Assembly: GCA_027449865.1 (NCBI GenBank)
Contig: DAIDKV010000206.1
Coordinates: 1-64,000, forward strand
From: Planctomycetales bacterium
GTDB taxonomy: Bacteria; Planctomycetota; Planctomycetia; Isosphaerales; Isosphaeraceae
Direction of reading: 5' to 3'
Length of the DNA: 64,000 bases
Part shown: piece after piece, positions 1-64,000 of the stretch
How positions within the stretch are numbered: position 1 is the stretch's first letter
Layout: each line of letters starts with the position of its first letter
Made by a program: the position numbers and the translations under genes
Notes under the pieces: model-generated
The model's input: only the letters and a program-made list of their open reading frames with translations
The model's database searches: none
Told to the model about the DNA's origin: nothing

Positions 1-589
1 CAGGCCGGCACGGTCATCGCGTCGGGCCAACGCGGCCCGATCGCTAAAATCGACCTGGGACGACGCGTCCAGACCGTTCGCCGGCGCATCATCTCATGCC
101 GAGCGGCGTCCTTGAAGATGTGGTTCACCGGACGGACACGAGCATATTCGAGTCGGACCGGCTCCGTGTGATCGGACATTGCGCCAGGAGGCCCGAGATA
201 TCCCGCAAGCCGCGAAGCCGCTGAACCGGAGCTGGTATCGAGCTTCTCAGCGTGCGGCTGCAAACGCCTCGGCCGGAATGGCCACATTCCTGACCAGGGG
301 CGGAAGTCGGCGCGAGCGGAGCCGGTCCGGGGCCGGCTCGGTCCGCCAGCATGCGCATTTCGGTGGGCCATCTCGGCGGCCCGGGAAGACCGACGCATCG
401 CCCCAACAATCGCAGGTCCGCCGAGCCTTTGCCTCCGTGACGCCGGGCATCGTGGGACGGCGTCTCCGGAGATCCGAGAGCCAGGGACTGGATGCTATCC
501 CGGCACGGCGCGAGAATGTCCGGGAGGAACGGCCTCACATTTCCGCTCCGGGCGGGAGAACCTATCCCATAGCGGTGAAGGAGATCGGC
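1..589. other. gene-free stretch at window start
   Basis: I see no supportable gene here. Open frames exist on both strands, but their translations are rich in Arg, Pro, Gly and Ser and match no family I recognise. A frame open from base 1 to about 171 on the plus strand could be the tail of a gene outside the window, but its translation has no recognisable feature. The last bases carry the ribosome binding site of the DUF4058 gene. Confidence 0.5.
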
Positions 590-1321
590 ATGCCGCTTCG
601 CGATCATTTTCGCCCCCCCGTCAGCAAGAAGGCATCGTGGGAGGGCTTCCACGGCATGTGGCCGGCGAATATCGTTCAGCAACTGCGAAATCAGCTCCCG
701 CCCGGGTACGTCGCCGAGCCGCGCATCCATCTCGGCACGCTGATGGAGATCGACGTGGGCGCCCTCGAATCAGACGACCTCCCTCGCGCCGGGGTAGCCC
801 ACGATCACGGCGACGCGGTCGCAACCGCCTGGACGGCCTCGACCCCGGTCGTGGCCGTCGAGACCGACCCGCCCGACGAATATGAGTACGAAGTCCGGGT
901 CTTCGACCTGGAGCGGGAACGGACGCTCGTCGCGGCCATCGAACTCGTCAGCCCGGCGAACAAGGATCGACCGGAGTCGCGCCAGGCCTTCGTCGCCAAA
1001 TGTGCGGCCTTACTCCGCAAGGGAGTCGCGGTGAGCCTCGTCGACCTGGTCACCACCCGCCGATTCAACCTGTACGCCCAGTTAATGGAATTCATCGGCC
1101 ATCCGGATCGGTCCATGTCGAGTGAGGAACCGCCAATCTATGCGGCCTCTTGCCGATGGGTGACGAAGGGAACGCGGGCGTTGCTTGAGGCCTGGTCGCA
1201 CACGCTGGTGGTCGGCCAGCCGCTACCGACGCTGCCCCTCTGGTTGCGCGAAGATTTGGTGCTTGCCCTCGACCTGGAGCCGAGTTACGAGCAGGCATGC
1301 CGCGATCTGTGGATCACATAG
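590..1321 (+). CDS. DUF4058 family protein
   Basis: This 243-residue protein resembles the DUF4058 family, which is found mainly in planctomycetes and cyanobacteria and has no established function. The diagnostic part is the middle: a 'YEVRVFD' strand followed by 'AIELVSPANKDRPESRQAF' and a 'GVAVSLVDLV' strand, which fits the family's conserved 'E-x-x-SPANK' core. The N-terminus 'MPLRDHFRPP...SWEGFHGMWPANIV' is also typical. The frame stays open upstream to 179, but I chose the ATG at 590 because GGAG lies 8 bases before it and family homology begins there. The core somewhat resembles a nuclease-like E-x-K arrangement, but no activity should be assumed. There is no signal peptide, so the protein is probably cytoplasmic. 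No operon partner is visible. Confidence 0.8.
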   Translation: MPLRDHFRPPVSKKASWEGFHGMWPANIVQQLRNQLPPGYVAEPRIHLGTLMEIDVGALESDDLPRAGVAHDHGDAVATAWTASTPVVAVETDPPDEYEYEVRVFDLERERTLVAAIELVSPANKDRPESRQAFVAKCAALLRKGVAVSLVDLVTTRRFNLYAQLMEFIGHPDRSMSSEEPPIYAASCRWVTKGTRALLEAWSHTLVVGQPLPTLPLWLREDLVLALDLEPSYEQACRDLWIT

Positions 1322-1420
1322 GAAGAGGTGACAGCGGGAACGGGCGAGATCCTGGCTCGATGAGTCTGACGCATGGGCCGTCCAGGCGAGTTGAAGTGCC
1401 GCCGGGGCGGGGCCGAGGGA

Positions 1421-1629
1421 TGGCCCCGATGGTCCGGTACGCGGTCGCCCCGATGGTCCATCGATGGTGACGACCCGGCTAAGCTGGAATTCCCGGCCAG
1501 GTGGTGGGCGCCTCCGTGCCCACCTTCCTCGGCCAGGTCAGCAGTTCGGCCTGATCGGGACGGATCAGTAGGCCGGCATGCTCGGGTCGACGTCCTTGAT
1601 CCAGGCCAGAATGCCGCCTTTGAGGTTCG
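1421..1629 (+). pseudogene. decayed partial duplicate of the downstream locus
   Basis: Bases about 1421-1465 closely match about 1899-1945, inside the neighbouring LEP-motif gene. Bases about 1469-1629 then match about 2319-2518, which covers the end of that gene, the intergenic bases and the last codons of moeB on the opposite strand. The remnant is therefore a direct repeat of the neighbouring locus with an internal deletion of roughly 370 bases and scattered substitutions. The duplicated piece spans the convergent gene ends, so it arose by DNA duplication rather than from a transcript. The remnant has no intact frame of its own. Confidence 0.75.
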
Positions 1630-1770
1630 GGCTCCTCTCCATCGACTGTAATCCGATCCGCCGACGTGTTCTAGGCTTCGGATGAGGACCGACCCGGACC
1701 GCCAGCGTTCAGGCGTGCGTTCCCCGAATTCCGTAATCCTCGCTATCGCAGCGGTTGGAGTCGCCCCATC

Positions 1771-2433
1771 ATGGATCATCGCCATCGAAGGCATCGTTTC
1801 GTCCCGGACGGTCTTGAGCCGATGGAAGCCCGCGTTGTGCCGACCGCGATCGGCCCGGCGCATCTGGCGCTGGCCCACGCCGAACTCGCCCATCGGACGG
1901 CCCCGATGGTCCAGGACGCGGTCGCCCCGACGGTCCATCGATGGTCCTGGTTCGCCGGCACGTACTGGTACGTCCCGCCACGGAACCTGCCCGCCACCGT
2001 CTTCAGCAGCCAGTCGAACACGATCCAGCCCGTGAGCGATCAGACCGTCTTCCAGATCACCGGCTATCGGAGCGGTTACTTCTGGGGAAAGACCGTCACC
2101 CAGATCGGGACATCGTCCCCCTCCGGGACGTCGATGGTCGGCTCGGTCACGCCGGAGGGTCGCGTCCTGCTCACCTTCACAACGACAAGCCAGGGCAGCA
2201 GCCCGACCGTCACCGAGGGGTTTGGCCAGATGCGCAGGAAGTTCGGGCAGTGGACGATGGAGAACCAGATGTTCACAACGCCCGGATCGTCGGTGCAACT
2301 CGGCCACTGGGCCTACATGCTGACGACCCGGCCGGGCCGGCCGAGCTGGAATTCCCTGCCGGGGGTGGGCGTCTCCGTGCCCACCTTCCTCGGAGAGGTC
2401 AGCAGCTCGGCCCCTCGGCCCGTTCCGGCCTGA
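1771..2433 (+). CDS. hypothetical protein with planctomycete LEP-type N-terminus
   Basis: This is a 220-residue protein of unknown function. Its N-terminus, 'HRHRRHRFVPDGLEPMEARVVPT', resembles the basic 'LEPR/LEPLE-R' leader found at the start of many exported or surface planctomycete proteins, so export is a reasonable inference. The rest is rich in Ser, Thr, Gly, Pro and Trp, with beta-prone segments such as 'TVFQITGYRSGYFWGKTVTQIG' near residues 90-112, and has no catalytic motif I recognise. The ATG at 1771 has only a distant GGAG about 12 bases upstream. The gene ends 10 bases from the convergent moeB stop. A broken partial copy lies just upstream, so the locus has been duplicated once. 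Confidence 0.6.
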   Translation: MDHRHRRHRFVPDGLEPMEARVVPTAIGPAHLALAHAELAHRTAPMVQDAVAPTVHRWSWFAGTYWYVPPRNLPATVFSSQSNTIQPVSDQTVFQITGYRSGYFWGKTVTQIGTSSPSGTSMVGSVTPEGRVLLTFTTTSQGSSPTVTEGFGQMRRKFGQWTMENQMFTTPGSSVQLGHWAYMLTTRPGRPSWNSLPGVGVSVPTFLGEVSSSAPRPVPA

Positions 2434-2443
2434 TCGGGACGGA

Positions 2444-3637
2444 TCAGTAGGCCGGCATGCTCGGGTCGACGTCCTTGATCCAGGCCAGAATGCCGCCCTT
2501 GAGGTTCGTCAGGCCAGCGGTGAACCCGGCCGATCGGAGCAACTCGATCGCCTTCGCCGACCGAACCCCGCTCCGGCAATGCACGACCATCGGCTTCGAG
2601 CGGTCGAGCTCGTTGAGGCGATTCGGCAACTCAGGGAGCGGGATCACGGTCGTCCCGGCGATCCGGCAGATCGCGATCTCCTCCGGGTTCCGGACGTCGA
2701 GGATGAACGGCCGATCGCCCCGGTCGATCCTCGCCTTCAGCTCGATCGGCGTGATCTCACCGCCGGCCGACGCCGCGGCCGGTGCCTCGGGCTCGGCGCC
2801 CCGGAGGCCGCAGAATTCCTGGTAGTCGATCAGCTCGCGGATCGTCGGGTTCGGGCCGCAGATCGGGCACTTCGGGTTCTTGCGGACCTTCATCTCCCGG
2901 AAGCTCATGTCGAGAGCATCGTAGAGCAGTAGCCGGCCGAGCAGCGGATTGCCCTGACCGAGAATCAGCTTCACGGTCTCGGTCGCCTGCACGACGCCAA
3001 TCAGCCCCGGCAGGATGCCCAGCACGCCGCCCTCGGCACAGTTCGGGACCAGGCCCGGCGGCGGCGGCTCGGGGTAGAGGCACCGGTAGCAGGGGCCGTG
3101 CGGCGGGTAGAAGACCGTCGCCTGGCCGTCGAACCGGAAGATCGACCCGTAGACGTTCGGCTTCCCCAGCAGGACGCAGGCATCGTTGACCAGGTATCGC
3201 GTCGGGAAGTTGTCCGTCCCGTCGACAATCACGTCGTAGTCGGCAAACATCTCCAGCGCATTCGAGCTGTCGACCGACGTCTCATGCCGGACAACCCGCA
3301 AATCAGGATTGAGCGCCTTGAGCTTCTCCTCGGCACTATCGATCTTCGGACGGCCGACGTCGCCGGTGAAGTGGATAATCTGGCGCTGGAGGTTCGAGAC
3401 GTCGACGACGTCAAAGTCGACCAGGCCGATCGTGCCGACGCCGGCTGCGGCCAGGTAGAGCGTGAGTGGCGAGCCCAGCCCGCCCGTGCCGATGCAGAGG
3501 ACCTTCGCGGACTTCAGCCGCTTCTGTCCCTCCATCGCCACCTCGGGCATGATGAGGTGTCGCGCGTATCGCTGGATCTCCGCGGGGGTCAGCGTCGCCG
3601 ATTTGGCACGGTCGCCGACCAGATCTGGCAAACTCAT
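2444..3637 (-). CDS. moeB: MoeB/ThiF-type sulfur-carrier adenylyltransferase fused to rhodanese
   Basis: This is a 397-residue E1-like enzyme that adenylates the C-terminal glycine of a ubiquitin-like sulfur carrier (MoaD, ThiS or similar) and, through its rhodanese domain, can supply sulfur. The adenylation domain shows the nucleotide loop 'GTGGLGSP' at 50-57, 'SNLQRQ' at 81-86, 'DGTDNF' at 139-144 and two zinc-binding pairs, C183/C186 and C257/C260. A linker rich in Ala and Glu leads to the rhodanese domain (about 294-392), with active-site 'CRSGVR' at 354-359. The architecture matches the MoeZ/MoeBR type seen in actinobacteria, cyanobacteria and eukaryotic MOCS3/Uba4. No carrier gene lies nearby, so whether it serves molybdopterin, thiamine, cysteine or tRNA thiolation cannot be told. 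Confidence 0.92.
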   Translation of the reverse strand: MSLPDLVGDRAKSATLTPAEIQRYARHLIMPEVAMEGQKRLKSAKVLCIGTGGLGSPLTLYLAAAGVGTIGLVDFDVVDVSNLQRQIIHFTGDVGRPKIDSAEEKLKALNPDLRVVRHETSVDSSNALEMFADYDVIVDGTDNFPTRYLVNDACVLLGKPNVYGSIFRFDGQATVFYPPHGPCYRCLYPEPPPPGLVPNCAEGGVLGILPGLIGVVQATETVKLILGQGNPLLGRLLLYDALDMSFREMKVRKNPKCPICGPNPTIRELIDYQEFCGLRGAEPEAPAAASAGGEITPIELKARIDRGDRPFILDVRNPEEIAICRIAGTTVIPLPELPNRLNELDRSKPMVVHCRSGVRSAKAIELLRSAGFTAGLTNLKGGILAWIKDVDPSMPAY

Positions 3638-3705
3638 GGATCATCTCTTATATAAAGGATCGGTTGGCGTGGATTGCCGTCGACCATTCTAACAGGGGCG
3701 TCGAG

Positions 3706-5145
3706 TCAGCCGGGCCACTTCCCGAGTGGGCAGGACTCGTGCAGGAGCCGGGTCTTGGCGGCGGTGAAACAGCCACAAACCTTGCAACGGACTGCCGTGT
3801 GGTGCTCGCACGTGCCGCAGGTCTCGATCCGACGGCGCTGGAGTTCGGGTGGGGTCGTCTTGAAGCCGGAACCGGCGAACTGTCCGGCGGATCGTGCCGC
3901 GGAGAGGGCCATCCGAAGCAAGCCGGGTCCGGTCGTTCCCTGAGGTTGCGACGGTGCCTGGGCGGCGGCGGGCGGAGCCGAGGCGGCAGCCATCGCGCCG
4001 GCAACGAGCGAACCGCCGAGGAAATCGCCTGGGCCCGTTGGAGCGGGGAGCGGAGGGCCATCGAAAAGCCCCATCCGATATTTTTGAAGATAGACCCCGT
4101 AAGCGGCGGCCTGAGGCTTTCCGAGAGCGGTGAACAGAGCGACGGCCTCCTGTCCGCGGGCGATGGCGTCGTCGCGCTGTTGGAGTTCGGCGAGTTGAAT
4201 GGCCTGGAGCCAGAGGAGGTTGGCCTCCTGGTGCCGATCGCCGACCCGACGGGTCAGCGCCAGGGCCCGCTCGAACCAGTTGAGGGCGCCTCGGGGGTCG
4301 CCGGTGGCCGAGGCGAGCAGGCCGAGCCGCTCGGCGACAAGCTTCTCGGCGGGGAGATCGCTGGCGGTCCGGGCTCTCGCCATCTCCTGCTCCAGAAGCG
4401 GACGAGCCCGGCCGGGCTGCTGGATGTAGAGCAGGGCAAGCGCCAGGTTCGACGCGATGTCGCCGGCGCGGGCGGCATCGCCGAGTGGTCCGGCCATCGC
4501 GAGGGCCTGCTCCAGCAGACCGACGGCCTCGCGCGGGCGTCCCTCATTGAGCAGAATCACGCCCAGGTCGGCCATGGCCGTGGCCTCGACGGCGCGGTCG
4601 CCCCGGTTCCGGGCGTCGACCAGCGCCTGCTCGGCCTGGCTTCGGGGATGGCCGTCGACGGGCGGCAACTCCGGATCGGTCGCCTGACTATCGCCGGGAA
4701 GTCCCCCCTCGACGAGGAAGAGGCGCGGGCCGAGGCGTCGATAGCCCCGGGCGTTCGGCCATTGGGAGCGGACTCGTTCCTCGTCGAGCTGTCCGGCCGG
4801 ATCCTGGACCCAGGCCAGCAGGCAGTCGGTGATGCGCTCCCCATCCTGTTCGACGGTCTCTCCATCGGGGAGGACCAGCGTTCGCTTTCCTCGGGACTCG
4901 CCGAGGCGGGCCAACAGCTTGCCGACGAATCCCCGCGATCGCTGCCGGGCCCGAAGCAGCGTGGCCGAAGCCGAGGCGAGCCCGGCCGAGACGACGGCCT
5001 CGCCTCGAGCGCCGGCGATCCGCTCCCATTGGCGAGAGCCATCGGGCGACTCGACGGGTCGCCAGACGACCAGACGGGACGCGTCGGACCCCGGCTCGCG
5101 GAGCAAGCCGGGATCAATCGCCATCTCTCGCCAGTCGAGGACCAT
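3706..5145 (-). CDS. TPR protein with C-terminal six-cysteine cluster
   Basis: This 479-residue protein has three parts. Residues 1-150 form an unrecognised N-terminal region. Residues about 165-345 hold helical repeats of the TPR type, for example 'AMADLGVILLNEGRPREAVG' followed by similar units. The C-terminal tail has a compact cysteine cluster, C443-x2-C446-x7-C454-x2-C457-x-C459-x12-C472, followed by Pro-Leu-Gly-Lys-Trp. This resembles small zinc-binding tails of the DUF6171 kind and probably binds zinc. An Ala/Pro-rich linker (about 360-400) separates repeats and tail. It lies 48 bases downstream of fabF on the same strand and may be cotranscribed. Its role is unknown; scaffolding is an inference from the repeats. 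Confidence 0.75.
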   Translation of the reverse strand: MVLDWREMAIDPGLLREPGSDASRLVVWRPVESPDGSRQWERIAGARGEAVVSAGLASASATLLRARQRSRGFVGKLLARLGESRGKRTLVLPDGETVEQDGERITDCLLAWVQDPAGQLDEERVRSQWPNARGYRRLGPRLFLVEGGLPGDSQATDPELPPVDGHPRSQAEQALVDARNRGDRAVEATAMADLGVILLNEGRPREAVGLLEQALAMAGPLGDAARAGDIASNLALALLYIQQPGRARPLLEQEMARARTASDLPAEKLVAERLGLLASATGDPRGALNWFERALALTRRVGDRHQEANLLWLQAIQLAELQQRDDAIARGQEAVALFTALGKPQAAAYGVYLQKYRMGLFDGPPLPAPTGPGDFLGGSLVAGAMAAASAPPAAAQAPSQPQGTTGPGLLRMALSAARSAGQFAGSGFKTTPPELQRRRIETCGTCEHHTAVRCKVCGCFTAAKTRLLHESCPLGKWPG

Positions 5146-5193
5146 GATCCGGGTGCCTTTTGGAAAGAAAGAGGGCGGCCGGTCGGGATCGCC

Positions 5194-6447
5194 TCAGCGT
5201 CCGGGCCGGTATCGGCGGATCAGGAGGCTGGCGTTATGCCCGCCAAACCCAAAGCTGTTCGACATGACCGTATCGACATGGGCCTCGCGGGCGACGTTCG
5301 GGATGTAGTCGAGGTCGCATCCCTCGCCGGGATGATCGAGATTCATTGTCGGCGGGAGGACGCCGTGATGAATCGCGAGCGCCGAGGCGACCAGCTCCAC
5401 GCCACCCGAGGCCCCCAGCAGGTGGCCGAGCTGGCTCTTCGTGCTGGAGATTTTTAGCCTGGACGCGTGGGGACCGAAGACCGACTTCATCGCGATCGTC
5501 TCGGCGAGGTCGCCGAGCGGAGTGCTGGTGCCGTGGGCGTTGATGTAGTCGACTTCCTCGGGGTTGACGCTCGCATCGTCGAGGCATCGCCGCATGGCGC
5601 GAGCGGCGCCCCGGCCCTGCTCGTCGGGGGCGGTGATGTGGGAGCCATCGGCCGACATCCCGTATCCGATCAGTTCGGCGTAGATGCGAGCGCCTCGGCG
5701 AAGGGCGATTTCCTCGGCCTCGATGATCAGGATGCCCGCGCCCTCGGAGAGGACGAAACCATCGCGGTCGCGGTCGAATGGCCGGCTGGCGTGGGTGGGG
5801 TCGTCGTTTCGGGTGGAGAGGGCCCGCATGGAGGCAAAGCCGCCGAGGCCCATGTGGGTGATGGCGGCCTCGCTACCGCCGGTGATCATCACATCGGCCC
5901 ATCCGGCCTGGATGAGCTTGAGGGCGTCGCCGATGGCGTTGGCGGCCGAGGCACAGGCGGTCGCGACGGCGGAGCAGGGGCCCTGAAGGCCCCACTTGAT
6001 CGAGACCTGGGCGCTTCCGGCGTTGACGATCAGCTTCGGGATGGTGAAGGGGCTGATCCGCGAGGGGCCCTTTTCCATCATCACGGTGTGCTGCGACTCG
6101 AATTCACTCAGGCCGCCGATCCCCGAGCCGATCATCACGCCGCAGTTCTCGGGGGGTAGCGAGGCGAAATCGATCCCGGAGTCGTCGACGGCCGAGATGG
6201 CACCGGCGAGGGCGAACTGGGCGAACCGGTCAAGGTGGCGAGCTTCCTTGACGCCGAACCGCGATGCTGGGTCCCAGTCGCGGACCTGCCCGCCGAACTT
6301 CACCTTGAATTCGGTTGTGTCGAAGAGGGTGAGCGGTCCAATCCCGCTCTTTCCGGAGCAAAGGGCCGACCAGTAGGTCTCGAGGCTTTCGCCCAGCGAC
6401 GTGACCACCCCCATCCCGGTGATGACGACGCGGCGTGGATGTCCCAT
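5194..6447 (-). CDS. fabF: beta-ketoacyl-ACP synthase II
   Basis: This 417-residue condensing enzyme elongates acyl-ACP with malonyl-ACP in type II fatty-acid synthesis. The thiolase-fold catalytic triad is complete: Cys165 in 'ATACASA', His305 in 'NAHGTSTP' and His342 in 'QLGHLLGA', with Lys337 just before and the C-terminal glycine-rich 'FGFGGHN' at 400-405. Length and motif spacing are standard for FabF. It lies about 120 bases downstream of acpP on the same strand, the usual acpP-fabF order, so cotranscription is likely. The intervening DNA is extremely GC-rich and could form strong hairpins. The protein is cytoplasmic. Confidence 0.97.
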   Translation of the reverse strand: MGHPRRVVITGMGVVTSLGESLETYWSALCSGKSGIGPLTLFDTTEFKVKFGGQVRDWDPASRFGVKEARHLDRFAQFALAGAISAVDDSGIDFASLPPENCGVMIGSGIGGLSEFESQHTVMMEKGPSRISPFTIPKLIVNAGSAQVSIKWGLQGPCSAVATACASAANAIGDALKLIQAGWADVMITGGSEAAITHMGLGGFASMRALSTRNDDPTHASRPFDRDRDGFVLSEGAGILIIEAEEIALRRGARIYAELIGYGMSADGSHITAPDEQGRGAARAMRRCLDDASVNPEEVDYINAHGTSTPLGDLAETIAMKSVFGPHASRLKISSTKSQLGHLLGASGGVELVASALAIHHGVLPPTMNLDHPGEGCDLDYIPNVAREAHVDTVMSNSFGFGGHNASLLIRRYRPGR

Positions 6448-6566
6448 GATGATTCTGTTCTAGGTTTCAGGTGGAGGGGACGGTGAACGAAGATACGGAA
6501 GGGCCGGCGCGCGCCGCGGCCCGGCCCCGGATCGGCGCCCGGCCCGTGCCGCGCGTGCGGGTCACC

Positions 6567-6806
6567 TCACTTGGGGTGGGAGTGCTGTTCGATGTAATCG
6601 ATCGCCTGGCCGACCGTCTGGATCTTCTCCGCCTCCTCGTCCGGGATGGTGATGTCGAATTCCTCTTCGAACTCCATCACCAGTTCCACGGTGTCGAGCG
6701 AGTCGGCGCCGAGGTCGTTGACGAAGGACGTCTCCCTGCTGACCTGGTCCCTGGAGACCCCCATTTGCTCCCTGACGATTTCGATCACGCGCTCTTCCAC
6801 GGACAC
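6567..6806 (-). CDS. acpP: acyl carrier protein
   Basis: This 79-residue carrier tethers growing acyl chains on 4'-phosphopantetheine. The attachment serine is Ser36 in '[11 protein letters not shown]', and the protein is acidic and helical as expected ('[16 protein letters not shown]'). I chose the GTG at 6806 because a perfect AGGAGG sits about 7 bases upstream and because it gives the normal ACP length; the frame also reads further upstream, but that part is not ACP-like. It precedes fabF on the same strand. fabG is also upstream on this strand but is separated by 343 bases, so acpP probably has its own promoter. Confidence 0.96.
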
Positions 6807-7149
6807 GGGCGAACCTCCTGGCCTGGTAGCTGTCGAGAATTCTCGGGATTCTATCGCGTCATCGGATGCCCGGGCGTCGGACCGGAGCGAAGGGCCCGGC
6901 CGGCGGTCGGGATCGCGGTGCGATCCTGTTGAAACGCATCCCCGGGCGGGCCCTCGACAGAGGGGCCGGATCGCCGATCGAGGCGAGGGAGCATGAGGCT
7001 CGCCGCCCGCACGATCCGCGGGCGTGGCGGCCGTCCGATGGTGGCGCCGCGGCCTCCCGCACCCGAAGGAACGACCCAAGTTAGCATTCCGGCGGGGAAT
7101 TGTCCATCGGACGTCCGTCCCGTCGATTCCTGCGGTCCGATGGACTGGA
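6807..7149. other. intergenic region between fabG and acpP
   Basis: These 343 bases hold no supportable gene. They probably contain the acpP promoter and leader for the minus strand. The end nearest acpP carries its AGGAGG. I see no clear consensus promoter boxes. Confidence 0.4.
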
Positions 7150-7929
7150 TCAGGCGGTCATTCCGCCGTCCACGGCGATGACCTGTCCGGTCAGGTAGCT
7201 GGCGGCGGGGCCGGACAGATAGCCGACCAGATCGGCGATATCGTCGGGTGTTCCGAGACGACGGACGGGGATCCGCTCCTTCACCTCGGTCTTGACTTTC
7301 TCGGGCAGGACATCGGTCATGTCGGTGGTAATGAATCCCGGGGCAACGACATTGACCGTGATCCCGCGCGAGGCCAGTTCGCGAGCGACCGTCTTGCTGA
7401 ATCCGATCACGCCGGCCTTGCTCGCGGAGTAGTTGGCCTGTCCCGGGTTTCCCATCAGTCCCGAGACGCTGCTGATATTGACAATCCGTCCGAACCGGGC
7501 CCGCATCATGATCGCGCCGACGGCCCGGCAGAACAGGAACGTCCCCTTCAGATTGGTGTCGATCACCTCGTCCCAGGCCTTGTCTTCCATACGGAGGAAC
7601 AAGCCGTCGCGCGTGACGCCGGCATTATTCACCAGGATGTCGATCCGCTGGAATCTGGCCTCGACCTCCTCGACAACGCGCTGAACGTCGGCTGGCGAGG
7701 CGACATCGGCGGCGAAGCCCTCGGCCGTTCCGCCCGCCTCTCGGATCGCGGACAGAGTGCCTTCCAGGCCCTCCCGCGTCCGCGCGACGCCCGCCACCGA
7801 GGCCCCGCACGCGGCCAGCCGGACCGCGATGGCCCGTCCGATCCCGCGTGAGGCGCCTGTCACCAGGGCCACCCGGCCCGCCAGGTCCACCCGACATCCC
7901 GACGCGCCGCCGCCCGATCCCTCGGCCAT
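7150..7929 (-). CDS. fabG: 3-oxoacyl-ACP reductase
   Basis: This 259-residue short-chain dehydrogenase reduces 3-oxoacyl-ACP with NADPH in fatty-acid synthesis. It shows the Rossmann loop 'TGASRGIG' at 24-31, 'NNAG' at 101-104, the catalytic Ser154, Tyr167 and Lys171 ('YSASK'), and the FabG-like ending '[11 protein letters not shown]'. The frame extends upstream to 8031, but I prefer the ATG at 7929: it is preceded by AGGAAGGTGG and it starts just before the family homology. Short-chain dehydrogenases are diverse, but the '[14 protein letters not shown]' segment and the nearby acpP-fabF genes support FabG. Confidence 0.93.
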
Positions 7930-7965
7930 GATCGTGTTCCACCTTCCTCGGGAGAGAAACCCAAA

Positions 7966-7984
7966 GGGGCCGCGGCCCGGCCCC
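7966..7984. terminator. GC hairpin between the PH-domain gene and fabG
   Basis: GGGGCC at 7966-7971 pairs with GGCCCC at 7979-7984 around a 7-base loop. On the minus strand it is followed by a short T-containing run, and on the plus strand by GATCTCTTTT. It could end the PH-domain transcript or shape the fabG leader. The tail is not a clean T-tract, so this is tentative. Confidence 0.3.
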
Positions 7985-8127
7985 GATCTCTTTTCAGAGA
8001 ACCGTTCCGGGCCGGGAATTGCAAGCCCCAAATTTCTCGACCCGCCCCGGCATCGCGGCGGTTTCGGCGAGACGCTCTCGCGATTTCCAGGAACGGCTCG
8101 CCCGCGGATTCGGCCGCGCGATCCCGC

Positions 8128-8796
8128 TCAGACCGGGTTCACCCGGCTGGTTTTTTGCGCCTGTTCGAGCCGCATGTGGTGCCAGATATAGTCCATCACG
8201 CGGCGAGGCTCGTTGATCCCCAGTAAATAGGCTTTCGGCAGCGTCTGCTCGGAGGAGATGACGACCACGTTACCGATTCCGAGCCAGTCGCCGACCATGC
8301 TCTGCTGGATGTAGATATCCTTGATTCGGAGCAATTCCACCTGGTCCACACGGCGACTGAAGAAGCCCGTCGTGACGAAGAGGCGACGCGTGGTCAATCG
8401 ATAGTGGTGCCCGCGACGGGCCCGGAGAAATCGGTAGCCCAGATTAAGCCAGTAGAACCCCACGATCACCCCGAGAAAGAAGACCCAGAGCGACCAATTT
8501 TGCTGGTTGGTCCTGGCATTATGGTTCCAGTGGGAGATCGCCAGGACGGTCCACCCCGCGCCGAGCAAGGTTCCCATCAGAACCCGGCCGATAAAATTGC
8601 GGCCCGAGTAGTGGCCCTCCCAGATGGTGGATTCGCCCTCGATTCCTGGGCCGGCCGGTTCGGAGCTGGGCTCCTCGGGCGGGGCGGGCTGAAGAATCGC
8701 CCCAGGAGCCCCCGGGGCGACGATCAGGGGACCATCGGCCACGGGCTCGATCGGCATCTGCCGCGGGGTTTCCGTCATCGCTTCGTTGCTGACCAT
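8128..8796 (-). CDS. membrane protein with bacterial PH domain
   Basis: This 222-residue protein has a Pro/Glu-rich cytoplasmic N-terminus (about 1-60), two membrane segments near residues 68-88 and 103-125, and a C-terminal bacterial PH-like domain (about 130-215), the bPH2/YdbT type. The domain begins 'HHYRLTTRRLFVTTGFFSRR', which is characteristic, followed by 'QVELLRIKDIYIQQS'. Members of this family are anchored by two helices with the PH domain in the cytoplasm; their ligands are mostly unknown. It lies upstream of fabG on the same strand, about 200 bases away, and is divergent from the glucan phosphorylase gene. Confidence 0.8.
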   Translation of the reverse strand: MVSNEAMTETPRQMPIEPVADGPLIVAPGAPGAILQPAPPEEPSSEPAGPGIEGESTIWEGHYSGRNFIGRVLMGTLLGAGWTVLAISHWNHNARTNQQNWSLWVFFLGVIVGFYWLNLGYRFLRARRGHHYRLTTRRLFVTTGFFSRRVDQVELLRIKDIYIQQSMVGDWLGIGNVVVISSEQTLPKAYLLGINEPRRVMDYIWHHMRLEQAQKTSRVNPV

Positions 8797-9070
8797 CGGC
8801 CTGACCTCCGTCGTCTCTCCTCCCGGCCGCGACCCTCGGCCGCGATCCCGGCCCTTCCGATCCCATCGACTCGATCATCCGGTGCGATTCGGTCGACACC
8901 CGGGATGAGTGGCAAATCCCGGGCCAAAGCGGTCGCCGTCCCTGGGTTGCTGCCTCTCGTTCCATCTTGGCGTGCCGGGCGGTATCGGAGATACTAAGCT
9001 GCTCTATGGTGTGAGTGCGACGTGAGGACGTCGGGAAGTAGTCGGGGACGAGCACGCGGGGGAGTGGGCC

Positions 9071-11215
9071 ATGGTTGGTCGGTCGCAGTTGATGGACAAG
9101 CTCCGCGAACTGGCGCGGAACCTCTGGTGGACCTGGCAGCCGAATGTCATCGCGCTCTTCCGCGAGCTGGACCCGGCGCTCTGGAGGAAGGTGGACCACA
9201 ATCCGGTCGAGTTCCTCAAGCGGCTCCCCGTCGACCAGTTGGAGCGGCGTGCGGCCGAGATGGCGCTCGACTCGCGGATCGACTACGCCTTCCGGCGGCT
9301 GGCCGAATACCTCGAAGGGAGCGAGAGCTGGGGCTCGGTGCATGCCTCGATCCTCCGGACTCGCCCCGTCGCGTATTTCTCGGCGGAGTTCGGCCTGCAC
9401 GAGAGTTTGCCGATCTACTCGGGCGGCCTGGGGGTCCTGGCCGGTGACCACCTCAAGAGCGCCAGCGACCTTGGCATCCCGCTGATCGCGATCGGCCTTC
9501 TGTATGCTCAGGGGTACTTCCGCCAGTCGCTTGACGCCAATGGATGGCAGCAGGAGCACTACCTCAACGCCGATGTCGAGCTGCTGCCGATCGAGAGCGT
9601 GCTGGGCCCCGACGGCAAGCCGCTCTTGATTTCCGTCGAGACGGCCACCGGCGTCCTGCACGCGAGGGTCTGGCGCGTCGAGGTCGGCCGGACGACCCTG
9701 CTCCTGCTCGACGCCAATGTTCCCGAGAACCACGAGTCGGACCGCTCGCTCACGGCGAGGCTCTACGGCGGCGACGCCCGCGTCCGCATCCGGCAGGAAC
9801 TCCTTCTGGGCGTCGGCGGCGTTCGGGTGCTTCAGGCGCTGGGGATCACGCCCTCGGTCCTGCACCTGAACGAGGGCCACAGCGCGTTCGCGACGCTGGA
9901 GATGATCCGGCTCCAGGTCGAGGCGACCGGCCTGCCGTTCGGCGAGGTCGTTCGCGATGTCTCGGCCATGACCGTCTTCACGACGCACACGCCCGTGGCC
10001 GCCGGACACGACCGGTTCCCGGCGCCCCTGGTCGAGGAGCACCTGGTCAAGGTCCGCGAGGCGCTACACCTCTCGTACGACGACTTCATGGGGCTCGGCC
10101 GCGTGTATCCGTCGGACCATAACGAGCCGTTCTGCATGACGGTGCTGGCGCTCAAGCTCTCGCAACACGCCAACGGCGTGAGCGCCCTGCACGGGATGGT
10201 CTCGCGCCGGATGTGGCAGCCGCTGTTTCCGGGCCGGGCCGAGCAGGAAGTCCCGATCGGACACATCACCAACGGCGTCCACGTGCAAAGCTGGGTCGCT
10301 CCGCAATTGCACCTCGTTTTCGACCGGCACCTCGGCACCGACTGGCCTCGAAAGCAGCGCCACCCTGAGACCTGGGAGGCCGTTGACCGGATCGAGGACG
10401 CCGAGCTCTGGGAGACGCAGCAGGTTCTCAAGGCCCGGATGATCAATTTCGTCCGCAACCGCCTGGCCGCGCAGGCGAAGCGGCGAGAGGAGCCCGACGC
10501 CGCGATCGAGAAGTCGATGGAGGCACTCTCGCTCGAGGCGCTAACGATCGGCTTCGCCCGCCGGTTCGCGACCTACAAGCGTGCCGGGTTGGTGCTTCAG
10601 GATATCGAACGGCTGATCGAGATGGTCAGCTCGATCGACCGTCCCATCCAGTTCGTCTTCGGCGGCAAGGCCCACCCCGAGGACCGGATGGGCAAGGAAC
10701 TGATCCAGAACATCGCGAAGCTCACCCGGCAGGACCAGTTCGCCACCCGAATCGTCTTCGTCGAGGACTACGACATGCACGTGGCCCGAATGCTCGTGCA
10801 GGGCGTGGATATCTGGCTGAACAACCCGAGACGCCCCCAGGAGGCCAGCGGAACCTCGGGGCAGAAGGCCGCGCTCAACGGAGCGCTGAACTGCTCGATC
10901 CTCGACGGCTGGTGGGCCGAGGCGTACGACGGAACGAACGGCTTCGCGATCGGGACCGGCCAGACCCACGCGAACCCCTCGATCCAGGACGAGCGCGATT
11001 ACAACTCACTGCTCGAGACCCTCACCGAGCAGGTGGTGCCGCTCTATTACAAGCGCGACTCCTCGGGCCTGCCCCGGGGCTGGATCGCCCGCCAGAAGGA
11101 CGCCTTCCGGACGCTCGCATGGCGGTTCAACGCGGACCGGATGGTCATGGACTACGCCCTCAACGGCTACCTGCCCGCCGCGGGCGGTGTCTCGTGCGCG
11201 ATGGCGAGGCGTTGA
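9071..11215 (+). CDS. glgP: alpha-glucan (glycogen/maltodextrin) phosphorylase
   Basis: This 714-residue family 35 glycosyltransferase releases glucose-1-phosphate from alpha-1,4-glucans with pyridoxal phosphate. The pyridoxal lysine is Lys599 in 'SGTSGQKAALNGAL', which corresponds to the 'SGTxxxKxxLNGAL' signature of the family. The early 'LARNLWWTWQP' segment belongs to the DUF3417-type N-terminus of the short bacterial and archaeal branch, and 'YFSAEFGLHESLPIYSGGLGVLAGDHLKSASDLG' is the conserved substrate-side region. The length fits the short branch (Thermotoga AgpA-like) rather than the longer E. coli type. A GGGGGAG lies just upstream of the ATG. It is cytoplasmic and alone here: no glgA, glgB or glgC is in the window. 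Confidence 0.94.
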   Translation: MVGRSQLMDKLRELARNLWWTWQPNVIALFRELDPALWRKVDHNPVEFLKRLPVDQLERRAAEMALDSRIDYAFRRLAEYLEGSESWGSVHASILRTRPVAYFSAEFGLHESLPIYSGGLGVLAGDHLKSASDLGIPLIAIGLLYAQGYFRQSLDANGWQQEHYLNADVELLPIESVLGPDGKPLLISVETATGVLHARVWRVEVGRTTLLLLDANVPENHESDRSLTARLYGGDARVRIRQELLLGVGGVRVLQALGITPSVLHLNEGHSAFATLEMIRLQVEATGLPFGEVVRDVSAMTVFTTHTPVAAGHDRFPAPLVEEHLVKVREALHLSYDDFMGLGRVYPSDHNEPFCMTVLALKLSQHANGVSALHGMVSRRMWQPLFPGRAEQEVPIGHITNGVHVQSWVAPQLHLVFDRHLGTDWPRKQRHPETWEAVDRIEDAELWETQQVLKARMINFVRNRLAAQAKRREEPDAAIEKSMEALSLEALTIGFARRFATYKRAGLVLQDIERLIEMVSSIDRPIQFVFGGKAHPEDRMGKELIQNIAKLTRQDQFATRIVFVEDYDMHVARMLVQGVDIWLNNPRRPQEASGTSGQKAALNGALNCSILDGWWAEAYDGTNGFAIGTGQTHANPSIQDERDYNSLLETLTEQVVPLYYKRDSSGLPRGWIARQKDAFRTLAWRFNADRMVMDYALNGYLPAAGGVSCAMARR

Positions 11216-11242
11216 GGAGTCGTCGCTCGTTCGAGGTCGGCG

Positions 11243-11650
11243 ATGCTCGTCCCCCCGCTTCGCTTCGGGAACGACCACCGCCCCATCAGGGTCTGGCGAA
11301 GCCCTTGGTGGGCGGCCGTGGCCGTCGTCATCGCAGTCGTGCTCGTCTGGGCGGCTGCGATGCTCTTGCTCCTCCCGATGCTGGCGCTCGTCGATGCAAT
11401 GGCCAGGGCCGTCCTGCCGACCCGGCTCCGAGAGCGGTGCTGGGACCGCTACGCCTATCCTCATCCCGGCAAGTGTCCGGCCTGCGGTTGTGCCCTTTCT
11501 CTGCGTGAGGGCCTAACCCAGAGCCCCATCTACGAGGCCGAATGTACGGGATGCGGCCGGGTGGTCCGGTGGATCAATGGGGGAACGTTTACCGCAATCC
11601 TGGACGAGAGCGAGAATCAGCAGTCCCTCGAATCGCCCCGCGCCACTTGA
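11243..11650 (+). CDS. small membrane protein with zinc-ribbon tail
   Basis: This 135-residue protein has one long hydrophobic segment (residues 22-50), possibly two packed helices, followed by a soluble domain with two CxxC pairs, C78-x2-C81 and C101-x2-C104, in the arrangement of a zinc ribbon ('GKCPACGCAL' and 'AECTGCGRVV'). The spacing suggests a single bound zinc. It starts 27 bases after glgP, so it may be read from the same transcript, but no functional link is apparent. I do not recognise a named family. Confidence 0.65.
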   Translation: MLVPPLRFGNDHRPIRVWRSPWWAAVAVVIAVVLVWAAAMLLLLPMLALVDAMARAVLPTRLRERCWDRYAYPHPGKCPACGCALSLREGLTQSPIYEAECTGCGRVVRWINGGTFTAILDESENQQSLESPRAT

Positions 11651-11682
11651 CCGAATGCCTTGTCTCTCGATAATTTCGGGGC

Positions 11683-11872
11683 ATGAAGGTCCGCGATGTA
11701 CTCCGTCGCCTCCGAGCCGAAGGATGGTTCCGGATCAAATCCAGGGGGGTCGCACCGGCAGTTCAAGCATCCGGATCGGCCCGGGCGGGTGACGGTCTCC
11801 GGCAAGCCGGGCCACACCATTCCCGAAGGCACGCTGAAGAGTATCTTCAAGCAGGCCGGATGGGACGATTGA
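11683..11872 (+). pseudogene. hicA: HicA-type mRNA interferase, frameshifted
   Basis: The first codons read as HicA, 'MKVRDVLRRLRAEGWFRIKS', then the frame is lost at a run of six G (11744-11749). Skipping one G restores a typical HicA ending: Gly-Ser-His-Arg-Gln-Phe with the catalytic-type histidine, then 'HTIPEGTLKSIFKQAG', stopping at 11872. HicA toxins are small double-stranded-RNA-binding ribonucleases neutralised by HicB. As written, the frame without correction runs on to 11892 as an unrelated tail that ends inside the hicB start. The defect may be a real inactivating insertion, a sequencing or assembly error in a homopolymer, or ribosomal slippage. hicB follows 16 bases later. Confidence 0.8.
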
Positions 11873-11888
11873 TAGGTGAGGGCCGTCG

Positions 11889-12104
11889 ATGAAGCGTTAT
11901 GCGATCGTGATCGAGGATGCGGGGACGAACCTGGCAGCCTACGTCCCCGATCTGCCCGGATGCGTGGCGACCGGCAAGACCGAGGCGGAAGTCAATGAAC
12001 TGATCCGCGAGGCCATCGCAATGCACCTCGAGGGGATGGCGGAAGACGGCCTGCCCCTCCCCGAGCCTTCCAGTCGCGTGGAATACGTCGAGGTCAGTAC
12101 CTGA
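11889..12104 (+). CDS. hicB: HicB-type antitoxin
   Basis: This 71-residue protein matches the HicB/UPF0150 fold: 'YAIVIEDAGTNLAAYVPDLPGCVATGKTEAEV' followed by 'IREAIAMHLEGMAEDG' is the classic core in which a degraded RNase-H-like domain binds and blocks HicA. It lacks a C-terminal DNA-binding domain, so it is the short form and probably relies on other means of autoregulation. A GAGGG precedes the ATG. It sits directly behind the frameshifted hicA, the normal gene order for these modules, and appears intact. Confidence 0.9.
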   Translation: MKRYAIVIEDAGTNLAAYVPDLPGCVATGKTEAEVNELIREAIAMHLEGMAEDGLPLPEPSSRVEYVEVST

Positions 12105-12212
12105 ATCCTCGAAGACGACGACCATGAAACCCGGGGCGGCGGCCCCGTGGGAGCGACGATCGCTGCACCGCGGACCAGGGACAACGGAACACGGACAACC
12201 GGCAACGACTCC

Positions 12213-13979
12213 ATGAGCCAGATCCAGGCGCTGATCGGCGAGACGCTCGGCAACAAGTACCCGTACCGGATCGAATCGGTGCTGGGCTCCGGCGCGATGG
12301 GGGTGGTCTACAAGGCGACCGACCTCAACAAGAACCGGCCGGCCGCGGTCAAGGTCATCACGGGTGAGATCGCGCAGGGGAGCAAGGTACAGGTTCGCTT
12401 CGAGCGCGAAGCGCAGATCCTCGAACAATTCCGCCACCCTGGAATTGTCCGCTACTACGGTCGCGGCAAGTTTCGCGGCACGTATTACATCGCGATGGAA
12501 TTCATCCAGGGGACGACCCTGGAGCGAATGCTCACCGAGAGCGGACCGCTTCCGTGGCGCGAGGTGGTCGAGCTGGCGGTCCAGCTCGGCGAGGCGCTGC
12601 AATATGCCCACGAGCGGGGCGTCATCCATCGCGACCTGAAGCCGTCGAATCTGATGGTGACCGAGGACCGGAAGGTCAAGCTGACCGACTTTGGGATCGC
12701 CAAGGATCTCGACCGGACCTCGCTGACGGCGACCGGGCGCACGCTCGGGACCGCCGCGTACATGTCGCCCGAGCAGATCCGAGGGACGCCGGCGGTCAGC
12801 CACAAGACCGACCTTTATGCGATGGGGGTGGTCCTCTACCAGATGCTCACCGGACGGGCGCCTTTTGAGGGGGCCTCGCCGGTGGTTCTGATGCACTGCC
12901 ATCTCAATGAGCCGGTTCCTCGGCCGCGCGACAAGGTGCATGAGATCCCCCGGGCGCTCGACGATCTGGTGGTCGCCCTGATGGCGAAGGCACCCGCCGA
13001 TCGGCCCTGGGACGCCGCGGCGGTGATCCTGGTCCTCAACGAACTCCGCGAGAAGGCCAATCGAGGCGAAAAGATCCCGATGGCCTGGCCGGGCGGGAAG
13101 ACCGGCCCGGGCGGCGAAACCACAGATATGCCCCGCCCGAAGAAAAAAGCGCGCAAGGCCACCATTCTTTCGTCGCTCACCAGCTCGTTTTTGACCTCGA
13201 GATCGCGCACGCTTCGGACCGGCGAGGCTGATGAGGTGGACTCCAGCCGAGCGGGGCTCGAGACGATCCTGCTGGTCGCCGCGTTGTTCGCCGTGGGCGC
13301 CCTGATCGCATACGTCGTCTGGCCGCCCGGCCAGGAGTATCTCTACAAGCATGCCGAGGCCCTGATGGCCTCCGAGGACCGCCACGACTGGGTCACCGCC
13401 CGCGACGAATATCTCGATCCGCTTGACCGCCGGTTCCCCCAGAACCCGTATCGCGAGCAATCGGCGAAGTGGCGAGACAGGATCCTTCTCGACGAGGCCG
13501 TATCGCGGTCGGAGCTTCTGACCGCGCCGGTGAAGACCAAGTTCGGCGAACCGATCAACCAGGCGGAGCGACTCTACGTGATCGCCCACGCTGTCGCCGA
13601 TGAAGCCTCGAAGCGCGGCGACGACGTCACCGCCGTCCAGAAATGGCGCGAGTTTGCCGGCAACCTCCGGCCCAACGATCCGGAAGAGCGTAAGTGGCGG
13701 CTCATGGCCCTCCAGCACGCCGAGAAACTGGAAGCCACCATTCAGGACCGCCGTCGACTCGTCGAGGAGCAGATGCGGATCGCCAACCAGGCCGAGCAGG
13801 CCGGCCGGAGCGCCGAGGCTCAGACCATCCGCAAGAAACTGGTCGAGCAATATTCCAAATTCATCGACCTGGCCGACCTCTTCCCCAAACCTCCACAGTC
13901 GGACGAGCCCGCCAGGGCTGTGTCTCCAGGTACCGGCGACCGGGGGGAAAACCACGAGCCGGGCAGCGCTCCAAGATAA
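12213..13979 (+). CDS. membrane-anchored serine/threonine protein kinase
   Basis: This 588-residue Hanks-type kinase has all core motifs: glycine loop 'GSGAMGVVYKA' at 25-35, Lys47 in 'AAVKVI', 'HRDLKPSN' at 139-146 with catalytic Asp141, 'DFG' at 159-161 and 'SPEQ' at 185-188. After the kinase domain (about 20-280) comes a basic linker (308-320) and a membrane helix (about 351-370). The remaining 215 residues should lie outside the cytoplasm and are rich in charged helices; they look like degenerate TPR or coiled coil rather than PASTA repeats. I chose the ATG at 12213, where homology begins, over an upstream in-frame start at 12147. Signal and substrates are unknown. Confidence 0.93.
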   Translation: MSQIQALIGETLGNKYPYRIESVLGSGAMGVVYKATDLNKNRPAAVKVITGEIAQGSKVQVRFEREAQILEQFRHPGIVRYYGRGKFRGTYYIAMEFIQGTTLERMLTESGPLPWREVVELAVQLGEALQYAHERGVIHRDLKPSNLMVTEDRKVKLTDFGIAKDLDRTSLTATGRTLGTAAYMSPEQIRGTPAVSHKTDLYAMGVVLYQMLTGRAPFEGASPVVLMHCHLNEPVPRPRDKVHEIPRALDDLVVALMAKAPADRPWDAAAVILVLNELREKANRGEKIPMAWPGGKTGPGGETTDMPRPKKKARKATILSSLTSSFLTSRSRTLRTGEADEVDSSRAGLETILLVAALFAVGALIAYVVWPPGQEYLYKHAEALMASEDRHDWVTARDEYLDPLDRRFPQNPYREQSAKWRDRILLDEAVSRSELLTAPVKTKFGEPINQAERLYVIAHAVADEASKRGDDVTAVQKWREFAGNLRPNDPEERKWRLMALQHAEKLEATIQDRRRLVEEQMRIANQAEQAGRSAEAQTIRKKLVEQYSKFIDLADLFPKPPQSDEPARAVSPGTGDRGENHEPGSAPR

Positions 13980-14199
13980 GCTCGAGACCCATTTCCACGA
14001 CATCTCGTCTGGCTCATGTCCGCGAATCAACGAAGGTTCACAAACAAATCGACAGCGAATTCCGTAGTAGAAGATTGGACCCTGATTGACGGGGTGTCCA
14101 CGATCGGAGTAGTCTAAGTTTCCCATCGCCTACCGAGGCGGCTCCTGTCTGATCGCCTCGATTCCCTTGATCGCGGCCGATCCCGGCCCGAGGATCCTG

Positions 14200-14493
14200 A
14201 TGCCATCTTCCCAGCCCCGCGTCCGCTTCATTGGAAGTCGTGAGCTTCATCGCGATCTGCCGAAGGTGCTCGACGCATTGGAAGACACCGAGACCCGCTT
14301 CGTTCTGACGATCCACAGCAAGCCGAAGGCCGTCATCATCGGGGCCGAGGCCTTCCTCGATCTGCTCCGCGGCCCCACAGCCGAGGATCGATTGCTGGCG
14401 CTCCAGCTCGGCGCCCTGGTTCAGGGACACGAGACCGCCGCGAATCCCGTCGAGCCGGTCGCCGGTTCGCGGGCGGAACTGGTCGAGGTCTGA
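14200..14493 (+). CDS. orphan Phd/YefM-type antitoxin
   Basis: This 97-residue protein resembles Phd/YefM antitoxins: an N-terminal strand 'VRFIGSREL', a helix 'DLPKVLDALEDTE', then 'FVLTIHSKPKAVIIGAEAFLDLL', which is the characteristic core that forms a DNA-binding dimer. The C-terminal half, which normally wraps the toxin, is present (residues about 65-97). No RelE, Doc or VapC-like toxin gene follows; the next gene is dnaE. I chose the ATG at 14200; an upstream in-frame start at 14167 adds residues with no homology. It may regulate something unlinked or be a leftover of a lost pair. Confidence 0.75.
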   Translation: MPSSQPRVRFIGSRELHRDLPKVLDALEDTETRFVLTIHSKPKAVIIGAEAFLDLLRGPTAEDRLLALQLGALVQGHETAANPVEPVAGSRAELVEV

Positions 14494-14878
14494 TCGCTGG
14501 GCCCCGCGACTGTCGCGAATGGACCGCGACACGCGCTCGCCGAACGACCCCGATCTTCCTGCGCCCTCGACCTCGACCTGGATACGGAAGCAAAACAAGG
14601 ACAGGATCGCCCTCGACCTCCCTCACGGAGCTCGGGGGCTCTTTGTTTTGCCCGATCGTCGAGGACACCGGCCACCGTTACGACCGCGAGGGTCCGTCGC
14701 CTCGATCCGACCGCGGCCCTTCGGACCGGCACTCGCCCGTGTTAGAATGGCATGGTCGCCAGTTCACCCGCGAAGGCGACCGGTCGCCGGGAATCCAGGT
14801 GACGCAGGTCCCAGGGGAGCGAAGGTCCAGCGCGGAGGCGTCTGGGCGCGTTCGCCGTTTCGAGCGAGTGATCCGCTG
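14494..14878. other. intergenic region upstream of dnaE
   Basis: These 385 bases hold no supportable gene. They carry the long-arm hairpin noted separately, and presumably the dnaE promoter. The plus-strand dnaE frame stays open through the whole region, but its translation here is Arg/Pro-rich and unlike DnaE. Confidence 0.4.
14590..14651 (+). promoter_or_regulatory. long-arm hairpin upstream of dnaE
   Basis: The arms 14590-14601 (GCAAAACAAGGA) and 14640-14651 (TCTTTGTTTTGC) pair over 12 positions with one G-U pair, around a 38-base GC-rich loop. In a GC-rich genome such an A/T-rich stem is unlikely to be accidental. It lies between the antitoxin gene and dnaE. No T-tract follows, so it is not a standard terminator; it may be a leader structure or an mRNA end-processing element. 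Confidence 0.4.
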
Positions 14879-17800
14879 ATGTCCACGCCGCCGTTCGTCC
14901 ATCTCCACTGCCATAGCCATTACAGCCTGCTCGACGGCGCCAGCCAGCTCCCCGAGCTGGTCCGGCACGTCAAGGCGCTGGGGATGCCGGCGATCGCGCT
15001 CACCGATCACGGCAATCTCTACGGCGCGGTCGAGTTCCTTCGCGAGGCGAAAGCGGCCAGCGTCCTGCCGATCATCGGGATGGAAGCTTACGTCGCGCCC
15101 GGGCGACGGACCGATCGGACCCGGGGAGGTTCCTCCGGTGAGGAGTATGCCTTCCACCTCACCCTGCTGGCGAAGAACGCGGTCGGGTTTCGCAACCTCA
15201 TGCGGCTCTCCAGCCTCTCGTTCCTTGAGGGGTTCTACAACAAGCCGCGGATCGACAAGGAAATCCTCGAACGACACTCCGAGGGGCTCATTTGCCTCTC
15301 CGGCTGTGCCTCGGCCGAATTCTCCGACCTGATTCTTCACGGGAAGACCGCCGAGGCCGAACGGCTCTGTGCCTGGTACGAAAAGGTCTTCGGCGCCGGA
15401 CATTTTTACGTCGAAATCCAGGACAACGGCGTTCCGATTCAGCACGATTGCGCAGAGGGGGCGATCGATATCGCCCGACGGATGGGCCTGCCGCTGGTTG
15501 CCACCAGCGACGCCCACTACCTGACCCGCGACGACGCCGACGCGCACGACGTCCTCCTCTGCATCAGCACCGGCAAGACCCTCGACGACCCGAGCCGGAT
15601 GCGGTTCGACACGCACGAGTTCTACGTCCGCAGTCCCGAGGAAATGTACGCCGCGATGCCGAGCCACGCGGAGGCGCTGGCCACCTCGGCCCGGATCGCG
15701 GAGATGATCGAGCCGAATTACGAGAGCTTCGGCCTGGGGAAGCGGCAGTTCCCCTCCTTCCATCCGCCCGACGAGAAAACGCCCGAGGACTACCTGCGCG
15801 AGCTCTGCGAGGAGGGCCTGCGCGATCGCTATGGCGACGACCCCTCGCCCGAGGTCCGCGCCCGGCTCGACCACGAGCTGGCGATCATCAACCGGATGGG
15901 GTTTGCCTCGTACTTCCTCATCGTCTGGGACTTTGTTCGCTACGCCCGCGAGCATGGCATCCCAGCGCTGGCCAGAGGCTCGGCCTGCGGCGCGATCGTC
16001 AGCTACCTGTTGAAGCTCAGTAGCGTCTGCCCGATCAAGTATGACCTGCTGTTCGAACGGTTCCTCGACCCGAACCGATCCGAGGCGCCCGATATCGACA
16101 TTGACCTCTGCCAGGAAGGGCGGTACGAGGTCATCGAGTACGTCCGGAAGAAATATGGCGACGCGAACGTGGCGCAGATCGGCACGTTCGGAACGCTCAA
16201 GGCCAAGGCGGCGATCAAGGATGTCGGCCGGGTCATGAGCATCCCGCTGGCCCGGGTCGAGCAGATCACCAAGCTGATTCCCCAGCGGCTCAACATCACC
16301 ATTGAGGACGCCCTGAAGGAAGAGCCGGCGCTGAAGAAGTTGTCGGAGGACGACCCCGAGGTCGGCCGGATGCTCAACTTCGCCCGGCGACTCGAGGGGA
16401 TGAACCGCAACCCGGGCACACACGCCGCAGGCGTCGTGATTGCCGACCGCCCGCTGGAAGACCTCGTCCCGCTCCAGAAGCTGCCGAACAAGGGGAAGGC
16501 GCGCGAGGTCGTCACCACTCAGTGGGTCATGGGCGACGTGGAGAAGGCCGGCCTGCTGAAGATGGACTTCCTCGGCCTGCGCAACCTGACCACACTCGCG
16601 CTCGCCGTGAAGATCATCAACGCCCGGCACCCCGACACGCCGCTAGACCTCGAACGCCTCCCGCTCGACGACCCGAAGACGTTCGAGATTTTCCAGAAAG
16701 GGGAGACGAAGGGCGTCTTCCAGTTCGAGTCGGCCGGCATCCGCGACCCGCTGATCAAGATGCGGCCCGACCGTTTCTCCGACATTATCGCCACCAATGC
16801 CCTGTATCGCCCCGGCCCGCTCAACGGTGGGATGGTCGATGAGTTCGTCGACGTCAAGAACGGACGCAAGCAGGCGGTCTACCTGCACCCGGTCCTGAAG
16901 GAAGTCCTGGAAGAGACCTACGGCGTGATGGTCTACCAGGAACAGGTCATGCGCATTCTCAACCGCCTCGGCGGCATTGAGCTTTCTCGAGCCTACGCGA
17001 CCATCAAGGCGATCTCGAAGAAGAAAACCGAGATCATCGACGCCGGCCGCGACCAGTTCCTCAAGGGCGCCATCGAGCGCGGGATGGAAAAGGATCGAGC
17101 CGCCAAGATCTTTGACCTGATCGTCTTCTTCGGCGGCTACGGCTTCAACAAGTCGCACTCGACCGCCTATGCCCTCGTCGCCTACCAGACCGCCTATCTC
17201 AAGGCCCATTACCCGACCGAGTACATGGCGGCCGACCTCTCCAACGTGATGGAAGGCCAGGAACGAGACAAGTTCTTTATCGAGCATATCGAAGATTGCC
17301 GGCGAATGGGGATCGAGGTGCTCCCGCCGAACATCAACGAGGGGCACCTGAGCTTTCGGGTCGCCAGCGAGGGCCGGATTCACTTCGGGCTGGCCGCGAT
17401 CAAGAAGGTGGGGCTCAAGGCCGTCGAGGCGATCGTGAAGGCACGCGAGGAGGGTCGTCCCTTCACCAGCCTCGACGACTTCTGCGAGCGCGTCTCGTCG
17501 AGGGAAGTCGGCACCGGCTGCATCGAGGCGCTCATCCACGCCGGTGCCTTTGACGTCCTGGGAGCCCGGCGATCACAGCTCCTGGCCATTCTCCCGAGAG
17601 CCATCCAGGCCGGCCAGGCCCGACAGGAAGACAAAAAACGCGGACAAATGGGCCTCTTCGACCTTCTCGACTCCGGCCACCACGGCAACGGGAACGGCCA
17701 CGGGAACGGGAGCGGCAAGACCCACGGCAACGCACAGGCGACGATGAGCCTGCCCGATCTCGCCGAACTCTCCGATGCCGAAAAGCTCGCGATGGAGAAG

Positions 17801-18559
17801 GCGGCACTGGGGTTTTACATGTCGAGCCATCCGCTCGCCCGGCATGCCTCCGAGTTGCAAGCGCTGGCGACGCACCGGGTCGCTGATCTACCCAGCGTCC
17901 CCGAGAAGACCGAGGTCGTCCTCGGCGGGATGATCTCGGGGGTGCAGGTCAAGAGCGTGCAGAAGAGCCGGTCGGGACTCACTCGGATGGCGAAGCTGAC
18001 GTTCGAGGACCTCAGCGGCTCGACCCCGGCCATGCTCTGGCCCGAAGAGTTCGCCAAGATGGAGGCCCTGGTCAAGAACGACCAGATCGTCTTCGTCCGG
18101 GGGACGCTCAACCGAAGCCGAGATCCGGCCGAGCTGGTCATCAGCCGGATCATCCCGATGGAAGAGGGGCGGTCGCAGCTCACCCGGGGCGTGATCGTCC
18201 GGCTGCACCGAGACGTCCACCAGGTCGAGCACCTCGAACGACTCCTCCGCGCCATCCGGATTCATCCGGGGAACATGGACGTCTACCTGGAGATACTCGG
18301 GCTGGAGCAGGTCCGGCGGGCGATCTACCGGGCTGGCGGTCCGTGGAAGGTCCGCTATGACGACCGGCTGATCCCTGACCTGGAAAACGCCGTCGGCCCT
18401 GGGCTCGTCCGCCTGCTCGGCCACCGAGGCGCCACCGCCCGGATCGACACCGGATCCGCCGCCGGCGAAGGAACCCCCCATCGAACGCCCACACGCCCCT
18501 CACTCGCCGCGACCGAGCTCGAAACCGACGACTCCTCGGGCGACGACCTCGACGACTGA
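14879..18559 (+). CDS. dnaE: DNA polymerase III alpha subunit
   Basis: This 1226-residue protein is the replicative polymerase subunit. It begins with a PHP domain ('[15 protein letters not shown]', residues 8-22, and '[10 protein letters not shown]'), followed by the family C polymerase core with the catalytic aspartates in 'APDIDIDL' (Asp405 and Asp407), the fingers region '[13 protein letters not shown]', the helix-hairpin-helix region and a C-terminal OB fold. A Gly/Asn/His-rich low-complexity stretch near residues 934-950 is unusual. I chose the ATG at 14879, where the PHP domain starts; the frame extends 360 bases further upstream without homology. No clear ribosome binding site is visible. 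Confidence 0.96.
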
Positions 18560-18989
18560 ACCATAGCTTCCCCGCGGTCACATCGAATCTTCATGCGCGG
18601 GCGACTTCATCTGTCTAAGATTGCCATGAGGGCGTTCCTCGTGCCGCCCGACTCAGCCGGAATTCGCCCGCCGCCAGGGCCCGACCCGGCTTCCATGCGA
18701 TAAGAGCGAACACGCCGCACGCTCACGCGGCTCTGCTTCGCTACCGAACATCGACGGTCCGGGTCGAAGTAGGCCCGGCACGTCCTTCATCCTGACCGCA
18801 CAAGCAGCAGACCTGGCTGCCAGTGCGTCCGGGACAACATGCGCCCTGCCATATTCGCAGTTGCGCGTATCACAATCCATTTTGCGCTGAATTTACACAA
18901 TTTGCACATTTCTTGATTCGTTGATATTGTGGCAATGGGGGGCCGGAGACAGTGGGAGATGGACGATACGGACCGAGGAGGTGGAAGTG
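18560..18989. other. intergenic region downstream of dnaE
   Basis: This 430-base stretch contains no supportable gene. The last 130 bases are distinctly A/T-rich for this genome and contain the promoter candidate for the lipoprotein gene. Confidence 0.4.
18902..18930 (+). promoter_or_regulatory. sigma70-like promoter for the lipoprotein-DUF1559 pair
   Basis: TTGCAC at 18902-18907 and TATTGT at 18925-18930 are separated by exactly 17 bases within an A/T-rich island. The -10 box lies about 60 bases before the start codon at 18990. The match to the consensus is good for a housekeeping promoter, but planctomycete promoter rules are poorly known. Confidence 0.45.
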
Positions 18990-19436
18990 ATGCGGACCGT
19001 GGCGGCGAGGGCGATCCGATGGCGATGGGTGGTGGCGATGGGGCTGGGGCTGGCGCTGGCCGGTTGCGGAGGCGAGCGTGGGCCCGATCTGGGCTCGTCC
19101 TACCCCGTGAAGGGGAAGGTTCTGCGGCCTGACGGAAAGCCGCTGGCCGAAACCCGGGTGAATTTCAAGGGGCCGGCCTACGGCGTCGCGACAACGGGCA
19201 GCGACGGCGGCTTCCAGATCGAGGGGGAGGGTCTACCGGCCGGCGAGTACAGGGTCTACCTGGAGGGGGGTGCCCGTGGCGGGAAGCGCTCGATGGCCCT
19301 GCCTTACCCGACCAAGTACCTGGATGAGGATGCCTCGGACCTCAAAGCTGTCGTCAAATCCGAGGGTCCGAATGACTTCTCACTGCAACTGACCAGGGAC
19401 GATGCATCGTCTCGACGTGCCAGGGGCGGGCACTGA
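18990..19436 (+). CDS. lipoprotein with carboxypeptidase-regulatory-like fold
   Basis: This 148-residue lipoprotein has a basic start, a hydrophobic stretch and a lipobox 'LALAGC' with Cys26 as the acylation site. The mature part, 'YPVKGKVLRPDGKPLAETRVNFKG', followed by 'GSDGGFQIEGEGLPAGEYRVYLEGG', fits the immunoglobulin-like carboxypeptidase regulatory domain common in planctomycete lipoproteins. I chose the ATG at 18990, preceded by GAGGAGGTGG. A DUF1559 gene follows 76 bases downstream, a pairing seen two more times in this window. It is probably anchored in a membrane facing the periplasm-like space. Confidence 0.85.
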   Translation: MRTVAARAIRWRWVVAMGLGLALAGCGGERGPDLGSSYPVKGKVLRPDGKPLAETRVNFKGPAYGVATTGSDGGFQIEGEGLPAGEYRVYLEGGARGGKRSMALPYPTKYLDEDASDLKAVVKSEGPNDFSLQLTRDDASSRRARGGH

Positions 19437-19512
19437 GGCGCCCGGATCTCTCGCGAATTCGCCTTTTTGACCGGATTTTCTTGTAACCTGATTTCTCTGG
19501 AGAACCTGTTCG

Positions 19513-20640
19513 ATGTCGAGAAAGCCTTGCCATTCGACCCAAGTACGACCTGGATTCACCCTGATCGAGCTACTGGTGGTGATTGCGATCATCGCCGTCT
19601 TGATCGCCCTGCTACTGCCCGCGGTGCAGGCGGCGCGCGAGGCCGCTCGTCGGGCTCAGTGCACCAACAACCTGAAGCAGATCGGCCTGGGGCTGGCCAA
19701 CTACGAGAGTTCCATCGGCGCCTTCCCGCCGGGAGGCGAGTCGACGAACTTCAACGTCTCGCCGGCTGTCACCCAGTTCGTCGATGGAGGCTGGAGCGCC
19801 CTGGCCCGAATCCTGCCTTACATGGAAGCGGGCTCCACGTTCAACGCCCTGAACTTCAACCTGGCCGAGTACAATGACGCCTACGGGGCTAACTATACCG
19901 GCTCCTCGCAGGTGATTGCCGTCTACCTCTGCCCGTCGGCCACTCGCCAGCCCGATGGCGGCCGTGACGGCGCCGAGCCGATGACGGGCATCTGGATGGA
20001 CGCCAACTCGGCGATCCAGAACGGTTACGGCTACAATGACTACGGCGCGACGGTCTACACGGACATCAGCCCGACCATGACTCCGGGCCTCGGCGCCAAG
20101 CCGTGGACCCCGTATCGCGACAAGTACACCCGGGCCAACGGCATGCTCAAGCAGGGCGGTCCCCGGATCGCCGAGGTCACCGACGGCCTCAGCAACACGA
20201 TCGCCATCGCCGAGGACGCCGGCCGCGATCCCCGCTACCTGAGCCCCTACACCGAGGGCTACTGGAACAGCCAGATCAGCCGGCAACAGGCCATGGCGAC
20301 CATCAATTCTAGCGACCCCGGCCCGGCCGGCGGTTACAACGCCTGGCGCGCGTTCTGGCGATGGGCCGAGCCCGACGAAGCCTATGGCGTCTCCGGAACC
20401 CCCAACAACGGCGCGACGGCCGCTCAGTCGCGTGAGGCGACCGACTGGCCGCAGGGCGGCACCTCCGCGGGCAGCAACGGCGGCGCCAATGACGAGATTT
20501 CCTCATTCCACCCGGGCGGGGCCAACATCCTCTTCGGCGACGGCCACGTCGCGTTCCTGAAGAACTCGGTCTCCCCGCTGACCATGCGCGGACTGGTCAC
20601 GCCCAACGGCGGCGAGGTCATCAGCGCCGATTCCTATTGA
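19513..20640 (+). CDS. DUF1559 pseudopilin-like protein
   Basis: This 375-residue protein has the type IV pilin-like N-terminus: a short basic leader, the processing site before '[23 protein letters not shown]', and then '[19 protein letters not shown]', the hallmark of the DUF1559 family. The C-terminal signature His-x9-Asp-Gly is present in 'FHPGGANILFGDGHVAF', and it ends '[10 protein letters not shown]'. DUF1559 proteins are expanded in Planctomycetota and are thought to be secreted by a type II-like system or form surface fibres; their role is unsettled. It follows a lipoprotein gene and is followed by a strong terminator. Confidence 0.95.
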   Translation: MSRKPCHSTQVRPGFTLIELLVVIAIIAVLIALLLPAVQAAREAARRAQCTNNLKQIGLGLANYESSIGAFPPGGESTNFNVSPAVTQFVDGGWSALARILPYMEAGSTFNALNFNLAEYNDAYGANYTGSSQVIAVYLCPSATRQPDGGRDGAEPMTGIWMDANSAIQNGYGYNDYGATVYTDISPTMTPGLGAKPWTPYRDKYTRANGMLKQGGPRIAEVTDGLSNTIAIAEDAGRDPRYLSPYTEGYWNSQISRQQAMATINSSDPGPAGGYNAWRAFWRWAEPDEAYGVSGTPNNGATAAQSREATDWPQGGTSAGSNGGANDEISSFHPGGANILFGDGHVAFLKNSVSPLTMRGLVTPNGGEVISADSY

Positions 20641-20676
20641 TCGGTAACCATCTCGGAATGACCGCGTCAAACGAAG

Positions 20677-20717
20677 CGGCCCGCGATCTCTCCCCTCGGG
20701 GAGAGACCCGCGGGCCG
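20677..20717 (+). terminator. strong hairpin terminator after DUF1559 gene
   Basis: CGGCCCGCG at 20677-20685 pairs perfectly with CGCGGGCCG at 20709-20717, and CTCTCCCC pairs with GGGGAGAG inside it. TCTCTATT follows on the plus strand. It lies 36 bases after the DUF1559 stop and could also serve the asparaginase gene converging from the other side. Confidence 0.7.
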
Positions 20718-20735
20718 TCTCTATTCGCCCGGCGA

Positions 20736-21785
20736 TCAGCGCTCGAGCAGGGCGTCGACCGCCACCACCCGGGCCGAGTCGCCGTCGTGAACGGCCATCC
20801 GGGCGCCCGGGTAGATCGAGCCGCCCGCATATTTACCGTCCTTTGAGACCGCGTAGAAGAACACGTTCCCGGCGAGACGGCCGTCCTTCTGGCGACGCTT
20901 CGGGTCCTTTGTGCAGCGTCGGACGATCGTCTTGCAGACGTCCATGATCGCGTCCTTCGGCGAGAGGCCCCGGCGCATCCCCTCGACGATCAGGGCGCTG
21001 GAGAGGTTCAGCAGGTTCAGCTCGCCGACGCCCGTGGAGCCGGCCGAGCCAACCTCGTTGTCGAGGAAGAGCCCGGCGCCGAGGATCGGAGAATCCCCCA
21101 CCCGGCCGGGGATCTTCCACGAGAGGCCCGACGTGGTGGTGGTGCAGCCGAGGTCGCCATGAGTATCGAGGACCGAGCAATGGATCGTTCCGGTGACCCG
21201 AGGCTCGAGGGCCTGCTTGATGAAGGCGGCGACGGTTTCGTCCGGGGGTGGAAGCCAGTCGTCGTTGGCGTCTCGCGTTTCCTTCCAGTGGAGCCAGATC
21301 TGGCGGGCTTCCTCGGTGAGCAGCTCGACCTCGGGGAAGCCGTGTGCCCGGGCAAACCGCAGGGCGCCCTCGCCGACGAGCAGGCAGTGCCGAGAGCGTT
21401 TCATCACCATCCGGGCGACCGCGGCCGGGTGGAGGATGTTTCGGATCGAGGCGACCGAGCCACCGCCGTGGGTTGGCCCGTGCATGACGGCCGCGTCGAG
21501 CTCGACGACGCCGTCCTCGTTCGGCAGCCCTCCCAGGCCGACCGAATGGTCCTTCGGGTCGGCCTCGACGATCGCCACGCCCTCGATCGCCGCGTCGAGC
21601 GGGTCGTGACCTTTCTTGACCAGCTCCATCGCCCGTTCGACGGCCCGCAGCCCATTGGCGCTGGAGACCGCGATCGGCCGACGACCGCCGACCGGCCTCG
21701 TCGGCTCGACACCAATGGCCAGGCTGCCGAGACTCGCGGCGGCCGTCGCGGAGAGAAAATGACGTCGACTCATCGGAATCTCCAT
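20736..21785 (-). CDS. Tat-exported glycosylasparaginase (first copy)
   Basis: This 349-residue enzyme belongs to the N-terminal nucleophile family that cleaves N4-(beta-N-acetylglucosaminyl)-L-asparagine, the sugar-asparagine bond of glycoproteins. Aligning 'GTIHCSVLDTHGDLGC' and 'KIPGRVGDSPILGAG' with human aspartylglucosaminidase puts the autocleavage nucleophile at Thr200. The start 'MSRRHFLSATAAASLG' is a twin-arginine signal, so the folded enzyme is exported. Family members are made as a precursor that cuts itself before the nucleophile. A close paralogue lies directly upstream, ending 92 bases away on the same strand. The ATG at 21785 has GGAG about 11 bases upstream; Met5 is an alternative. 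Confidence 0.9.
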   Translation of the reverse strand: MEIPMSRRHFLSATAAASLGSLAIGVEPTRPVGGRRPIAVSSANGLRAVERAMELVKKGHDPLDAAIEGVAIVEADPKDHSVGLGGLPNEDGVVELDAAVMHGPTHGGGSVASIRNILHPAAVARMVMKRSRHCLLVGEGALRFARAHGFPEVELLTEEARQIWLHWKETRDANDDWLPPPDETVAAFIKQALEPRVTGTIHCSVLDTHGDLGCTTTTSGLSWKIPGRVGDSPILGAGLFLDNEVGSAGSTGVGELNLLNLSSALIVEGMRRGLSPKDAIMDVCKTIVRRCTKDPKRRQKDGRLAGNVFFYAVSKDGKYAGGSIYPGARMAVHDGDSARVVAVDALLER

Positions 21786-21877
21786 CGCTCGCGAGCTCCT
21801 GGATGGTTATCGACGGGGCCGTCCCTGGCCTGATGGCCCGCGTCGAATGGCACGATAGCCGGGCCGGGATCGGGCGG

Positions 21878-22924
21878 TCAATCGAAGAGGGTGGCCGAGT
21901 CGACCGATCGCGCGGAGTCGCCATCGTGCACGGTCATCCGGATCGGGCCGTGGATGTTCGCCGAGGCGAACTTGCCGTCCTTCGTCAGGCAGTAGAAGTT
22001 GACGTTGAAGTTCGGCCGGCCGCGGTCGTCGCGAAACCGCGGGTCGCGGGTCGAGGTCTCGACCACTCGCTTGCAGCAGGCGACCACGGCATCCTTCGGC
22101 TTCATCCCTCGTCGCAGGTTTTCGACGACCAGGTACGAGGCACAGTTGATCAGGTTCACCTCACCAAGCCCGACCGATCCGCACGAGCCGACCGTGTTGT
22201 CCAGGTAGATCCCCGCGCCGAGGATCGGAGAATCGCCGACCCGGCCGGGGACCTTGTAGCCGAGGCCGGAGGTTGTGGTGACGCAGGCCATCTCGCCGTG
22301 GGTATCGATGGCCGAGCAATGGATCGTACCGTGGACGGGCCTGGTCGCCAGCTCGCGGACGGTCGGATCGAGAAGGGCCAAAGGCTCTGGGAACCGATTG
22401 CCGCGGAGGCGTTCCTCCTTCCAGCGAAGCCAGGCCTTGCGCGTCTCCTCGGTGGTGAGGTCGGCCTCGGGGAAGCCCTGCTCGCGGGCGAACTTCAGGG
22501 CGTTGTCGCCGACGAGCAGGACGTGCCGCGTCTTCTTCAGCACGGCGCGCGCCACGGCCGCGGGGTGAACGATGTTCCGAAGCCCGGCGACGCCAGCACC
22601 GCCGTGGGTCTTGCCGTGCATCACGGCGGCGTCCAGTTCGACGATTCCGTCCTCGTTCGGCGTGCCGCCCAGGCCGACGCTGTGCTCGTTCGGATCGGCC
22701 TCGACGATCGCGACGCCCGCGATGACGGCGTCGAGCGGGTCGGCCCCCTTTTTGATCATCTCCATTGCGATCTCAGCGGTCTGGGCGCCGCCGCTTGTGA
22801 TCACGATCGGACGACGCGCCCCGGTCGGCTGGGGCTCCTCGGCGGCGATCGCCAACGCGGAGAGGCTCGCGGCCGAAAGGCCGGTTGCCCCCAAAAAGTG
22901 TCGCCGGTTCAGCGGGGGGAGCAT
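21878..22924 (-). CDS. Tat-exported glycosylasparaginase (second copy)
   Basis: This 348-residue paralogue of the neighbouring enzyme has the same design: a twin-arginine start 'LNRRHFLGATG', the Ntn precursor fold and nucleophile Thr200 in 'HGTIHCSAIDTHGEMAC', followed by 'KVPGRVGDSPILGAG'. I chose the ATG at 22924, where the Tat signal begins; the frame stays open further upstream to 23080 without homology. The two copies diverge throughout and so are not a recent duplication. Upstream on the same strand is a DUF1559 gene. Substrates may be glycopeptides from outside the cell; specificity cannot be told from sequence. Confidence 0.9.
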   Translation of the reverse strand: MLPPLNRRHFLGATGLSAASLSALAIAAEEPQPTGARRPIVITSGGAQTAEIAMEMIKKGADPLDAVIAGVAIVEADPNEHSVGLGGTPNEDGIVELDAAVMHGKTHGGAGVAGLRNIVHPAAVARAVLKKTRHVLLVGDNALKFAREQGFPEADLTTEETRKAWLRWKEERLRGNRFPEPLALLDPTVRELATRPVHGTIHCSAIDTHGEMACVTTTSGLGYKVPGRVGDSPILGAGIYLDNTVGSCGSVGLGEVNLINCASYLVVENLRRGMKPKDAVVACCKRVVETSTRDPRFRDDRGRPNFNVNFYCLTKDGKFASANIHGPIRMTVHDGDSARSVDSATLFD

Positions 22925-23030
22925 GATCGCGGAACTCCGGATGTGTTCGAGTGCCCGAGGCGATCCAGACGCGAGAGAAAGCCTCGCGCGAGCGAACCGG
23001 GCCCAGGAGCGGCGGGCATGAAGCGAACAG

Positions 23031-23067
23031 CGGCGCCCCGAGATCCGCTGGAGATCCCGAGGCGCCG
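23031..23067 (-). terminator. hairpin after second DUF1559 gene
   Basis: CGGCGCC at 23031-23037 and GGCGCCG at 23061-23067 pair perfectly, with a further self-complementary GATC pair inside. It lies about 50 bases beyond the DUF1559 stop on the minus strand. The tail is only weakly T-rich, so it may be rho-assisted. Confidence 0.4.
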
Positions 23068-23114
23068 CGACGAAGAGCAAACAGGATCGGCGAAGGATTC
23101 CGCCGATGCGCCGA

Positions 23115-24182
23115 TCAATACTGATCGGAGCTGATTACCTCACCGCCATTGCGGGTGGAAAGCGCCTGGTAGACGCTGATCTGACCGATCCACTGATAGA
23201 GGTTGCCGGCCATATACTGGACGTTGTTGGGCAGGTACTGACCGCTCGCGGTACTCCCCTGTGCCATCTGGATCGAATCCTTGATGAACTTCACCGAACC
23301 GTCACAGAAGACAAAGTTGGCCCCGCCGGGATGAAAACTCGAAGCGGCGCAGACATTGACGTCGGCATTGATGCCCGACCCCGTGCCGCCGTCCGGGACC
23401 TTGTTGAAGGGGTTCATCGGGTAGAGCGTGGTGTAGAGAGTATCCGCGTAATTTCCCGAGCTCCACCAGCCCCAGCAAACCTCTTCGCCCGGCGTCACCT
23501 TGCCCCAGGCATACTCGCCCATGAGCATCGTGTTGCTCGTACCGTCGGTGATCGACGCGATGGTCGTCTTGCTGTAGAAGTAGAAAATGCCATTGGCCTG
23601 GCCGATGAGGGTGCCGAAAGAACCGCCCATGCAGGTGGGATCCTGATACCGACCCGGCGTGAACCAGGTTCCGGCGTTCCCCTTGTAGCTGGTGAACCGC
23701 ATGCCGTAGCCGTCGTCACCCTGCCAGAGTTGCGAGACCTTGCCGTCGCTCGGGCACCAGATCGCCGAGAGCCCGGTGATCGTCACGGTCGAGTTGGGTG
23801 CCGTGTCGAAGTGGACATTGGAATTGAACGCGTTGAACAACTGAGACTGCTCCATGAACGGGAGCAGCCGGATGAGAATGCTCGCCTCGTGCCGGCCGCT
23901 GCACGGCCTGGCCGCCGGGTCGCCCGGAGGAGCGGCGCCGTTGATCGGCGTCATCATGTACGAGCCAAGGGTGAACGAGCCGTTGGCACTCTCGTAGTTC
24001 ATGTTGGCGAGGCCGAGCTGCTTGAGATTGTTGGTGCACTGGGCGCGGCGAGCGGCCTCGCGAGCCGCCTGCACGGCCGGCAGCAGCAGAGCGATCAGAA
24101 CGGCGATGATGGCGATGACGACCAGCAGCTCGATCAGCGTGAAGCCCCGGGACGACCCGGAACGGTACGAAGTGTGCTTCAT
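23115..24182 (-). CDS. DUF1559 pseudopilin-like protein
   Basis: This 355-residue DUF1559 protein has the pilin-like '[21 protein letters not shown]' after a short basic leader, then '[26 protein letters not shown]', and the C-terminal His-x9-Asp-Gly in '[17 protein letters not shown]', ending '[10 protein letters not shown]'. It carries several cysteines in the mature domain. I chose the ATG at 24182 because GAGGAGG sits 7 bases before it; the frame extends 14 codons further. A small lipoprotein gene lies upstream on the same strand, repeating the lipoprotein-DUF1559 arrangement. Confidence 0.95.
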
Positions 24183-24429
24183 GAAATACCTCCTCAAATA
24201 GAAATCTCTTCGGAAACGCGGCATGTCGGCGAATCGAGAGCCGAACCCCCCCAGGGATGGCGCGCCGACGGGTGGGGCTCACGGACCCCGCTGGATGAAC
24301 AGCCGGGCGGCGTACTCCGGAGATCGCGAGAGCGGTGCAGACCGCCGGCTCTCGTCGTCCTCGACCGACGCCGGATTGAGGAGTGGCCCGTACCCGAGAC
24401 CGGGAATCCGGACCAACGGGTCGCGAAAA

Positions 24430-24642
24430 TCAACGGCCGTGCTGACCAGGAGCAGCCGTGGCCCTGCCGGGTTTGCCCGATTGCGTCGCCTTTTGCATCT
24501 CGTCTCGCTTCTTCACAACCTCCGCCCTGGGCGGCGCGTTGCTGATCGTATCACCCCCGGAGCAACCGACCACACCTAGCAGGACCGGTAGAAGGGCCAT
24601 CCCCAGGGCCGTCCTCAGAGCAGTCTGGATAACCTGATGCAA
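24430..24642 (-). CDS. small lipoprotein, TTG start
   Basis: This 70-residue lipoprotein has a hydrophobic segment ending in the lipobox 'LGVVGC' (Cys27), then a short mature part rich in Lys, Gln, Gly and Pro ('EVVKKRDEMQKATQSGKPGR'). The start is a TTG at 24642 preceded by AAGGAG about 10 bases upstream; the first internal ATG (codon 15) would cut into the signal peptide. It lies about 250 bases upstream of a DUF1559 gene on the same strand. The mature part has no fold I recognise. It resembles the 69-residue lipoprotein before the third DUF1559 gene in size, lipobox and Gly/Lys/Pro-rich tail. Confidence 0.6.
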   Translation of the reverse strand: MHQVIQTALRTALGMALLPVLLGVVGCSGGDTISNAPPRAEVVKKRDEMQKATQSGKPGRATAAPGQHGR

Positions 24643-25140
24643 TTCTCGGTTCTCCTTTTGGCGCCATCGCCTTCGAGTTTGTCGTCATCCTGTACGGAGC
24701 GACCACGAGGATCCCCTACATCGCGCTCAAGGCCAATGCAACAAAGATGGTTCCAACCCACTCTTCGTCTTCGCGAAACCTCACGTTCAGGAGGGGCCAC
24801 TGGTTCCCGTCAACACAGGTCCTTCGGAAGCAGCGTAGAGACCTGGGCTACCACGCCGGTCTCGACCGCAGACATTCACCAGGTGCCAGTGAAATGCTCT
24901 GGAGCAGGCGCACAAACTCCAATCCTTGTCGAGCCGGTGGATAGTATGTCACAGATCATTACATCCTTGGTCAGGACTTGTCAAGCAGCTTCCTCGGCGA
25001 ATCTTCACGAAAGCGGATCAGGTCCCGGAATGCGAGAGAAATGGCGTGCCCAGAAGCCCGAAGGCCAATTCAGGAAAGAGCGCCGGCCCCTGAACATAAA
25101 CATCCGAATATATAGCCTCGCTCTTCGAACCGGGCGAGGT
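24643..25140. other. gene-free stretch, A/T-richer than the surroundings
   Basis: This 498-base stretch between the lipoprotein start and the purN stop carries no supportable gene. It is noticeably less GC-rich than its neighbours and probably contains the lipoprotein promoter on the minus strand. A large plus-strand open frame covers it but continues antisense through purN and the Uma2 gene, so it is a shadow. Confidence 0.4.
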
Positions 25141-25797
25141 TCAGGCCGGTGGAGCGATTCGGACACGCCGGCCATCCATGCGGAGCCGGCCCTGGGCGTA
25201 AAGGGTGATGGCTTCGGGGAGCGCCCGGCATTCCTCCTGGAAAATTCGGGCCGCCAGCGATTCGGCGGTGTCGTCCTCGGCGACGGCCACGGTCCGCTGG
25301 AGGATAATTGGACCGTTATCGTAGGCGTCATCGGCGAAGTGGACGGTGCAGCCGCTGATCTTCACACCGTACTGGATCGCCGCCTGGTGAACGCGGCGGC
25401 CGTAGTAACCCTCGCCGCTGAAGGCGGGGATCAGAGAGGGATGGACGTTGAGAACACGTCCCTTGTAGTCGGGCGGAATCTGGAGAAGCGAGAGAAAGCC
25501 GGCGAGAATCACGAGATCCGCGCCGCCATGTCGGATCGGGTCGAAGACGGAGGCGCTGTACTCGGCCCGTGTCTTGGCGTTGCGATTTGCGAGCGCCAGG
25601 GGGATCCCGACCGCCTCGGCGCGTGCGATGGCCCCGATTCTTGGCCGGCTGGCGACCACCTGGACGATCTGGGCCACGAGTCGGCGTGCCCGGATCTCCT
25701 CGATGAGGTTCTGGAGGGTCGTCCCCTCGCCCGAGACGCAGACCGCCAGCCGGATCGGCGGCCCGACGATTGGGGGATTCCTCGGCGCGACGACCAT
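25141..25797 (-). CDS. purN: phosphoribosylglycinamide formyltransferase
   Basis: This 218-residue enzyme transfers a formyl group from 10-formyltetrahydrofolate to GAR in purine synthesis. Motifs are 'LAVCVSGEGTTLQNLI' near the start, 'VILAGFLSLL', the catalytic 'VLNVHPSLIPAFSG' with Asn and His, and 'GCTVHFADDAYDNGPII' with the catalytic Asp. The classical 'SGxGSN' phosphate loop reads Ser-Gly-Glu-Gly-Thr-Thr, a mild variation. The length is normal, and about 14 extra residues precede the first strand. The rest of the purine pathway is not adjacent. The Uma2 gene is 90 bases upstream on the same strand. Confidence 0.93.
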   Translation of the reverse strand: MVVAPRNPPIVGPPIRLAVCVSGEGTTLQNLIEEIRARRLVAQIVQVVASRPRIGAIARAEAVGIPLALANRNAKTRAEYSASVFDPIRHGGADLVILAGFLSLLQIPPDYKGRVLNVHPSLIPAFSGEGYYGRRVHQAAIQYGVKISGCTVHFADDAYDNGPIILQRTVAVAEDDTAESLAARIFQEECRALPEAITLYAQGRLRMDGRRVRIAPPA

Positions 25798-25887
25798 GAG
25801 CGGGGGCCTCCCCGGGGAGTTTTGGCGTTCGATCTCCGCTCCATTATGAACGCCGAGTGCCCGATTTCAAACCGGGCCGCCGGACGG

Positions 25888-26496
25888 TCAGGTCGTCGCC
25901 CCATTCTCGGCCGCGGCCGGGCCGAAGAGTCGATCGATGGCCCGGCGGAAACCCGGCAAAATCTCGCCGCCGTCGAGGGTTCCCGACTCGGTCACGACCC
26001 GAATCCGATCCCACGCCTCATGAACGTGAATGACGCGCTGGATCGGATGCACCACCCAGACCAGTCGGACGCCCGCCTGAAAATATTCCTGCGCCTTGTC
26101 CATCAGGTCGGTCACGCGATCGGTCGGGCTGACGACCTCGACGGCGAGATCCGGAACGACGTCCCAGGCGTCCTCCAGCAGCGAGACCGGCCGGTCGGTC
26201 GCCCATCGCCCGGCCGAAACGTACGCCAGATCCGGCCGCCGTTTTCGGCCGGCGTCCTTCCGGGTCGGGATGCGGAATAGGGTCTCGAAGGCCAGTCGGC
26301 CAGGACGCGGGTCACGCTGGCAGAGATATTCGCTGAGGTAACTACCCAGTTCCGTACCGACGAGACTGGCGAAGTAGCTCATGGGCTGTGTTTGGATCCA
26401 TCGGCCATCGACGAACTCGTAAAGCGACGCGTCGCAAGACTCGTCCGCGGCGGGTTCCGGGACGATCGGGGTTTCCAGCAGGGCGATTGCCGACAT
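25888..26496 (-). CDS. Uma2 family (DUF820) endonuclease-like protein
   Basis: This 202-residue protein belongs to the Uma2/DUF820 family, which has a PD-(D/E)XK restriction-endonuclease-like fold and is abundant in cyanobacteria and planctomycetes. Core motifs are visible: 'RKRRPDLAYVSAGRW' with the catalytic-type Asp, 'VPDLAVEVVSPTD' with the Glu of the active site, 'KAQEYFQAGVRLVWVVHPIQR' and a C-terminal 'LDGGEILPGFRRAIDRLF'. The cellular role is unknown. The ATG at 26496 has a good AAAGGAGG upstream. It begins 26 bases after the ileS stop on the same strand. Confidence 0.88.
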   Translation of the reverse strand: MSAIALLETPIVPEPAADESCDASLYEFVDGRWIQTQPMSYFASLVGTELGSYLSEYLCQRDPRPGRLAFETLFRIPTRKDAGRKRRPDLAYVSAGRWATDRPVSLLEDAWDVVPDLAVEVVSPTDRVTDLMDKAQEYFQAGVRLVWVVHPIQRVIHVHEAWDRIRVVTESGTLDGGEILPGFRRAIDRLFGPAAAENGATT

Positions 26497-26522
26497 TCTC
26501 GACCTCCTTTCGGGCTCCGGGC

Positions 26523-29357
26523 TCAACCGATGGCCGACGAAGGATTCATCCCCTCGATGACCCGCGCGCACCGCTCGCAGAGCGCCGGGTGATCGGCGAG
26601 GCGGCCGACGCTCTCGCGGTAGTTCCAGCATCGCTCACACTTGGCGTGCGGCGACCGCTCGGCCGAAACCGCCTCGACGGCCGCCGACGGATCCTCGATG
26701 ACCTCGACCTCCGAGACGATGCAGAGCGTGGCGAGCAGGTCGCGGTCGGAACTCCATCGATCGGGAGTCGCGGTCGCGATCCGGACCTTCGCTTCCTGCG
26801 CGCTGCCGATCGCCTTGGCCTTCCGAAGTCCTTCGAGCGAGAGGAAGATGCGCTCTCGCATCGTGAGGAGTTCCTCCCATCGAGAGGCACGGGCCGGGTC
26901 GTCCCACCGGGGATCGGGATCGGGGAACTCGGCCAGGTGAACGCTCGTTCGTTCGCCGTTCGGGGCCGGGCGATAATCCCACGACTCCTCGGCCGTGTGC
27001 GGGATGATCGGGGCCAGAAGGCGGGTGAGGACATCGTGAAGCCGGGCCAGCACGAACTGAGCGGCGCGTCGGTCGGGGCCCTCGGGGGCCTCGGCGTAGA
27101 GCCGATCCTTCAGGACGTCGAGATAGAGGCTCGACAGCTCGACCGCGCAGAACTGGTAGACGCGCTGATAGACTCGATAGAACTCGAACCGCTCGTAGGC
27201 CGCGCGAACGTCGCGGATCACCTCGTTGAGCTGCCCGAGCGCCCAGAGGTCCATCTCGTGCAGGTTGGAGGGATCGACCGATTCGGAATCGAACCGCCCG
27301 TAGTCTTCGAGATTGCCGAGCAAGTATCGGAATGTATTTCGGATCTTGCGGTAAGCCTCCGACATCTCCTTGATTCCGCGCTCGCTCACGGGGACGTCGT
27401 TGGCGTAGTCCATGCTGGCGACGTAGAGCCGGAGCACGTCGGCACCGTAGGTGTTGGTCATCTGGTAGGCGGGGATATAGTTGCCCAGCGACTTGGAGAT
27501 CTTCCGCCCCTTGTCGTCGACGACGAAGCCGTGGGTCAGGACGTGCTCAAACGGCGCGGTACCGTTGGCGCCGACGGCCGTCAAGATGGACGACTGGAAC
27601 CAGCCTCGATGCTGGTCCGAGCCTTCCAGATAGAGGTAAGCCGGATAGCCGAGCTCGAAATCCTTCGAGAGCACGCCACGGTGGCTCGACCCGGATTCGA
27701 ACCAGACGTCGAGGATGTCGCCTTCCTTGCGGAAGGAATTCCCGCCGCAGTTGGGACAGGAGGTGCCTGGCGGGAGCAGTTCCTCGACGGGCCGGGTGTA
27801 CCAGACGTCGGCCCCGTGGGCGCGGAAGAGGTCTCGGAAGTTGCGGACGGTCGCCGCGGTCATGAGCTGGGTCCGGCAGGTGTTGCACCCGAGCGCGGGG
27901 ATCGGGACGCCCCACGACCGTTGCCGGCTGATGCACCAGTCGGGCCGGAGCGAGACCATCGACTCGATCCGGTTTTGACCCCACTCGGGATGCCAGCCGA
28001 CCCCATCGATCGCCTTGAGGGTCCGGCCGCGAAGATCGTCGTGGTCAACGGCGATGAACCATTGCTCGGTCGCCCGGAAAATGACCGGCTTCTTGCACCG
28101 CCAGCAATGCGGATAGCTGTGAACGAGCGGCATCTCATGATAAAGATGCCCCGAATCCTTCAGGTGGGCGACGATCCCTGGATTGGCCGCGAAGACCTGC
28201 TGGCCCTGGACCCAATCGGGAGCCTGATCGGTGAACCGGCCCGACTCGTCAACGGGGCTGAGGATCGAGAGCTGATAGAGGCGCCCGGTCTGGTAGTCCT
28301 CGGAGCCGTGGCCGGGAGCGGTGTGGACGAGCCCCGTGCCGTCCTCGACGCTGACGTATCCCGCCAGGACGATCGGACTGACCCGATCGAGGAACGGGTG
28401 GCGATACTCGGCGTGCTCGAGGTCGCGGCCCCGGCACCGGCCGACCTCGCGAAACGCCTCGACCTTCCGCAAGCCCATCACCTTCGTGACCAGGTCGGCG
28501 GCGAGGATGGTTCGGACGGACTTTCCCGTGGCCGGCTCGGTGTACTCGACGCCGGCGTAGAGAAGGTCGGGATGAGCGGCGATCCCGACATTCGCGGGGA
28601 GGGTCCAGGGCGTGGTTGTCCAGATCATCGCGTGCCAGGGGCCTTCACCCCAGGATTCGGGCACGCCGGTGACCATCTCAAAGTTCACGTAGATGCTGGG
28701 CGTGGTCTCTTCCTGATATTCGAGCTCGGCCTCGGCCAGGGCGGTTCGGTCGGTGATGCACCAGTGGATCGGCTTGAGCTGGCGATGCACGAACCCGCGC
28801 TCCACCAGATCGGCCAGGACGTCGAGAATGCCAGCCTCGTATCGAGGGTCGAGGGTCAGATAAGGGTGTTCCCAGTCGCCAAGGACGCCGAGCCGGCGAA
28901 ACTGGTCTCGCTGAAGGTCGACCCACTTCATCGCCTCGGCCTGGCAGAGGGCCCGGATCGCGGCGTGATCCATGCTGGCGGCCTTCGGGCCCAGATCCTT
29001 GACGACCTTGTGCTCGATCGGAAGGCCGTGGCAATCCCAGCCGGGAACGTACGGGCTATCGAATCCGGCCATGGACATCGATCGGACCACGATATCCTTG
29101 AGCACCTTGTTGAGGAGGGTGCCCATGTGGATCTCGCCGTTGGCGTAAGGAGGGCCGTCGTGGAGGATGCGGCGGGCCCGGCCTGCCCGGGCGCGTCGAA
29201 GCTGCCCGTAGAGGTCCTGGTCTCGCCATCGATCCTGGAATTGCGGCTCCCGGACGGTCAGGTTCGCTTTCATGTCGAACCCGGTCTTCGGGAGGTTGAG
29301 CGTCTCTTTGTAGGGCTTGGTCGTGGGCGCCATGGCGAGAAAATTTCCAATCGCCAC
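26523..29357 (-). CDS. ileS: isoleucyl-tRNA synthetase
   Basis: This 944-residue class I synthetase charges tRNA-Ile. It has the HIGH-type motif 'HMGT' at 77-80 within 'PPYANGEIHMGTLLNKV', the KMSKS-type loop 'GRKISKSLGNYIP' near residues 615-627, the editing domain between them, a CxxC pair in 'TSCPNCGGNSFRKEGD' and a C-terminal zinc finger with Cys907, Cys910, Cys927 and Cys930. Length and layout are those of the standard bacterial enzyme. The first ATG (29357) and Met9 (29333) are both possible starts. Upstream is a palindromic repeat and then purine nucleoside phosphorylase on the same strand. Confidence 0.97.
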   Translation of the reverse strand: MAIGNFLAMAPTTKPYKETLNLPKTGFDMKANLTVREPQFQDRWRDQDLYGQLRRARAGRARRILHDGPPYANGEIHMGTLLNKVLKDIVVRSMSMAGFDSPYVPGWDCHGLPIEHKVVKDLGPKAASMDHAAIRALCQAEAMKWVDLQRDQFRRLGVLGDWEHPYLTLDPRYEAGILDVLADLVERGFVHRQLKPIHWCITDRTALAEAELEYQEETTPSIYVNFEMVTGVPESWGEGPWHAMIWTTTPWTLPANVGIAAHPDLLYAGVEYTEPATGKSVRTILAADLVTKVMGLRKVEAFREVGRCRGRDLEHAEYRHPFLDRVSPIVLAGYVSVEDGTGLVHTAPGHGSEDYQTGRLYQLSILSPVDESGRFTDQAPDWVQGQQVFAANPGIVAHLKDSGHLYHEMPLVHSYPHCWRCKKPVIFRATEQWFIAVDHDDLRGRTLKAIDGVGWHPEWGQNRIESMVSLRPDWCISRQRSWGVPIPALGCNTCRTQLMTAATVRNFRDLFRAHGADVWYTRPVEELLPPGTSCPNCGGNSFRKEGDILDVWFESGSSHRGVLSKDFELGYPAYLYLEGSDQHRGWFQSSILTAVGANGTAPFEHVLTHGFVVDDKGRKISKSLGNYIPAYQMTNTYGADVLRLYVASMDYANDVPVSERGIKEMSEAYRKIRNTFRYLLGNLEDYGRFDSESVDPSNLHEMDLWALGQLNEVIRDVRAAYERFEFYRVYQRVYQFCAVELSSLYLDVLKDRLYAEAPEGPDRRAAQFVLARLHDVLTRLLAPIIPHTAEESWDYRPAPNGERTSVHLAEFPDPDPRWDDPARASRWEELLTMRERIFLSLEGLRKAKAIGSAQEAKVRIATATPDRWSSDRDLLATLCIVSEVEVIEDPSAAVEAVSAERSPHAKCERCWNYRESVGRLADHPALCERCARVIEGMNPSSAIG

Positions 29358-29421
29358 AGAAACGCAGAGATCCGAAACGTGATTCTCCCGGTTCTTCCTC
29401 TGTGCCTCTGTGTCTCCGTGG
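29354..29421. repeat. imperfect palindromic intergenic repeat
   Basis: Arms 29354-29369 (CCACAGAAACGCAGAG) and 29406-29421 (CTCTGTGTCTCCGTGG) are complementary at 13 of 16 positions around a 36-base loop. The wording 'CTCTGTGCCTCTGTGTCTCC' recalls a dispersed repeat found between genes in many environmental bacteria; when translated, it yields spurious 'TTEAQRHRE'-like peptides, and here one frame reads 'STTETQRHRG'. It sits between punA and ileS. Only one copy is seen in this window. Function and mobility are unknown. Confidence 0.6.
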
Positions 29422-29442
29422 TTGATAATTCCGGTGGGAGGA

Positions 29443-30273
29443 TCAGGATCGCCAGCGTTCCAAAACGCCGCGGACGACCCGGCTCAGCCTGGTTTCGGCC
29501 TTGTTCGCCACGGCGATGATCTCCTCGATCCGGACGGGCTGGAGCGCGTCGGGAAGGCACATATCCGTGATGATCGAGAAGCCGAGAACCTTCAGCCCGG
29601 CGTGGGCGGCGACCAGGACTTCGGGGACGGTGGACATCCCGACGACGTCGGCACCGATCCCGCGCAGGAACCGATACTCCGCGCGGGTTTCGAGATTGGG
29701 ACCGACCACCGCAACGTAGACCCCCCGGTGGGCGACGATGTTCGCTTCACGGGCGACCTGCAGGGCGGTCTCCTGCAACCCGCGATCGTACGGCTCGATC
29801 AGATCGGGGAACCGGGGACCGAGCCGGTCGTCGTTCGGGCCGATCAGGGGATTGAGGCCCATGAAATTGATATGATCCTCGATGACGATCAGATCACCCT
29901 TCTGATGGAGCGGGTTGAGACCGCCGGCGGCGTTGGAGACGATCAGAATCCGGCAGCCCATCGCCTTCATCACGCGGATCGGAAAAGTGACCTGCCAGGG
30001 CGAATAACCCTCATACAGGTGAAACCTCCCCTCCATCGCCATGACGCCATGCCCGGCGAACTGCCCACAGACGAGCTGGCCCTTGTGACTCTCGACGGTG
30101 GACCTGGGGAAATGCGGAATCTCCGGGTAGGGGAGGGTGGCCTCGGCCTCGATCTCGCTGGCGAGGGCGCCCAGGCCGGTCCCCAGCACGATCCCAACCG
30201 TCGGCTCGCCAGCCCATCGAGCCCGGATCGCGGTGGAGGCCTCCTCGACCTGCTCCCATCGATGATGCGTCAC
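29443..30273 (-). CDS. punA: purine nucleoside phosphorylase
   Basis: This 276-residue trimeric-type PNP converts purine nucleosides and phosphate to free base and pentose-1-phosphate. Family motifs are '[13 protein letters not shown]', '[12 protein letters not shown]', '[11 protein letters not shown]', '[16 protein letters not shown]' and '[21 protein letters not shown]', all characteristic of PNP class I (PunA/human PNP). I prefer the GTG at 30273, preceded by GGAAAGGGG, because the family normally begins with the 'W-x-x-V' helix; an upstream in-frame start at 30339 is possible. It lies upstream of ileS and downstream of a small TPR gene. Confidence 0.94.
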
Positions 30274-30371
30274 GGTCGCCCCTTTCCAGCCGAGGCGCGA
30301 GGAATCGCGGTCAGCGCGCCCTCTGCCCATTGCCATCAAATCGAGTGGATCGCGCCGAAGGCGACCGCCAA

Positions 30372-30812
30372 TCAGCCCCGGATGCCGAACCGGCGGAGCA
30401 GGCGATCGAACCGAGGGTCCCTGCGCAGGGCCTTCAGATCGGGATCGCGGAGGAGCCGGCCGTGGTGGGCATATCCCAGCTCAAGGGCCCGCTGCAAGGC
30501 GAACAGGCCGGGTTCGATCATGCCGAGGACCGTGTAGGTACAGGCCAGGTTGTACCAGGCGATCGGGTCGTCGGGGGTGAGCCGGACCAGTCTCCGATCG
30601 AGCTGGAGGGCCCGGGCATGGAGGCCTCGTGCGGCCAGATTGCCGGCCTGGGCCCGCAACGCGTCGACGAAGCAGGGATCGCGCTCGAGCAGCCGGCCGA
30701 AGAAATCGATCTCGAAGTCAAGCTGTGCCTGCCCTCGGAGCCGCCGCCTCGGGGTCTCGGGGGACGGGTGTTCTGAGGCCGAATCGTCCGGTCGTTCCGA
30801 AGGTGCCGCCAT
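30372..30812 (-). CDS. small TPR protein
   Basis: This 146-residue protein contains about two TPR units: '[30 protein letters not shown]' and '[33 protein letters not shown]', then a C-terminal '[21 protein letters not shown]' that resembles the end of the TPR-plus-carboxylate-clamp proteins common in these bacteria. I chose the ATG at 30812, because the upstream extension is basic and not TPR-like. It precedes punA by about 100 bases on the same strand. The partner protein is unknown. Confidence 0.75.
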
Positions 30813-31066
30813 GATCTTACCCGTTCCCGCGCGTCGCCGGGGGTATGCCGGGGAACGTTCCTCGACGATCGGGCCGGGCCCCACCCCCATCCATCCGGGC
30901 CCGAGCCGGGCCCGCGCCGGCCTCCCATGATAAGGGATGGACCCCAGCAAGACCAGCACCCGGGCGGCCGGAAACCACGAGCGGGAACGGCGATCGGCCA
31001 AAGCCCGGCCGATCCGAGACGGCCGCCCCGCGAAATCTGGGGCGGCGTCGGGGGTTCACCGTCGGC

Positions 31067-31420
31067 TTAGAGATCGTCGACGTCCTCTTCCTCGTCGTCA
31101 TCCAGCTCGTCGAGGTCCTCGTCGTCGTCAAACTCCTCGTCGTCCTCGTCGATATCGATATCGTCGATCTCCTCGTCAAGCTCATCGTCGAGCTCATCTT
31201 CTTCTTCATCGTCAAATTCGTCATCGTCGAGGTCTTCCTCGTCGTCGAATTCGTCGTCGAGGTCTTCCTCGTCGTCGAATTCCTCCTCGGCGGGCTCCTC
31301 CTCCTCGGGGTGCCGGGCGAAGGCGGGCGGGGTAAGGTCTCGCCAGTCTTCGAGCTCCGGCCGGTCCTCGGTCGCGGCGAACGGGGCGAGGATATCGATG
31401 CGTTCCAGACAATCGATCAT
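31067..31420 (-). CDS. highly acidic low-complexity protein
   Basis: This 117-residue protein starts with an ordinary 35-residue segment ('MIDCLERIDILAPFAAT') and then becomes almost pure Asp and Glu with scattered Leu, Phe and Ile. A ten-residue unit of the type E/D-F-DDEED-LDD is repeated; at DNA level 29 bases starting at 31224 recur exactly at 31254. AGAGGA precedes the ATG. Proteins with long acidic tails often bind cations, basic proteins or RNA polymerase (as the delta subunit does), but there is no evidence of relation here. No family recognised. The codon bias towards GAC/GAG is extreme but the frame is intact, so it is very likely expressed. Confidence 0.7.
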   Translation of the reverse strand: MIDCLERIDILAPFAATEDRPELEDWRDLTPPAFARHPEEEEPAEEEFDDEEDLDDEFDDEEDLDDDEFDDEEEDELDDELDEEIDDIDIDEDDEEFDDDEDLDELDDDEEEDVDDL

Positions 31421-31814
31421 GGAATCAGTCCTCTAACCAAGGGAGTTCATCGGGGAATCGCCCCCAGACCCGCTCGTCGCGGATGGCCGACCCGCCCCTT
31501 GGTGAACCCGGAAGAGTCGAGGGCAGAGCCATAGTGGTAGACAACGGGGGGCCACACTGTCAAGTCTCGAAAACCCGAGGGTTCCTGAGCCGGATCGCCC
31601 ACGGTGGCCGACCCGGGGCCAGGGCCTCGAAGTCGTACCAGCCGCGAAGGTTCTGGCCGATTGTTCAACGGTATGGTCGGCACGCCCCCCCGGCGACCTT
31701 GAGAGTCTCTCGGGGGGCCGGTTCAACGCGTATTCGGTCGTTCGTGAGAGCCTCGGACATCATCGAGATGCCTCCTCTTTCGGTTCCTGTGGCGGCCCGG
31801 ATCTGGATCGGGAT
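31421..31814. other. gene-free stretch
   Basis: These 394 bases between the acidic protein gene and the oxidoreductase stop hold no supportable gene. They must include the promoter of the acidic protein on the minus strand, but I see no clear boxes. Confidence 0.35.
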
Positions 31815-32813
31815 TCAGACGAGCCGAACAACCTGCCGGGTTGCGGCTGACCGGGCGATCGCCTCCAGCAGGCGCACCGTGTCGAGCGCCTCCTCCGCCG
31901 GGCATCCAAGCGGTCCCTCGCCGCGCAGGGCGGCGACGAAGTCGCCGTCGACGCTCCGCCCCGGCGGAGACAACGCGACTTCGACGGCTGGAGCCCCAGG
32001 CGGCTCCTCGACCAGGGATTCGTCAGTGGCCCGGAGGCGGCCTCGCTCGCCGAAATACTCGATCGCAAAGAGCGGGCCGGGTGAGACGCCCGAGATCGCC
32101 AGTGTCGCGGGTGTGCCGTCAGCCAGCCGGATCGCGGCCGCCGTGACCACGTCGATCCCCGGCCCGCGCCGGTCCTGAATCGCCCCGACCTCGTGCGCGA
32201 CCTGGCCGGTCGTCCAGAGCAGGGCGTCGACGAGATGATCACCGACATCCGCCAGGATGCCCCCACCGTCGGCATCGGGCTCGAACCGCCAGGCGTCCTC
32301 GGCCCGACCCAGCTGGGTCAACCAGGGGCGGGCGAGCGTCGCCGTGACCAGTCGGATCGGGCCGATCGCTCCGGCAGCCAGCCGCCGGCGCCCTTCGACC
32401 AGCGCCGGCGCCAATCGATACTGGTGACCGACTCCCACTTTCCGACCGCGCGCCCGCGCCAGGGCGACGATATCCGCCGCCTCCTGCAAATTGGTCGACA
32501 GCGGCTTCTCGATAAAGACGTGCGCGCCGGCCTGAAGCGCGTCCATCGCCGTGCGATAATGAAGCCGGTGGGGAGTGAAGATCGCCACCGCGTCGGGCAA
32601 GGTCTGGCGGAGCAATTCGCGATGGTCTCCAAACTCCGGCACGGGACCCAATCCCAACGACTCGGCCCGATCCGCGAGCGCTCGGGCCGCGGACGGATCC
32701 GCGTCGGCGCACCCGACGATCCTGACCTCGGCTTCGGCCAGAAGGCGGTCGAGATGGACTCGCGCGGCCTGACCGCATCCGACGATCCCGATCCGCACCA
32801 GGGAAACTCCCAT
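31815..32813 (-). CDS. Gfo/Idh/MocA family oxidoreductase
   Basis: This 332-residue NAD(P)-dependent oxidoreductase has the N-terminal Rossmann start 'VRIGIVGCGQAARVHLDRLL' and the family signature 'EKPLSTNLQEA' containing the catalytic Lys, followed by 'KVGVGHQYRLAPAL' and a beta-rich C-terminal domain including 'GGGILADVGDHLVDALLW', the usual D-x-G-x-H motif. Family members act on sugars, inositol or pseudo-sugars; the substrate cannot be told here. I chose the ATG at 32813 immediately before the Rossmann strand. No neighbouring sugar genes indicate a pathway. This family is numerous in planctomycetes. Confidence 0.92.
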   Translation of the reverse strand: MGVSLVRIGIVGCGQAARVHLDRLLAEAEVRIVGCADADPSAARALADRAESLGLGPVPEFGDHRELLRQTLPDAVAIFTPHRLHYRTAMDALQAGAHVFIEKPLSTNLQEAADIVALARARGRKVGVGHQYRLAPALVEGRRRLAAGAIGPIRLVTATLARPWLTQLGRAEDAWRFEPDADGGGILADVGDHLVDALLWTTGQVAHEVGAIQDRRGPGIDVVTAAAIRLADGTPATLAISGVSPGPLFAIEYFGERGRLRATDESLVEEPPGAPAVEVALSPPGRSVDGDFVAALRGEGPLGCPAEEALDTVRLLEAIARSAATRQVVRLV

Positions 32814-33163
32814 CGTCGGCCCTCGATCTCGGTCGCTCGCCCGGGACTTCCCCGAGCGCTCGCCCCAACTCCGTTCCATCGCTCCGGCTACGACCCGGAC
32901 CGGGGGGATTTATCCCAGCAAGATCCCCGCCTCTCGTCAAGAGTCTATCTATCCTGTCAAGTCCGAATTCCCGGGCGATCGCGGCGGCTCCGCCGATCGC
33001 ATGAAACACATGGAAATCAGAGGCTTACGACATGAGCCTCGAACGACCCCGCCCAGCATCCCACGCCCCCGGGAGACAACTCAACGCCCGCCCCCCACCC
33101 ACGAACCCAGTGGGGATCGCCATTGACGCGAACCCGGACCCCCGATTATCGTATCTACTGGAT
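32814..33163. other. intergenic region between oxidoreductase and tRNA-His
   Basis: These 350 bases hold no supportable gene. They should contain the divergent promoters of the oxidoreductase (minus) and tRNA-His (plus). No clear consensus boxes are visible. Confidence 0.35.
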
Positions 33164-33237
33164 GGTGGCTGTGGCCTAGCGGTTAAGGCACCAGATTGTG
33201 GATCTGGATATCGCGGGTTCGAATCCCGTCAGCCACC
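33164..33237 (+). tRNA. tRNA-His (anticodon GTG)
   Basis: The cloverleaf is complete: acceptor GTGGCTG/CAGCCAC (33165-33171 with 33230-33236), anticodon loop 'TTGTGGA' with GTG, and T-arm 'GCGGGTTCGAATCCCGT'. Upstream G at 33164 faces C at 33237, giving the G-1:C73 pair that histidyl-tRNA synthetase requires, which confirms the identity. CCA is not encoded. Confidence 0.97.
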
Positions 33238-33484
33238 CTTGCGTCGGATCGCGGCATATCCCGACTGGACCCATCCAGGGGCGACGCGCCCCGCCAGCCA
33301 CGGCATCCTCTCGATCCATCCATCCGGCCGCTCGGCCATGTGTCGGCATGGCTCATGGGAAAACCGCTTCCGTTCCTCCCGGGCGCGGATGGGACGGGAG
33401 ACCAGGCGCCCGCGCCGTCGAAGGTGTGCGGGACACGGTCCTTCGACAGCACGTGAGCACCGACCGCGTATTTCGCCGAATGCC

Positions 33485-34288
33485 TCAACGAGCTCCGAGC
33501 GGCTCCGACGCTGCCTCCCTGGGACGCCTCTCCGGAAGCGAAAGAATCGCGCCAAGGCCGATGAATCCCGCGACGCAGATCCGGGCTAGCAACCGCGTGC
33601 CAGGCGTTGCCGAGAACGGCTCAACCGTCCTCGCCATCGGGAACAGGAGCCCTCCCAGAAACTCGAACACAATCGTCCCTATCACCGCTCCCGCCAGTCC
33701 GGCTAGAAGCACGCCGACAAACCGGCGCCCCTTGTAGCCCGAGCCCATTCCAAAGGCCAGCCCAGCCGCCAATCCCACGCCCGACCAAAGACCCGCGTGA
33801 ATCAGGAGCGGTACAGTCAGTGAGGTCATGACCAGTTCGTCATTCCGGTGATTCCAGTACCAGGGCATGATCGCGAATGAGGGCAGAGCTCCCGCCAGGG
33901 CGCCCAGGATCAGCCCGACGAGCATCCCCACCAGGCTGGCGATCACCGATCGCCGAGCCACTCCACCGGCCAACCCCATCGCGGCGCCCAGCAAGCCACC
34001 CAGCGCCCCAAAGGCGACGGCCCCATTCCTCGCGGATGCCTTCGCCATCTCCTGGCCCAGAGCCTGGAAATTGTAAGCCTGTGCGGCCGCCTCACGGGAA
34101 GGGCGGAAGTAATCCAGCATGGTCTCACCGACCAGCCAGGCCAACGCCCCTCCCAGAAGGGCCAGAACCAGGACCACCACGGAAGGCACAAACCGCGAAC
34201 CGAAAACGCCCCGCGTCGACATCGGCCCCGGTGACGGAGGCGCGACAACCGGTCCACGATCCGGGTAAGTCACATCCTGAGACGACAT
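33485..34288 (-). CDS. hypothetical polytopic membrane protein
   Basis: This 267-residue protein has a short polar N-terminus and about five hydrophobic helices, including 'VVVLVLALLGGALAWLVG', 'GALGGLLGAAMGLAGGVA', 'LVGMLVGLILGALAGA', 'GLWSGVGLAAGLAFGMG' and 'VGVLLAGLAGAVIGTIVFEFLGGLLF', very rich in Gly, Ala and Leu. The small-residue helices resemble glycine-zipper packing. I chose the ATG at 34288, where the polar leader begins; the frame extends upstream without homology. No family recognised. It has no close neighbour on the same strand. Confidence 0.6.
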   Translation of the reverse strand: MSSQDVTYPDRGPVVAPPSPGPMSTRGVFGSRFVPSVVVLVLALLGGALAWLVGETMLDYFRPSREAAAQAYNFQALGQEMAKASARNGAVAFGALGGLLGAAMGLAGGVARRSVIASLVGMLVGLILGALAGALPSFAIMPWYWNHRNDELVMTSLTVPLLIHAGLWSGVGLAAGLAFGMGSGYKGRRFVGVLLAGLAGAVIGTIVFEFLGGLLFPMARTVEPFSATPGTRLLARICVAGFIGLGAILSLPERRPREAASEPLGAR

Positions 34289-35142
34289 GAGCACGGCTCC
34301 TGTACTGATGTTGGGTTTTTCGTGATTCTTCAAGAAGTGATACGACGAAGCCGACTTGCATTCCGGCCGAACCTCCAGAGACACCACGCCCCTCCAGGAC
34401 GGGACCAGGATCATCCCGGAAGTCGACCCCTCGAGTGTTCCGAAAAAGGGGATCGCGGAAATCCCAACTCCACGCAAGATCGAACCTTCTATTTGCAACT
34501 CCCCCAATGGCGCCGAAACACGAAGGGTTTCGGTCTTCGGAGTCAGCGATGGTGTCTGTATTCCCGGCGAAAGGATGACCGGCTCGCGACCAATCGAACC
34601 TGGTTACAAACCACCTGGATCGAACGTCGACGCTCGCAGTCATGCTGACCCAAGATCATGTTTTTCTCCTGGAGGGATCTCCTTTCCTGGCGAGCTGTTT
34701 GAAGATTACTTGGTGGTGACTTGAAAGCCCAATGTAAAAAAGTTATAACGCCCAACGAGAGATATGCCATGGTGCAGAGCTCCCATTTCCAAAGACCGAG
34801 CGATTCCTCGATCAATCGTGCGACTTGATGAAGCGACGGTGACGATTTCCAGGAGAAGTTCGGCGGACTTCTCATACCGGTGACGATGCCCGTCCGGATG
34901 GTCGGTCCGAGCGAACTCCCAAGCTGAGATGCGTTAACCTTACCGGTCCATCATTGGGACGTAAGAGGATTGCGCCCGGCATCGGTGAACTCGATACTTC
35001 GCAAGTGTTGCCGAGTTCCCCGATCGTGCAGGAAGACCCGGCTCACTCAAACTCACGATGAATTCCGTCGGGGAGGCGTGTCGTCCGAAAGGGCTGACGG
35101 CGCTCAAGGTCCGTGTAGTCCAATCTCAGGAGATTTTCGTCG
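34289..35142. other. 854-base gene-free stretch
   Basis: Nothing in this long stretch is supportable as a protein gene on either strand. Bases around 34640-34860 are less GC-rich than the rest of the window. It separates a divergent pair and must include the promoter of the lipoprotein at 35143, whose AGGAG is at about 35121-35125. A structured RNA or a decayed gene remains possible. Confidence 0.4.
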
Positions 35143-35352
35143 ATGCGGTTCAAGACAGTACTGCTCGAAGCAACCCTTGTCGCGTTCGTGGCGACTCTGG
35201 CTTCCGGGTGTAACCAGGGCACAACGGTGCCGATTACCCCGGCCGCGCCTGTGGCGGCCCCGGAATCCACTCCTTTGCCAAAGGAAATCGATAAAGGGGG
35301 TGGGCCTTCCTCCTCCGGGAACATGCAGAAGAATCCTGGAGGGAACTCCTGA
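35143..35352 (+). CDS. small lipoprotein before third DUF1559 gene
   Basis: This 69-residue lipoprotein has a signal segment ending in 'TLASGC' (Cys23) and a mature part dominated by Pro, Ala, Gly and Ser with 'PLPKEIDKGGGP' in the middle. No folded domain is apparent. AGGAG precedes the ATG. A DUF1559 gene starts 152 bases downstream on the same strand. It resembles the 70-residue lipoprotein gene upstream of the second DUF1559 gene in size and composition, which suggests a recurrent partnership rather than chance. Confidence 0.7.
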   Translation: MRFKTVLLEATLVAFVATLASGCNQGTTVPITPAAPVAAPESTPLPKEIDKGGGPSSSGNMQKNPGGNS

Positions 35353-35504
35353 ATGTTGCGTGACCGAGGTTCGGCCAGGGCGGCCTTTTCGGAGGGCCCG
35401 TCCTCAGCCGGCAAGGGGCCGGGCATTGCGTCCTCGAGAATCAGGCCCCAGCCTTTCGTCCTTTCCTTCATCTCTTCGTCGAGGCCAAGTCCAGGAGACC
35501 ATAC

Positions 35505-36641
35505 ATGGACCGTTTCAGACGGCATCTTCGGTTTCGACCCGGTTTTACGCTGATCGAATTGCTTGTCGTCATCGCGATCATCGCCGTACTGATCGCCCTG
35601 TTACTGCCAGCCGTGCAGGCGGCGCGCGAGGCGGCCCGCCGGGCGCAGTGTACCAACAACCTGAAGCAGCTCGGGCTGGCCCTGGCCAACTACGAGCAGG
35701 CCAATGGGGGCTATCCCGCCTCCTATGGGTCGGCGGCTGGACCCGGAACCTACTGGACGACCTGGGGCTCGTGGAGTCCGCAGGCGATGCTACTCGCCTA
35801 CTTTGAACAGGTCCCAGTCTACAATTCGATCAATTTTTCCGGCATCAGCCACGGCGACCAGGCTCACATGGACATGCTGCAGAAGACCGCGATCACCACG
35901 CGGATCAACTCGCTGCTCTGCCCATCATCCCCCTTGCCCGTGGGAACCTACTACGGTAGCCAGAAGCCGGGTAACAATTACTTCGCCTCGGTGGGCTCCA
36001 GCCTCAACTGGGTAGGCGCCGCCGGCAGCGGTGCCCCCAACGGCATCTTCATGTTCGGCGGAAGTGCCGTCTCGGCCGACCCCGGTAATAACGGCGAACA
36101 GGTTGGGGCTCGCGGCGTCCGCGACGTCACCGACGGCACAAGTAACACAATTGCCTTCGGTGAGTGGCGAACGGGAGACTTCAACTGCACCCAGCTCTCG
36201 ATCCAGGATGTGATCAGCCCCATGCCGTATCCCGGCAACACCTGGGGACCCACGGCGAACATGCCCGCCGGGGCCGCGACTTTCCAGACCTGGATCAATC
36301 AGTGTGCCGGCTACGCCCCGAGCACCATCACCAAAAGCCCCCAGTGGGAATACAACATGAGCTACCTGGGGCAGGCGTGGAACCAGGGAATGTTCGGCTG
36401 GACGCTCGGCAACACCCTGCTGGCGCCCAACTCTCCGTACCCTAACTGCCGGACCTGCACCTGGAACGGCGACTGGGACTGCCCGGGCATGTACGGCCTG
36501 AGCAGCTACCACCCGGGCGGCGGCAACGTGGCGATGGCCGACGGCTCCGTCCATTTCCTCAAGTCGTCCACGAGTATGCTCGTTGTCTGGGCGCTGGGCT
36601 CGCGGGCCCAGAACGAGGTCCTCTCGGGCGGTTCTTACTGA
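35505..36641 (+). CDS. DUF1559 pseudopilin-like protein
   Basis: This 378-residue DUF1559 protein has the basic leader, pilin-like '[21 protein letters not shown]', '[27 protein letters not shown]', and a C-terminal 'YHPGGGNVAMADGSVHFLK' with the His-x9-Asp-Gly signature, ending 'LSGGSY'. The mature domain has an unusual cluster of Trp, Tyr and Cys near residues 300-330 ('PNCRTCTWNGDWDCPGM'). It follows a small lipoprotein gene and precedes two TPR genes and the multiheme cytochrome gene. The ATG at 35505 opens the typical family leader. Confidence 0.95.
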   Translation: MDRFRRHLRFRPGFTLIELLVVIAIIAVLIALLLPAVQAAREAARRAQCTNNLKQLGLALANYEQANGGYPASYGSAAGPGTYWTTWGSWSPQAMLLAYFEQVPVYNSINFSGISHGDQAHMDMLQKTAITTRINSLLCPSSPLPVGTYYGSQKPGNNYFASVGSSLNWVGAAGSGAPNGIFMFGGSAVSADPGNNGEQVGARGVRDVTDGTSNTIAFGEWRTGDFNCTQLSIQDVISPMPYPGNTWGPTANMPAGAATFQTWINQCAGYAPSTITKSPQWEYNMSYLGQAWNQGMFGWTLGNTLLAPNSPYPNCRTCTWNGDWDCPGMYGLSSYHPGGGNVAMADGSVHFLKSSTSMLVVWALGSRAQNEVLSGGSY

Positions 36642-36810
36642 TCCGATCTCGCGAGACTCCGTCTCGATGAATCCGGGCCGGGGACGAAATAGAAAATGGG
36701 GTCGCGCGCCCTGTTTTCCTTCCCCGGCCGCCGGATCGATCTCCTCATCCAGCGGCCGGGCTCCAAACCGGACGCGGTGGATCGTTTTTTCTCCCGATCG
36801 GCGCGACTCC

Positions 36811-38013
36811 ATGTCCATCGACTCTTCTCGCCGCGCCCCGGTGGCGCCTCGGATCGTTCTGTCTCTCTCTTTTCTTGTCATCCTGGGGCTTCTCGTCTGG
36901 GCGTTCTCCCAGATGAGGTGGGATCACTGGGACGAAGTGGCCCGTGCGCAAGCTTATCTCAATCGCGGCGAGGTGGACCTGGCGTTCCAGGCTGTCTCCG
37001 GCATTCGGGATGATCGTCCGGGGGCGGCGGAAGGACTGACCCTGGCGGCCCGGGCGCTCCTCATGCGCGGCAACATCACGACCGCCCGGCGCGTGCTGGA
37101 GCGGACCCTCGTAATGAAGCGCGAGCAGCCCGAGGCCGCGAAGATGCTCGCGGCGATCTACCTCGCCGCGGGGGATGGACAGCGGGCCGTGGCTCTGCTC
37201 GAGATGGCCGCTCGCCTGGAACCGGGCGACTTTCGCCCCTGGTACGCCCTGGGGAAGGTCTTCCACGACACGGGAGAGCTCGATCGATCAGCGGGAGCCT
37301 ACACGGAGGCCCTCCGGCGGAATCCCCCGGCCGCCGAGGCCAGGGAGTCCCGAATCGGTCGGGCACGGGCACAGCTCGACTCCAATCATCCGGAAGAAGC
37401 CGTCGAGGATCTGGTCGCGTTGCGGCGCGAGACCCCCGACGATCCGATGGTCCTCGCCATGGCCGCGCGCCAGGCGAGAGAGCGGGGACGTCCCGAGGAG
37501 GCTCTGGACCTCGCGAATCGCGCACTGGCCGCCGACCCCGCAAGCTTCGAGGCGCTGATGATCCGCGCCCGAGTTCGAATACGGGCCCGCGAGACCCAAC
37601 GGGCGATCAACGACCTGGAGGCGGCCCTTCGAGCGAAGCCCAACGATCGCGCGGCCCTGCAACTCCTGTCCCAGTGCCAGATGAGCCTCGGACTCACCCG
37701 GGAAGCGAAAGCCACGATCGAACGGGCCGACCGCGCCCGCGAACGCATCGAGTTGATGGACCGGCTCTCGAAGTCCATCGACGAACGACCGGAAGACCCG
37801 GAGCCGCGATGGCGACTGGGACAGGCGGCGATGGACGGTCAGATGTATGTCCTGGCGTATCAGTGCTTCCAGGCAGCGCTTTATCTCGATCCCAGCTACA
37901 AGCCGGCGCACAGGTCGCTGGAAGCCCTTCGCTCGGTCAAGGACTTCGACCCTGGATCGCTTCAGGCGTCCGAGGTCCGTCCCTTCGCCGGGCCCGAGGC
38001 CGCCCGACGCTGA
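36811..38013 (+). CDS. membrane-anchored TPR protein
   Basis: This 400-residue protein has a short basic start, one membrane helix (about 14-33), and then a long run of TPR units in the exported part, such as 'ARAQAYLNRGEVDLAFQAVSGI', 'AAIYLAAGDGQRAVALLEMAARLEPGD' and 'ALGKVFHDTGELDRSAGAYTEALRRNP'. I chose the ATG at 36811, where the leader begins; the frame is open upstream across the end of the DUF1559 gene. It is convergent with the next TPR gene, with only 9 bases between the stops. Related TPR proteins commonly accompany CRTAC1-type and multiheme cytochrome genes in planctomycetes; that context is inference. Confidence 0.88.
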   Translation: MSIDSSRRAPVAPRIVLSLSFLVILGLLVWAFSQMRWDHWDEVARAQAYLNRGEVDLAFQAVSGIRDDRPGAAEGLTLAARALLMRGNITTARRVLERTLVMKREQPEAAKMLAAIYLAAGDGQRAVALLEMAARLEPGDFRPWYALGKVFHDTGELDRSAGAYTEALRRNPPAAEARESRIGRARAQLDSNHPEEAVEDLVALRRETPDDPMVLAMAARQARERGRPEEALDLANRALAADPASFEALMIRARVRIRARETQRAINDLEAALRAKPNDRAALQLLSQCQMSLGLTREAKATIERADRARERIELMDRLSKSIDERPEDPEPRWRLGQAAMDGQMYVLAYQCFQAALYLDPSYKPAHRSLEALRSVKDFDPGSLQASEVRPFAGPEAARR

Positions 38014-38022
38014 TCGGGTCGA

Positions 38023-39213
38023 TCAACGATCCTTCAAGGGACGCACTCGGTACAGAGCCTGCTGGATCTCCGGATCGAGCGGATCGAGGGCCAGCGCGAG
38101 CTGATACCAGGCGCGTGCCTCCGGAAGCTGGCTCAGGCTCTCACAGACTTCCCCGAGCCGCCGGAGCAGGCCCCTGTCGCGCCGGATGTTGTGAACATGC
38201 GCCTCCTGGAGCAGGCTCGTGAGCCGTCGCCAACGAGCCGCTCGCTTTTGCGCGGCTCCGGCCCCCTCGTCGCCAAGCCGTGCCAGCGCGGCAGCGCGTC
38301 CCTCGGCCGCTTCGCGGCTGTTCGGATCCAGCCGGAGGGCGATCTCATACTGCCGGGCGGCCTCCTCGGGATTTTTGGATTGGATCGCGAAATGCCCCCG
38401 GAGCAGGGCAAGACCGGTATGATCCACGGGGCCTCCGTCGAGCAGCGACCGGACCTCGTCCAGTCGGAGCCGTCCCAGCGCGATTCGGGCGTGGAGGGTT
38501 CGCACATCGGGATCGGAATCGGGGAGATCCCTGAGCAGGGTCTCGGCGGCCTCCAGCTCGTTGGAGTGCAGCAGAACGCCCGTCAGGGCCAGCCGGCTCG
38601 CGCGATCGTCCGGATCGGCGGCGACGTATCGTTCCAGGTGGGGCCGGATCCGGTCGTTGACCCAGGTGTCCTCAAGGCTATTCGACCAGAGGAAGACATC
38701 GTCGAAGCCGAGAGGCGACTGCTCGGCCAGAGCCCGATACTGGGCCTGGAGCTCGCCGCGACGGGCCTGCATCGCATACAGGAAGATCAACTCCCGGCGG
38801 GCCTCGATCAGCCCGGGATCCATCCGGATCGCGTCGAGGAAGAGGCTTTCCATCCGTCGGGCACGATCGCGGCTCTTCTCGATCTGACCGGCAATGAGCC
38901 GGGCCTGAGCCGCGCGATCGTCCGACCCAGGTATCCCGACAAGCAACTCGACGGCCCGATCCGAACGGCCCCGGCCCAGCTCCAGTTCGGCCCAGAGAAC
39001 CGCTTCGTCGATCCCGGGCGTGCGCTGCCTCGCCAGCCTCCCCAACAAGCTCTCGGCCCGCGACCACTGACGTTCCTTGAGCGCCTGCCGGACCTCCTCG
39101 GCCATCGCCTCGGAATCCACGGGAACCCGGGCGCGGATCGCGGCAGTCAGGCCGGCGATCCCGAGAAGCGAGACCACGGCGATGAACCATGCTTTCCGAC
39201 CAGGGTGAACCAT
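38023..39213 (-). CDS. membrane-anchored TPR protein
   Basis: This 396-residue protein has one N-terminal membrane helix (about 8-26) followed by TPR-like repeats throughout, for example 'ALKERQWSRAESLLGRLARQ', 'LLVGIPGSDDRAAQARLIAGQIEKS' and, at the end, 'CESLSQLPEARAWYQLALALDPLDPEIQQALYRVRPL'. It is read in the same direction as the multiheme cytochrome gene and begins about 117 bases after its stop, so the two may form an operon. The related TPR gene on the opposite strand ends 9 bases away. The protein probably faces outward and works as a docking platform for other envelope proteins. Confidence 0.85.
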   Translation of the reverse strand: MVHPGRKAWFIAVVSLLGIAGLTAAIRARVPVDSEAMAEEVRQALKERQWSRAESLLGRLARQRTPGIDEAVLWAELELGRGRSDRAVELLVGIPGSDDRAAQARLIAGQIEKSRDRARRMESLFLDAIRMDPGLIEARRELIFLYAMQARRGELQAQYRALAEQSPLGFDDVFLWSNSLEDTWVNDRIRPHLERYVAADPDDRASRLALTGVLLHSNELEAAETLLRDLPDSDPDVRTLHARIALGRLRLDEVRSLLDGGPVDHTGLALLRGHFAIQSKNPEEAARQYEIALRLDPNSREAAEGRAAALARLGDEGAGAAQKRAARWRRLTSLLQEAHVHNIRRDRGLLRRLGEVCESLSQLPEARAWYQLALALDPLDPEIQQALYRVRPLKDR

Positions 39214-39330
39214 TCCCGAGGGGCCTCCTGGTCACCTGGGATCCACGAGACGGGCGCCATCACTCGACCTCACCGCAAGGCACCTCCGCGCCACCACCCG
39301 CCTCGACGGCGGCCGGGATGCCGCGGAGCC

Positions 39331-41232
39331 TCAATGGACCGCCGCGGCGCCGCTCGACGTCGAAACCGCTTCTCGGATACGAATCAAATGGTCTGTCTTG
39401 AAGGAATGCGTCGACTCGGACCAGATCCGCGGCATGTGACACCCGAGGCAGCCCTTCGACGCATCCACCGGACAGAACACTCCCGACCGACCCCGTTCGG
39501 GCCGATCTCCGGCCGGCGCCGGTGCCGATGTCCGACCGGGCGAATGGCAGGCGAGGCATTTCGCCTCGTTGCTGACGAGGGATGTCTCGGCGTTGCGATG
39601 CGGATCGTGGCAGGTCACGCAGCCCAACGCCCCGGCGCTTTCGATGTAGCATCGGCTCCAGGTCATCGTCAAGGACTGGAACCGGAGCAGGCTCGGATCG
39701 GTCCTGGGAAGGTCGGGAGCGAGGGAGGGCCGGCCGCCGTGGCACTTCGCGCAGATCCGATCGCTGATCGACGGCGGCTCCTTGGCACGGGCGACGATCG
39801 TGGGATCGTGGAAATCCGCCTGGGCGGCCACAACGTGGTTCCCGCCCGGCCCATGACACCCCTCGCAGCCGATCGAGGGATCCCGAGCCGCGGGGCCCGT
39901 GTCGTGGACGATGGCATGGGGGTCGGTCGTGTGGCAGGTGAGGCATCGGCGCACGCCATCCCCCTGGAGCATGCTCAGACCCAGATACTCGGCCTCCTTC
40001 GCCGGTTGGCGCGGCAGGCCGGTGGCGACGTCCCAGCCGGAGCCCCGGGGGGACTGGTACGGGCTGACCCGGATCATGACCGAACCACCGGAATTCTCCC
40101 GGCCGACGAATGTCATCAGATGATCGCGAGATCCGAACGCATAGTCGATGACGGCCTGAAAGACATGTTCGTTCGCCCGGGTCTCGACGACCACCGAATC
40201 CCCCTCATGCCGGAACCGGTGGGTGACGCCGGGATCGCCCGGGTCTTGCAGGGGAGCTCGGGGCCAGGCGAAGTCTTTCAGGTCGCTGGCTCGCGAGAAG
40301 GTCGTGGCGTGCCGGCTGGCGCGAACGGTCCGGGCCAGTTCGCGATGGCAATCGGCACAGCGAGCCGATCCCACGTAGGGGGCCGGCTCGGGTTCAATCG
40401 GATTCTCCAGGCGATACGAGGTGCTCTTCTCTCGCGCGACCTCGGCCTGATCCCACTCCTCGCGCTGGATGAAGCCGCGGCTGAGAAGCCAGTAGGCTTC
40501 GGGATCCTTGCTGGTCCTGGGAAGCGCCTCAAGGATTTCGGTAGCTTCCGCGGGCCGGCCTGTTCGGAGCAACGAAACGGCGAGAAGCTTCTGGAACGAG
40601 GCAACCTGGATCGGAGCGACGGAGCGACCTTCGGGATCGAGTTCCAGGGCACGCCGCAGAGCCCTCACGGTGCCGGCGTGGTCGTGAAGCTCGGAGCGAA
40701 TGCCGCTCAGGAGGAACTGGGCCTGAGCCTCCGATCCCGGCTGTCTGACGAGGCGCTCAGCCAGTTCCTCGGCGGTCTGGTATCGGTCGTTTCTGGCGTA
40801 GAGAGCCACCAGCGCGGCGAGAGCCTCGGGATGATCCGGATCGCGTTCGAGAGCCGATTGGTACTTTTTGAAGGCCGGGTCCGTCTGGCCGGTCCTCAGG
40901 AGGGCTCGTCCGAAGAGGAAGAGATCCTCGGCCTCCTGGTTCGCGGCGTCCACCCGGCGATAAAGGGCGAGGGCTCTCTGGTTCTCATCGGCCCGAGCGG
41001 CCGCCCGGGCCGCCAGTCGCATCGCGAACGGATCGTCAGGAACCGCCTTCAACCGTCGATGGGCCAGGTCCCCAGCCCGGTCCCATTCGCCCCGAGAGTA
41101 GGCCATCCCCGCCTGCGCGTTCAACGTCGGGAAGATCCGCTCATACGCCAGAGCGAGGGCCGAGACACCGCCCAGCCCCAGCGCGCCGAGGAGAAGCAGC
41201 CAGCGACGGCGCCGTTTTACCGAATACGGCAT
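39331..41232 (-). CDS. TPR protein with seven c-type heme sites
   Basis: This 633-residue protein combines an N-terminal membrane anchor (about 11-30), a TPR region (about 36-270) and a heptaheme cytochrome domain. The heme-binding CxxCH motifs begin at residues 292, 430, 456, 494, 538, 559 and 595. A conserved histidine-rich segment between 340 and 370 ('THRFRHEGD', 'NEHVF') may supply distal ligands. Such TPR-multiheme proteins are common in planctomycetes and Acidobacteria, often near CRTAC1 (ASPIC/UnbV) genes, but none is present here. The anchor places the hemes on the outer face of the inner membrane, so electron transfer in the envelope is likely. The downstream gene encodes another TPR protein. 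Confidence 0.92.
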   Translation of the reverse strand: MPYSVKRRRRWLLLLGALGLGGVSALALAYERIFPTLNAQAGMAYSRGEWDRAGDLAHRRLKAVPDDPFAMRLAARAAARADENQRALALYRRVDAANQEAEDLFLFGRALLRTGQTDPAFKKYQSALERDPDHPEALAALVALYARNDRYQTAEELAERLVRQPGSEAQAQFLLSGIRSELHDHAGTVRALRRALELDPEGRSVAPIQVASFQKLLAVSLLRTGRPAEATEILEALPRTSKDPEAYWLLSRGFIQREEWDQAEVAREKSTSYRLENPIEPEPAPYVGSARCADCHRELARTVRASRHATTFSRASDLKDFAWPRAPLQDPGDPGVTHRFRHEGDSVVVETRANEHVFQAVIDYAFGSRDHLMTFVGRENSGGSVMIRVSPYQSPRGSGWDVATGLPRQPAKEAEYLGLSMLQGDGVRRCLTCHTTDPHAIVHDTGPAARDPSIGCEGCHGPGGNHVVAAQADFHDPTIVARAKEPPSISDRICAKCHGGRPSLAPDLPRTDPSLLRFQSLTMTWSRCYIESAGALGCVTCHDPHRNAETSLVSNEAKCLACHSPGRTSAPAPAGDRPERGRSGVFCPVDASKGCLGCHMPRIWSESTHSFKTDHLIRIREAVSTSSGAAAVH

Positions 41233-41561
41233 GAAAACCGGCCTCTCCGTTCATCAACCTGGGATGTGACGGCTCCTTGCCAGAAAAGTCCCGTGGATTT
41301 TATCCCGATTCCTCCGCCCCAGGCAATCGATCCGCATTGCCGCCTTGCAGACCGTCTCCCGCCGCGACGGCGCGGGGGTCGGTCTCCGCCCGGCTTTTTC
41401 CGACCCTTCTGGTTCAACGAGATCACAAGGCGCGAAGGCGACCGGTTGCCGGGAACAGAGTCAACCAGGAGGCGGGCCTCCTCATTGGCCATCGACGAGA
41501 GAGTTCGTGACCGTTCCGGCGATCGAGAACGGGGAAGCCCGATCGTCGTTCCCGAACCCGG

Positions 41562-42359
41562 TCACTCCGGCCCCTCGTAGACCGTCCAGCCCTCCGCGGC
41601 GGCATTGCGCTGCAAGACGTAGCGGGCGTCGTCGGCAAAGAGCCAGGCGACGAAGAGGCCCGTCAGCGCCCCGCCGACATGCGCCAGGTACGCCACCCCT
41701 CCCTCGCTGGCCCCGGTCCGAAACGCCCCGGCACCCATCCAGATCTGGAGGGCAATCCAGACGCCGATCACAATCCAGGCTGGCATCACCGTGATGATCT
41801 GAAAGAACAGCACGCGCATCTCGTTATGTGGAAACCAGAGGACGTACGCTCCCATGATCCCCGCGATCGCGCCCGAGGCCCCCAGGGTTGGGATCTCCGA
41901 CATCGGATTGGCCGCGATCTGCAAGAGCGACCCCATCAGCCCGCATGCCAGGTACACCAGAAGATACCGAACCGAGCCCAGCACCTCCTCGACGTTGTCG
42001 CCGACGATCCAGAGATACAGCATGTTCCCCAGCAGGTGCAACCAGCTTCCGTGCAGGAACATCGAGGTCAGGAGCGTCCACCGAACCGGGATCGGGCAAG
42101 GGTAATGCTCGATCGGGCGCCCAATCCACTCGCGATGTCGGCCGAAGGCGTCGCGGACCGGCCCCTGAACCACTCTCACGATCGGCTCATCAAGGTCGAG
42201 GTTCTGGGTGACCTCCACGGGCGTCATCGCGAAGGCCCGCGTGAATTCCTCGCCGCGATCCTGCTGCACCAGAAAAATCGTGATATTCGTGGCGATCAAT
42301 ATATAGGTGACAATCGGAACAATCCGAGTACGCTGCATGTCGCCGAGCGGGAGGACCAT
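41562..42359 (-). CDS. rhomboid family intramembrane serine protease
   Basis: This 265-residue polytopic protein cleaves membrane-spanning substrates within the bilayer. The catalytic dyad is Ser162 in 'GASGAIAG' and His227 in 'AHVGGALTG', with the supporting Asn112 in 'HLLGNMLYLW' and His108 from 'SWLH'. About six membrane segments are visible. A long loop between the first and second segment (about 40-90) is typical of the group. Substrates are unknown. It lies downstream of, and in the same direction as, the Ldh-like gene, 33 bases apart, possibly cotranscribed. Confidence 0.93.
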   Translation of the reverse strand: MVLPLGDMQRTRIVPIVTYILIATNITIFLVQQDRGEEFTRAFAMTPVEVTQNLDLDEPIVRVVQGPVRDAFGRHREWIGRPIEHYPCPIPVRWTLLTSMFLHGSWLHLLGNMLYLWIVGDNVEEVLGSVRYLLVYLACGLMGSLLQIAANPMSEIPTLGASGAIAGIMGAYVLWFPHNEMRVLFFQIITVMPAWIVIGVWIALQIWMGAGAFRTGASEGGVAYLAHVGGALTGLFVAWLFADDARYVLQRNAAAEGWTVYEGPE

Positions 42360-42391
42360 GATCGGGGCTCATCGGTATGGGGAAGACGAGG

Positions 42392-43243
42392 TCACGAGCC
42401 AACGGAGGGAACAGGTCCACCGCCGATCGCCGCGGGAACTTCGATGGCGAACCGGCGCGCCCATTCCACCAGCGACTTCCACGCCGAGGCGCCCACGGTG
42501 ACGCCCCTCGATCGGGCCTCTCGACGGCGGACCTCCCAGGTCTCGGGCAGCAGACGGCCAGGAGCCTCGCCCAGTCTGCCCGCAACCTCGGCCAGCCGCC
42601 GATCAAACGCGGTGAGCGACTCCAGCGCCGGTACGGAAACCGCCATCAGGAGCCAGCCGCCTTCCGGTACCAGGACTTCGCTCGCCGCCCAGAAACCTTC
42701 CAGACGCGACGGGCGGGCCAACCGGCGCTCGCCCAGGGCGGCCAGGCCCGTGTCCAGAATCATCGGCAGCCCGCCCTCGGAGGGGAGGGCCAGGCTCCAG
42801 GATCGCCCCGGCCCCAGCACAGCGCCGGCCATCGGGCCGATGGCGATCCCCGCCGCCACCGCCGCGGTGGACTCCATCGGTCCCGCCCCGACCACCCGAA
42901 CCATTCCGACTGCCGCGTCACGCGCCTTCTCGACGGCCATCCCCGCGGCCCGTTCCAGCACGAGCGGAGCCGGTCCCTGCTCGCCATCGAGCAATGCCAG
43001 CGCCGTCCGCTCCTGAGTCACCCGACCCCTCGCCGACGGATCGACCCGACCCGCCGACATCGCCTCCAACCAGGTCGGCAACGTGGCGATGCCCAGCGAA
43101 GAGGCACCCGCCGCATCAAACCAGAGCAGTTGCGCGACGAGCGCCAGCGACCGCGGGCCGGATAATCCGACGGCCTCGCCCATCGCCACGCCGAAGCGGC
43201 GTAAATCGTCGAGCCCGTATCGATGGGTCACGGCCGCCGACAC
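42392..43243 (-). CDS. Ldh_2-family protein lacking catalytic histidine motifs
   Basis: This 283-residue protein aligns with malate/L-lactate dehydrogenases of the Ldh_2 (type 2 malate/lactate/sulfolactate dehydrogenase) family: an N-terminal helix 'GVAMGEAVGLSGPRSLALVAQLL', then 'TALALLDGEQGPAPLVLERAAGMAVEKARDAAVGMVRV', a segment equivalent to 'FVLDMATS' ('MILDTGLAAL') and a reduced C-terminal half. However, the usual 'HDSHG' reads 'AGASSLG', and the usual 'NSNHFG' reads 'GAGPMES', so the catalytic histidines are absent. The length is also about 60-70 residues short. It is probably a pseudoenzyme or a protein with a different activity. It stands immediately upstream of the rhomboid gene. Confidence 0.65.
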   Translation of the reverse strand: MSAAVTHRYGLDDLRRFGVAMGEAVGLSGPRSLALVAQLLWFDAAGASSLGIATLPTWLEAMSAGRVDPSARGRVTQERTALALLDGEQGPAPLVLERAAGMAVEKARDAAVGMVRVVGAGPMESTAAVAAGIAIGPMAGAVLGPGRSWSLALPSEGGLPMILDTGLAALGERRLARPSRLEGFWAASEVLVPEGGWLLMAVSVPALESLTAFDRRLAEVAGRLGEAPGRLLPETWEVRRREARSRGVTVGASAWKSLVEWARRFAIEVPAAIGGGPVPSVGS

Positions 43244-43338
43244 GCCTGCCTGGTCCTCCCTTTGGGACGATCGCGAAGAACGACGCTCTCGCCCAGATTA
43301 CGGGAACACGGACAGACTTGCAATTCCCGCGAGCCGGG

Positions 43339-43890
43339 TCAGAGGACCGGCCGGATCGGTCGACCGATGGGGGAACCCTCGGACTCGAGCTTCTCCCACT
43401 CGCGACGAACGCACGAGAGCCCAAACGCGCAGAGCTCGAACTCATCGCTCAAACGTCGGTAAACCGAGCTCATGAAGCTTCCCGAGCTGAGCCGGCTGGC
43501 CACATAATACGACCGGCGCCCCTGTTCCTGGTAGTCGATCAGGGCATCCGGGGAATGCTCCCGGCGCAACCGGCCGAGAGCCTCGGGATAGACACCCGTC
43601 CAGAAGAGCGTAAAATCGCCGATGTGCCGGTGGCACTCACGCTTCCGGTCGGCGTCGCCGGCCGCCTCGGCCTCGGCGACCATCCGGGTGACTTCCACAA
43701 GCGCCCGCCCCTGGGCGTCTCGAATCCGCCCCAAAGCCTGGCTCGGGACAAACTGCGCCAGTAGCCCAGCGACATACTGCACCAGCGAGGGGTCGCCGAT
43801 GCCCAGCTCGTTCATGAACGCGTATTCCGCCAGCCCGCGGAAAAGGCGGTGCAGCGGGTGCGACTCCGAGATCGTGCGCAATGGTTCCAT
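43339..43890 (-). CDS. conserved-looking hypothetical protein
   Basis: This 183-residue soluble protein is predominantly helical: 'LFRGLAEYAFMNELGIGDPSLVQYVAGLLAQF' is followed by 'ECHRHIGDFTLFWTGVYPEAL' and 'YVASRLSSGSFMSSVYRRLSDEFELCAFGLSCVRREWEKL'. It contains no signal peptide, membrane segment or catalytic motif that I recognise. GAGGAG precedes the ATG. It is divergent from the beta-CASP nuclease gene across a 339-base gap. Reasonable codon usage and an intact frame support a real gene. Function unknown. Confidence 0.7.
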   Translation of the reverse strand: MEPLRTISESHPLHRLFRGLAEYAFMNELGIGDPSLVQYVAGLLAQFVPSQALGRIRDAQGRALVEVTRMVAEAEAAGDADRKRECHRHIGDFTLFWTGVYPEALGRLRREHSPDALIDYQEQGRRSYYVASRLSSGSFMSSVYRRLSDEFELCAFGLSCVRREWEKLESEGSPIGRPIRPVL

Positions 43891-44229
43891 CGAGGGCGCT
43901 CCTCACCCAATCTTCACGACCATGAAAAAGTCGGATGGAAAACCGATCGGGACGAAGGTTGGCATCATCAGGGGGCCAGTTCGCGAGGTGTGTGGGACAA
44001 GGTCGGTGGCCTCTCATGCAAATACTACGCCATGGCCCCGATCCGGGCAACATCGACCGATCCCCACGACGCGTCAAGACGGAACAGACCCCGGCGCCCC
44101 GCCTTGAAGGCCCGGGGCGTTCGTGGCATGATGGAACGATCCAGAAATGCGGAATGTATCGGCGACTTGAACCGCCCGGCGGCCCGCCGCCAGGGGCCGG
44201 ACTGGTCGGGTCGCCGGGAGGGTTGTTGG
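43891..44229. other. intergenic region between divergent genes
   Basis: These 339 bases hold no independent gene. The nuclease frame stays open through here on the plus strand, but its translation lacks homology until the TTG at 44230. It presumably contains two divergent promoters. Confidence 0.4.
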
Positions 44230-45615
44230 TTGCGAATCACTTTTCACGGCGCGACCCGCCAGGTCACTGGCAGTGCCCACCTGCTGGAGATCGGCTCGAA
44301 GCGAATCCTGCTCGATTGCGGGCTGTTTGACTCCGAGCGCATCCATCCCGAGAGCCCCAACCGGCACTTCGCCTTCGACCCCCGAGATCTCGACGCGGTC
44401 ATCGTCTCGCACGCCCATAACGACCACATCGGGCGGCTTCCCCTTTTGATCCGAGCCGGCTACAACGGGCCCATCTTCGCCACTCCCGCCACCGCCTCGA
44501 TCACCAGCGTGATGCTCCGCGACAGCGCCCGCATCCAGCGCGAGGAGGTCCGTAACGCCCACATCAAGTATCCGCACCTGGAATCGGTCGAGCCCCTCTT
44601 CGAGCTCGTCGACGTCGAGTGGCTCATCGAGCGGATGCAACGCATCCCCTACCAGACCCCGATCGAGGTCGTTCCAGGCGTCAACCTGACATTCCTCAAT
44701 TCGGGCCACATCCTTGGTTCGGCGATCGTGCAACTCGACTACCGCGAGGACGGCCGACCCCGCCGGTTCGTCTTCACCGGCGACCTCGGACGTCGCGATA
44801 CCCACCTGCTGCCCGACCCGGCGATCGTGAAGGATGTCGACGTCCTGGTCTCCGAGAGCACCTACGGAAGCCGCGAACTCGAACCTTACGACCGGTTGGT
44901 CAAGCAGCTTCACGCGATCGTGGCGCGGGCGATCCGGCTGGAAGGCAAGGTCGTCATCCCGGCGTTTAGCCTGGGGCGGACCCAGCGCATGGTCTACTGC
45001 CTCCAGGAACTCTTCGCGATGCACAAGGTCCGGCCAATCCCGGTCTTTGTCGACAGCCCCCTGGCTCTCCGGCTGACCGAGATCCACCGTGACCACCCCG
45101 AGGCGTACACCCCGATCGCACGCGAGCTGATGGACCGCGACCCGCTGTATTTCGGCTCGAAGCATGTCGAGTTCTGCGCGACCTGGGACGACTCGCGACG
45201 GCTGAACTACATGCGGGGCCCCATGATCATCATCGCCTCGTCGGGGATGTGCGAGGCAGGTCGAATCCGCCACCATTTACGGCACGTCGTGAGCGATCCC
45301 GACAACGCCGTGGTGATCGTCAGCTACCAGGCCGAAGGAACCCTCGGCCGACAGATCGCCGAGGGGGTCGAGCGGATCCAGATCTTCGACCAATGGTACG
45401 ACCTCAACGCGGCCGTCTACGTCCTCGACGGCTTCTCCGGCCACGCCGACCGCAACGACCTCGGCTGGTGGTACGAGCAGACCGGTGGCAGCATCGAGAA
45501 CGCCTTCCTCGTCCACGGCGATCCCGAGGCGATCGACGCCCTGACCCCAGTCCTTCAACCCTTCGTCCAGAACACCGTCCACACGCCCGAGCTGCACCAG
45601 TCGTACGAGGTCTGA
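44230..45615 (+). CDS. beta-CASP metallo-beta-lactamase-fold ribonuclease
   Basis: This 461-residue protein has an N-terminal metallo-beta-lactamase domain with the metal motif 'HAHNDHIG' (HxHxDH), a beta-CASP insert and the C-terminal RMMBL 'YVLDGFSGHADRNDLGWW', i.e. the archaeal/bacterial CPSF-like group (YSH1/RNase J-like), which processes RNA. The early 'ITFHGATRQVTGSAHLLEI' is a hallmark of the class, as are 'TGDLGRRDTHLLPDPA' and 'IIIASSGMCEAGRI'. I chose the TTG at 44230 because GGGAGG precedes it by about 10 bases and the beta-strand 'LRITFHGATRQVTGS' begins directly there; an ATG farther upstream in frame exists. Substrate RNA is unknown. Confidence 0.9.
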   Translation: MRITFHGATRQVTGSAHLLEIGSKRILLDCGLFDSERIHPESPNRHFAFDPRDLDAVIVSHAHNDHIGRLPLLIRAGYNGPIFATPATASITSVMLRDSARIQREEVRNAHIKYPHLESVEPLFELVDVEWLIERMQRIPYQTPIEVVPGVNLTFLNSGHILGSAIVQLDYREDGRPRRFVFTGDLGRRDTHLLPDPAIVKDVDVLVSESTYGSRELEPYDRLVKQLHAIVARAIRLEGKVVIPAFSLGRTQRMVYCLQELFAMHKVRPIPVFVDSPLALRLTEIHRDHPEAYTPIARELMDRDPLYFGSKHVEFCATWDDSRRLNYMRGPMIIIASSGMCEAGRIRHHLRHVVSDPDNAVVIVSYQAEGTLGRQIAEGVERIQIFDQWYDLNAAVYVLDGFSGHADRNDLGWWYEQTGGSIENAFLVHGDPEAIDALTPVLQPFVQNTVHTPELHQSYEV

Positions 45616-45672
45616 AGAAAACAGGCGGCCATATCCCTTCCGGATGCGTTGCGCCACGACGAGGATCGCCTC

Positions 45673-45972
45673 ATGTTGGACTGGCCTCGTCCGATGGAGA
45701 TCTCCCGCGTCCTGACCCGGACCGCCTCGCTGAAATTCGTGCGAGAGATCCTGGGCAGCCAGTCGGCCACCGCCGCTATCGGAGCCCTGACGCTCCGGAG
45801 ACGCGGATACAGGGGACATCGGACACTCGTCTATCTCGGCCCGCTGGAGAAGGAGGGGTATGAGCAGATCCGGGATCTCCTCGATACGGACTTCGTCGTC
45901 CGCCTCTTCCGGGAGCCGGACGAGCTGCTGAAGGGCCCTCTGGCGACCGACGACGACCCCGCTCCCTATTGA
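45673..45972 (+). CDS. small hypothetical protein
   Basis: This 99-residue protein begins 'MLDWPRPMEISRVLTRTASL' and contains a strand-like 'GHRTLVYLGPLEKEGYEQIRDLL' followed by an acidic end. No family recognised. The ATG at 45673 has GAGGA 7 bases upstream; a TTG at 45649 is also in frame. It follows the beta-CASP nuclease gene by 57 bases on the same strand, so cotranscription is likely, and is convergent with the MiaE-like gene. Confidence 0.55.
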   Translation: MLDWPRPMEISRVLTRTASLKFVREILGSQSATAAIGALTLRRRGYRGHRTLVYLGPLEKEGYEQIRDLLDTDFVVRLFREPDELLKGPLATDDDPAPY

Positions 45973-45989
45973 CGCCGGCCTGGTCGAGA

Positions 45990-46643
45990 TCAACCGCGCT
46001 CGGGAGGCGAGTCCACCAGCCATCCGCCATGGATGCGCGGGCCAGGCGGCTGGGCGGCGATCGTTTGAGCCTCGATCCGAAGCATCTCGTCCCAACGTGA
46101 TCCGACCTCGTCCGGCTCGGCGACGGATTCGGCGAGTCGCAGGAAGACCCGGTAATGGCCCAGCTCCGACGACCAGAGCCGGCGATAGAATCGCGCGAGG
46201 ACCGGGTCGCGGTCCTGGCAATAGGTCGCGAGGAGCCGGAACCGCTCGCACGATCGCAGCTCAATCAGCGCTGAGATCAGCAGGCGGTCGAGGAGTTCCT
46301 CGGGCCCCTGGCCCTTGCGCACTTGCTGGCGAAGGTCGCGGGCGTAATCGTTCCGGTGGGTGCGATCGAGTTGTCCCCCGCGCTCGTTCAGAAGGCGGAC
46401 GACGCCGCTGAGGTGCCCGGCCTCGTCGCTCGCGACGGCGGCGAGGCTGCGGGTCCACTCCTCGGGTCGGGTGGGCTCGGGCCACCGGTTGAGCAATTCG
46501 AGGGCGTTGGCGGCGGCCTTCTTTTCCAGGTAGGCGTGATCGCTGAGGAGTGCCCTCGGGTCACTCATCGCGATCTCGGCCCAGGCGTCTGGAGTCCGGG
46601 TCAGGAGGGGTAGGTCGTCAGGCGTCGGGTCGTTCTCGATCAC
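45990..46643 (-). CDS. miaE: MiaE-like tRNA-(ms2io6A) hydroxylase
   Basis: This 217-residue ferritin-like di-iron protein fits the MiaE family, which hydroxylates the isopentenyl group of ms2i6A in tRNA. Iron-ligand helices are visible: 'SDHAYLEKKAAANALELLNRW' with the E-x6-7-H-like pattern, 'SLAAVASDEAGHLSGV' with D/E-x2-H, 'LISALIELRSCERFRLLATY' and 'WSSELGHYRVFLRLA' with E-x2-H. Length is normal. It is convergent with the small hypothetical gene. miaA and miaB are not in the window. Confidence 0.85.
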   Translation of the reverse strand: MIENDPTPDDLPLLTRTPDAWAEIAMSDPRALLSDHAYLEKKAAANALELLNRWPEPTRPEEWTRSLAAVASDEAGHLSGVVRLLNERGGQLDRTHRNDYARDLRQQVRKGQGPEELLDRLLISALIELRSCERFRLLATYCQDRDPVLARFYRRLWSSELGHYRVFLRLAESVAEPDEVGSRWDEMLRIEAQTIAAQPPGPRIHGGWLVDSPPERG

Positions 46644-46749
46644 AAGTCGCGGTCCCAGGGGCGCCGGGCCTCGGAACGTCGGGCCAGCTTCGGCCCAGGT
46701 TATCGTTAACGCGACGAATCGGAAAGGGGAGCGGAAAAGGCCCGGCCGC

Positions 46750-46769
46750 CGCGGACTACGTCGTCCGCG
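46750..46769 (-). terminator. hairpin after the fourth DUF1559 gene
   Basis: CGCGGAC at 46750-46756 and GTCCGCG at 46763-46769 pair perfectly around a six-base loop, 18 bases beyond the DUF1559 stop on the minus strand; CCTTTTCC follows about 20 bases later. Stem quality is good, but the T-tract is not adjacent. Confidence 0.4.
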
Positions 46770-46787
46770 ACGACCGAGAAGCCCGCC

Positions 46788-47798
46788 TCAATACGAGTCA
46801 GCGCTGATCACCTCGCCGCCCTGGGTCGTGCTGAGGCCCATGTAGGTGATCGGGTTAACCGTGTTCTTGAGGAACCGGACGCTACCGTCGCACATCCCGG
46901 CGTTCACCCCGCCGGGGTGGAAGCTACGAGCCCCCAGGTAGACCATCATGTATCCACCGTTGGGGTTCTTCAGCCCGCCGTTACACGGCGGGTTGACAAT
47001 CCCACTGCATCCGCCGTTGCCCATCGTGTCGGGAAGCGTGCTGTTCGGCGTCAGGAGCCCCGTGAACGACGCCGACGGCCCCCACCAGGTGTAGCCGCGA
47101 AGGTCATTCGGCGGGTTGGCGATCTTCAGCTCCGAGCTCATCAGCGTGTTGCTCAGGCCGTCGGTAATCGCGGAGAACGGCGTCACGGTCAGGCTGGCGA
47201 AATCGATCGCGTAGCCGGTATCGTCGATCGCCGGCGAGCCGATGTCCGTGAACGGAGCACCCTTGAACGTGTAAAACGTATTCGGGATCGACGGGCTCGG
47301 CACCGGGAACTGGGCATTCTGAGCCTGGTCGACGTTTCCGTAATTGACGACGTAATTATGGTAGCGAATGCCCCCGTTGCGCTGGATGCCAGCGTTCGGA
47401 TCGCTCGGGCACGCATAGGCATTGACCTTGGAATACGTCACCGTCGTATTGGCGGCACCGGCATATCGAAGGTAACCGTCCGCCGGTCCGCCGCTGGGAA
47501 CGTTCCGACCGTAAGAATTCCAGGCGTTGAACAGGGCCGACTGCTCGACGTACGGGAGGATGAAGACCCCCCACGTCCCCCAGCAGCACCCCTTTTCGCC
47601 CGGCGGGAGAGAGCCATTGGCGCTCTCGTAGTTGTGCATCCCCAGGCCGATCTGCTTGAGGTTGTTGGTACACTGCGCCCGACGCGCGGCCTCGCGCGCC
47701 GCCTGGACCGCGGGCAAAAGCAGAGCGATCAGCACCGCGATGATCGCGATGACGACCAGAAGCTCGATCAGTGTGAAACCTCGCCGACGAGAATCCAT
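46788..47798 (-). CDS. DUF1559 pseudopilin-like protein
   Basis: This 336-residue DUF1559 protein starts directly with '[23 protein letters not shown]', then '[27 protein letters not shown]', and shows the His-x9-Asp-Gly signature '[19 protein letters not shown]', ending '[10 protein letters not shown]'. It is the only one of four DUF1559 genes in the window without a recognisable lipoprotein gene upstream; the 637 bases before it hold no clear gene. It is convergent with nothing close by and may be monocistronic. Confidence 0.94.
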
Positions 47799-48435
47799 GA
47801 GAACGATTCCTCCAGAACGAGATGCTATCGAGACGATGACAGAACGAAAAGGACCACCGATAGGCCAAACGGAACGGACGGTGAACGCTGTCCGTCCATC
47901 CGTATGATGCCAGGCAGGGTGCCCGCATCACGAAGGGCCGAATTCGTGGAGACGGCAACGGGAATTTCCGGACGCTGAGACTCGATCCGCGATCGTGACG
48001 TTGACGTACAGAGAGATCCGGCGATAGTTCAACGATCCGCAAGAGGGCGACGGACGTTCCGCGAGGACGAGGAATCGGCGGGCCGATCCATCGGTCGCTT
48101 CTGGAACAACGATAAGTTAATGGTTGAGAATCGGGCGGGGACAATCCAGCCCGTGCTTACGGAACGGCGGGACGCGATCCCGAAAGGAATCGCGACCGGA
48201 GAGGCAGACCTGGCCGGAGGAGGACCAGGCGATCGAATCGTCTTGGACACGGTGTTTGATCCGTGTCCCCAGACTATATTTACCTCACTCCGTCCCCAGG
48301 TTCAATAAGCTTCTCGCCAAAATTGGGGAGGTTCGATCGATCGTCGTGATCCGCGGGTCGATTCGGCCCGCCTCGTCGCGGGCCGTTGGGAAGTCGAATC
48401 GATCGGCTCAGGGCTCGGAATTCCTGTCCAAACTC
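47799..48435. other. gene-free stretch between trpA and DUF1559
   Basis: These 637 bases contain no supportable gene. They include a perfect inverted repeat (48245-48268) and a short A/T-rich island around 48275-48310. The DUF1559 promoter must lie here. Confidence 0.4.
48245..48268. repeat. perfect 8-base inverted repeat
   Basis: GGACACGG and CCGTGTCC flank an 8-base spacer (TGTTTGAT). It lies 168 bases downstream of the trpA stop. It could be an RNA hairpin or an operator. The dyad is perfect, but no T-tract follows on the minus strand. Confidence 0.4.
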
Positions 48436-49269
48436 TCAGGCTCCGGCGGAGGCGGTTTCCAGGACCTTCGCCATCTCGCCGATGAACTGGCCGATCTCGT
48501 GGACAACGTCCGCGCGGGGGCGGTTGACGGCCTCGGCCAGGCGACGGACAATCGCGCTGCCGATGATCAGGCCGTCGGCCACCGGTGCCAGTTGCCGGAT
48601 CTGATCCGGGCCGCTGATTCCGAATCCGATGCAGATCGGCAGATCCGTCTGGGTCCGGAGCCAGCCAACGGTGTCGACCAGGTCCGACGGCAGACCTTGC
48701 CGCTCGCCGGTGATTCCCGCCACCGAGACGTAGTAAATGAAACCGGTCGTCGACCGAGCGATCTCGACTGCCCGCTCCTTCGGAGTCGTGGGCGTGATGA
48801 GCTGGATCAGCTTCAGTTGACGGACCGAGGCTCGCTCCATGAGCGATCGCGACTCCTCGACCGGCAGATCCGGCACGATCAGGCCATCGAGCCCGGCGGT
48901 GGCTGCGTCGTTGAGATAGCGGTCGATTCCGATCCGATGGATGATCGCGTAGGAAACCATCGCGACCATCGGCGTTTCGTTGAACCGACCGGATCCCTCC
49001 GCGCGAAGGGTCCGGAATGTCTGGAAGATGTGGCCCACCTTCACCCCACGCTCCAGGGCGCGGTGGTAGCTCGCGGCGATCACCGGACCATCGGCGATCG
49101 GGTCGGAGTAGGGGATCCCTACCTCGACCATGTGGGCGCCTCGGGCGACAAGTTCGTTGATGAGCATCGCCGTGGTCGGCAGGTCGGGGTCGCCGGCTGT
49201 GACGAACGGCATCAGGGCGCGTCGCTTCTCGGCGCGAAGGCGGTAGAACAGGGCGTCAATTCGGTTCAT
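48436..49269 (-). CDS. trpA: tryptophan synthase alpha chain
   Basis: This 277-residue TIM-barrel enzyme cleaves indole-3-glycerol phosphate to indole, which passes to TrpB through the complex tunnel. Catalytic Glu49 and Asp60 are exactly where they should be in 'EVGIPYSDPIADGPVI'. The N-terminal 'MPFVTAGDPDLP' and the phosphate-binding C-terminal 'GFGISGPDQIRQLAPVADGLIIGSAIV' are typical. It lies 184 bases downstream of trpB on the same strand, the usual gene order, but with an unusually large gap. Confidence 0.97.
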   Translation of the reverse strand: MNRIDALFYRLRAEKRRALMPFVTAGDPDLPTTAMLINELVARGAHMVEVGIPYSDPIADGPVIAASYHRALERGVKVGHIFQTFRTLRAEGSGRFNETPMVAMVSYAIIHRIGIDRYLNDAATAGLDGLIVPDLPVEESRSLMERASVRQLKLIQLITPTTPKERAVEIARSTTGFIYYVSVAGITGERQGLPSDLVDTVGWLRTQTDLPICIGFGISGPDQIRQLAPVADGLIIGSAIVRRLAEAVNRPRADVVHEIGQFIGEMAKVLETASAGA

Positions 49270-49346
49270 GGGATTATTTCGGGCTCGTTACGGTTTCGAG
49301 CAACCCCGCGCGGGGAAGGCTTAAGGTTTGTGAAACAATCCGATGG

Positions 49347-49417
49347 AAGATTCCGGGTTCCAGACTCCACAAATGGAATGCCTTGCTGCCCCGGGACTTA
49401 TATCCATCCGGAATCTT
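49347..49417. repeat. inverted repeat between trpB and trpA
   Basis: AAGATTCCGG at 49347-49356 and CCGGAATCTT at 49408-49417 are perfectly complementary over ten bases, with a 51-base loop. It lies in the 184-base gap between trpB and trpA. It could shape differential expression of the two genes or be part of a degenerate small repeat. Confidence 0.4.
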
Positions 49418-49453
49418 GAATCCGTCATCTTGAAGCGATTCTTTCAGAGCCTT

Positions 49454-50704
49454 TCAGATCGGCTCGCCGCGGAGCCGGGCGATCTCGTAGGCGTCCTTGT
49501 CGCCGCGTCCGGAGAGACAGACGGCCACGACCTTCCCCGGGCCGAGCCGCCGGGCTTCCTTGAAAGCCTGCGCCAGAGCGTGGCTCGACTCCAGCGCCGG
49601 CAGGATTCCCTCGTTCCGGGCAGTCGCGTTGTAGGCGTCGAGCGCCTCGGCGTCGGTAATCGCCTCGTAGCGAACCCGGCCGATCTCCTTCCAGTAGCTG
49701 TGCTCGGGCCCGACGCCCGGATAGTCCAGCCCGGCGGAGATCGAATGAACGTCCTGAGTCTGGCCGTCGTCGTCCTGAAGGACGTAGCTGAAGCTACCGT
49801 GCAGCACGCCGGGGCGGCCCTGGCTGAGGCTCGCGGCGTGATCGCCGGCCTTCGGACCGCGACCACCGGCCTCGGCGCCCACCAGCTCGACACCCTGGTC
49901 CTCCAGGAACCCGGAGAACATCCCCGCGGCGTTCGATCCGCCCCCCACGCAGGCGACAACCGCCTCGGGAAGCCGACCGATCCGCTCCAGGCACTGCGCC
50001 CGCGACTCCTTGCCGATCACCGACTGAAACTCCCGGACGATCTGAGGAAACGGGTGCGGCCCAACCACGCTCCCGATCGTGTAGTGCGTCGTCGCCGACG
50101 ATCCCATCCAGTCGCGCATCGCCTCGTTGGTGGCGTCGCGGAGCGTTCGCGAACCGGTCTTCACCGAAACCACCGTCGCGCCCAGCGTCCGCATGTTGAA
50201 GACGTTGAGCTTCTGGCGGCGGATATCCTCCTCGCCCATGTAAACCGTGCATTCGATTCCAAAAAGCGCGCAGGCCGTCGCGGTCGCCACGCCGTGCTGG
50301 CCCGCACCCGTTTCCGCAATCACCCGCGTCTTTCCCATCCGCCTCGCCAGCATGACCTGACCGATCGCATTATTAATCTTGTGCGCGCCGGTATGGTTGA
50401 GGTCTTCACGCTTCAAAAAGAGATCGGCGCCGCCGGCCAGCTTTGTCAGCCGTTCAGCGTGGAACAGCGGCGAGGGCCGCCCCACGTAATCCTTGAGATA
50501 CCCCGACAACTTCGCCTGAAACTCCGGGTCGAGTCGCGCCTCTGCGTACGCTTCCCCGAGCCGGTTCAGCGACTCCATCAGCGTCTCGGGCACGAACCGG
50601 CCGCCGAACGACCCATATCGGCCCAGCGCATCGGGTCCGTCCATCGGGCGCGGGAAGAGCAGGATCCCTGGCGCCCCCTCGGAAGTCGCGGTCGGCGTGG
50701 ACAT
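49454..50704 (-). CDS. trpB: tryptophan synthase beta chain
   Basis: This 416-residue PLP enzyme condenses indole and serine. PLP is held by Lys109 in '[10 protein letters not shown]', and the glycine-rich '[12 protein letters not shown]' phosphate loop, 'GAEAGGRG' and the closing 'CLSGRGDKD' are all present. It is the standard TrpB1 type. The N-terminal extension of about 25 residues before '[15 protein letters not shown]' is somewhat longer than usual. It precedes trpA on the same strand. Confidence 0.97.
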
Positions 50705-51099
50705 CGTCTAACGGCCCCTTGAACCTCGATTCGCAGCCCGGAGGCATCCCTCGGATCCCTCCACCCCCTCGCTACCAGACGGTCGTCCGGTCCTCTCGAT
50801 TCTCACGGCACCCCCACGGATCGGTCAAGGGGCCCCCGCGACGCTCCCCTTTTAACGAATTTTTTCGTTCCCCGAATCTTCAACATCCGTATAATGTCGG
50901 TGATCGGCCCAGACGCCTCTCCCTCATTCCCGCTCCGGGCCGCTATCCGCTCATCCGTGCGAGGCATCATCTGTCGGGGTCGGATCGTTCGGTCTGGTCG
51001 GAATGGAAATCCGAAGGAAGGACGCGGGCGATCCCGCGCCGGGAGGCGAGTCCCGGTCCGCCCGTCCGCCTGATTTTGGACACATGCAGGAGAGAGAAT
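50705..51099. other. divergent intergenic region
   Basis: These 395 bases between trpB (minus) and a small plus-strand gene hold no supportable gene. A TATAAT hexamer at 50890-50895 lies about 200 bases before the plus-strand start and a small perfect hairpin, AACGAA/TTCGTT, lies a little upstream of it; the -35 match is weak. Confidence 0.4.
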
Positions 51100-51531
51100 A
51101 TGCTGATTAGTTGGATCGCCACCTTTTCGAAGCGTCTGGTGGCGGTTTTCTTCGTCTTGATCATCGGCTGGCACCTGGCCAACGGTGCCACGCCGCCGAA
51201 GGGCCGGGCCGTGGTCAATCTCGGCCACTGGGACGACGTCGTGGTTTCATTTGACCACAACGATCATCTTCTCACCTCCTCCATGGGGCAACCGATGTCC
51301 TGCGAGCTGGAGGTAGGCACGCATGTCGCGCAGTTCTGGCACCAGGGAGTGCTGGTCCGCGAGGCGATTTTCCAGGTGAATCCAGGCCAGCAGGTCGTGA
51401 TCGACGCGGTCCCCGCGGGCCGCGCCGACGAGATCGAGAAGCGGCGCGTCCCTCGGGCGCCTCACGCCGAGCGAGGTGACCTGACCGTCCGAATCGGTGG
51501 TTCCGGAGGTTCGGGGTTCGGCCCGAACTGA
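51100..51531 (+). CDS. small exported or membrane-anchored hypothetical protein
   Basis: This 143-residue protein starts with a membrane segment or signal ('RLVAVFFVLIIGWHLANG', residues 12-29), followed by a beta-rich domain ('AVVNLGHWDDVVVSFDHNDHLLTSSMG', 'CELEVGTHVAQFWHQGVLVREAIFQVNPGQQVVIDAV') that looks like a small barrel or PEGA-like fold. The tail is Gly/Ser rich. AGGAGAG precedes the ATG at 51100. No family recognised. It is convergent with the hypothetical gene that follows. Confidence 0.6.
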   Translation: MLISWIATFSKRLVAVFFVLIIGWHLANGATPPKGRAVVNLGHWDDVVVSFDHNDHLLTSSMGQPMSCELEVGTHVAQFWHQGVLVREAIFQVNPGQQVVIDAVPAGRADEIEKRRVPRAPHAERGDLTVRIGGSGGSGFGPN

Positions 51532-51595
51532 AGAGGTCGGCCGGAGCGGATCCTCGGGAAACCTCAACTCACGCCCGGCGATCCGCCCCGACCGG

Positions 51596-52048
51596 TCAGA
51601 ACCGGCCGGAAGGGGCCGAGGTTTCCTCGACAGACTCCTCGTCGTCGAGATCACCCGGGTAAAAATCGAAAAACCGCTGGCCGGCGAAATAATCGGTCAT
51701 GGCCTTGCGCACGGCACGCAACTGCTTGACGAACTTCGCATACTGGCGGATCAGCCGGCGTCGCTGATCTTCGGGCATCTCCAGAATATCGGCGTAGTAG
51801 CGGCGGCCTCGGTCCTTGTCGAGGAAGCTCCAGAGCCGCTTGATTCGTAGTCCGGTCTCCTCGTCCTCGTACTCGAGCATGCGGGCGAACTGCCGAGCCT
51901 TCATCTTCTTGGCGTAGGCGACCAACTCCGGCTCGGTCTCGAAGCCTCCAATCCGGTCGATCCAGGCGACGATCTCCTCGGTCGTGAGCCGTGGGCCCTT
52001 CTCGGCGCAGAGTTCCCTCAAACTGGCAACGATCTCGGCCGGTCCCAT
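51596..52048 (-). CDS. hypothetical helical protein
   Basis: This 150-residue charged, helical, cytoplasmic protein is rich in Glu, Arg and Lys. Segments such as 'ELVAYAKKMKARQFARMLEYEDEETGLRIKRLWSFLD' and 'DQRRRLIRQYAKFVKQLRAVRKAMTDYF' suggest a helical bundle, and the tail is acidic ('DLDDEESVEETSAP'). GAGGG precedes the ATG. No family recognised. It could bind nucleic acid or a partner protein, but nothing in the context tells. Confidence 0.6.
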   Translation of the reverse strand: MGPAEIVASLRELCAEKGPRLTTEEIVAWIDRIGGFETEPELVAYAKKMKARQFARMLEYEDEETGLRIKRLWSFLDKDRGRRYYADILEMPEDQRRRLIRQYAKFVKQLRAVRKAMTDYFAGQRFFDFYPGDLDDEESVEETSAPSGRF

Positions 52049-52307
52049 GGTCGATAGCCCTCGAACGATCCCGACGGCGGTCTCCCGCGTCTCCTCGGTC
52101 TCGGTACCTCATATTCTTAATTTCGAGGATTTTACCCAGCCTGTCCAGGCGTGTCGATGGACTGCCGTTCAAACCGTCCGGATTTTCACGACAACGCGGG
52201 TGAGACCGCCGTCGCCCTACCCGGGACCGGCCGCCCGCCTAGAATGTTGAGGGTGGAACACGGCCCTGCTCGACGGGGTAGACACCGGGTATCGAAGGGG
52301 TGGATTC

Positions 52308-53696
52308 ATGCGTCGGGCCTCAATCGGGAGCTGGCTGATTTGCGTCGCGACGTGGGGGGCTCCGGCCCTGGCGGGCGAGGCGGACGGCACCCGAGGCGCC
52401 TCGTTCGATCCGGCCGCGGCCGAGCGCGGGCGCATCGCCCTGACCCTGCGCGGGTTCCTCAAGCCCGAGTGGTCGGCCTCCGCCTTCGCCGCGGCCGGTC
52501 GCCTCTGGGATTTCCCCGCTCCCGATTTCGACCGCGACCCGACGGCCTACCGTGCCGCCTTCGAGCGCCGATACGGCCTGCACCCCGCCCCGTATCCCAA
52601 CGACGGCCTGCCGATGGGCCTTCGACGCGGGCTCAACGCCGATGGCACCAGGTCGTCCGGCTTCCAGATCGACTGCATGGCCTGCCATGGCGGGTCGATC
52701 GGCGGTCGGAGCTATGTGGGCCTGGGCAACACCCAGCTAGACCTCGGCGCTCTGGGCAGAGACCTCACCACCGCCGACGGCCGCCGCCCGCCGCCGCCGG
52801 TCTTCGTCGTCAACACCTCGCGTGGAACAACCAACGCCGGGATGATGGCCGCGGTCCTGATCAGCCTCCGGAACTCCGACCTCTCGCGGCGGATCGTCCC
52901 GCTACCCCTGGGCGCCCGCTTCGCCGAGCTCGACGCTCCCGCCTGGTGGCTTCTGAAACGCAAGCGGACGATGTACTTCGACGGCCGGACCAGTGCCCGA
53001 TCCGTCCGCACCAACATGCAGTTCATGCTCGGTGAAAAGACGCTCCAGCAGTTCAAGGACCTGGAGCCGACCTTCCGCGACGTCCGCGAGTTCCTCCTAA
53101 GCCTCGAACCGCCCCGCTATCCCTTCGCCATCGACACCGAGAAGGCGGAACGCGGCCGAATCGTCTTCTCGGACAACTGCGCAAGGTGCCACGGAACCTA
53201 TGGTCCCAACGGACGGTATCCCAGCAAGATCGTCCCGCTCGACGTGATCGGGACGGACCCAGCGCGGGCGAAGGGGGCCTCCGATCGGCTCGTCGCTCAC
53301 TACAACACAACCTGGCTCGCCGAAAATGATCCGGTGAATCCCCGGATGATCGGCTATCAGGCCCCGCCGCTCGATGGAATCTGGGCGACCGCTCCCTACC
53401 TCCACAACGGGACGGTGCCGACCCTCGACGCGATGCTCAACTCATCGAGCCGACCAAAGCGATTCACCCGCCCGCCCTCGACCGGCTTCGAGAACTACGA
53501 CACGACTCGCGTCGGCTGGAAGCACCGCGAGGTCTCCGCCGCCGAGATCGCTGCGACGGCTCGTCGATCGCCGTTCGAGGCCGGGTTCCTGGTCGACACG
53601 GCCCGTTATGGAATGAACAACGACGGCCACACCTTCAGCGACGAGCTGACTGAGAATGAGCGTATGGACCTGATCGAGTATCTCAAGACACTCTGA
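52308..53696 (+). CDS. exported di-heme c-type cytochrome
   Basis: This 462-residue exported protein has an N-terminal signal ('SWLICVATWGAPALAGEA', cleaved after about residue 22) and two heme c sites, CMACH at 123-127 and CARCH at 291-295. The layout resembles the planctomycete 'cytochrome c/peroxidase-like' proteins with a long domain before the second heme and 'PPLDGIWATAPYLHNGTVPTLDAML' in the C-terminal third, a phrase typical of di-heme peroxidase-like and thiosulfate-oxidation-related proteins. It is probably a periplasmic redox enzyme. It is convergent with the dipeptidase gene. Confidence 0.85.
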   Translation: MRRASIGSWLICVATWGAPALAGEADGTRGASFDPAAAERGRIALTLRGFLKPEWSASAFAAAGRLWDFPAPDFDRDPTAYRAAFERRYGLHPAPYPNDGLPMGLRRGLNADGTRSSGFQIDCMACHGGSIGGRSYVGLGNTQLDLGALGRDLTTADGRRPPPPVFVVNTSRGTTNAGMMAAVLISLRNSDLSRRIVPLPLGARFAELDAPAWWLLKRKRTMYFDGRTSARSVRTNMQFMLGEKTLQQFKDLEPTFRDVREFLLSLEPPRYPFAIDTEKAERGRIVFSDNCARCHGTYGPNGRYPSKIVPLDVIGTDPARAKGASDRLVAHYNTTWLAENDPVNPRMIGYQAPPLDGIWATAPYLHNGTVPTLDAMLNSSSRPKRFTRPPSTGFENYDTTRVGWKHREVSAAEIAATARRSPFEAGFLVDTARYGMNNDGHTFSDELTENERMDLIEYLKTL

Positions 53697-53705
53697 TTCG
53701 TACAC

Positions 53706-55019
53706 TCAATACCCCTTCGGCTCTTCCTTGATCGCGTCGACCTCCGGCGGAGCGGTGGCGCGAAGCCGCATCGCGACCTCGCCGGCGCGTCGGAAGGCCC
53801 GCAGCACGTTCCCGCCGAGGATCTTGTGAATGTCGGCCTCCGAGTAGCCGCGGCGGAGGAGTTCGTCGGTCAGCCGGGGAAAGCATGAGACATCTTCGAG
53901 CCCGATCGGCCACTGCGTGATCCCGTCGAAGTCCGAGCCGATCCCGACGTGATCGATCCCCGCGATTTTCACGATGTGGTCGATGTGGTCGGCAACGTCG
54001 CGATACGTCCCGCGGACGGTGGCCGCCTCGTTCGACTGCCGCCAGGCCGCGATCGCCTTCCGGCGGGCGGGCCCTTCGGGGTACTTCGCCTGGATCTCCT
54101 CCAGCACCGCCCGGACCTTCGCCCCGGCGTTGGGGACGATGAACCCCGAGTAAAAGTTCACCATCACCACTCCACCGTTGCGGCTCACCTCGCGGAGGAT
54201 CGAGTCGGGGACGTTCCTCGGCGAAGGGCAGAGCGCGAAGGCACTCGAGTGGCTCGCGATGATCGGGGCCTGCGAGACCTTGAGGGCATCGGCCATCGTC
54301 GCGGGCGAGACGTGCGAGATGTCCACCAGCATCCCGAGCCGGTTCATCTCCTTCACGACTCGCTCGCCAAACGGGGTCAGGCCGTCATGGCGGGGTGAGT
54401 CGGTCGCGGCGTCGGCCCAGGCGAGTGTCTTGTTGTGCGTGAGAGTCATGTACCGGGCGCCCAGAGCGTGGAACGCCCGAAGCTGCGCCAGGCTGTCCTC
54501 GATCGCGACGCCCCCCTCAATCCCAATCAGCGAGGCCACCTTGCCCGACCGCGCGACCCGCTCGACATCGTCGGCCGAATAGGCCATCGCGAAGGCGTCG
54601 GGATAGCGGGCGACCATCCGCTTGACCAGATCGATCTGCTCGACTACCGTCCGCGCGGGGTCGGGATGCTCGCTCGGAATGTAGACCGACCAGAACTGCG
54701 CCTTGACGCCCCCCTCGCGTAGCCGGGGAATATCGGTCTGGCCCGAGTCGAGCCGACGCGAGAGATCAAACCGCTTGAGGTCAAAGTCGCCCTCGGTCCG
54801 AAGCCGCCAGGGCAGGTCGTTGTGGCCGTCAAAGAGGAGGCCGGAGGCGTGGATCTTCCTCGCCCGGTCGGAGATCATCGGCAAGGGGTCAGCCTTGGCC
54901 GCCTCGGGCCGATCGGGCGGCGCCGGTGTCGGCGTCTGCGCCCTAGCTATCACCCCCGACAGGTTCAGCAGACATCCCATCACAAGAACCCGACCGACGC
55001 TCGCCCTTCGCTTGTTCAT
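53706..55019 (-). CDS. exported M19-family dipeptidase
   Basis: This 437-residue metalloenzyme belongs to the renal dipeptidase family (peptidase M19) that cleaves dipeptides and some D-containing peptides. Zinc ligands are in 'FDGHNDLPWRLR' (His-x-Asp) and further His residues occur in 'LVDISHVSP' and 'ASHSSAFAL'; 'GSDFDGITQWP' near the C-terminus is also typical. A signal peptide ('VLVMGCLLNLSGVIARAQ') marks it as exported, possibly a lipoprotein if the internal Cys is used. It is read in the same direction as the methyltransferase gene but starts 155 bases after its stop. Confidence 0.93.
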   Translation of the reverse strand: MNKRRASVGRVLVMGCLLNLSGVIARAQTPTPAPPDRPEAAKADPLPMISDRARKIHASGLLFDGHNDLPWRLRTEGDFDLKRFDLSRRLDSGQTDIPRLREGGVKAQFWSVYIPSEHPDPARTVVEQIDLVKRMVARYPDAFAMAYSADDVERVARSGKVASLIGIEGGVAIEDSLAQLRAFHALGARYMTLTHNKTLAWADAATDSPRHDGLTPFGERVVKEMNRLGMLVDISHVSPATMADALKVSQAPIIASHSSAFALCPSPRNVPDSILREVSRNGGVVMVNFYSGFIVPNAGAKVRAVLEEIQAKYPEGPARRKAIAAWRQSNEAATVRGTYRDVADHIDHIVKIAGIDHVGIGSDFDGITQWPIGLEDVSCFPRLTDELLRRGYSEADIHKILGGNVLRAFRRAGEVAMRLRATAPPEVDAIKEEPKGY

Positions 55020-55174
55020 GACATCCCCATCTCGTTCGAGCCTTCCGTCCCCGGCGCGATCCTATTCTGACCCGGGCCGGTTCGTCCGACAACGGACCGC
55101 CGACGACCCAGGGCCTGGATCCGGGGAAGGCGCGCGAGCGGGCCCTCGCTTCGCGATCGTCGGACCCGGCGCGA

Positions 55175-56038
55175 TCAGGGCCGGGTCGGCTTCGTGGCGG
55201 AGGCGGCTCCGGCCGCTCCGTCCGGACGTGGCGCGGGCTTCTCGAAAATGATGACGTGCTGCCAGGGGAGGAATTCGAGCGATTCCTTGAACGCGAACCC
55301 CTGCGGCTCAACCTCGCGGCGGACCTGGGCGAGGGTCATCTTGTGTTCGGGCTTGATCGGAACCTCGGGATCCTCGCCACGGAACTCCACCAGGACCAGC
55401 CGGCCGCCAGGCTTGAGCGCCTGGAGAAAACCCTTCAGGATCGCCTCGGGATCGGAGCATTCGTGGTAAACGTCGACCATCAGGATCAGGTCGAGGGCGC
55501 CCTCGGGGAGGGCAGTATCGTCCTGGGTGCAGCGGATGGTTTTGATATTCGAGACGCCGGCCATCCGGGCGTTGTCCCGAAGCATCCGGAGCATCTCCGG
55601 CTGAACGTCGGCCGCGTACACAATCCCCTTCGGACCGACCCGGCGCGCCATGCGGATGCTGTGATAACCGGCCCCGGCGCCGACATCGGCGACCGTGCCC
55701 CCGCGCGGGATTTTCAGGGCGTCGAGCATCGCCTCGGGCTGTTCTTCCTGAACGCGGGTCTCACGGAAGAGCCACTCGGCGCCCTGCCACGACATCACAT
55801 CGGCGATCGGTCGGCCCATGTAAAAGCCGGGTGCCTCGTCGCGACGAACGCGGCGCCTGGCTTTCGGTCTCGCCTTCTTCTTTGCCGGGGCCTCCTGGCT
55901 CGCCGATGGTTTCGACCCGCTCGGATCGGATTTCGGGGCCGGTTCCTGGGCGAAGAGCGGCCCGATCGTCCCGCAGAAAAGCCCCGCCGCGAGAATCCAG
56001 ATCTTGGGCTTTTGCCATCGCCGAGGGTGCTCGATCAT
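55175..56038 (-). CDS. exported class I methyltransferase
   Basis: This 287-residue protein is a SAM-dependent methyltransferase with a cleavable-looking signal: 'IWILAAGLFCGTIGPLFAQ', then a Lys/Arg-rich linker (about 36-70). The SAM-binding motif I is 'VADVGAGAGYHSIRMAR', followed by 'IVYAADVQPEMLRML', 'DLILMVDVYHEC' and the late 'LKPGGRLVLVEFRGED'. SAM is not expected outside the cytoplasm, so the signal is striking; this class of 'methyltransferase with signal peptide' recurs in planctomycetes. It begins 22 bases after the glycosyltransferase gene on the same strand. Confidence 0.88.
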   Translation of the reverse strand: MIEHPRRWQKPKIWILAAGLFCGTIGPLFAQEPAPKSDPSGSKPSASQEAPAKKKARPKARRRVRRDEAPGFYMGRPIADVMSWQGAEWLFRETRVQEEQPEAMLDALKIPRGGTVADVGAGAGYHSIRMARRVGPKGIVYAADVQPEMLRMLRDNARMAGVSNIKTIRCTQDDTALPEGALDLILMVDVYHECSDPEAILKGFLQALKPGGRLVLVEFRGEDPEVPIKPEHKMTLAQVRREVEPQGFAFKESLEFLPWQHVIIFEKPAPRPDGAAGAASATKPTRP

Positions 56039-56060
56039 GCGGTGCCTCCCGCCGTCTGTG

Positions 56061-57005
56061 TCAATCGAAGAAGCGATACTTCACGATGCACCAAAGCGCC
56101 TGAAAGCCGTCCTTGATGCCGATGTGCTTCCCCTCGGCGTAGGTTCGGCCATGGTACGAGACCGGAAGCTCGTAAATCCGGCACTTGCGGCCCGGCTCGC
56201 CGTCGCGGGGCGGGAAATGGAACCGCGCCACCTTCGCCGTGACCTCGGGCTCGAAGCCGAACCGGTCGCTCTTCAGATCGATCGCCTGGATAACCTCGCG
56301 GCGGAAGACCTTGTAGCAGACCTCCATGTCGGTGAGGTTCAGGTTGGTGAAGCAGTTCGAGAGCAGAGTCAGGAACTGGTTCCCCAGCGAATGCCAGAAA
56401 TAGAGGACGCGGTGAGTCTCGCCGATGAACCGCGAGCCGTAAACAACATCGGCGAGGTCCTCGACGATCGGCTGGATCAGCCTGGGAAATTCAGCCGGGT
56501 CGTATTCGAGGTCGGCATCCTGAACAATGACGACCTGGCCGGTCGCCACGCGAAAGCCCGTGCGCAGGGCCGCGCCCTTGCCCTGGTTCCGCTCGTGATA
56601 GACCACCTTCAGCTCGGGGTCCCGCTCGGCCAGCTCGCGGAGGATCTCGCGGGTGCCGTCCTTCGAGCAATCATCGACGACGATGATTTCCTTGCGGATC
56701 GGAACCTCCCGGACCCGCCGCAGAATCTCGTGAATGGTCTTCCGTTCGTTGTAGCAGGGGATGACGACCGAGAGGACCAGATTCTCGGGAATGCGAAAGA
56801 TGCCGAGCTTCCGGCAGAAGGCTTCGCCGAGGGTCTCGATCAGCCACTGCCAGCGCTCGGCGTCGCTGGCGAAGCCGCCGGTCGGCGGCTGAATCTCGGG
56901 CCCGGCGGACTCGACGCCGTCGGCACGGTCGTTGCCGGACCGGGGCGAGGGCGACGGGGAGACCGCAACGGTTGCGGACGACGGGCGAACCTCCATGGCG
57001 AGCAA
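56061..57005 (-). CDS. family 2 glycosyltransferase (DPM1/polyprenol-phosphate type)
   Basis: This 314-residue GT-A glycosyltransferase shows '[17 protein letters not shown]', '[16 protein letters not shown]', '[18 protein letters not shown]' and the metal-binding '[13 protein letters not shown]', a pattern close to dolichol/undecaprenol-phosphate mannosyl- and glucosyltransferases. No C-terminal membrane helices are seen. The N-terminal 60 residues are an unstructured extension. It is read with the methyltransferase gene, 22 bases away, so both probably serve cell-surface glycans or lipids. The acceptor cannot be told. Confidence 0.92.
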
Positions 57006-57179
57006 ACCCTCCCAACGACGATCCGACCGGTGCTCCGGGGCCGAATCCCGGCGGGGGCCGACGCCCTGGTCCAGGCGGGCCGGCCGTCGACGGTCGAATC
57101 AAGGATGCCGCGTCCAGGATAAGCGACGATCGGGGCCAGGGGAAGGCGGAACGGGGACGAGGTCGCGACCGAAATGCCA

Positions 57180-57207
57180 AGGGCCGCCCCCATCTGGGAA
57201 CGGCCCT
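57180..57207 (-). terminator. hairpin downstream of Cys-repeat lipoprotein gene
   Basis: AGGGCCG at 57180-57186 pairs with CGGCCCT at 57201-57207 and a second CCC/GGG pair closes the loop. It lies about 40 bases after the stop of the lipoprotein gene on the minus strand. The tail on that strand is only weakly T-rich. Confidence 0.4.
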
Positions 57208-57246
57208 CTCTTTCCAGTGGAACCAGAAGCCAGGCGCAGCGCCCGG

Positions 57247-58011
57247 TCAGGTGGTCGGCGGATTGGTCCGGCCCGGCGTCCCCTCGGATCCCCCAGGACC
57301 GCCCACACCGGCGGGAGCCGGCGGCGCGGGAGGCGTCGCACCCTCGATCGAGGGGCTGGTCGCCCTCGGCGTCGCCGGAGTCGGCGCCACCGGCGTCGTC
57401 ACCTCGGAAGGAACCGGCGGAGCCACCACCGCGCCGGGCGTCCCCATCGTTCCAGCCGACCCGTAGGTCGACGTCGCGCCGCCCCACTGCTTCGACGGAA
57501 CCGTCAGCGTGGTCATCGACTGGCTCGAAACCACCGGCCCGTAGTTCACACCCAGCGCCGAGCCGAAGACCGGCGGCGCATACCCCGAGGCGTAGCACGA
57601 CGGCAGCATCGACGAATAGCCGCACGTCTGCGTGTAGCAGCAGTTCCGCCGGTGTCCGTGCTTCCGGCCGCAACCGCCGCACCGATTGGCGTGGTGCTTG
57701 CCGCTGTAGCAACCGCTGTAGCAACCGCCATAGCAGCCGCCACCGGCCCAGCCGTAGCCTGTCCCGTAGCAGCCGCTATAGCAGCCGCCATAACCCCCCG
57801 CGTAGCAACCGCCGTAGCAACCGCTGTAGCAGCCGCCGTAGCAGCCCGCGTAGCACGACGGCATGACCGGTCCCGGATAGCAATCCGCATAGCAACCCGA
57901 GCCCAACCCAAAGCAACTCGAATAGCTCGGAGCAGCATAGGCAATGTCACAACCCTTGTTGTGACAGCCCATGCCACTCAGCGCGACCAGCATCAACAAC
58001 GTCCCCTGCAT
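57247..58011 (-). CDS. Cys/Gly/Tyr-repeat lipoprotein
   Basis: This 254-residue lipoprotein has a signal ending in 'ALSGMGC' (Cys16). Residues about 35-115 consist of irregular repeats of the type Cys-Tyr-x-Gly-Cys ('CYAGCYGGCYSGCYGGCY'), with more than 25 Cys in this part, then a basic His/Arg segment 'GKHHANRCGGCGRKHGHRRNC', and finally a low-complexity Pro/Ala/Thr/Gly tail. At DNA level the repeats are units of about 12 bases. GGGAGG precedes the ATG. The cysteine spacing resembles neither conotoxin, metallothionein nor zinc-finger families that I recognise; dense disulfides, metal binding or a cross-linked surface coat are possibilities. It is read in the same direction as the glycosyltransferase gene. 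Confidence 0.8.
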   Translation of the reverse strand: MQGTLLMLVALSGMGCHNKGCDIAYAAPSYSSCFGLGSGCYADCYPGPVMPSCYAGCYGGCYSGCYGGCYAGGYGGCYSGCYGTGYGWAGGGCYGGCYSGCYSGKHHANRCGGCGRKHGHRRNCCYTQTCGYSSMLPSCYASGYAPPVFGSALGVNYGPVVSSQSMTTLTVPSKQWGGATSTYGSAGTMGTPGAVVAPPVPSEVTTPVAPTPATPRATSPSIEGATPPAPPAPAGVGGPGGSEGTPGRTNPPTT

Positions 58012-58394
58012 AGCTTCCCTCCCGGTTGCCCTTCGAATGGAGTGACCACCCACTGAGCCGCGACCGGCACCCTCACGGACCCTGGTGCAACCTCGGATTG
58101 GGGCTGGGCCTCCCACGAGCAAGCGACGACCCTCTGGCCACGCGGATGCTCTTGCCCATCCAGTCGCCCAATAACTTAACCTTCTCTCTCAGACGACCCA
58201 GATTCTAATACCCATCCTACCCCACATTCAACTCGAAGGCGTCAAAATGGCGGGAAAGTAGGAACTGGGAAGTCTGGGCGTAAAGAGCGTATCGATCGGA
58301 TCGGGCAGATCGCGTGCCATTTCTGGTCTCTGGTCATTCCGGCGGGTATTTTTGAGGAGGAAAGAGGCAACGGCCAGCGAAACAGGAGGACCAC
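58012..58394. other. divergent intergenic region
   Basis: These 383 bases separate the Cys-repeat lipoprotein (minus) and the HTTM operon (plus). I see no gene. The part between 58160 and 58260 is A/T-richer and probably contains the promoters. Confidence 0.35.
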
Positions 58395-59060
58395 ATGCGG
58401 AAACACGCGAAGGGGCCGGTGCCCGCATCGCCAGAGGCCCCCGCCAGGGATTCGGCCGAGCCTGGCGAGGCCGATGCGGCAGGGGGATGGCCGAGGTGGG
58501 CACGCCGGCTGGTCACGGCTCTCTTGCTGTTTCACCTGGCCGCCGTGGTCGCCGGCGCGGTGGGGTTCCCGCCGTCGTCGCCGCTGCAACAGGCGATCGC
58601 CGAACGGTTCTCGAAGTATTTCGACCTGGTGGACCTCGGCTATACCTACCGATTCTACGTCGAGCCGCCACCGACTCCGGTGGTCACGGCGACGATCCAC
58701 CGCGCCGATGGACGTCCGGACGAGACGGTCCGGCTCCCCGGACGCGCGGTCTCCGGCCCCCGTATGCGGCACCAGCGGCAGCTCGCGCTGGCCAACGCAC
58801 TGGCCGCCGACGTCCAGGAAGCCCGGCAGCGCGCCGGCGACCCGCGCCAGAGCCGCCTGGCTCGGGCCTATGCGCGGCACCTCTGCCGGACCCGGCCCGG
58901 ATGCCAAAGGGTCACGATCCATCTGGAGCTGCACCTCTTACCCGATCCCGACGAGGTCCGGCGCGCTCTCGATTCCCCGACCGGAACCTTCGACCTCTTC
59001 GGCGACCGGATGTTCACGACTCCCCAATGGATCGGAGATTTCTCGTGCGACGACTTCTGA
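58395..59060 (+). CDS. hypothetical membrane-anchored protein, first gene of HTTM operon
   Basis: This 221-residue protein has an acidic/Pro-rich cytoplasmic start (about 1-35), one membrane helix ('LVTALLLFHLAAVVAGAVGF', about 39-58), and an exported domain of about 160 residues containing the phrase 'FSKYFDLVDLGYTYRFYVEPPPTPVVTATI'. The domain is not one I can name. Its end overlaps the next gene by 34 bases, indicating translational coupling. Similar small proteins ahead of HTTM proteins would be expected to be cofactors of the same process. Confidence 0.7.
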   Translation: MRKHAKGPVPASPEAPARDSAEPGEADAAGGWPRWARRLVTALLLFHLAAVVAGAVGFPPSSPLQQAIAERFSKYFDLVDLGYTYRFYVEPPPTPVVTATIHRADGRPDETVRLPGRAVSGPRMRHQRQLALANALAADVQEARQRAGDPRQSRLARAYARHLCRTRPGCQRVTIHLELHLLPDPDEVRRALDSPTGTFDLFGDRMFTTPQWIGDFSCDDF

Positions 59061-60529
59061 TCGAGATCGGCGATTACGTCGTCCGCCTTTCCAGAGCGAT
59101 CCGGCGCGGGTGGGACACCTTCTTCTTCACACCGGCCGACCCGACCTCGCTGGGCCTGATCCGAATCGCGACCGGTTTCCTGGGCTTCTGGAGCCTCTTC
59201 GTCCTGGGGCTCGACCTGCCCGACTACCTTGGCTCTTCGGGATGGGCCGAGCCCGGTGCGATTCGAGCGGCGCAACAGGGCTGGCAATGGTCGTTCTGGT
59301 TTTTGGTCCCGGATGGAGCCCTCCGCGCCGTCTGGATCGGATGCCTGATCGTGCTCGCGATGTTTTCCGTCGGGCTTTTCAGCCGAGCGACCGCCGTTCT
59401 CTCCTGGGTGATCGTGGTGTCGACAATCCGACGGGTCCCAATCGCGCTTTACGGTTTCGACCAGGTGCTTTCGCCGGTGACGCTCTACCTGGCCGCGACC
59501 AGCGCCGCTGGCCAGGCTCTCTCGCTCGACCGCTTCCTCCGGCGATGGCGGCAGGCAAGGAGTTCGGCCGCCCGGCCGATGCCGGCCTCGACAACGCCCG
59601 AAGGCGCCTCGCGCAGGGTCTTGCCGAGGGAGCCCGCGGTCCCCTTGCCGACGGTCGGGGCGAACCTGGCGCTCCGGTTGATCCAGTTGCACCTGGTCGT
59701 GATTTACGCCTCGGCCGGGCTGGGCAAGCTTCAGGGCCCCTCATGGTGGAACGGGATGGCCCTCTGGGGAACGATGACCGCCGGTGAGTTCGTGGTCATG
59801 GACTTCACGCCGATGGCCCGATGGCCGATGCTCATCAACTTCCTGACTCATACCAGCCTGGCGCTCGAGCTGCTCTACCCGGTTCTCGTCTGGGTCTCGA
59901 TCGCCCGGCCGTTGATGCTGGTGGGGATCATCGGTTTGCACGCCGGGATCGGGCTCATGAGCCCGGGACTGGCCGAGTTCTCGGCGATGATGATCGCGGC
60001 CAACCTGTCGTTCGTCTCGGGGAAATGGCTGCGCGGGCTGGTCTCGGATCCCGACCGGCCGCCCCTGAAGGTTCTGTTCGACGGAGCCTGCCCGCGATGC
60101 CGGGCGACGATGGCGATGGTGATGGCGGCCGAGCCGGGCGGGGCGGTCGAGCCGATCGACCTCACGGCCGTCGACGTCCGCGCGATCCATCCCTCGCTGA
60201 CGGCCGAGGACTGCCTTCGCTCGATGCACGCGGTCAACGGCCGCGGCCGGATCTCCGCCGGGTTCGACGCGGTTCTGGCGATCGGGGCCAGACTGCCTCT
60301 TTTCTGGATCCCGGCGACGGTTGGATCGCTGCCGGGGGTCGCCTCGGCTGGACGATCGGTCTACAATCGAATAGCGGCCAGCCGGCCGCGCGATGTCCCA
60401 TGCACCGATCAGGCGTGCGGGATACATCCCGCGCCCCGATCTGAGCCCCTCTCTCGGCGGGGCCGTTCCACGAACCATCACCAGGCGGAGCCGTCCCCCG
60501 CGGATGCCCGGGAGGTACCACGTCCATGA
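59027..60529 (+). CDS. HTTM-domain protein fused to DCC thiol-disulfide domain
   Basis: This 500-residue polytopic protein has an HTTM (horizontally transferred transmembrane) domain, related to vitamin K-dependent gamma-carboxylase, in residues about 30-340: 'PTSLGLIRIATGFLGFWSLFVLGL', 'ALRLIQLHLVVIYASAGLGKLQGPSWWNG' and 'SLALELLYPVLVWV' are typical. A C-terminal DUF393/DCC domain follows, with the redox-type 'VLFDGACPRCRATMAMV' motif (Cys-x-x-Cys). I chose the ATG at 59027, which overlaps the previous gene by 34 bases. The stop overlaps the next start by four bases (ATGA). A membrane oxidoreductase or carboxylase-like role is possible. Confidence 0.85.
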   Translation: MDRRFLVRRLLIEIGDYVVRLSRAIRRGWDTFFFTPADPTSLGLIRIATGFLGFWSLFVLGLDLPDYLGSSGWAEPGAIRAAQQGWQWSFWFLVPDGALRAVWIGCLIVLAMFSVGLFSRATAVLSWVIVVSTIRRVPIALYGFDQVLSPVTLYLAATSAAGQALSLDRFLRRWRQARSSAARPMPASTTPEGASRRVLPREPAVPLPTVGANLALRLIQLHLVVIYASAGLGKLQGPSWWNGMALWGTMTAGEFVVMDFTPMARWPMLINFLTHTSLALELLYPVLVWVSIARPLMLVGIIGLHAGIGLMSPGLAEFSAMMIAANLSFVSGKWLRGLVSDPDRPPLKVLFDGACPRCRATMAMVMAAEPGGAVEPIDLTAVDVRAIHPSLTAEDCLRSMHAVNGRGRISAGFDAVLAIGARLPLFWIPATVGSLPGVASAGRSVYNRIAASRPRDVPCTDQACGIHPAPRSEPLSRRGRSTNHHQAEPSPADAREVPRP

Positions 60530-60897
60530 GCCACGCGACGGATCCCCAGTATCGACCCCGCCCGTCGAATGACGACCGCGATCGGGACGACGACCGCGAA
60601 CCCATCGCCGCCGGTCGGACGTACCTGGCCGAGCCCGGCTGGCGGATCGGTGTGAAATCGGGCAGCGAGCGCGAGTTCTGCTACATGGTCGCGCCCGGAC
60701 AGGATTTCTATCATCGCCTCCACGACGGCGAGATTTTCCTCCATCGTCATGAGGAGAAGCTCTGCCTGGCCTGTGCCTCCCGGCGGGGCCTGCTCGTCGG
60801 CGAGCCGAGACGGCTCCGCGAACTGGCGATGGCCCCCCCGCGCGAGACCGAAGGACTCTCCTTCGACGTCGGCTGGTACGACCTCAAGCGATCCTAA
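60526..60897 (+). CDS. hypothetical protein, third gene of HTTM operon
   Basis: This 123-residue soluble protein has an Asp/Arg/Pro-rich N-terminus (about 1-35) and a compact rest with 'GSEREFCYMVAPGQDFYHRLHDGEIFLHRHEEKLCLACASRRGLL'. The ATG overlaps the stop of the preceding gene (ATGA), so it is translationally coupled. Several His and Cys residues (Cys-x-x-Cys in 'CLACA') could bind metal. No family recognised. Confidence 0.65.
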   Translation: MSHATDPQYRPRPSNDDRDRDDDREPIAAGRTYLAEPGWRIGVKSGSEREFCYMVAPGQDFYHRLHDGEIFLHRHEEKLCLACASRRGLLVGEPRRLRELAMAPPRETEGLSFDVGWYDLKRS

Positions 60898-60923
60898 AAG
60901 GGGCGGCCCACCGGAAGTCGGCG

Positions 60924-61241
60924 TCATCGCGAACGATGCCGCGCGGCGAGCCGCTCGACCCAGCTTTGACTTCCAGGGAAGCAATAGGCCCGCCGTTCCC
61001 GACCGGGCCCCGTCCCTACCTCGGCATTGAAGTGGGCCCCCTTCGCCGGGTCATAATCCAGCCGGAGCCTCCAGTACGGCTTCTCGGCCGCGTGAACCCC
61101 CACCTCGAATCCCGCCAGCGATCCAAGACGGCCCAGGGAAATCCTTCGGTGCGGCCCGAAGACCACCCCTCGCGATTCGAGCCAGGCGATCGCCGCATTT
61201 CGGGCCTGCTCAATCGTCGCGAATCGTAGGATCGCCTCCAT
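60924..61241 (-). CDS. small hypothetical protein
   Basis: This 105-residue soluble protein begins 'MEAILRFATIEQARNAAIAWLESRGVVFG' and continues with beta-prone 'GFEVGVHAAEKPYWRLRLDYD' and 'KGAHFNAEVGTG'. It looks like a compact alpha-beta fold, but no family is recognised. GAGG precedes the ATG. It is convergent with the HTTM operon and lies downstream of the thioesterase gene. Confidence 0.55.
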   Translation of the reverse strand: MEAILRFATIEQARNAAIAWLESRGVVFGPHRRISLGRLGSLAGFEVGVHAAEKPYWRLRLDYDPAKGAHFNAEVGTGPGRERRAYCFPGSQSWVERLAARHRSR

Positions 61242-61263
61242 CGCTCGCCTCCGACATCCTCAA

Positions 61264-61728
61264 TCAGTGGCGGACATGCAGCAGTCGACGAGCCCGCTCG
61301 CGAAGCGACGACCAGGGCGGCGGTAACGGAATCGGCTCATCCACCGGTTCGTCATCCAGAGGTTCCGGACGGCCAGACGCATCCACCTGGACGAACTGCA
61401 TCAGCCCATCCATCCACGGCGCCGAACCCTCATCAACTCCTGACCCGTAGAGCGCCACCACAATCTGCGCACGGGCCCGGTGGATCTCCACCCCTCGAAT
61501 CTGGACCACCCGCCCCACGGGAACCGGCTCGTAACACCGGAGGTCGAGCACCCGCTTGAGGACCAGGTTGGCGTTGAGCCCGGCGGCCCGGAAGGCGGTC
61601 GCGTAGCCCGCCTCCAGCGAGAGAGAAAGGAGGACGCCGGCGTAGAGCGTCCCGTGATGGTTGGCGTCGCGCGGCAGGATCAGCCGGTGCGTCCGCGTCT
61701 CGTCCACATCGGGAATCGGATCGCCCAT
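61264..61728 (-). CDS. hotdog-fold acyl-CoA thioesterase
   Basis: This 154-residue protein resembles small hotdog-fold acyl-CoA thioesterases: 'ETRTHRLILPRDANHHGTLYAGVLLSLSLEAGYATAFRAAG' contains the 'D-x-N-x-x-G-x-x-x-G' pattern typical of the YciA/4HBT type, followed by 'RVLDLRCYEPVPVGRVVQIRGVEIHRARAQIVVALYG'. I chose the ATG at 61728, since upstream codons are Ser/Arg/Pro-rich and overlap the tRNA. It probably hydrolyses a medium or long acyl-CoA; substrate unknown. Confidence 0.75.
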   Translation of the reverse strand: MGDPIPDVDETRTHRLILPRDANHHGTLYAGVLLSLSLEAGYATAFRAAGLNANLVLKRVLDLRCYEPVPVGRVVQIRGVEIHRARAQIVVALYGSGVDEGSAPWMDGLMQFVQVDASGRPEPLDDEPVDEPIPLPPPWSSLRERARRLLHVRH

Positions 61729-61892
61729 GCGCGTCGAGCTCGACGGGGCCGAAAGGGCAGGGGAGGGGTCATCGCGCGCCTCTCGCGGAAGCTTAACACG
61801 GGGATCATCGGCCGGCAACCTGGGCCGACTCACGCACGCCCCTTCACGAAAAAAGCCCTCGAATCTCAGGATTCGAGGGCTTTCATGAAAAG

Positions 61893-61965
61893 TTGCGCCG
61901 GTAGGAATCGAACCTACGACCTCCAGGTTATGAGCCTGGCGAGCTAGCCGCTGCTCCACGGCGCA
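61893..61965 (-). tRNA. tRNA-Met (anticodon CAT), initiator-like
   Basis: The 73-base cloverleaf has acceptor TGCGCCG/CGGCGCA, anticodon loop CTCATAA, variable loop AGGTC and T-arm GTAGG/CCTAC. Initiator-like features are A11:T24 in the D-stem, G26 and the AGGTC variable loop. Against this, the acceptor begins with a paired T1:A72 rather than the C1/A72 mismatch, and the anticodon stem (CCAGG/CCTGG) has A29:T41 so only two of the three usual G:C pairs. CCA is not encoded. Confidence 0.9.
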
Positions 61966-62560
61966 CTGGAAATATACCGTCGACCCCCCTCCAAGAAAAG
62001 CCCCCTCCGAGAAAAAGTTCCGGCGCGGTGGCGATGACGCGCTCATCGACTCTCGAATCCCCGAATCGAGCCCTCTATGGCTGGTTCGGGATGGTTTTTT
62101 ATTTTGTTAAACGGCTCTTAGGGGAAGACCGGGTGTCGTTCTCAGGTAGGGAAGCCGGGGGCCAGCCGCTTCATGCAAGTCTCTTGCCAGCAAAAGTTTG
62201 GAGAAAATGACCCGTTTTCGTGATTGGACGATTGTCAAGAACGAAATGATCGCAGAGAATGTGCATGATTGCCCGAAAGAGTCGTACCCAGGGGTGGGTG
62301 CGTGTGGCGATACCGTTGAGGGATCGTCGCTCGCTGGGATCATCGAAGCAAGATTGAGTGGAGCATGTTGCCCCACGAACCGGGATCGGGCCGGCCACGG
62401 ACCGTACCGGACGTGATCGAGTCGATCACCGATCCTCGCCGATCCTAAAAGGGGATCCCGCCCATGCCAACGTCGGCGCATTCACGGCTGTCGCTGCTTC
62501 CTCTGGCGCGACCGAGCCCGAACCACGCGGGACCATCCTCAGATCGCAAGGAGGTCTCCT
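61966..62560. other. gene-free stretch upstream of xerC
   Basis: These 595 bases contain no supportable gene. A T-rich patch at 62093-62107 is notable in this GC-rich context and could belong to a promoter or be a transcript end for either strand. An AAGGAGG for xerC is at 62548-62554. Confidence 0.35.
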
Positions 62561-63445
62561 GTGCATTCTTCCATGACCGATTTCTTGCAACACCTGCGGA
62601 CCGAACGGCGATCGTCGCCGCACACTCTTCGATGCTACGAGGACGACCTGATTCAGTACGGGGCGTTCCTGGCCGAGACATTCGGAGAAGGCGAGGATCC
62701 CTCGGCCTCGGGGCCCTCGCGGCTCCGAAGGTACTCGGCGTGGCTGGCGAGCCGAGGTTACGCGCCGAGCACGATCGCACGCCGCCTTGCAAGCTTGCGA
62801 TCGTATTTTCGCTTTTTGAGACGGCGGGGCGTGGTCACGTCGGATCCAGCGGCCGGGTTGAGGAACCCCAAGCAGGCCAGGCGTTTACCTCGCTTGCTCC
62901 GAGTCGACGAGGTGATCCGGCTCCTGGACACCGTGCCCGTCGACACCCCGGCCGGGGTGCGCGACCGCGCGATGCTGGAGACCCTCTACGGCGGCGGCCT
63001 GCGCGTCAGCGAGCTGGTTGGGCTCGACCTGGCCGACCTGGACCTGGAGAGCGAACTGGTCCGGGTTCGGGGGAAGGGTCGTCGCGAGCGGCTCAGCCCC
63101 ATCGGCCAAATGGCCAACGCATGGATCCGACGATGGATTCCCATCCGCAAACCGAAGGCGCCACGAGAGCCGGCCCTTTTTCTGAATCAGCGGGGAACTC
63201 GGCTGACGGCCCGAAGTGTCGGCCGGCTCCTGGAGCAGCATCTCGCTCGGGCCGGGCTCGCGGATGCGGCCAGCCCGCACACCTTGCGGCACAGCTTCGC
63301 CACTCACCTGCTCGACAGCGGGGCCGACCTCCGGAGCGTCCAGGAATTGCTCGGTCACCGCAAATTGACCACAACCCAGATCTACACCCACGTCACACAG
63401 GACCGAATTCTCGATATTTATCATGAGACCCATCCGAGAGCCTGA
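62561..63445 (+). CDS. xerC: XerC/XerD-type tyrosine recombinase
   Basis: This 294-residue recombinase has the SAM-like N-terminal domain ('FLQHLRTERRSSPHTLRCYEDDL') and the catalytic domain with all six active residues: Arg148 (GGGLRVSE), Lys172 (GKGRRER), His240 and Arg243 (HTLRHSFA), His266 (LGHRKL) and Tyr275 (QIYTHV). The length fits chromosomal XerC/D, which resolves chromosome dimers at dif; no tail suggests a phage integrase. The start is a GTG at 62561 preceded by AAGGAGG, giving a start 4 codons before the first ATG. XerC and XerD cannot be told apart without comparison. Confidence 0.92.
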   Translation: MHSSMTDFLQHLRTERRSSPHTLRCYEDDLIQYGAFLAETFGEGEDPSASGPSRLRRYSAWLASRGYAPSTIARRLASLRSYFRFLRRRGVVTSDPAAGLRNPKQARRLPRLLRVDEVIRLLDTVPVDTPAGVRDRAMLETLYGGGLRVSELVGLDLADLDLESELVRVRGKGRRERLSPIGQMANAWIRRWIPIRKPKAPREPALFLNQRGTRLTARSVGRLLEQHLARAGLADAASPHTLRHSFATHLLDSGADLRSVQELLGHRKLTTTQIYTHVTQDRILDIYHETHPRA

Positions 63446-63968
63446 GGCGATGTCGACGGGCGAGGCCGCGACCCGCCTCGGATCCGATGAGTCGACACAG
63501 CCGTTCCGTCCCAATGGGCTTCGTCCCAACGTCCCGGCGCGGGGACCGTCTCGTTCGCTAGCTCCGGATCTTCGCGAGGATTCCCTCTGCTTCTCCTGAT
63601 TTCGACCTCATACCAATTTCTGCCTGATCGGGCTTCGGAGCGGCCCGAAACCTGACCTCCCGGCGCCTCGCAGGAAGCCGCAAACCTCACCATGTTCTTT
63701 GACGGCGTTGCTTTTGTGACATACACGTTTCAACAGGACGACATCGACTGCCCGCACGCCACGCGACCCACGACGAGGGGGTCAAAGGCCCGGCGGGATT
63801 CAGGGGCCGGTCGGGCCATCGCATCGCGATGGCCTGCCGGCGGGGCCGTGACGGGTTCGTCGCCGCGCCTTCCAGGCGCTCCGTCTCGAAGTTGCCCCTC
63901 CACTCCTTTCAGGGAGGACGGACCGGCCTCGTGCCGTGGCACGGGCATTTGTCGCGAGACCGACTTCC
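63446..63968. other. gene-free stretch near the window end
   Basis: These 523 bases hold no supportable gene on either strand. Translations in all frames are Arg/Pro/Ser-rich with no family match. It may contain the promoter of the gene starting at the edge. Confidence 0.35.
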
Positions 63969-64000
63969 ATGCATAAGCTGCGCATCCTGATCCTTTACCC
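63969..64000 (+). CDS. possible start of a gene cut by the window end
   Basis: An ATG at 63969 opens a frame reading Met-His-Lys-Leu-Arg-Ile-Leu-Ile-Leu-Tyr to the last base. A start with short basic residues followed by a beta-strand of Ile/Leu is typical of Rossmann-like or ATP-grasp enzymes, but ten residues are not enough to name it. No clear ribosome binding site is visible. Confidence 0.25.
   Translation, partial: MHKLRILILY

Follow-up and report, generated by a model that had tools for sequence, protein, structure and literature searches.

The window, a stretch of 64,000 nucleotides, carries on its minus strand, in this order, the genes UP, LDHP and a rhomboid-family protease, with a β-CASP metallo-β-lactamase gene pointing in the opposite direction beyond UP (UP, for upstream neighbour, and LDHP are names used here). 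LDHP (42392–43243, minus strand, GTG start at 43243) encodes a protein of 283 residues with the Ldh_2 fold, which we interpret as a pseudoenzyme. UP (43339–43890, minus strand) ends 95 bases before LDHP and encodes an uncharacterised helical protein of 183 residues. The rhomboid gene (41562–42359, minus strand; 265 residues; Pfam PF01694, E 4.1e-38) encodes a GASG motif at residue 160 and His227; it lies downstream of LDHP across a gap of 32 bases (42360–42391), one fewer than the 33 counted in the original prediction for this gene. The divergent metallo-β-lactamase/β-CASP/RMMBL gene (44233–45615, plus strand, start approximate) matches PF10996 (E 1.8e-36) and PF07521 (E 2.2e-11). A promoter scan returned a single promoter-like site, which is on the opposite strand, and a terminator scan returned no terminator-like site. 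Around this group, 39331–41232 (minus strand) encodes a single protein that combines TPR repeats with a multihaem cytochrome region (CXXCH), 38023–39213 a further TPR protein, and 45990–46643 (minus strand) a MiaE-type tRNA hydroxylase (PF06175, E 3.1e-37).

Ldh_2 is the only Pfam family matched by the window copy of LDHP (PF02615, E 1.2e-18, residues 12–118 on profile positions 4–110), at 67.8 bits and thus above the curated cut-off of 38.8, in agreement with the Ldh_2 pattern first noticed in its sequence. All 21 orthologue places pass the same cut-off, and Ldh_2 is the sole Pfam family at E<=0.01 in every one. Matches to NCBIfam equivalog models are weak and far under their cut-offs, and each of the seven matches among PDB sequences is an Ldh_2-type enzyme; Pfam, NCBIfam and PDB sequence and fold searches yielded no other family as the true match. 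The frame is intact, as had been proposed, and is kept as a single open frame of 258–305 codons in all 21 orthologues, with the flagged stops sitting at the frame end or just beyond. Two plus-strand open reading frames, of 445 and 262 residues, cover LDHP. They were rejected as the coding frame because the differences between the window and its relative G002, at 21, 12 and 56 for the three codon positions of the minus frame, are concentrated at third positions, and because the homology lies in the minus frame.

Active-site positions are given in AllD numbering through the model TIGR03175 (349 positions), on which LDHP residues 26–117 align with profile positions 20–111 at an offset of 6. His116 was placed by extending this offset beyond a match that stops five residues before it, and the order of the motifs GTNP, IDMAT and HKGY, rather than an alignment of AllD itself, served to place Thr156, Pro158, Asp174 and Lys224. 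In place of the HDSHG motif, LDHP has ASSLG (residues 47–51; 43091–43105, minus strand), the end of an AGASSLG stretch (residues 45–51), with Leu50 at the His44 position. In place of NxNHxG it has GAGPME (residues 119–124; 42872–42889, minus strand), with Pro122 at the His116 position under the same offset. The original prediction had read AGASSLG where HDSHG, and GAGPMES where NSNHFG, would be expected, and both readings are exact.

These positions were compared with 45 ordinary Ldh_2 rows, representing 44 different proteins since one gene occurs twice (L032 and L066); for this set 32 further loci (L065–L096) were considered, with L089, an open frame of 159 residues near a contig end, omitted. 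The ordinary rows have His44 in 45, His116 in 44, Asp174 in 45, Pro158 in 42, Lys224 in 42 (the other 3 have Arg), Thr156 in 35 and Arg48 in 34. The single departure at His116 is L077 (G368:C273), a homologue outside the LDHP clade with Trp at this position (NTSWIAG) and His44 kept, perhaps a second, independent histidine loss. Unlike these enzymes, none of the 21 LDHP orthologues has His116, Thr156 (a gap in one alignment; Gly, Asp, Cys, Asn or Ala in another) or Pro158, and the Lys224 column is deleted in all of them. Arg48 is kept in two (G026 and G008), and the His44 position is occupied by Phe in 11, Leu in 6, His in 2 (G043 and G026) and Asn and Gln in 1 each. The proposed joint loss of both histidines therefore describes the window copy and 19 of the 21 orthologues, but not the two that keep the His44 equivalent. 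Asp174 is the one cofactor-site position among those compared that is widely retained (19 of 21; D164 in the window), and a residual ligand could be bound there.

In the AllD paper (PMC3527362), His44 and His116 are termed invariant among the structures aligned, and the conserved residues of the cofactor site are given as His44, His116, Thr156, Pro158, Asp174, Lys224 and Gly306, with Asp174 contacting the cofactor ribose. The same text reports that the mutants H116A and R48A are completely inactive and that H44A retains low activity (kcat of 1.76 versus 57.06 per s). By analogy with H44A, loss of His44 by itself would not be fatal, which counts against reading LDHP as a pseudoenzyme. LDHP nevertheless lacks the pair of invariant histidines of an active Ldh_2 dehydrogenase as well as most of the cofactor site, and from these residue losses we infer with high confidence that it has no dehydrogenase activity. 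The name malate/lactate dehydrogenase that Pfam-based annotation would assign to it is very probably wrong.

The Ldh_2 family (PF02615) comprises L-sulfolactate dehydrogenase-like NAD(P)H oxidoreductases such as AllD, YiaK, DpkA and the type 2 malate/lactate dehydrogenases (PDB entries 1v9n and 1vbi). An AlphaFold2 model of LDHP, computed from the 21-row orthologue alignment, has a mean pLDDT of 91.0 and a pTM of 0.89, and it resembles these enzymes over most of its length, with a helical Domain I, a central β-sheet and C-terminal helices in addition to the sequence homology. At E<=0.001, a Foldseek search of the PDB with the model retrieved 27 chains, each from an Ldh_2-type enzyme; the next match had an E-value of 0.058. 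VIA-align superposes the model (range 3–270) on 1v9n with a Z-score of 28.1 over 262 residues at 2.6 Å, and the Z-scores against 15 PDB entries of Ldh_2 type range from 22.3 to 28.1. Since the C-terminal helices are aligned and the match extends over 262 residues, the fold appears to be kept in the predicted structure, C-terminal helices included.

The protein had been described as short in its C-terminal part; the shortening instead stems from two internal deletions. The spacing from His116 to Asp174 is 41 residues in all 21 orthologues as against 56–60 in the 45 ordinary rows, and from Asp174 to the next strand (residues 197–203) it is 22–58 residues (32 in the window) as against 84–104. The overall length is accordingly 258–305 residues in the orthologues and 337–364 in the ordinary rows. 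In the alignments, residues 164–195 (42656–42751, minus strand) comprise the retained D164 and a short stretch in place of three elements of the ordinary enzymes, namely Domain III, the Lys224-bearing HKGY motif and the helix behind that motif; confidence is low around residues 171–180 of the model (block mean pLDDT of 51). With domains mapped from the description in PMC3527362, Domains I and II match in LDHP and Domain III, which in AllD contains helix 6 (residues 179–194), is absent by alignment. By the same mapping, the deleted helix after HKGY would be AllD helix 7, which according to that paper slides into the other subunit of the dimer; active Ldh_2 dehydrogenases dimerise through helices 7 and 8.

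Orthologues of LDHP are present in 21 of the 45 genomes of the window's family (286–395 bits with the alignment profile; next match 73.1 bits), and a search of the order gave the same 45 genomes. They are missing from the other 24, some of which are incomplete, and none was found in G003 (77% complete), one of the five genomes of the genus. Across 343 genomes of the phylum nothing came near the orthologue scores (best other match 74.7 bits versus 286–395), in a scan that scored at most seven candidates per genome at a cut of E 1e-8 and may thus have missed distant orthologues. A collection of named genomes, searched for close relatives only and possibly lacking genomes very near the window's, contained one orthologue (L036) and one distant ordinary Ldh_2 protein. 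In a tree with the 45 ordinary rows, the 21 orthologues form one clade with SH-aLRT support of 100, computed with a quick method without a mixture model and with long-branch warnings, and this places the shared loss on a single change. G026, which retains both His44 and Arg48, branches close to the clade base in a weakly supported placement; tentatively, His116 and the two deleted stretches may have gone before the other losses. LDHP thus offers an example of NAD site loss within one bacterial family, with His116 gone from all 21 copies and His44 surviving in two.

In 54 alignment columns, at least 18 of the 21 orthologues share the same residue, and in 22 of these columns that residue is rare (<=25%) among the 45 ordinary rows. 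The clade-new residues include Trp41, Trp58, Arg116, Gly136-Pro137, Glu208, Trp236 and Arg240, and they constitute a new conserved signature rather than a simple loss. They also bear on the possibility that LDHP is a re-purposed enzyme, whose Ldh_2 scaffold would bind another ligand or catalyse another reaction through Arg116, Asp164, Glu208 and Arg240. Several of the 22 columns are charged, Asp164 is kept in 19 of 21 orthologues and the predicted fold is confident; however, no His or Cys is found among the 54 conserved columns, the window copy has a single His (His7) and no Cys, and Pro158 and Lys224 are gone throughout. We regard such a re-purposed enzyme as unlikely, although it is the strongest of the alternatives to a non-catalytic pseudoenzyme.

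A dead paralogue may also act through a live one. LDHP could be a regulatory subunit of an active Ldh_2 dehydrogenase encoded elsewhere in the genome, and a further Ldh_2 match is present in 19 of the 21 genomes with LDHP. The precedent is the trypanosome AdoMetDC prozyme, a catalytically dead protein that activates its live paralogue (PMC6221367); LDHP resembles it in being conserved and homologous to an enzyme family while missing the catalytic residues. Unlike the prozyme, LDHP needs no live paralogue in the same genome: G008, assembled as a single contig, has LDHP but no other Ldh_2 match, and an active Ldh_2 partner is therefore not required there. The same holds for the matches found in G017 (81% complete). 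Of the 24 family genomes lacking LDHP, 20 likewise have an Ldh_2 match, and the deleted stretch is the one that, by mapping, carries the AllD dimer helix. Such a subunit is accordingly a rather improbable role for LDHP.

Nei–Gojobori dN/dS values for LDHP are 0.235, 0.291, 0.236 and 0.079 in four pairs, compared with 0.038–0.149 for UP in the same pairs and 0.075–0.188 for the rhomboid in three of them (in the fourth, the rhomboid is not on the loci read). LDHP exceeds UP in four of four pairs and the rhomboid in three of three, and is therefore constrained, but less so than its neighbours. The higher ratio, together with the absence of LDHP from 24 of 45 genomes and its seven changes on the neighbour-gene tree described below, is what would be expected of a former dehydrogenase under relaxed constraint and heading for loss. 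Such decay is very hard to reconcile with an open frame in every orthologue, with ratios as low as 0.08–0.29 and with new residues conserved throughout the clade. The catalytic residues are lost across the whole orthologous clade while purifying selection is seen in all four pairs; the low dN/dS and the 22 clade-new columns therefore argue that LDHP is a maintained, re-purposed pseudoenzyme, and the original prediction of maintenance rather than decay is supported at the level of sequence.

The neighbourhood is conserved to different degrees. UP has a match in 41 of the 45 family genomes and the rhomboid, at E<=1e-25, in 39. Among the 21 genomes with LDHP, UP is always on the same contig and in 16 lies within 400 bp on the same strand (by tblastn extents). 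In the other five, the gap is 0.8 and 1.2 kb (G043 and G011), 3.9 and 5.1 kb (G015 and G013) or about 22 kb with UP on the opposite strand (G014). The rhomboid follows within 160 bp downstream on the same strand in 14 and not in G010, G011, G012 and G039–G042, so the linkage to the rhomboid on which the original prediction had remarked is shared by two-thirds of the orthologues, and UP is the more constant partner. UP is thus a closer companion of LDHP than the rhomboid is. The partnership is not strict, because the gap to UP exceeds 400 bp for five of 21 copies (4–22 kb for three of these), and because 20 of the 45 genomes have UP but no LDHP. Downstream of the seven orthologues without an adjoining rhomboid, no partner is common to all seven. 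Four g20 genomes (L171, L172, L176 and L193) have a small convergent open reading frame of 149–159 residues in the rhomboid's place, which by eye looks like a repeated ACT-type domain protein.

That the rhomboid protease has LDHP as its substrate or accessory, as the directly downstream position in 14 of 21 genomes and the GASG motif and His227 of the protease might suggest, is highly improbable: LDHP has no clear membrane span, its most hydrophobic 19-residue stretch (residues 126–144, score 1.67) being a helix plus a strand of the predicted fold, and three of the seven genomes in which the linkage is missing have no rhomboid match at E<=1e-25.

Among the 24 genomes of the family that lack LDHP, UP and the rhomboid are less than 1 kb apart on one strand in 17 (under 500 bp in 15, and just under 1 kb in G032 and G044); in the remaining seven, a UP and/or rhomboid match is missing or the two are on different contigs. 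No remnant of LDHP was detected between UP and the rhomboid in G044, which belongs to the same genus as the LDHP-bearing G043 (best tblastn E 0.34, blastn E 0.21). In a tree built from the UP, rhomboid and metallo-β-lactamase sequences of 42 genomes, with the root chosen on g18, the presence of LDHP requires seven changes, five of them forced by starred branches. Given these changes and its absence from 24 of 45 genomes, LDHP is dispensable. Since its copies form one clade and occupy mostly one place, the simplest history would be a single insertion into the UP–rhomboid pair followed by several losses.

Drawing on the homology, predicted fold, residue losses, single clade, purifying selection and gene neighbourhood computed here, we consider the best overall explanation, with a probability of about 0.65, to be that LDHP is a maintained pseudoenzyme with a cofactor-free binding or regulatory role. 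A gene for an Ldh_2-type NAD(P)-dependent dehydrogenase would have come between the UP and rhomboid genes in an ancestor of some members of a single planctomycete family. Its product would have lost the catalytic base and most of the cofactor site; loss of the Lys224 stretch would also have removed the helix after it, which by mapping is the one that holds the AllD dimer together. The helical domain and central β-sheet would have been retained while new conserved residues became fixed. Without cofactor, LDHP would then serve as a binding or regulatory subunit, a scaffold, for the product of UP or for UP and the rhomboid together, through an interaction face that formerly carried NAD and the second subunit. 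A new non-catalytic role of some kind is probable. A physical partnership between LDHP and UP is plausible at slightly less than even odds, and we offer only as a speculation the fuller picture, in which a former dehydrogenase without its cofactor domain and dimer helix is a monomer that serves UP and the rhomboid as an adaptor in an undescribed planctomycete membrane-associated module. No Ldh_2-family pseudoenzyme was found among the literature matches listed, which cover the literature in part.

The neighbourhood points to testable partners of LDHP, among them UP, an orphan protein whose relatives also occur in further bacterial families of the class. For the window copy of UP no Pfam match was found at E<=0.1, with weak scattered matches in at most four of 22 rows; its model is helical and confident (pLDDT of 88.7) and had no fold match in the PDB at E<=0.001. 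Among 246 genomes beyond the family, eight from the class have a UP match at E<=2.4e-41, and a further eleven matches are weaker. At ten UP loci outside the family, of which L216 stops at a contig end just after UP, a search at E 1e-3 gave neither a rhomboid nor an LDHP match; the metallo-β-lactamase gene is present at one. UP is 97% identical to its counterpart in G002 and shares 42–51% identity with seven rows that belong to other families in the class, with His89, Gly91, Asp92, Gly124 and Tyr128 invariant, and represents a good target among orphan families.
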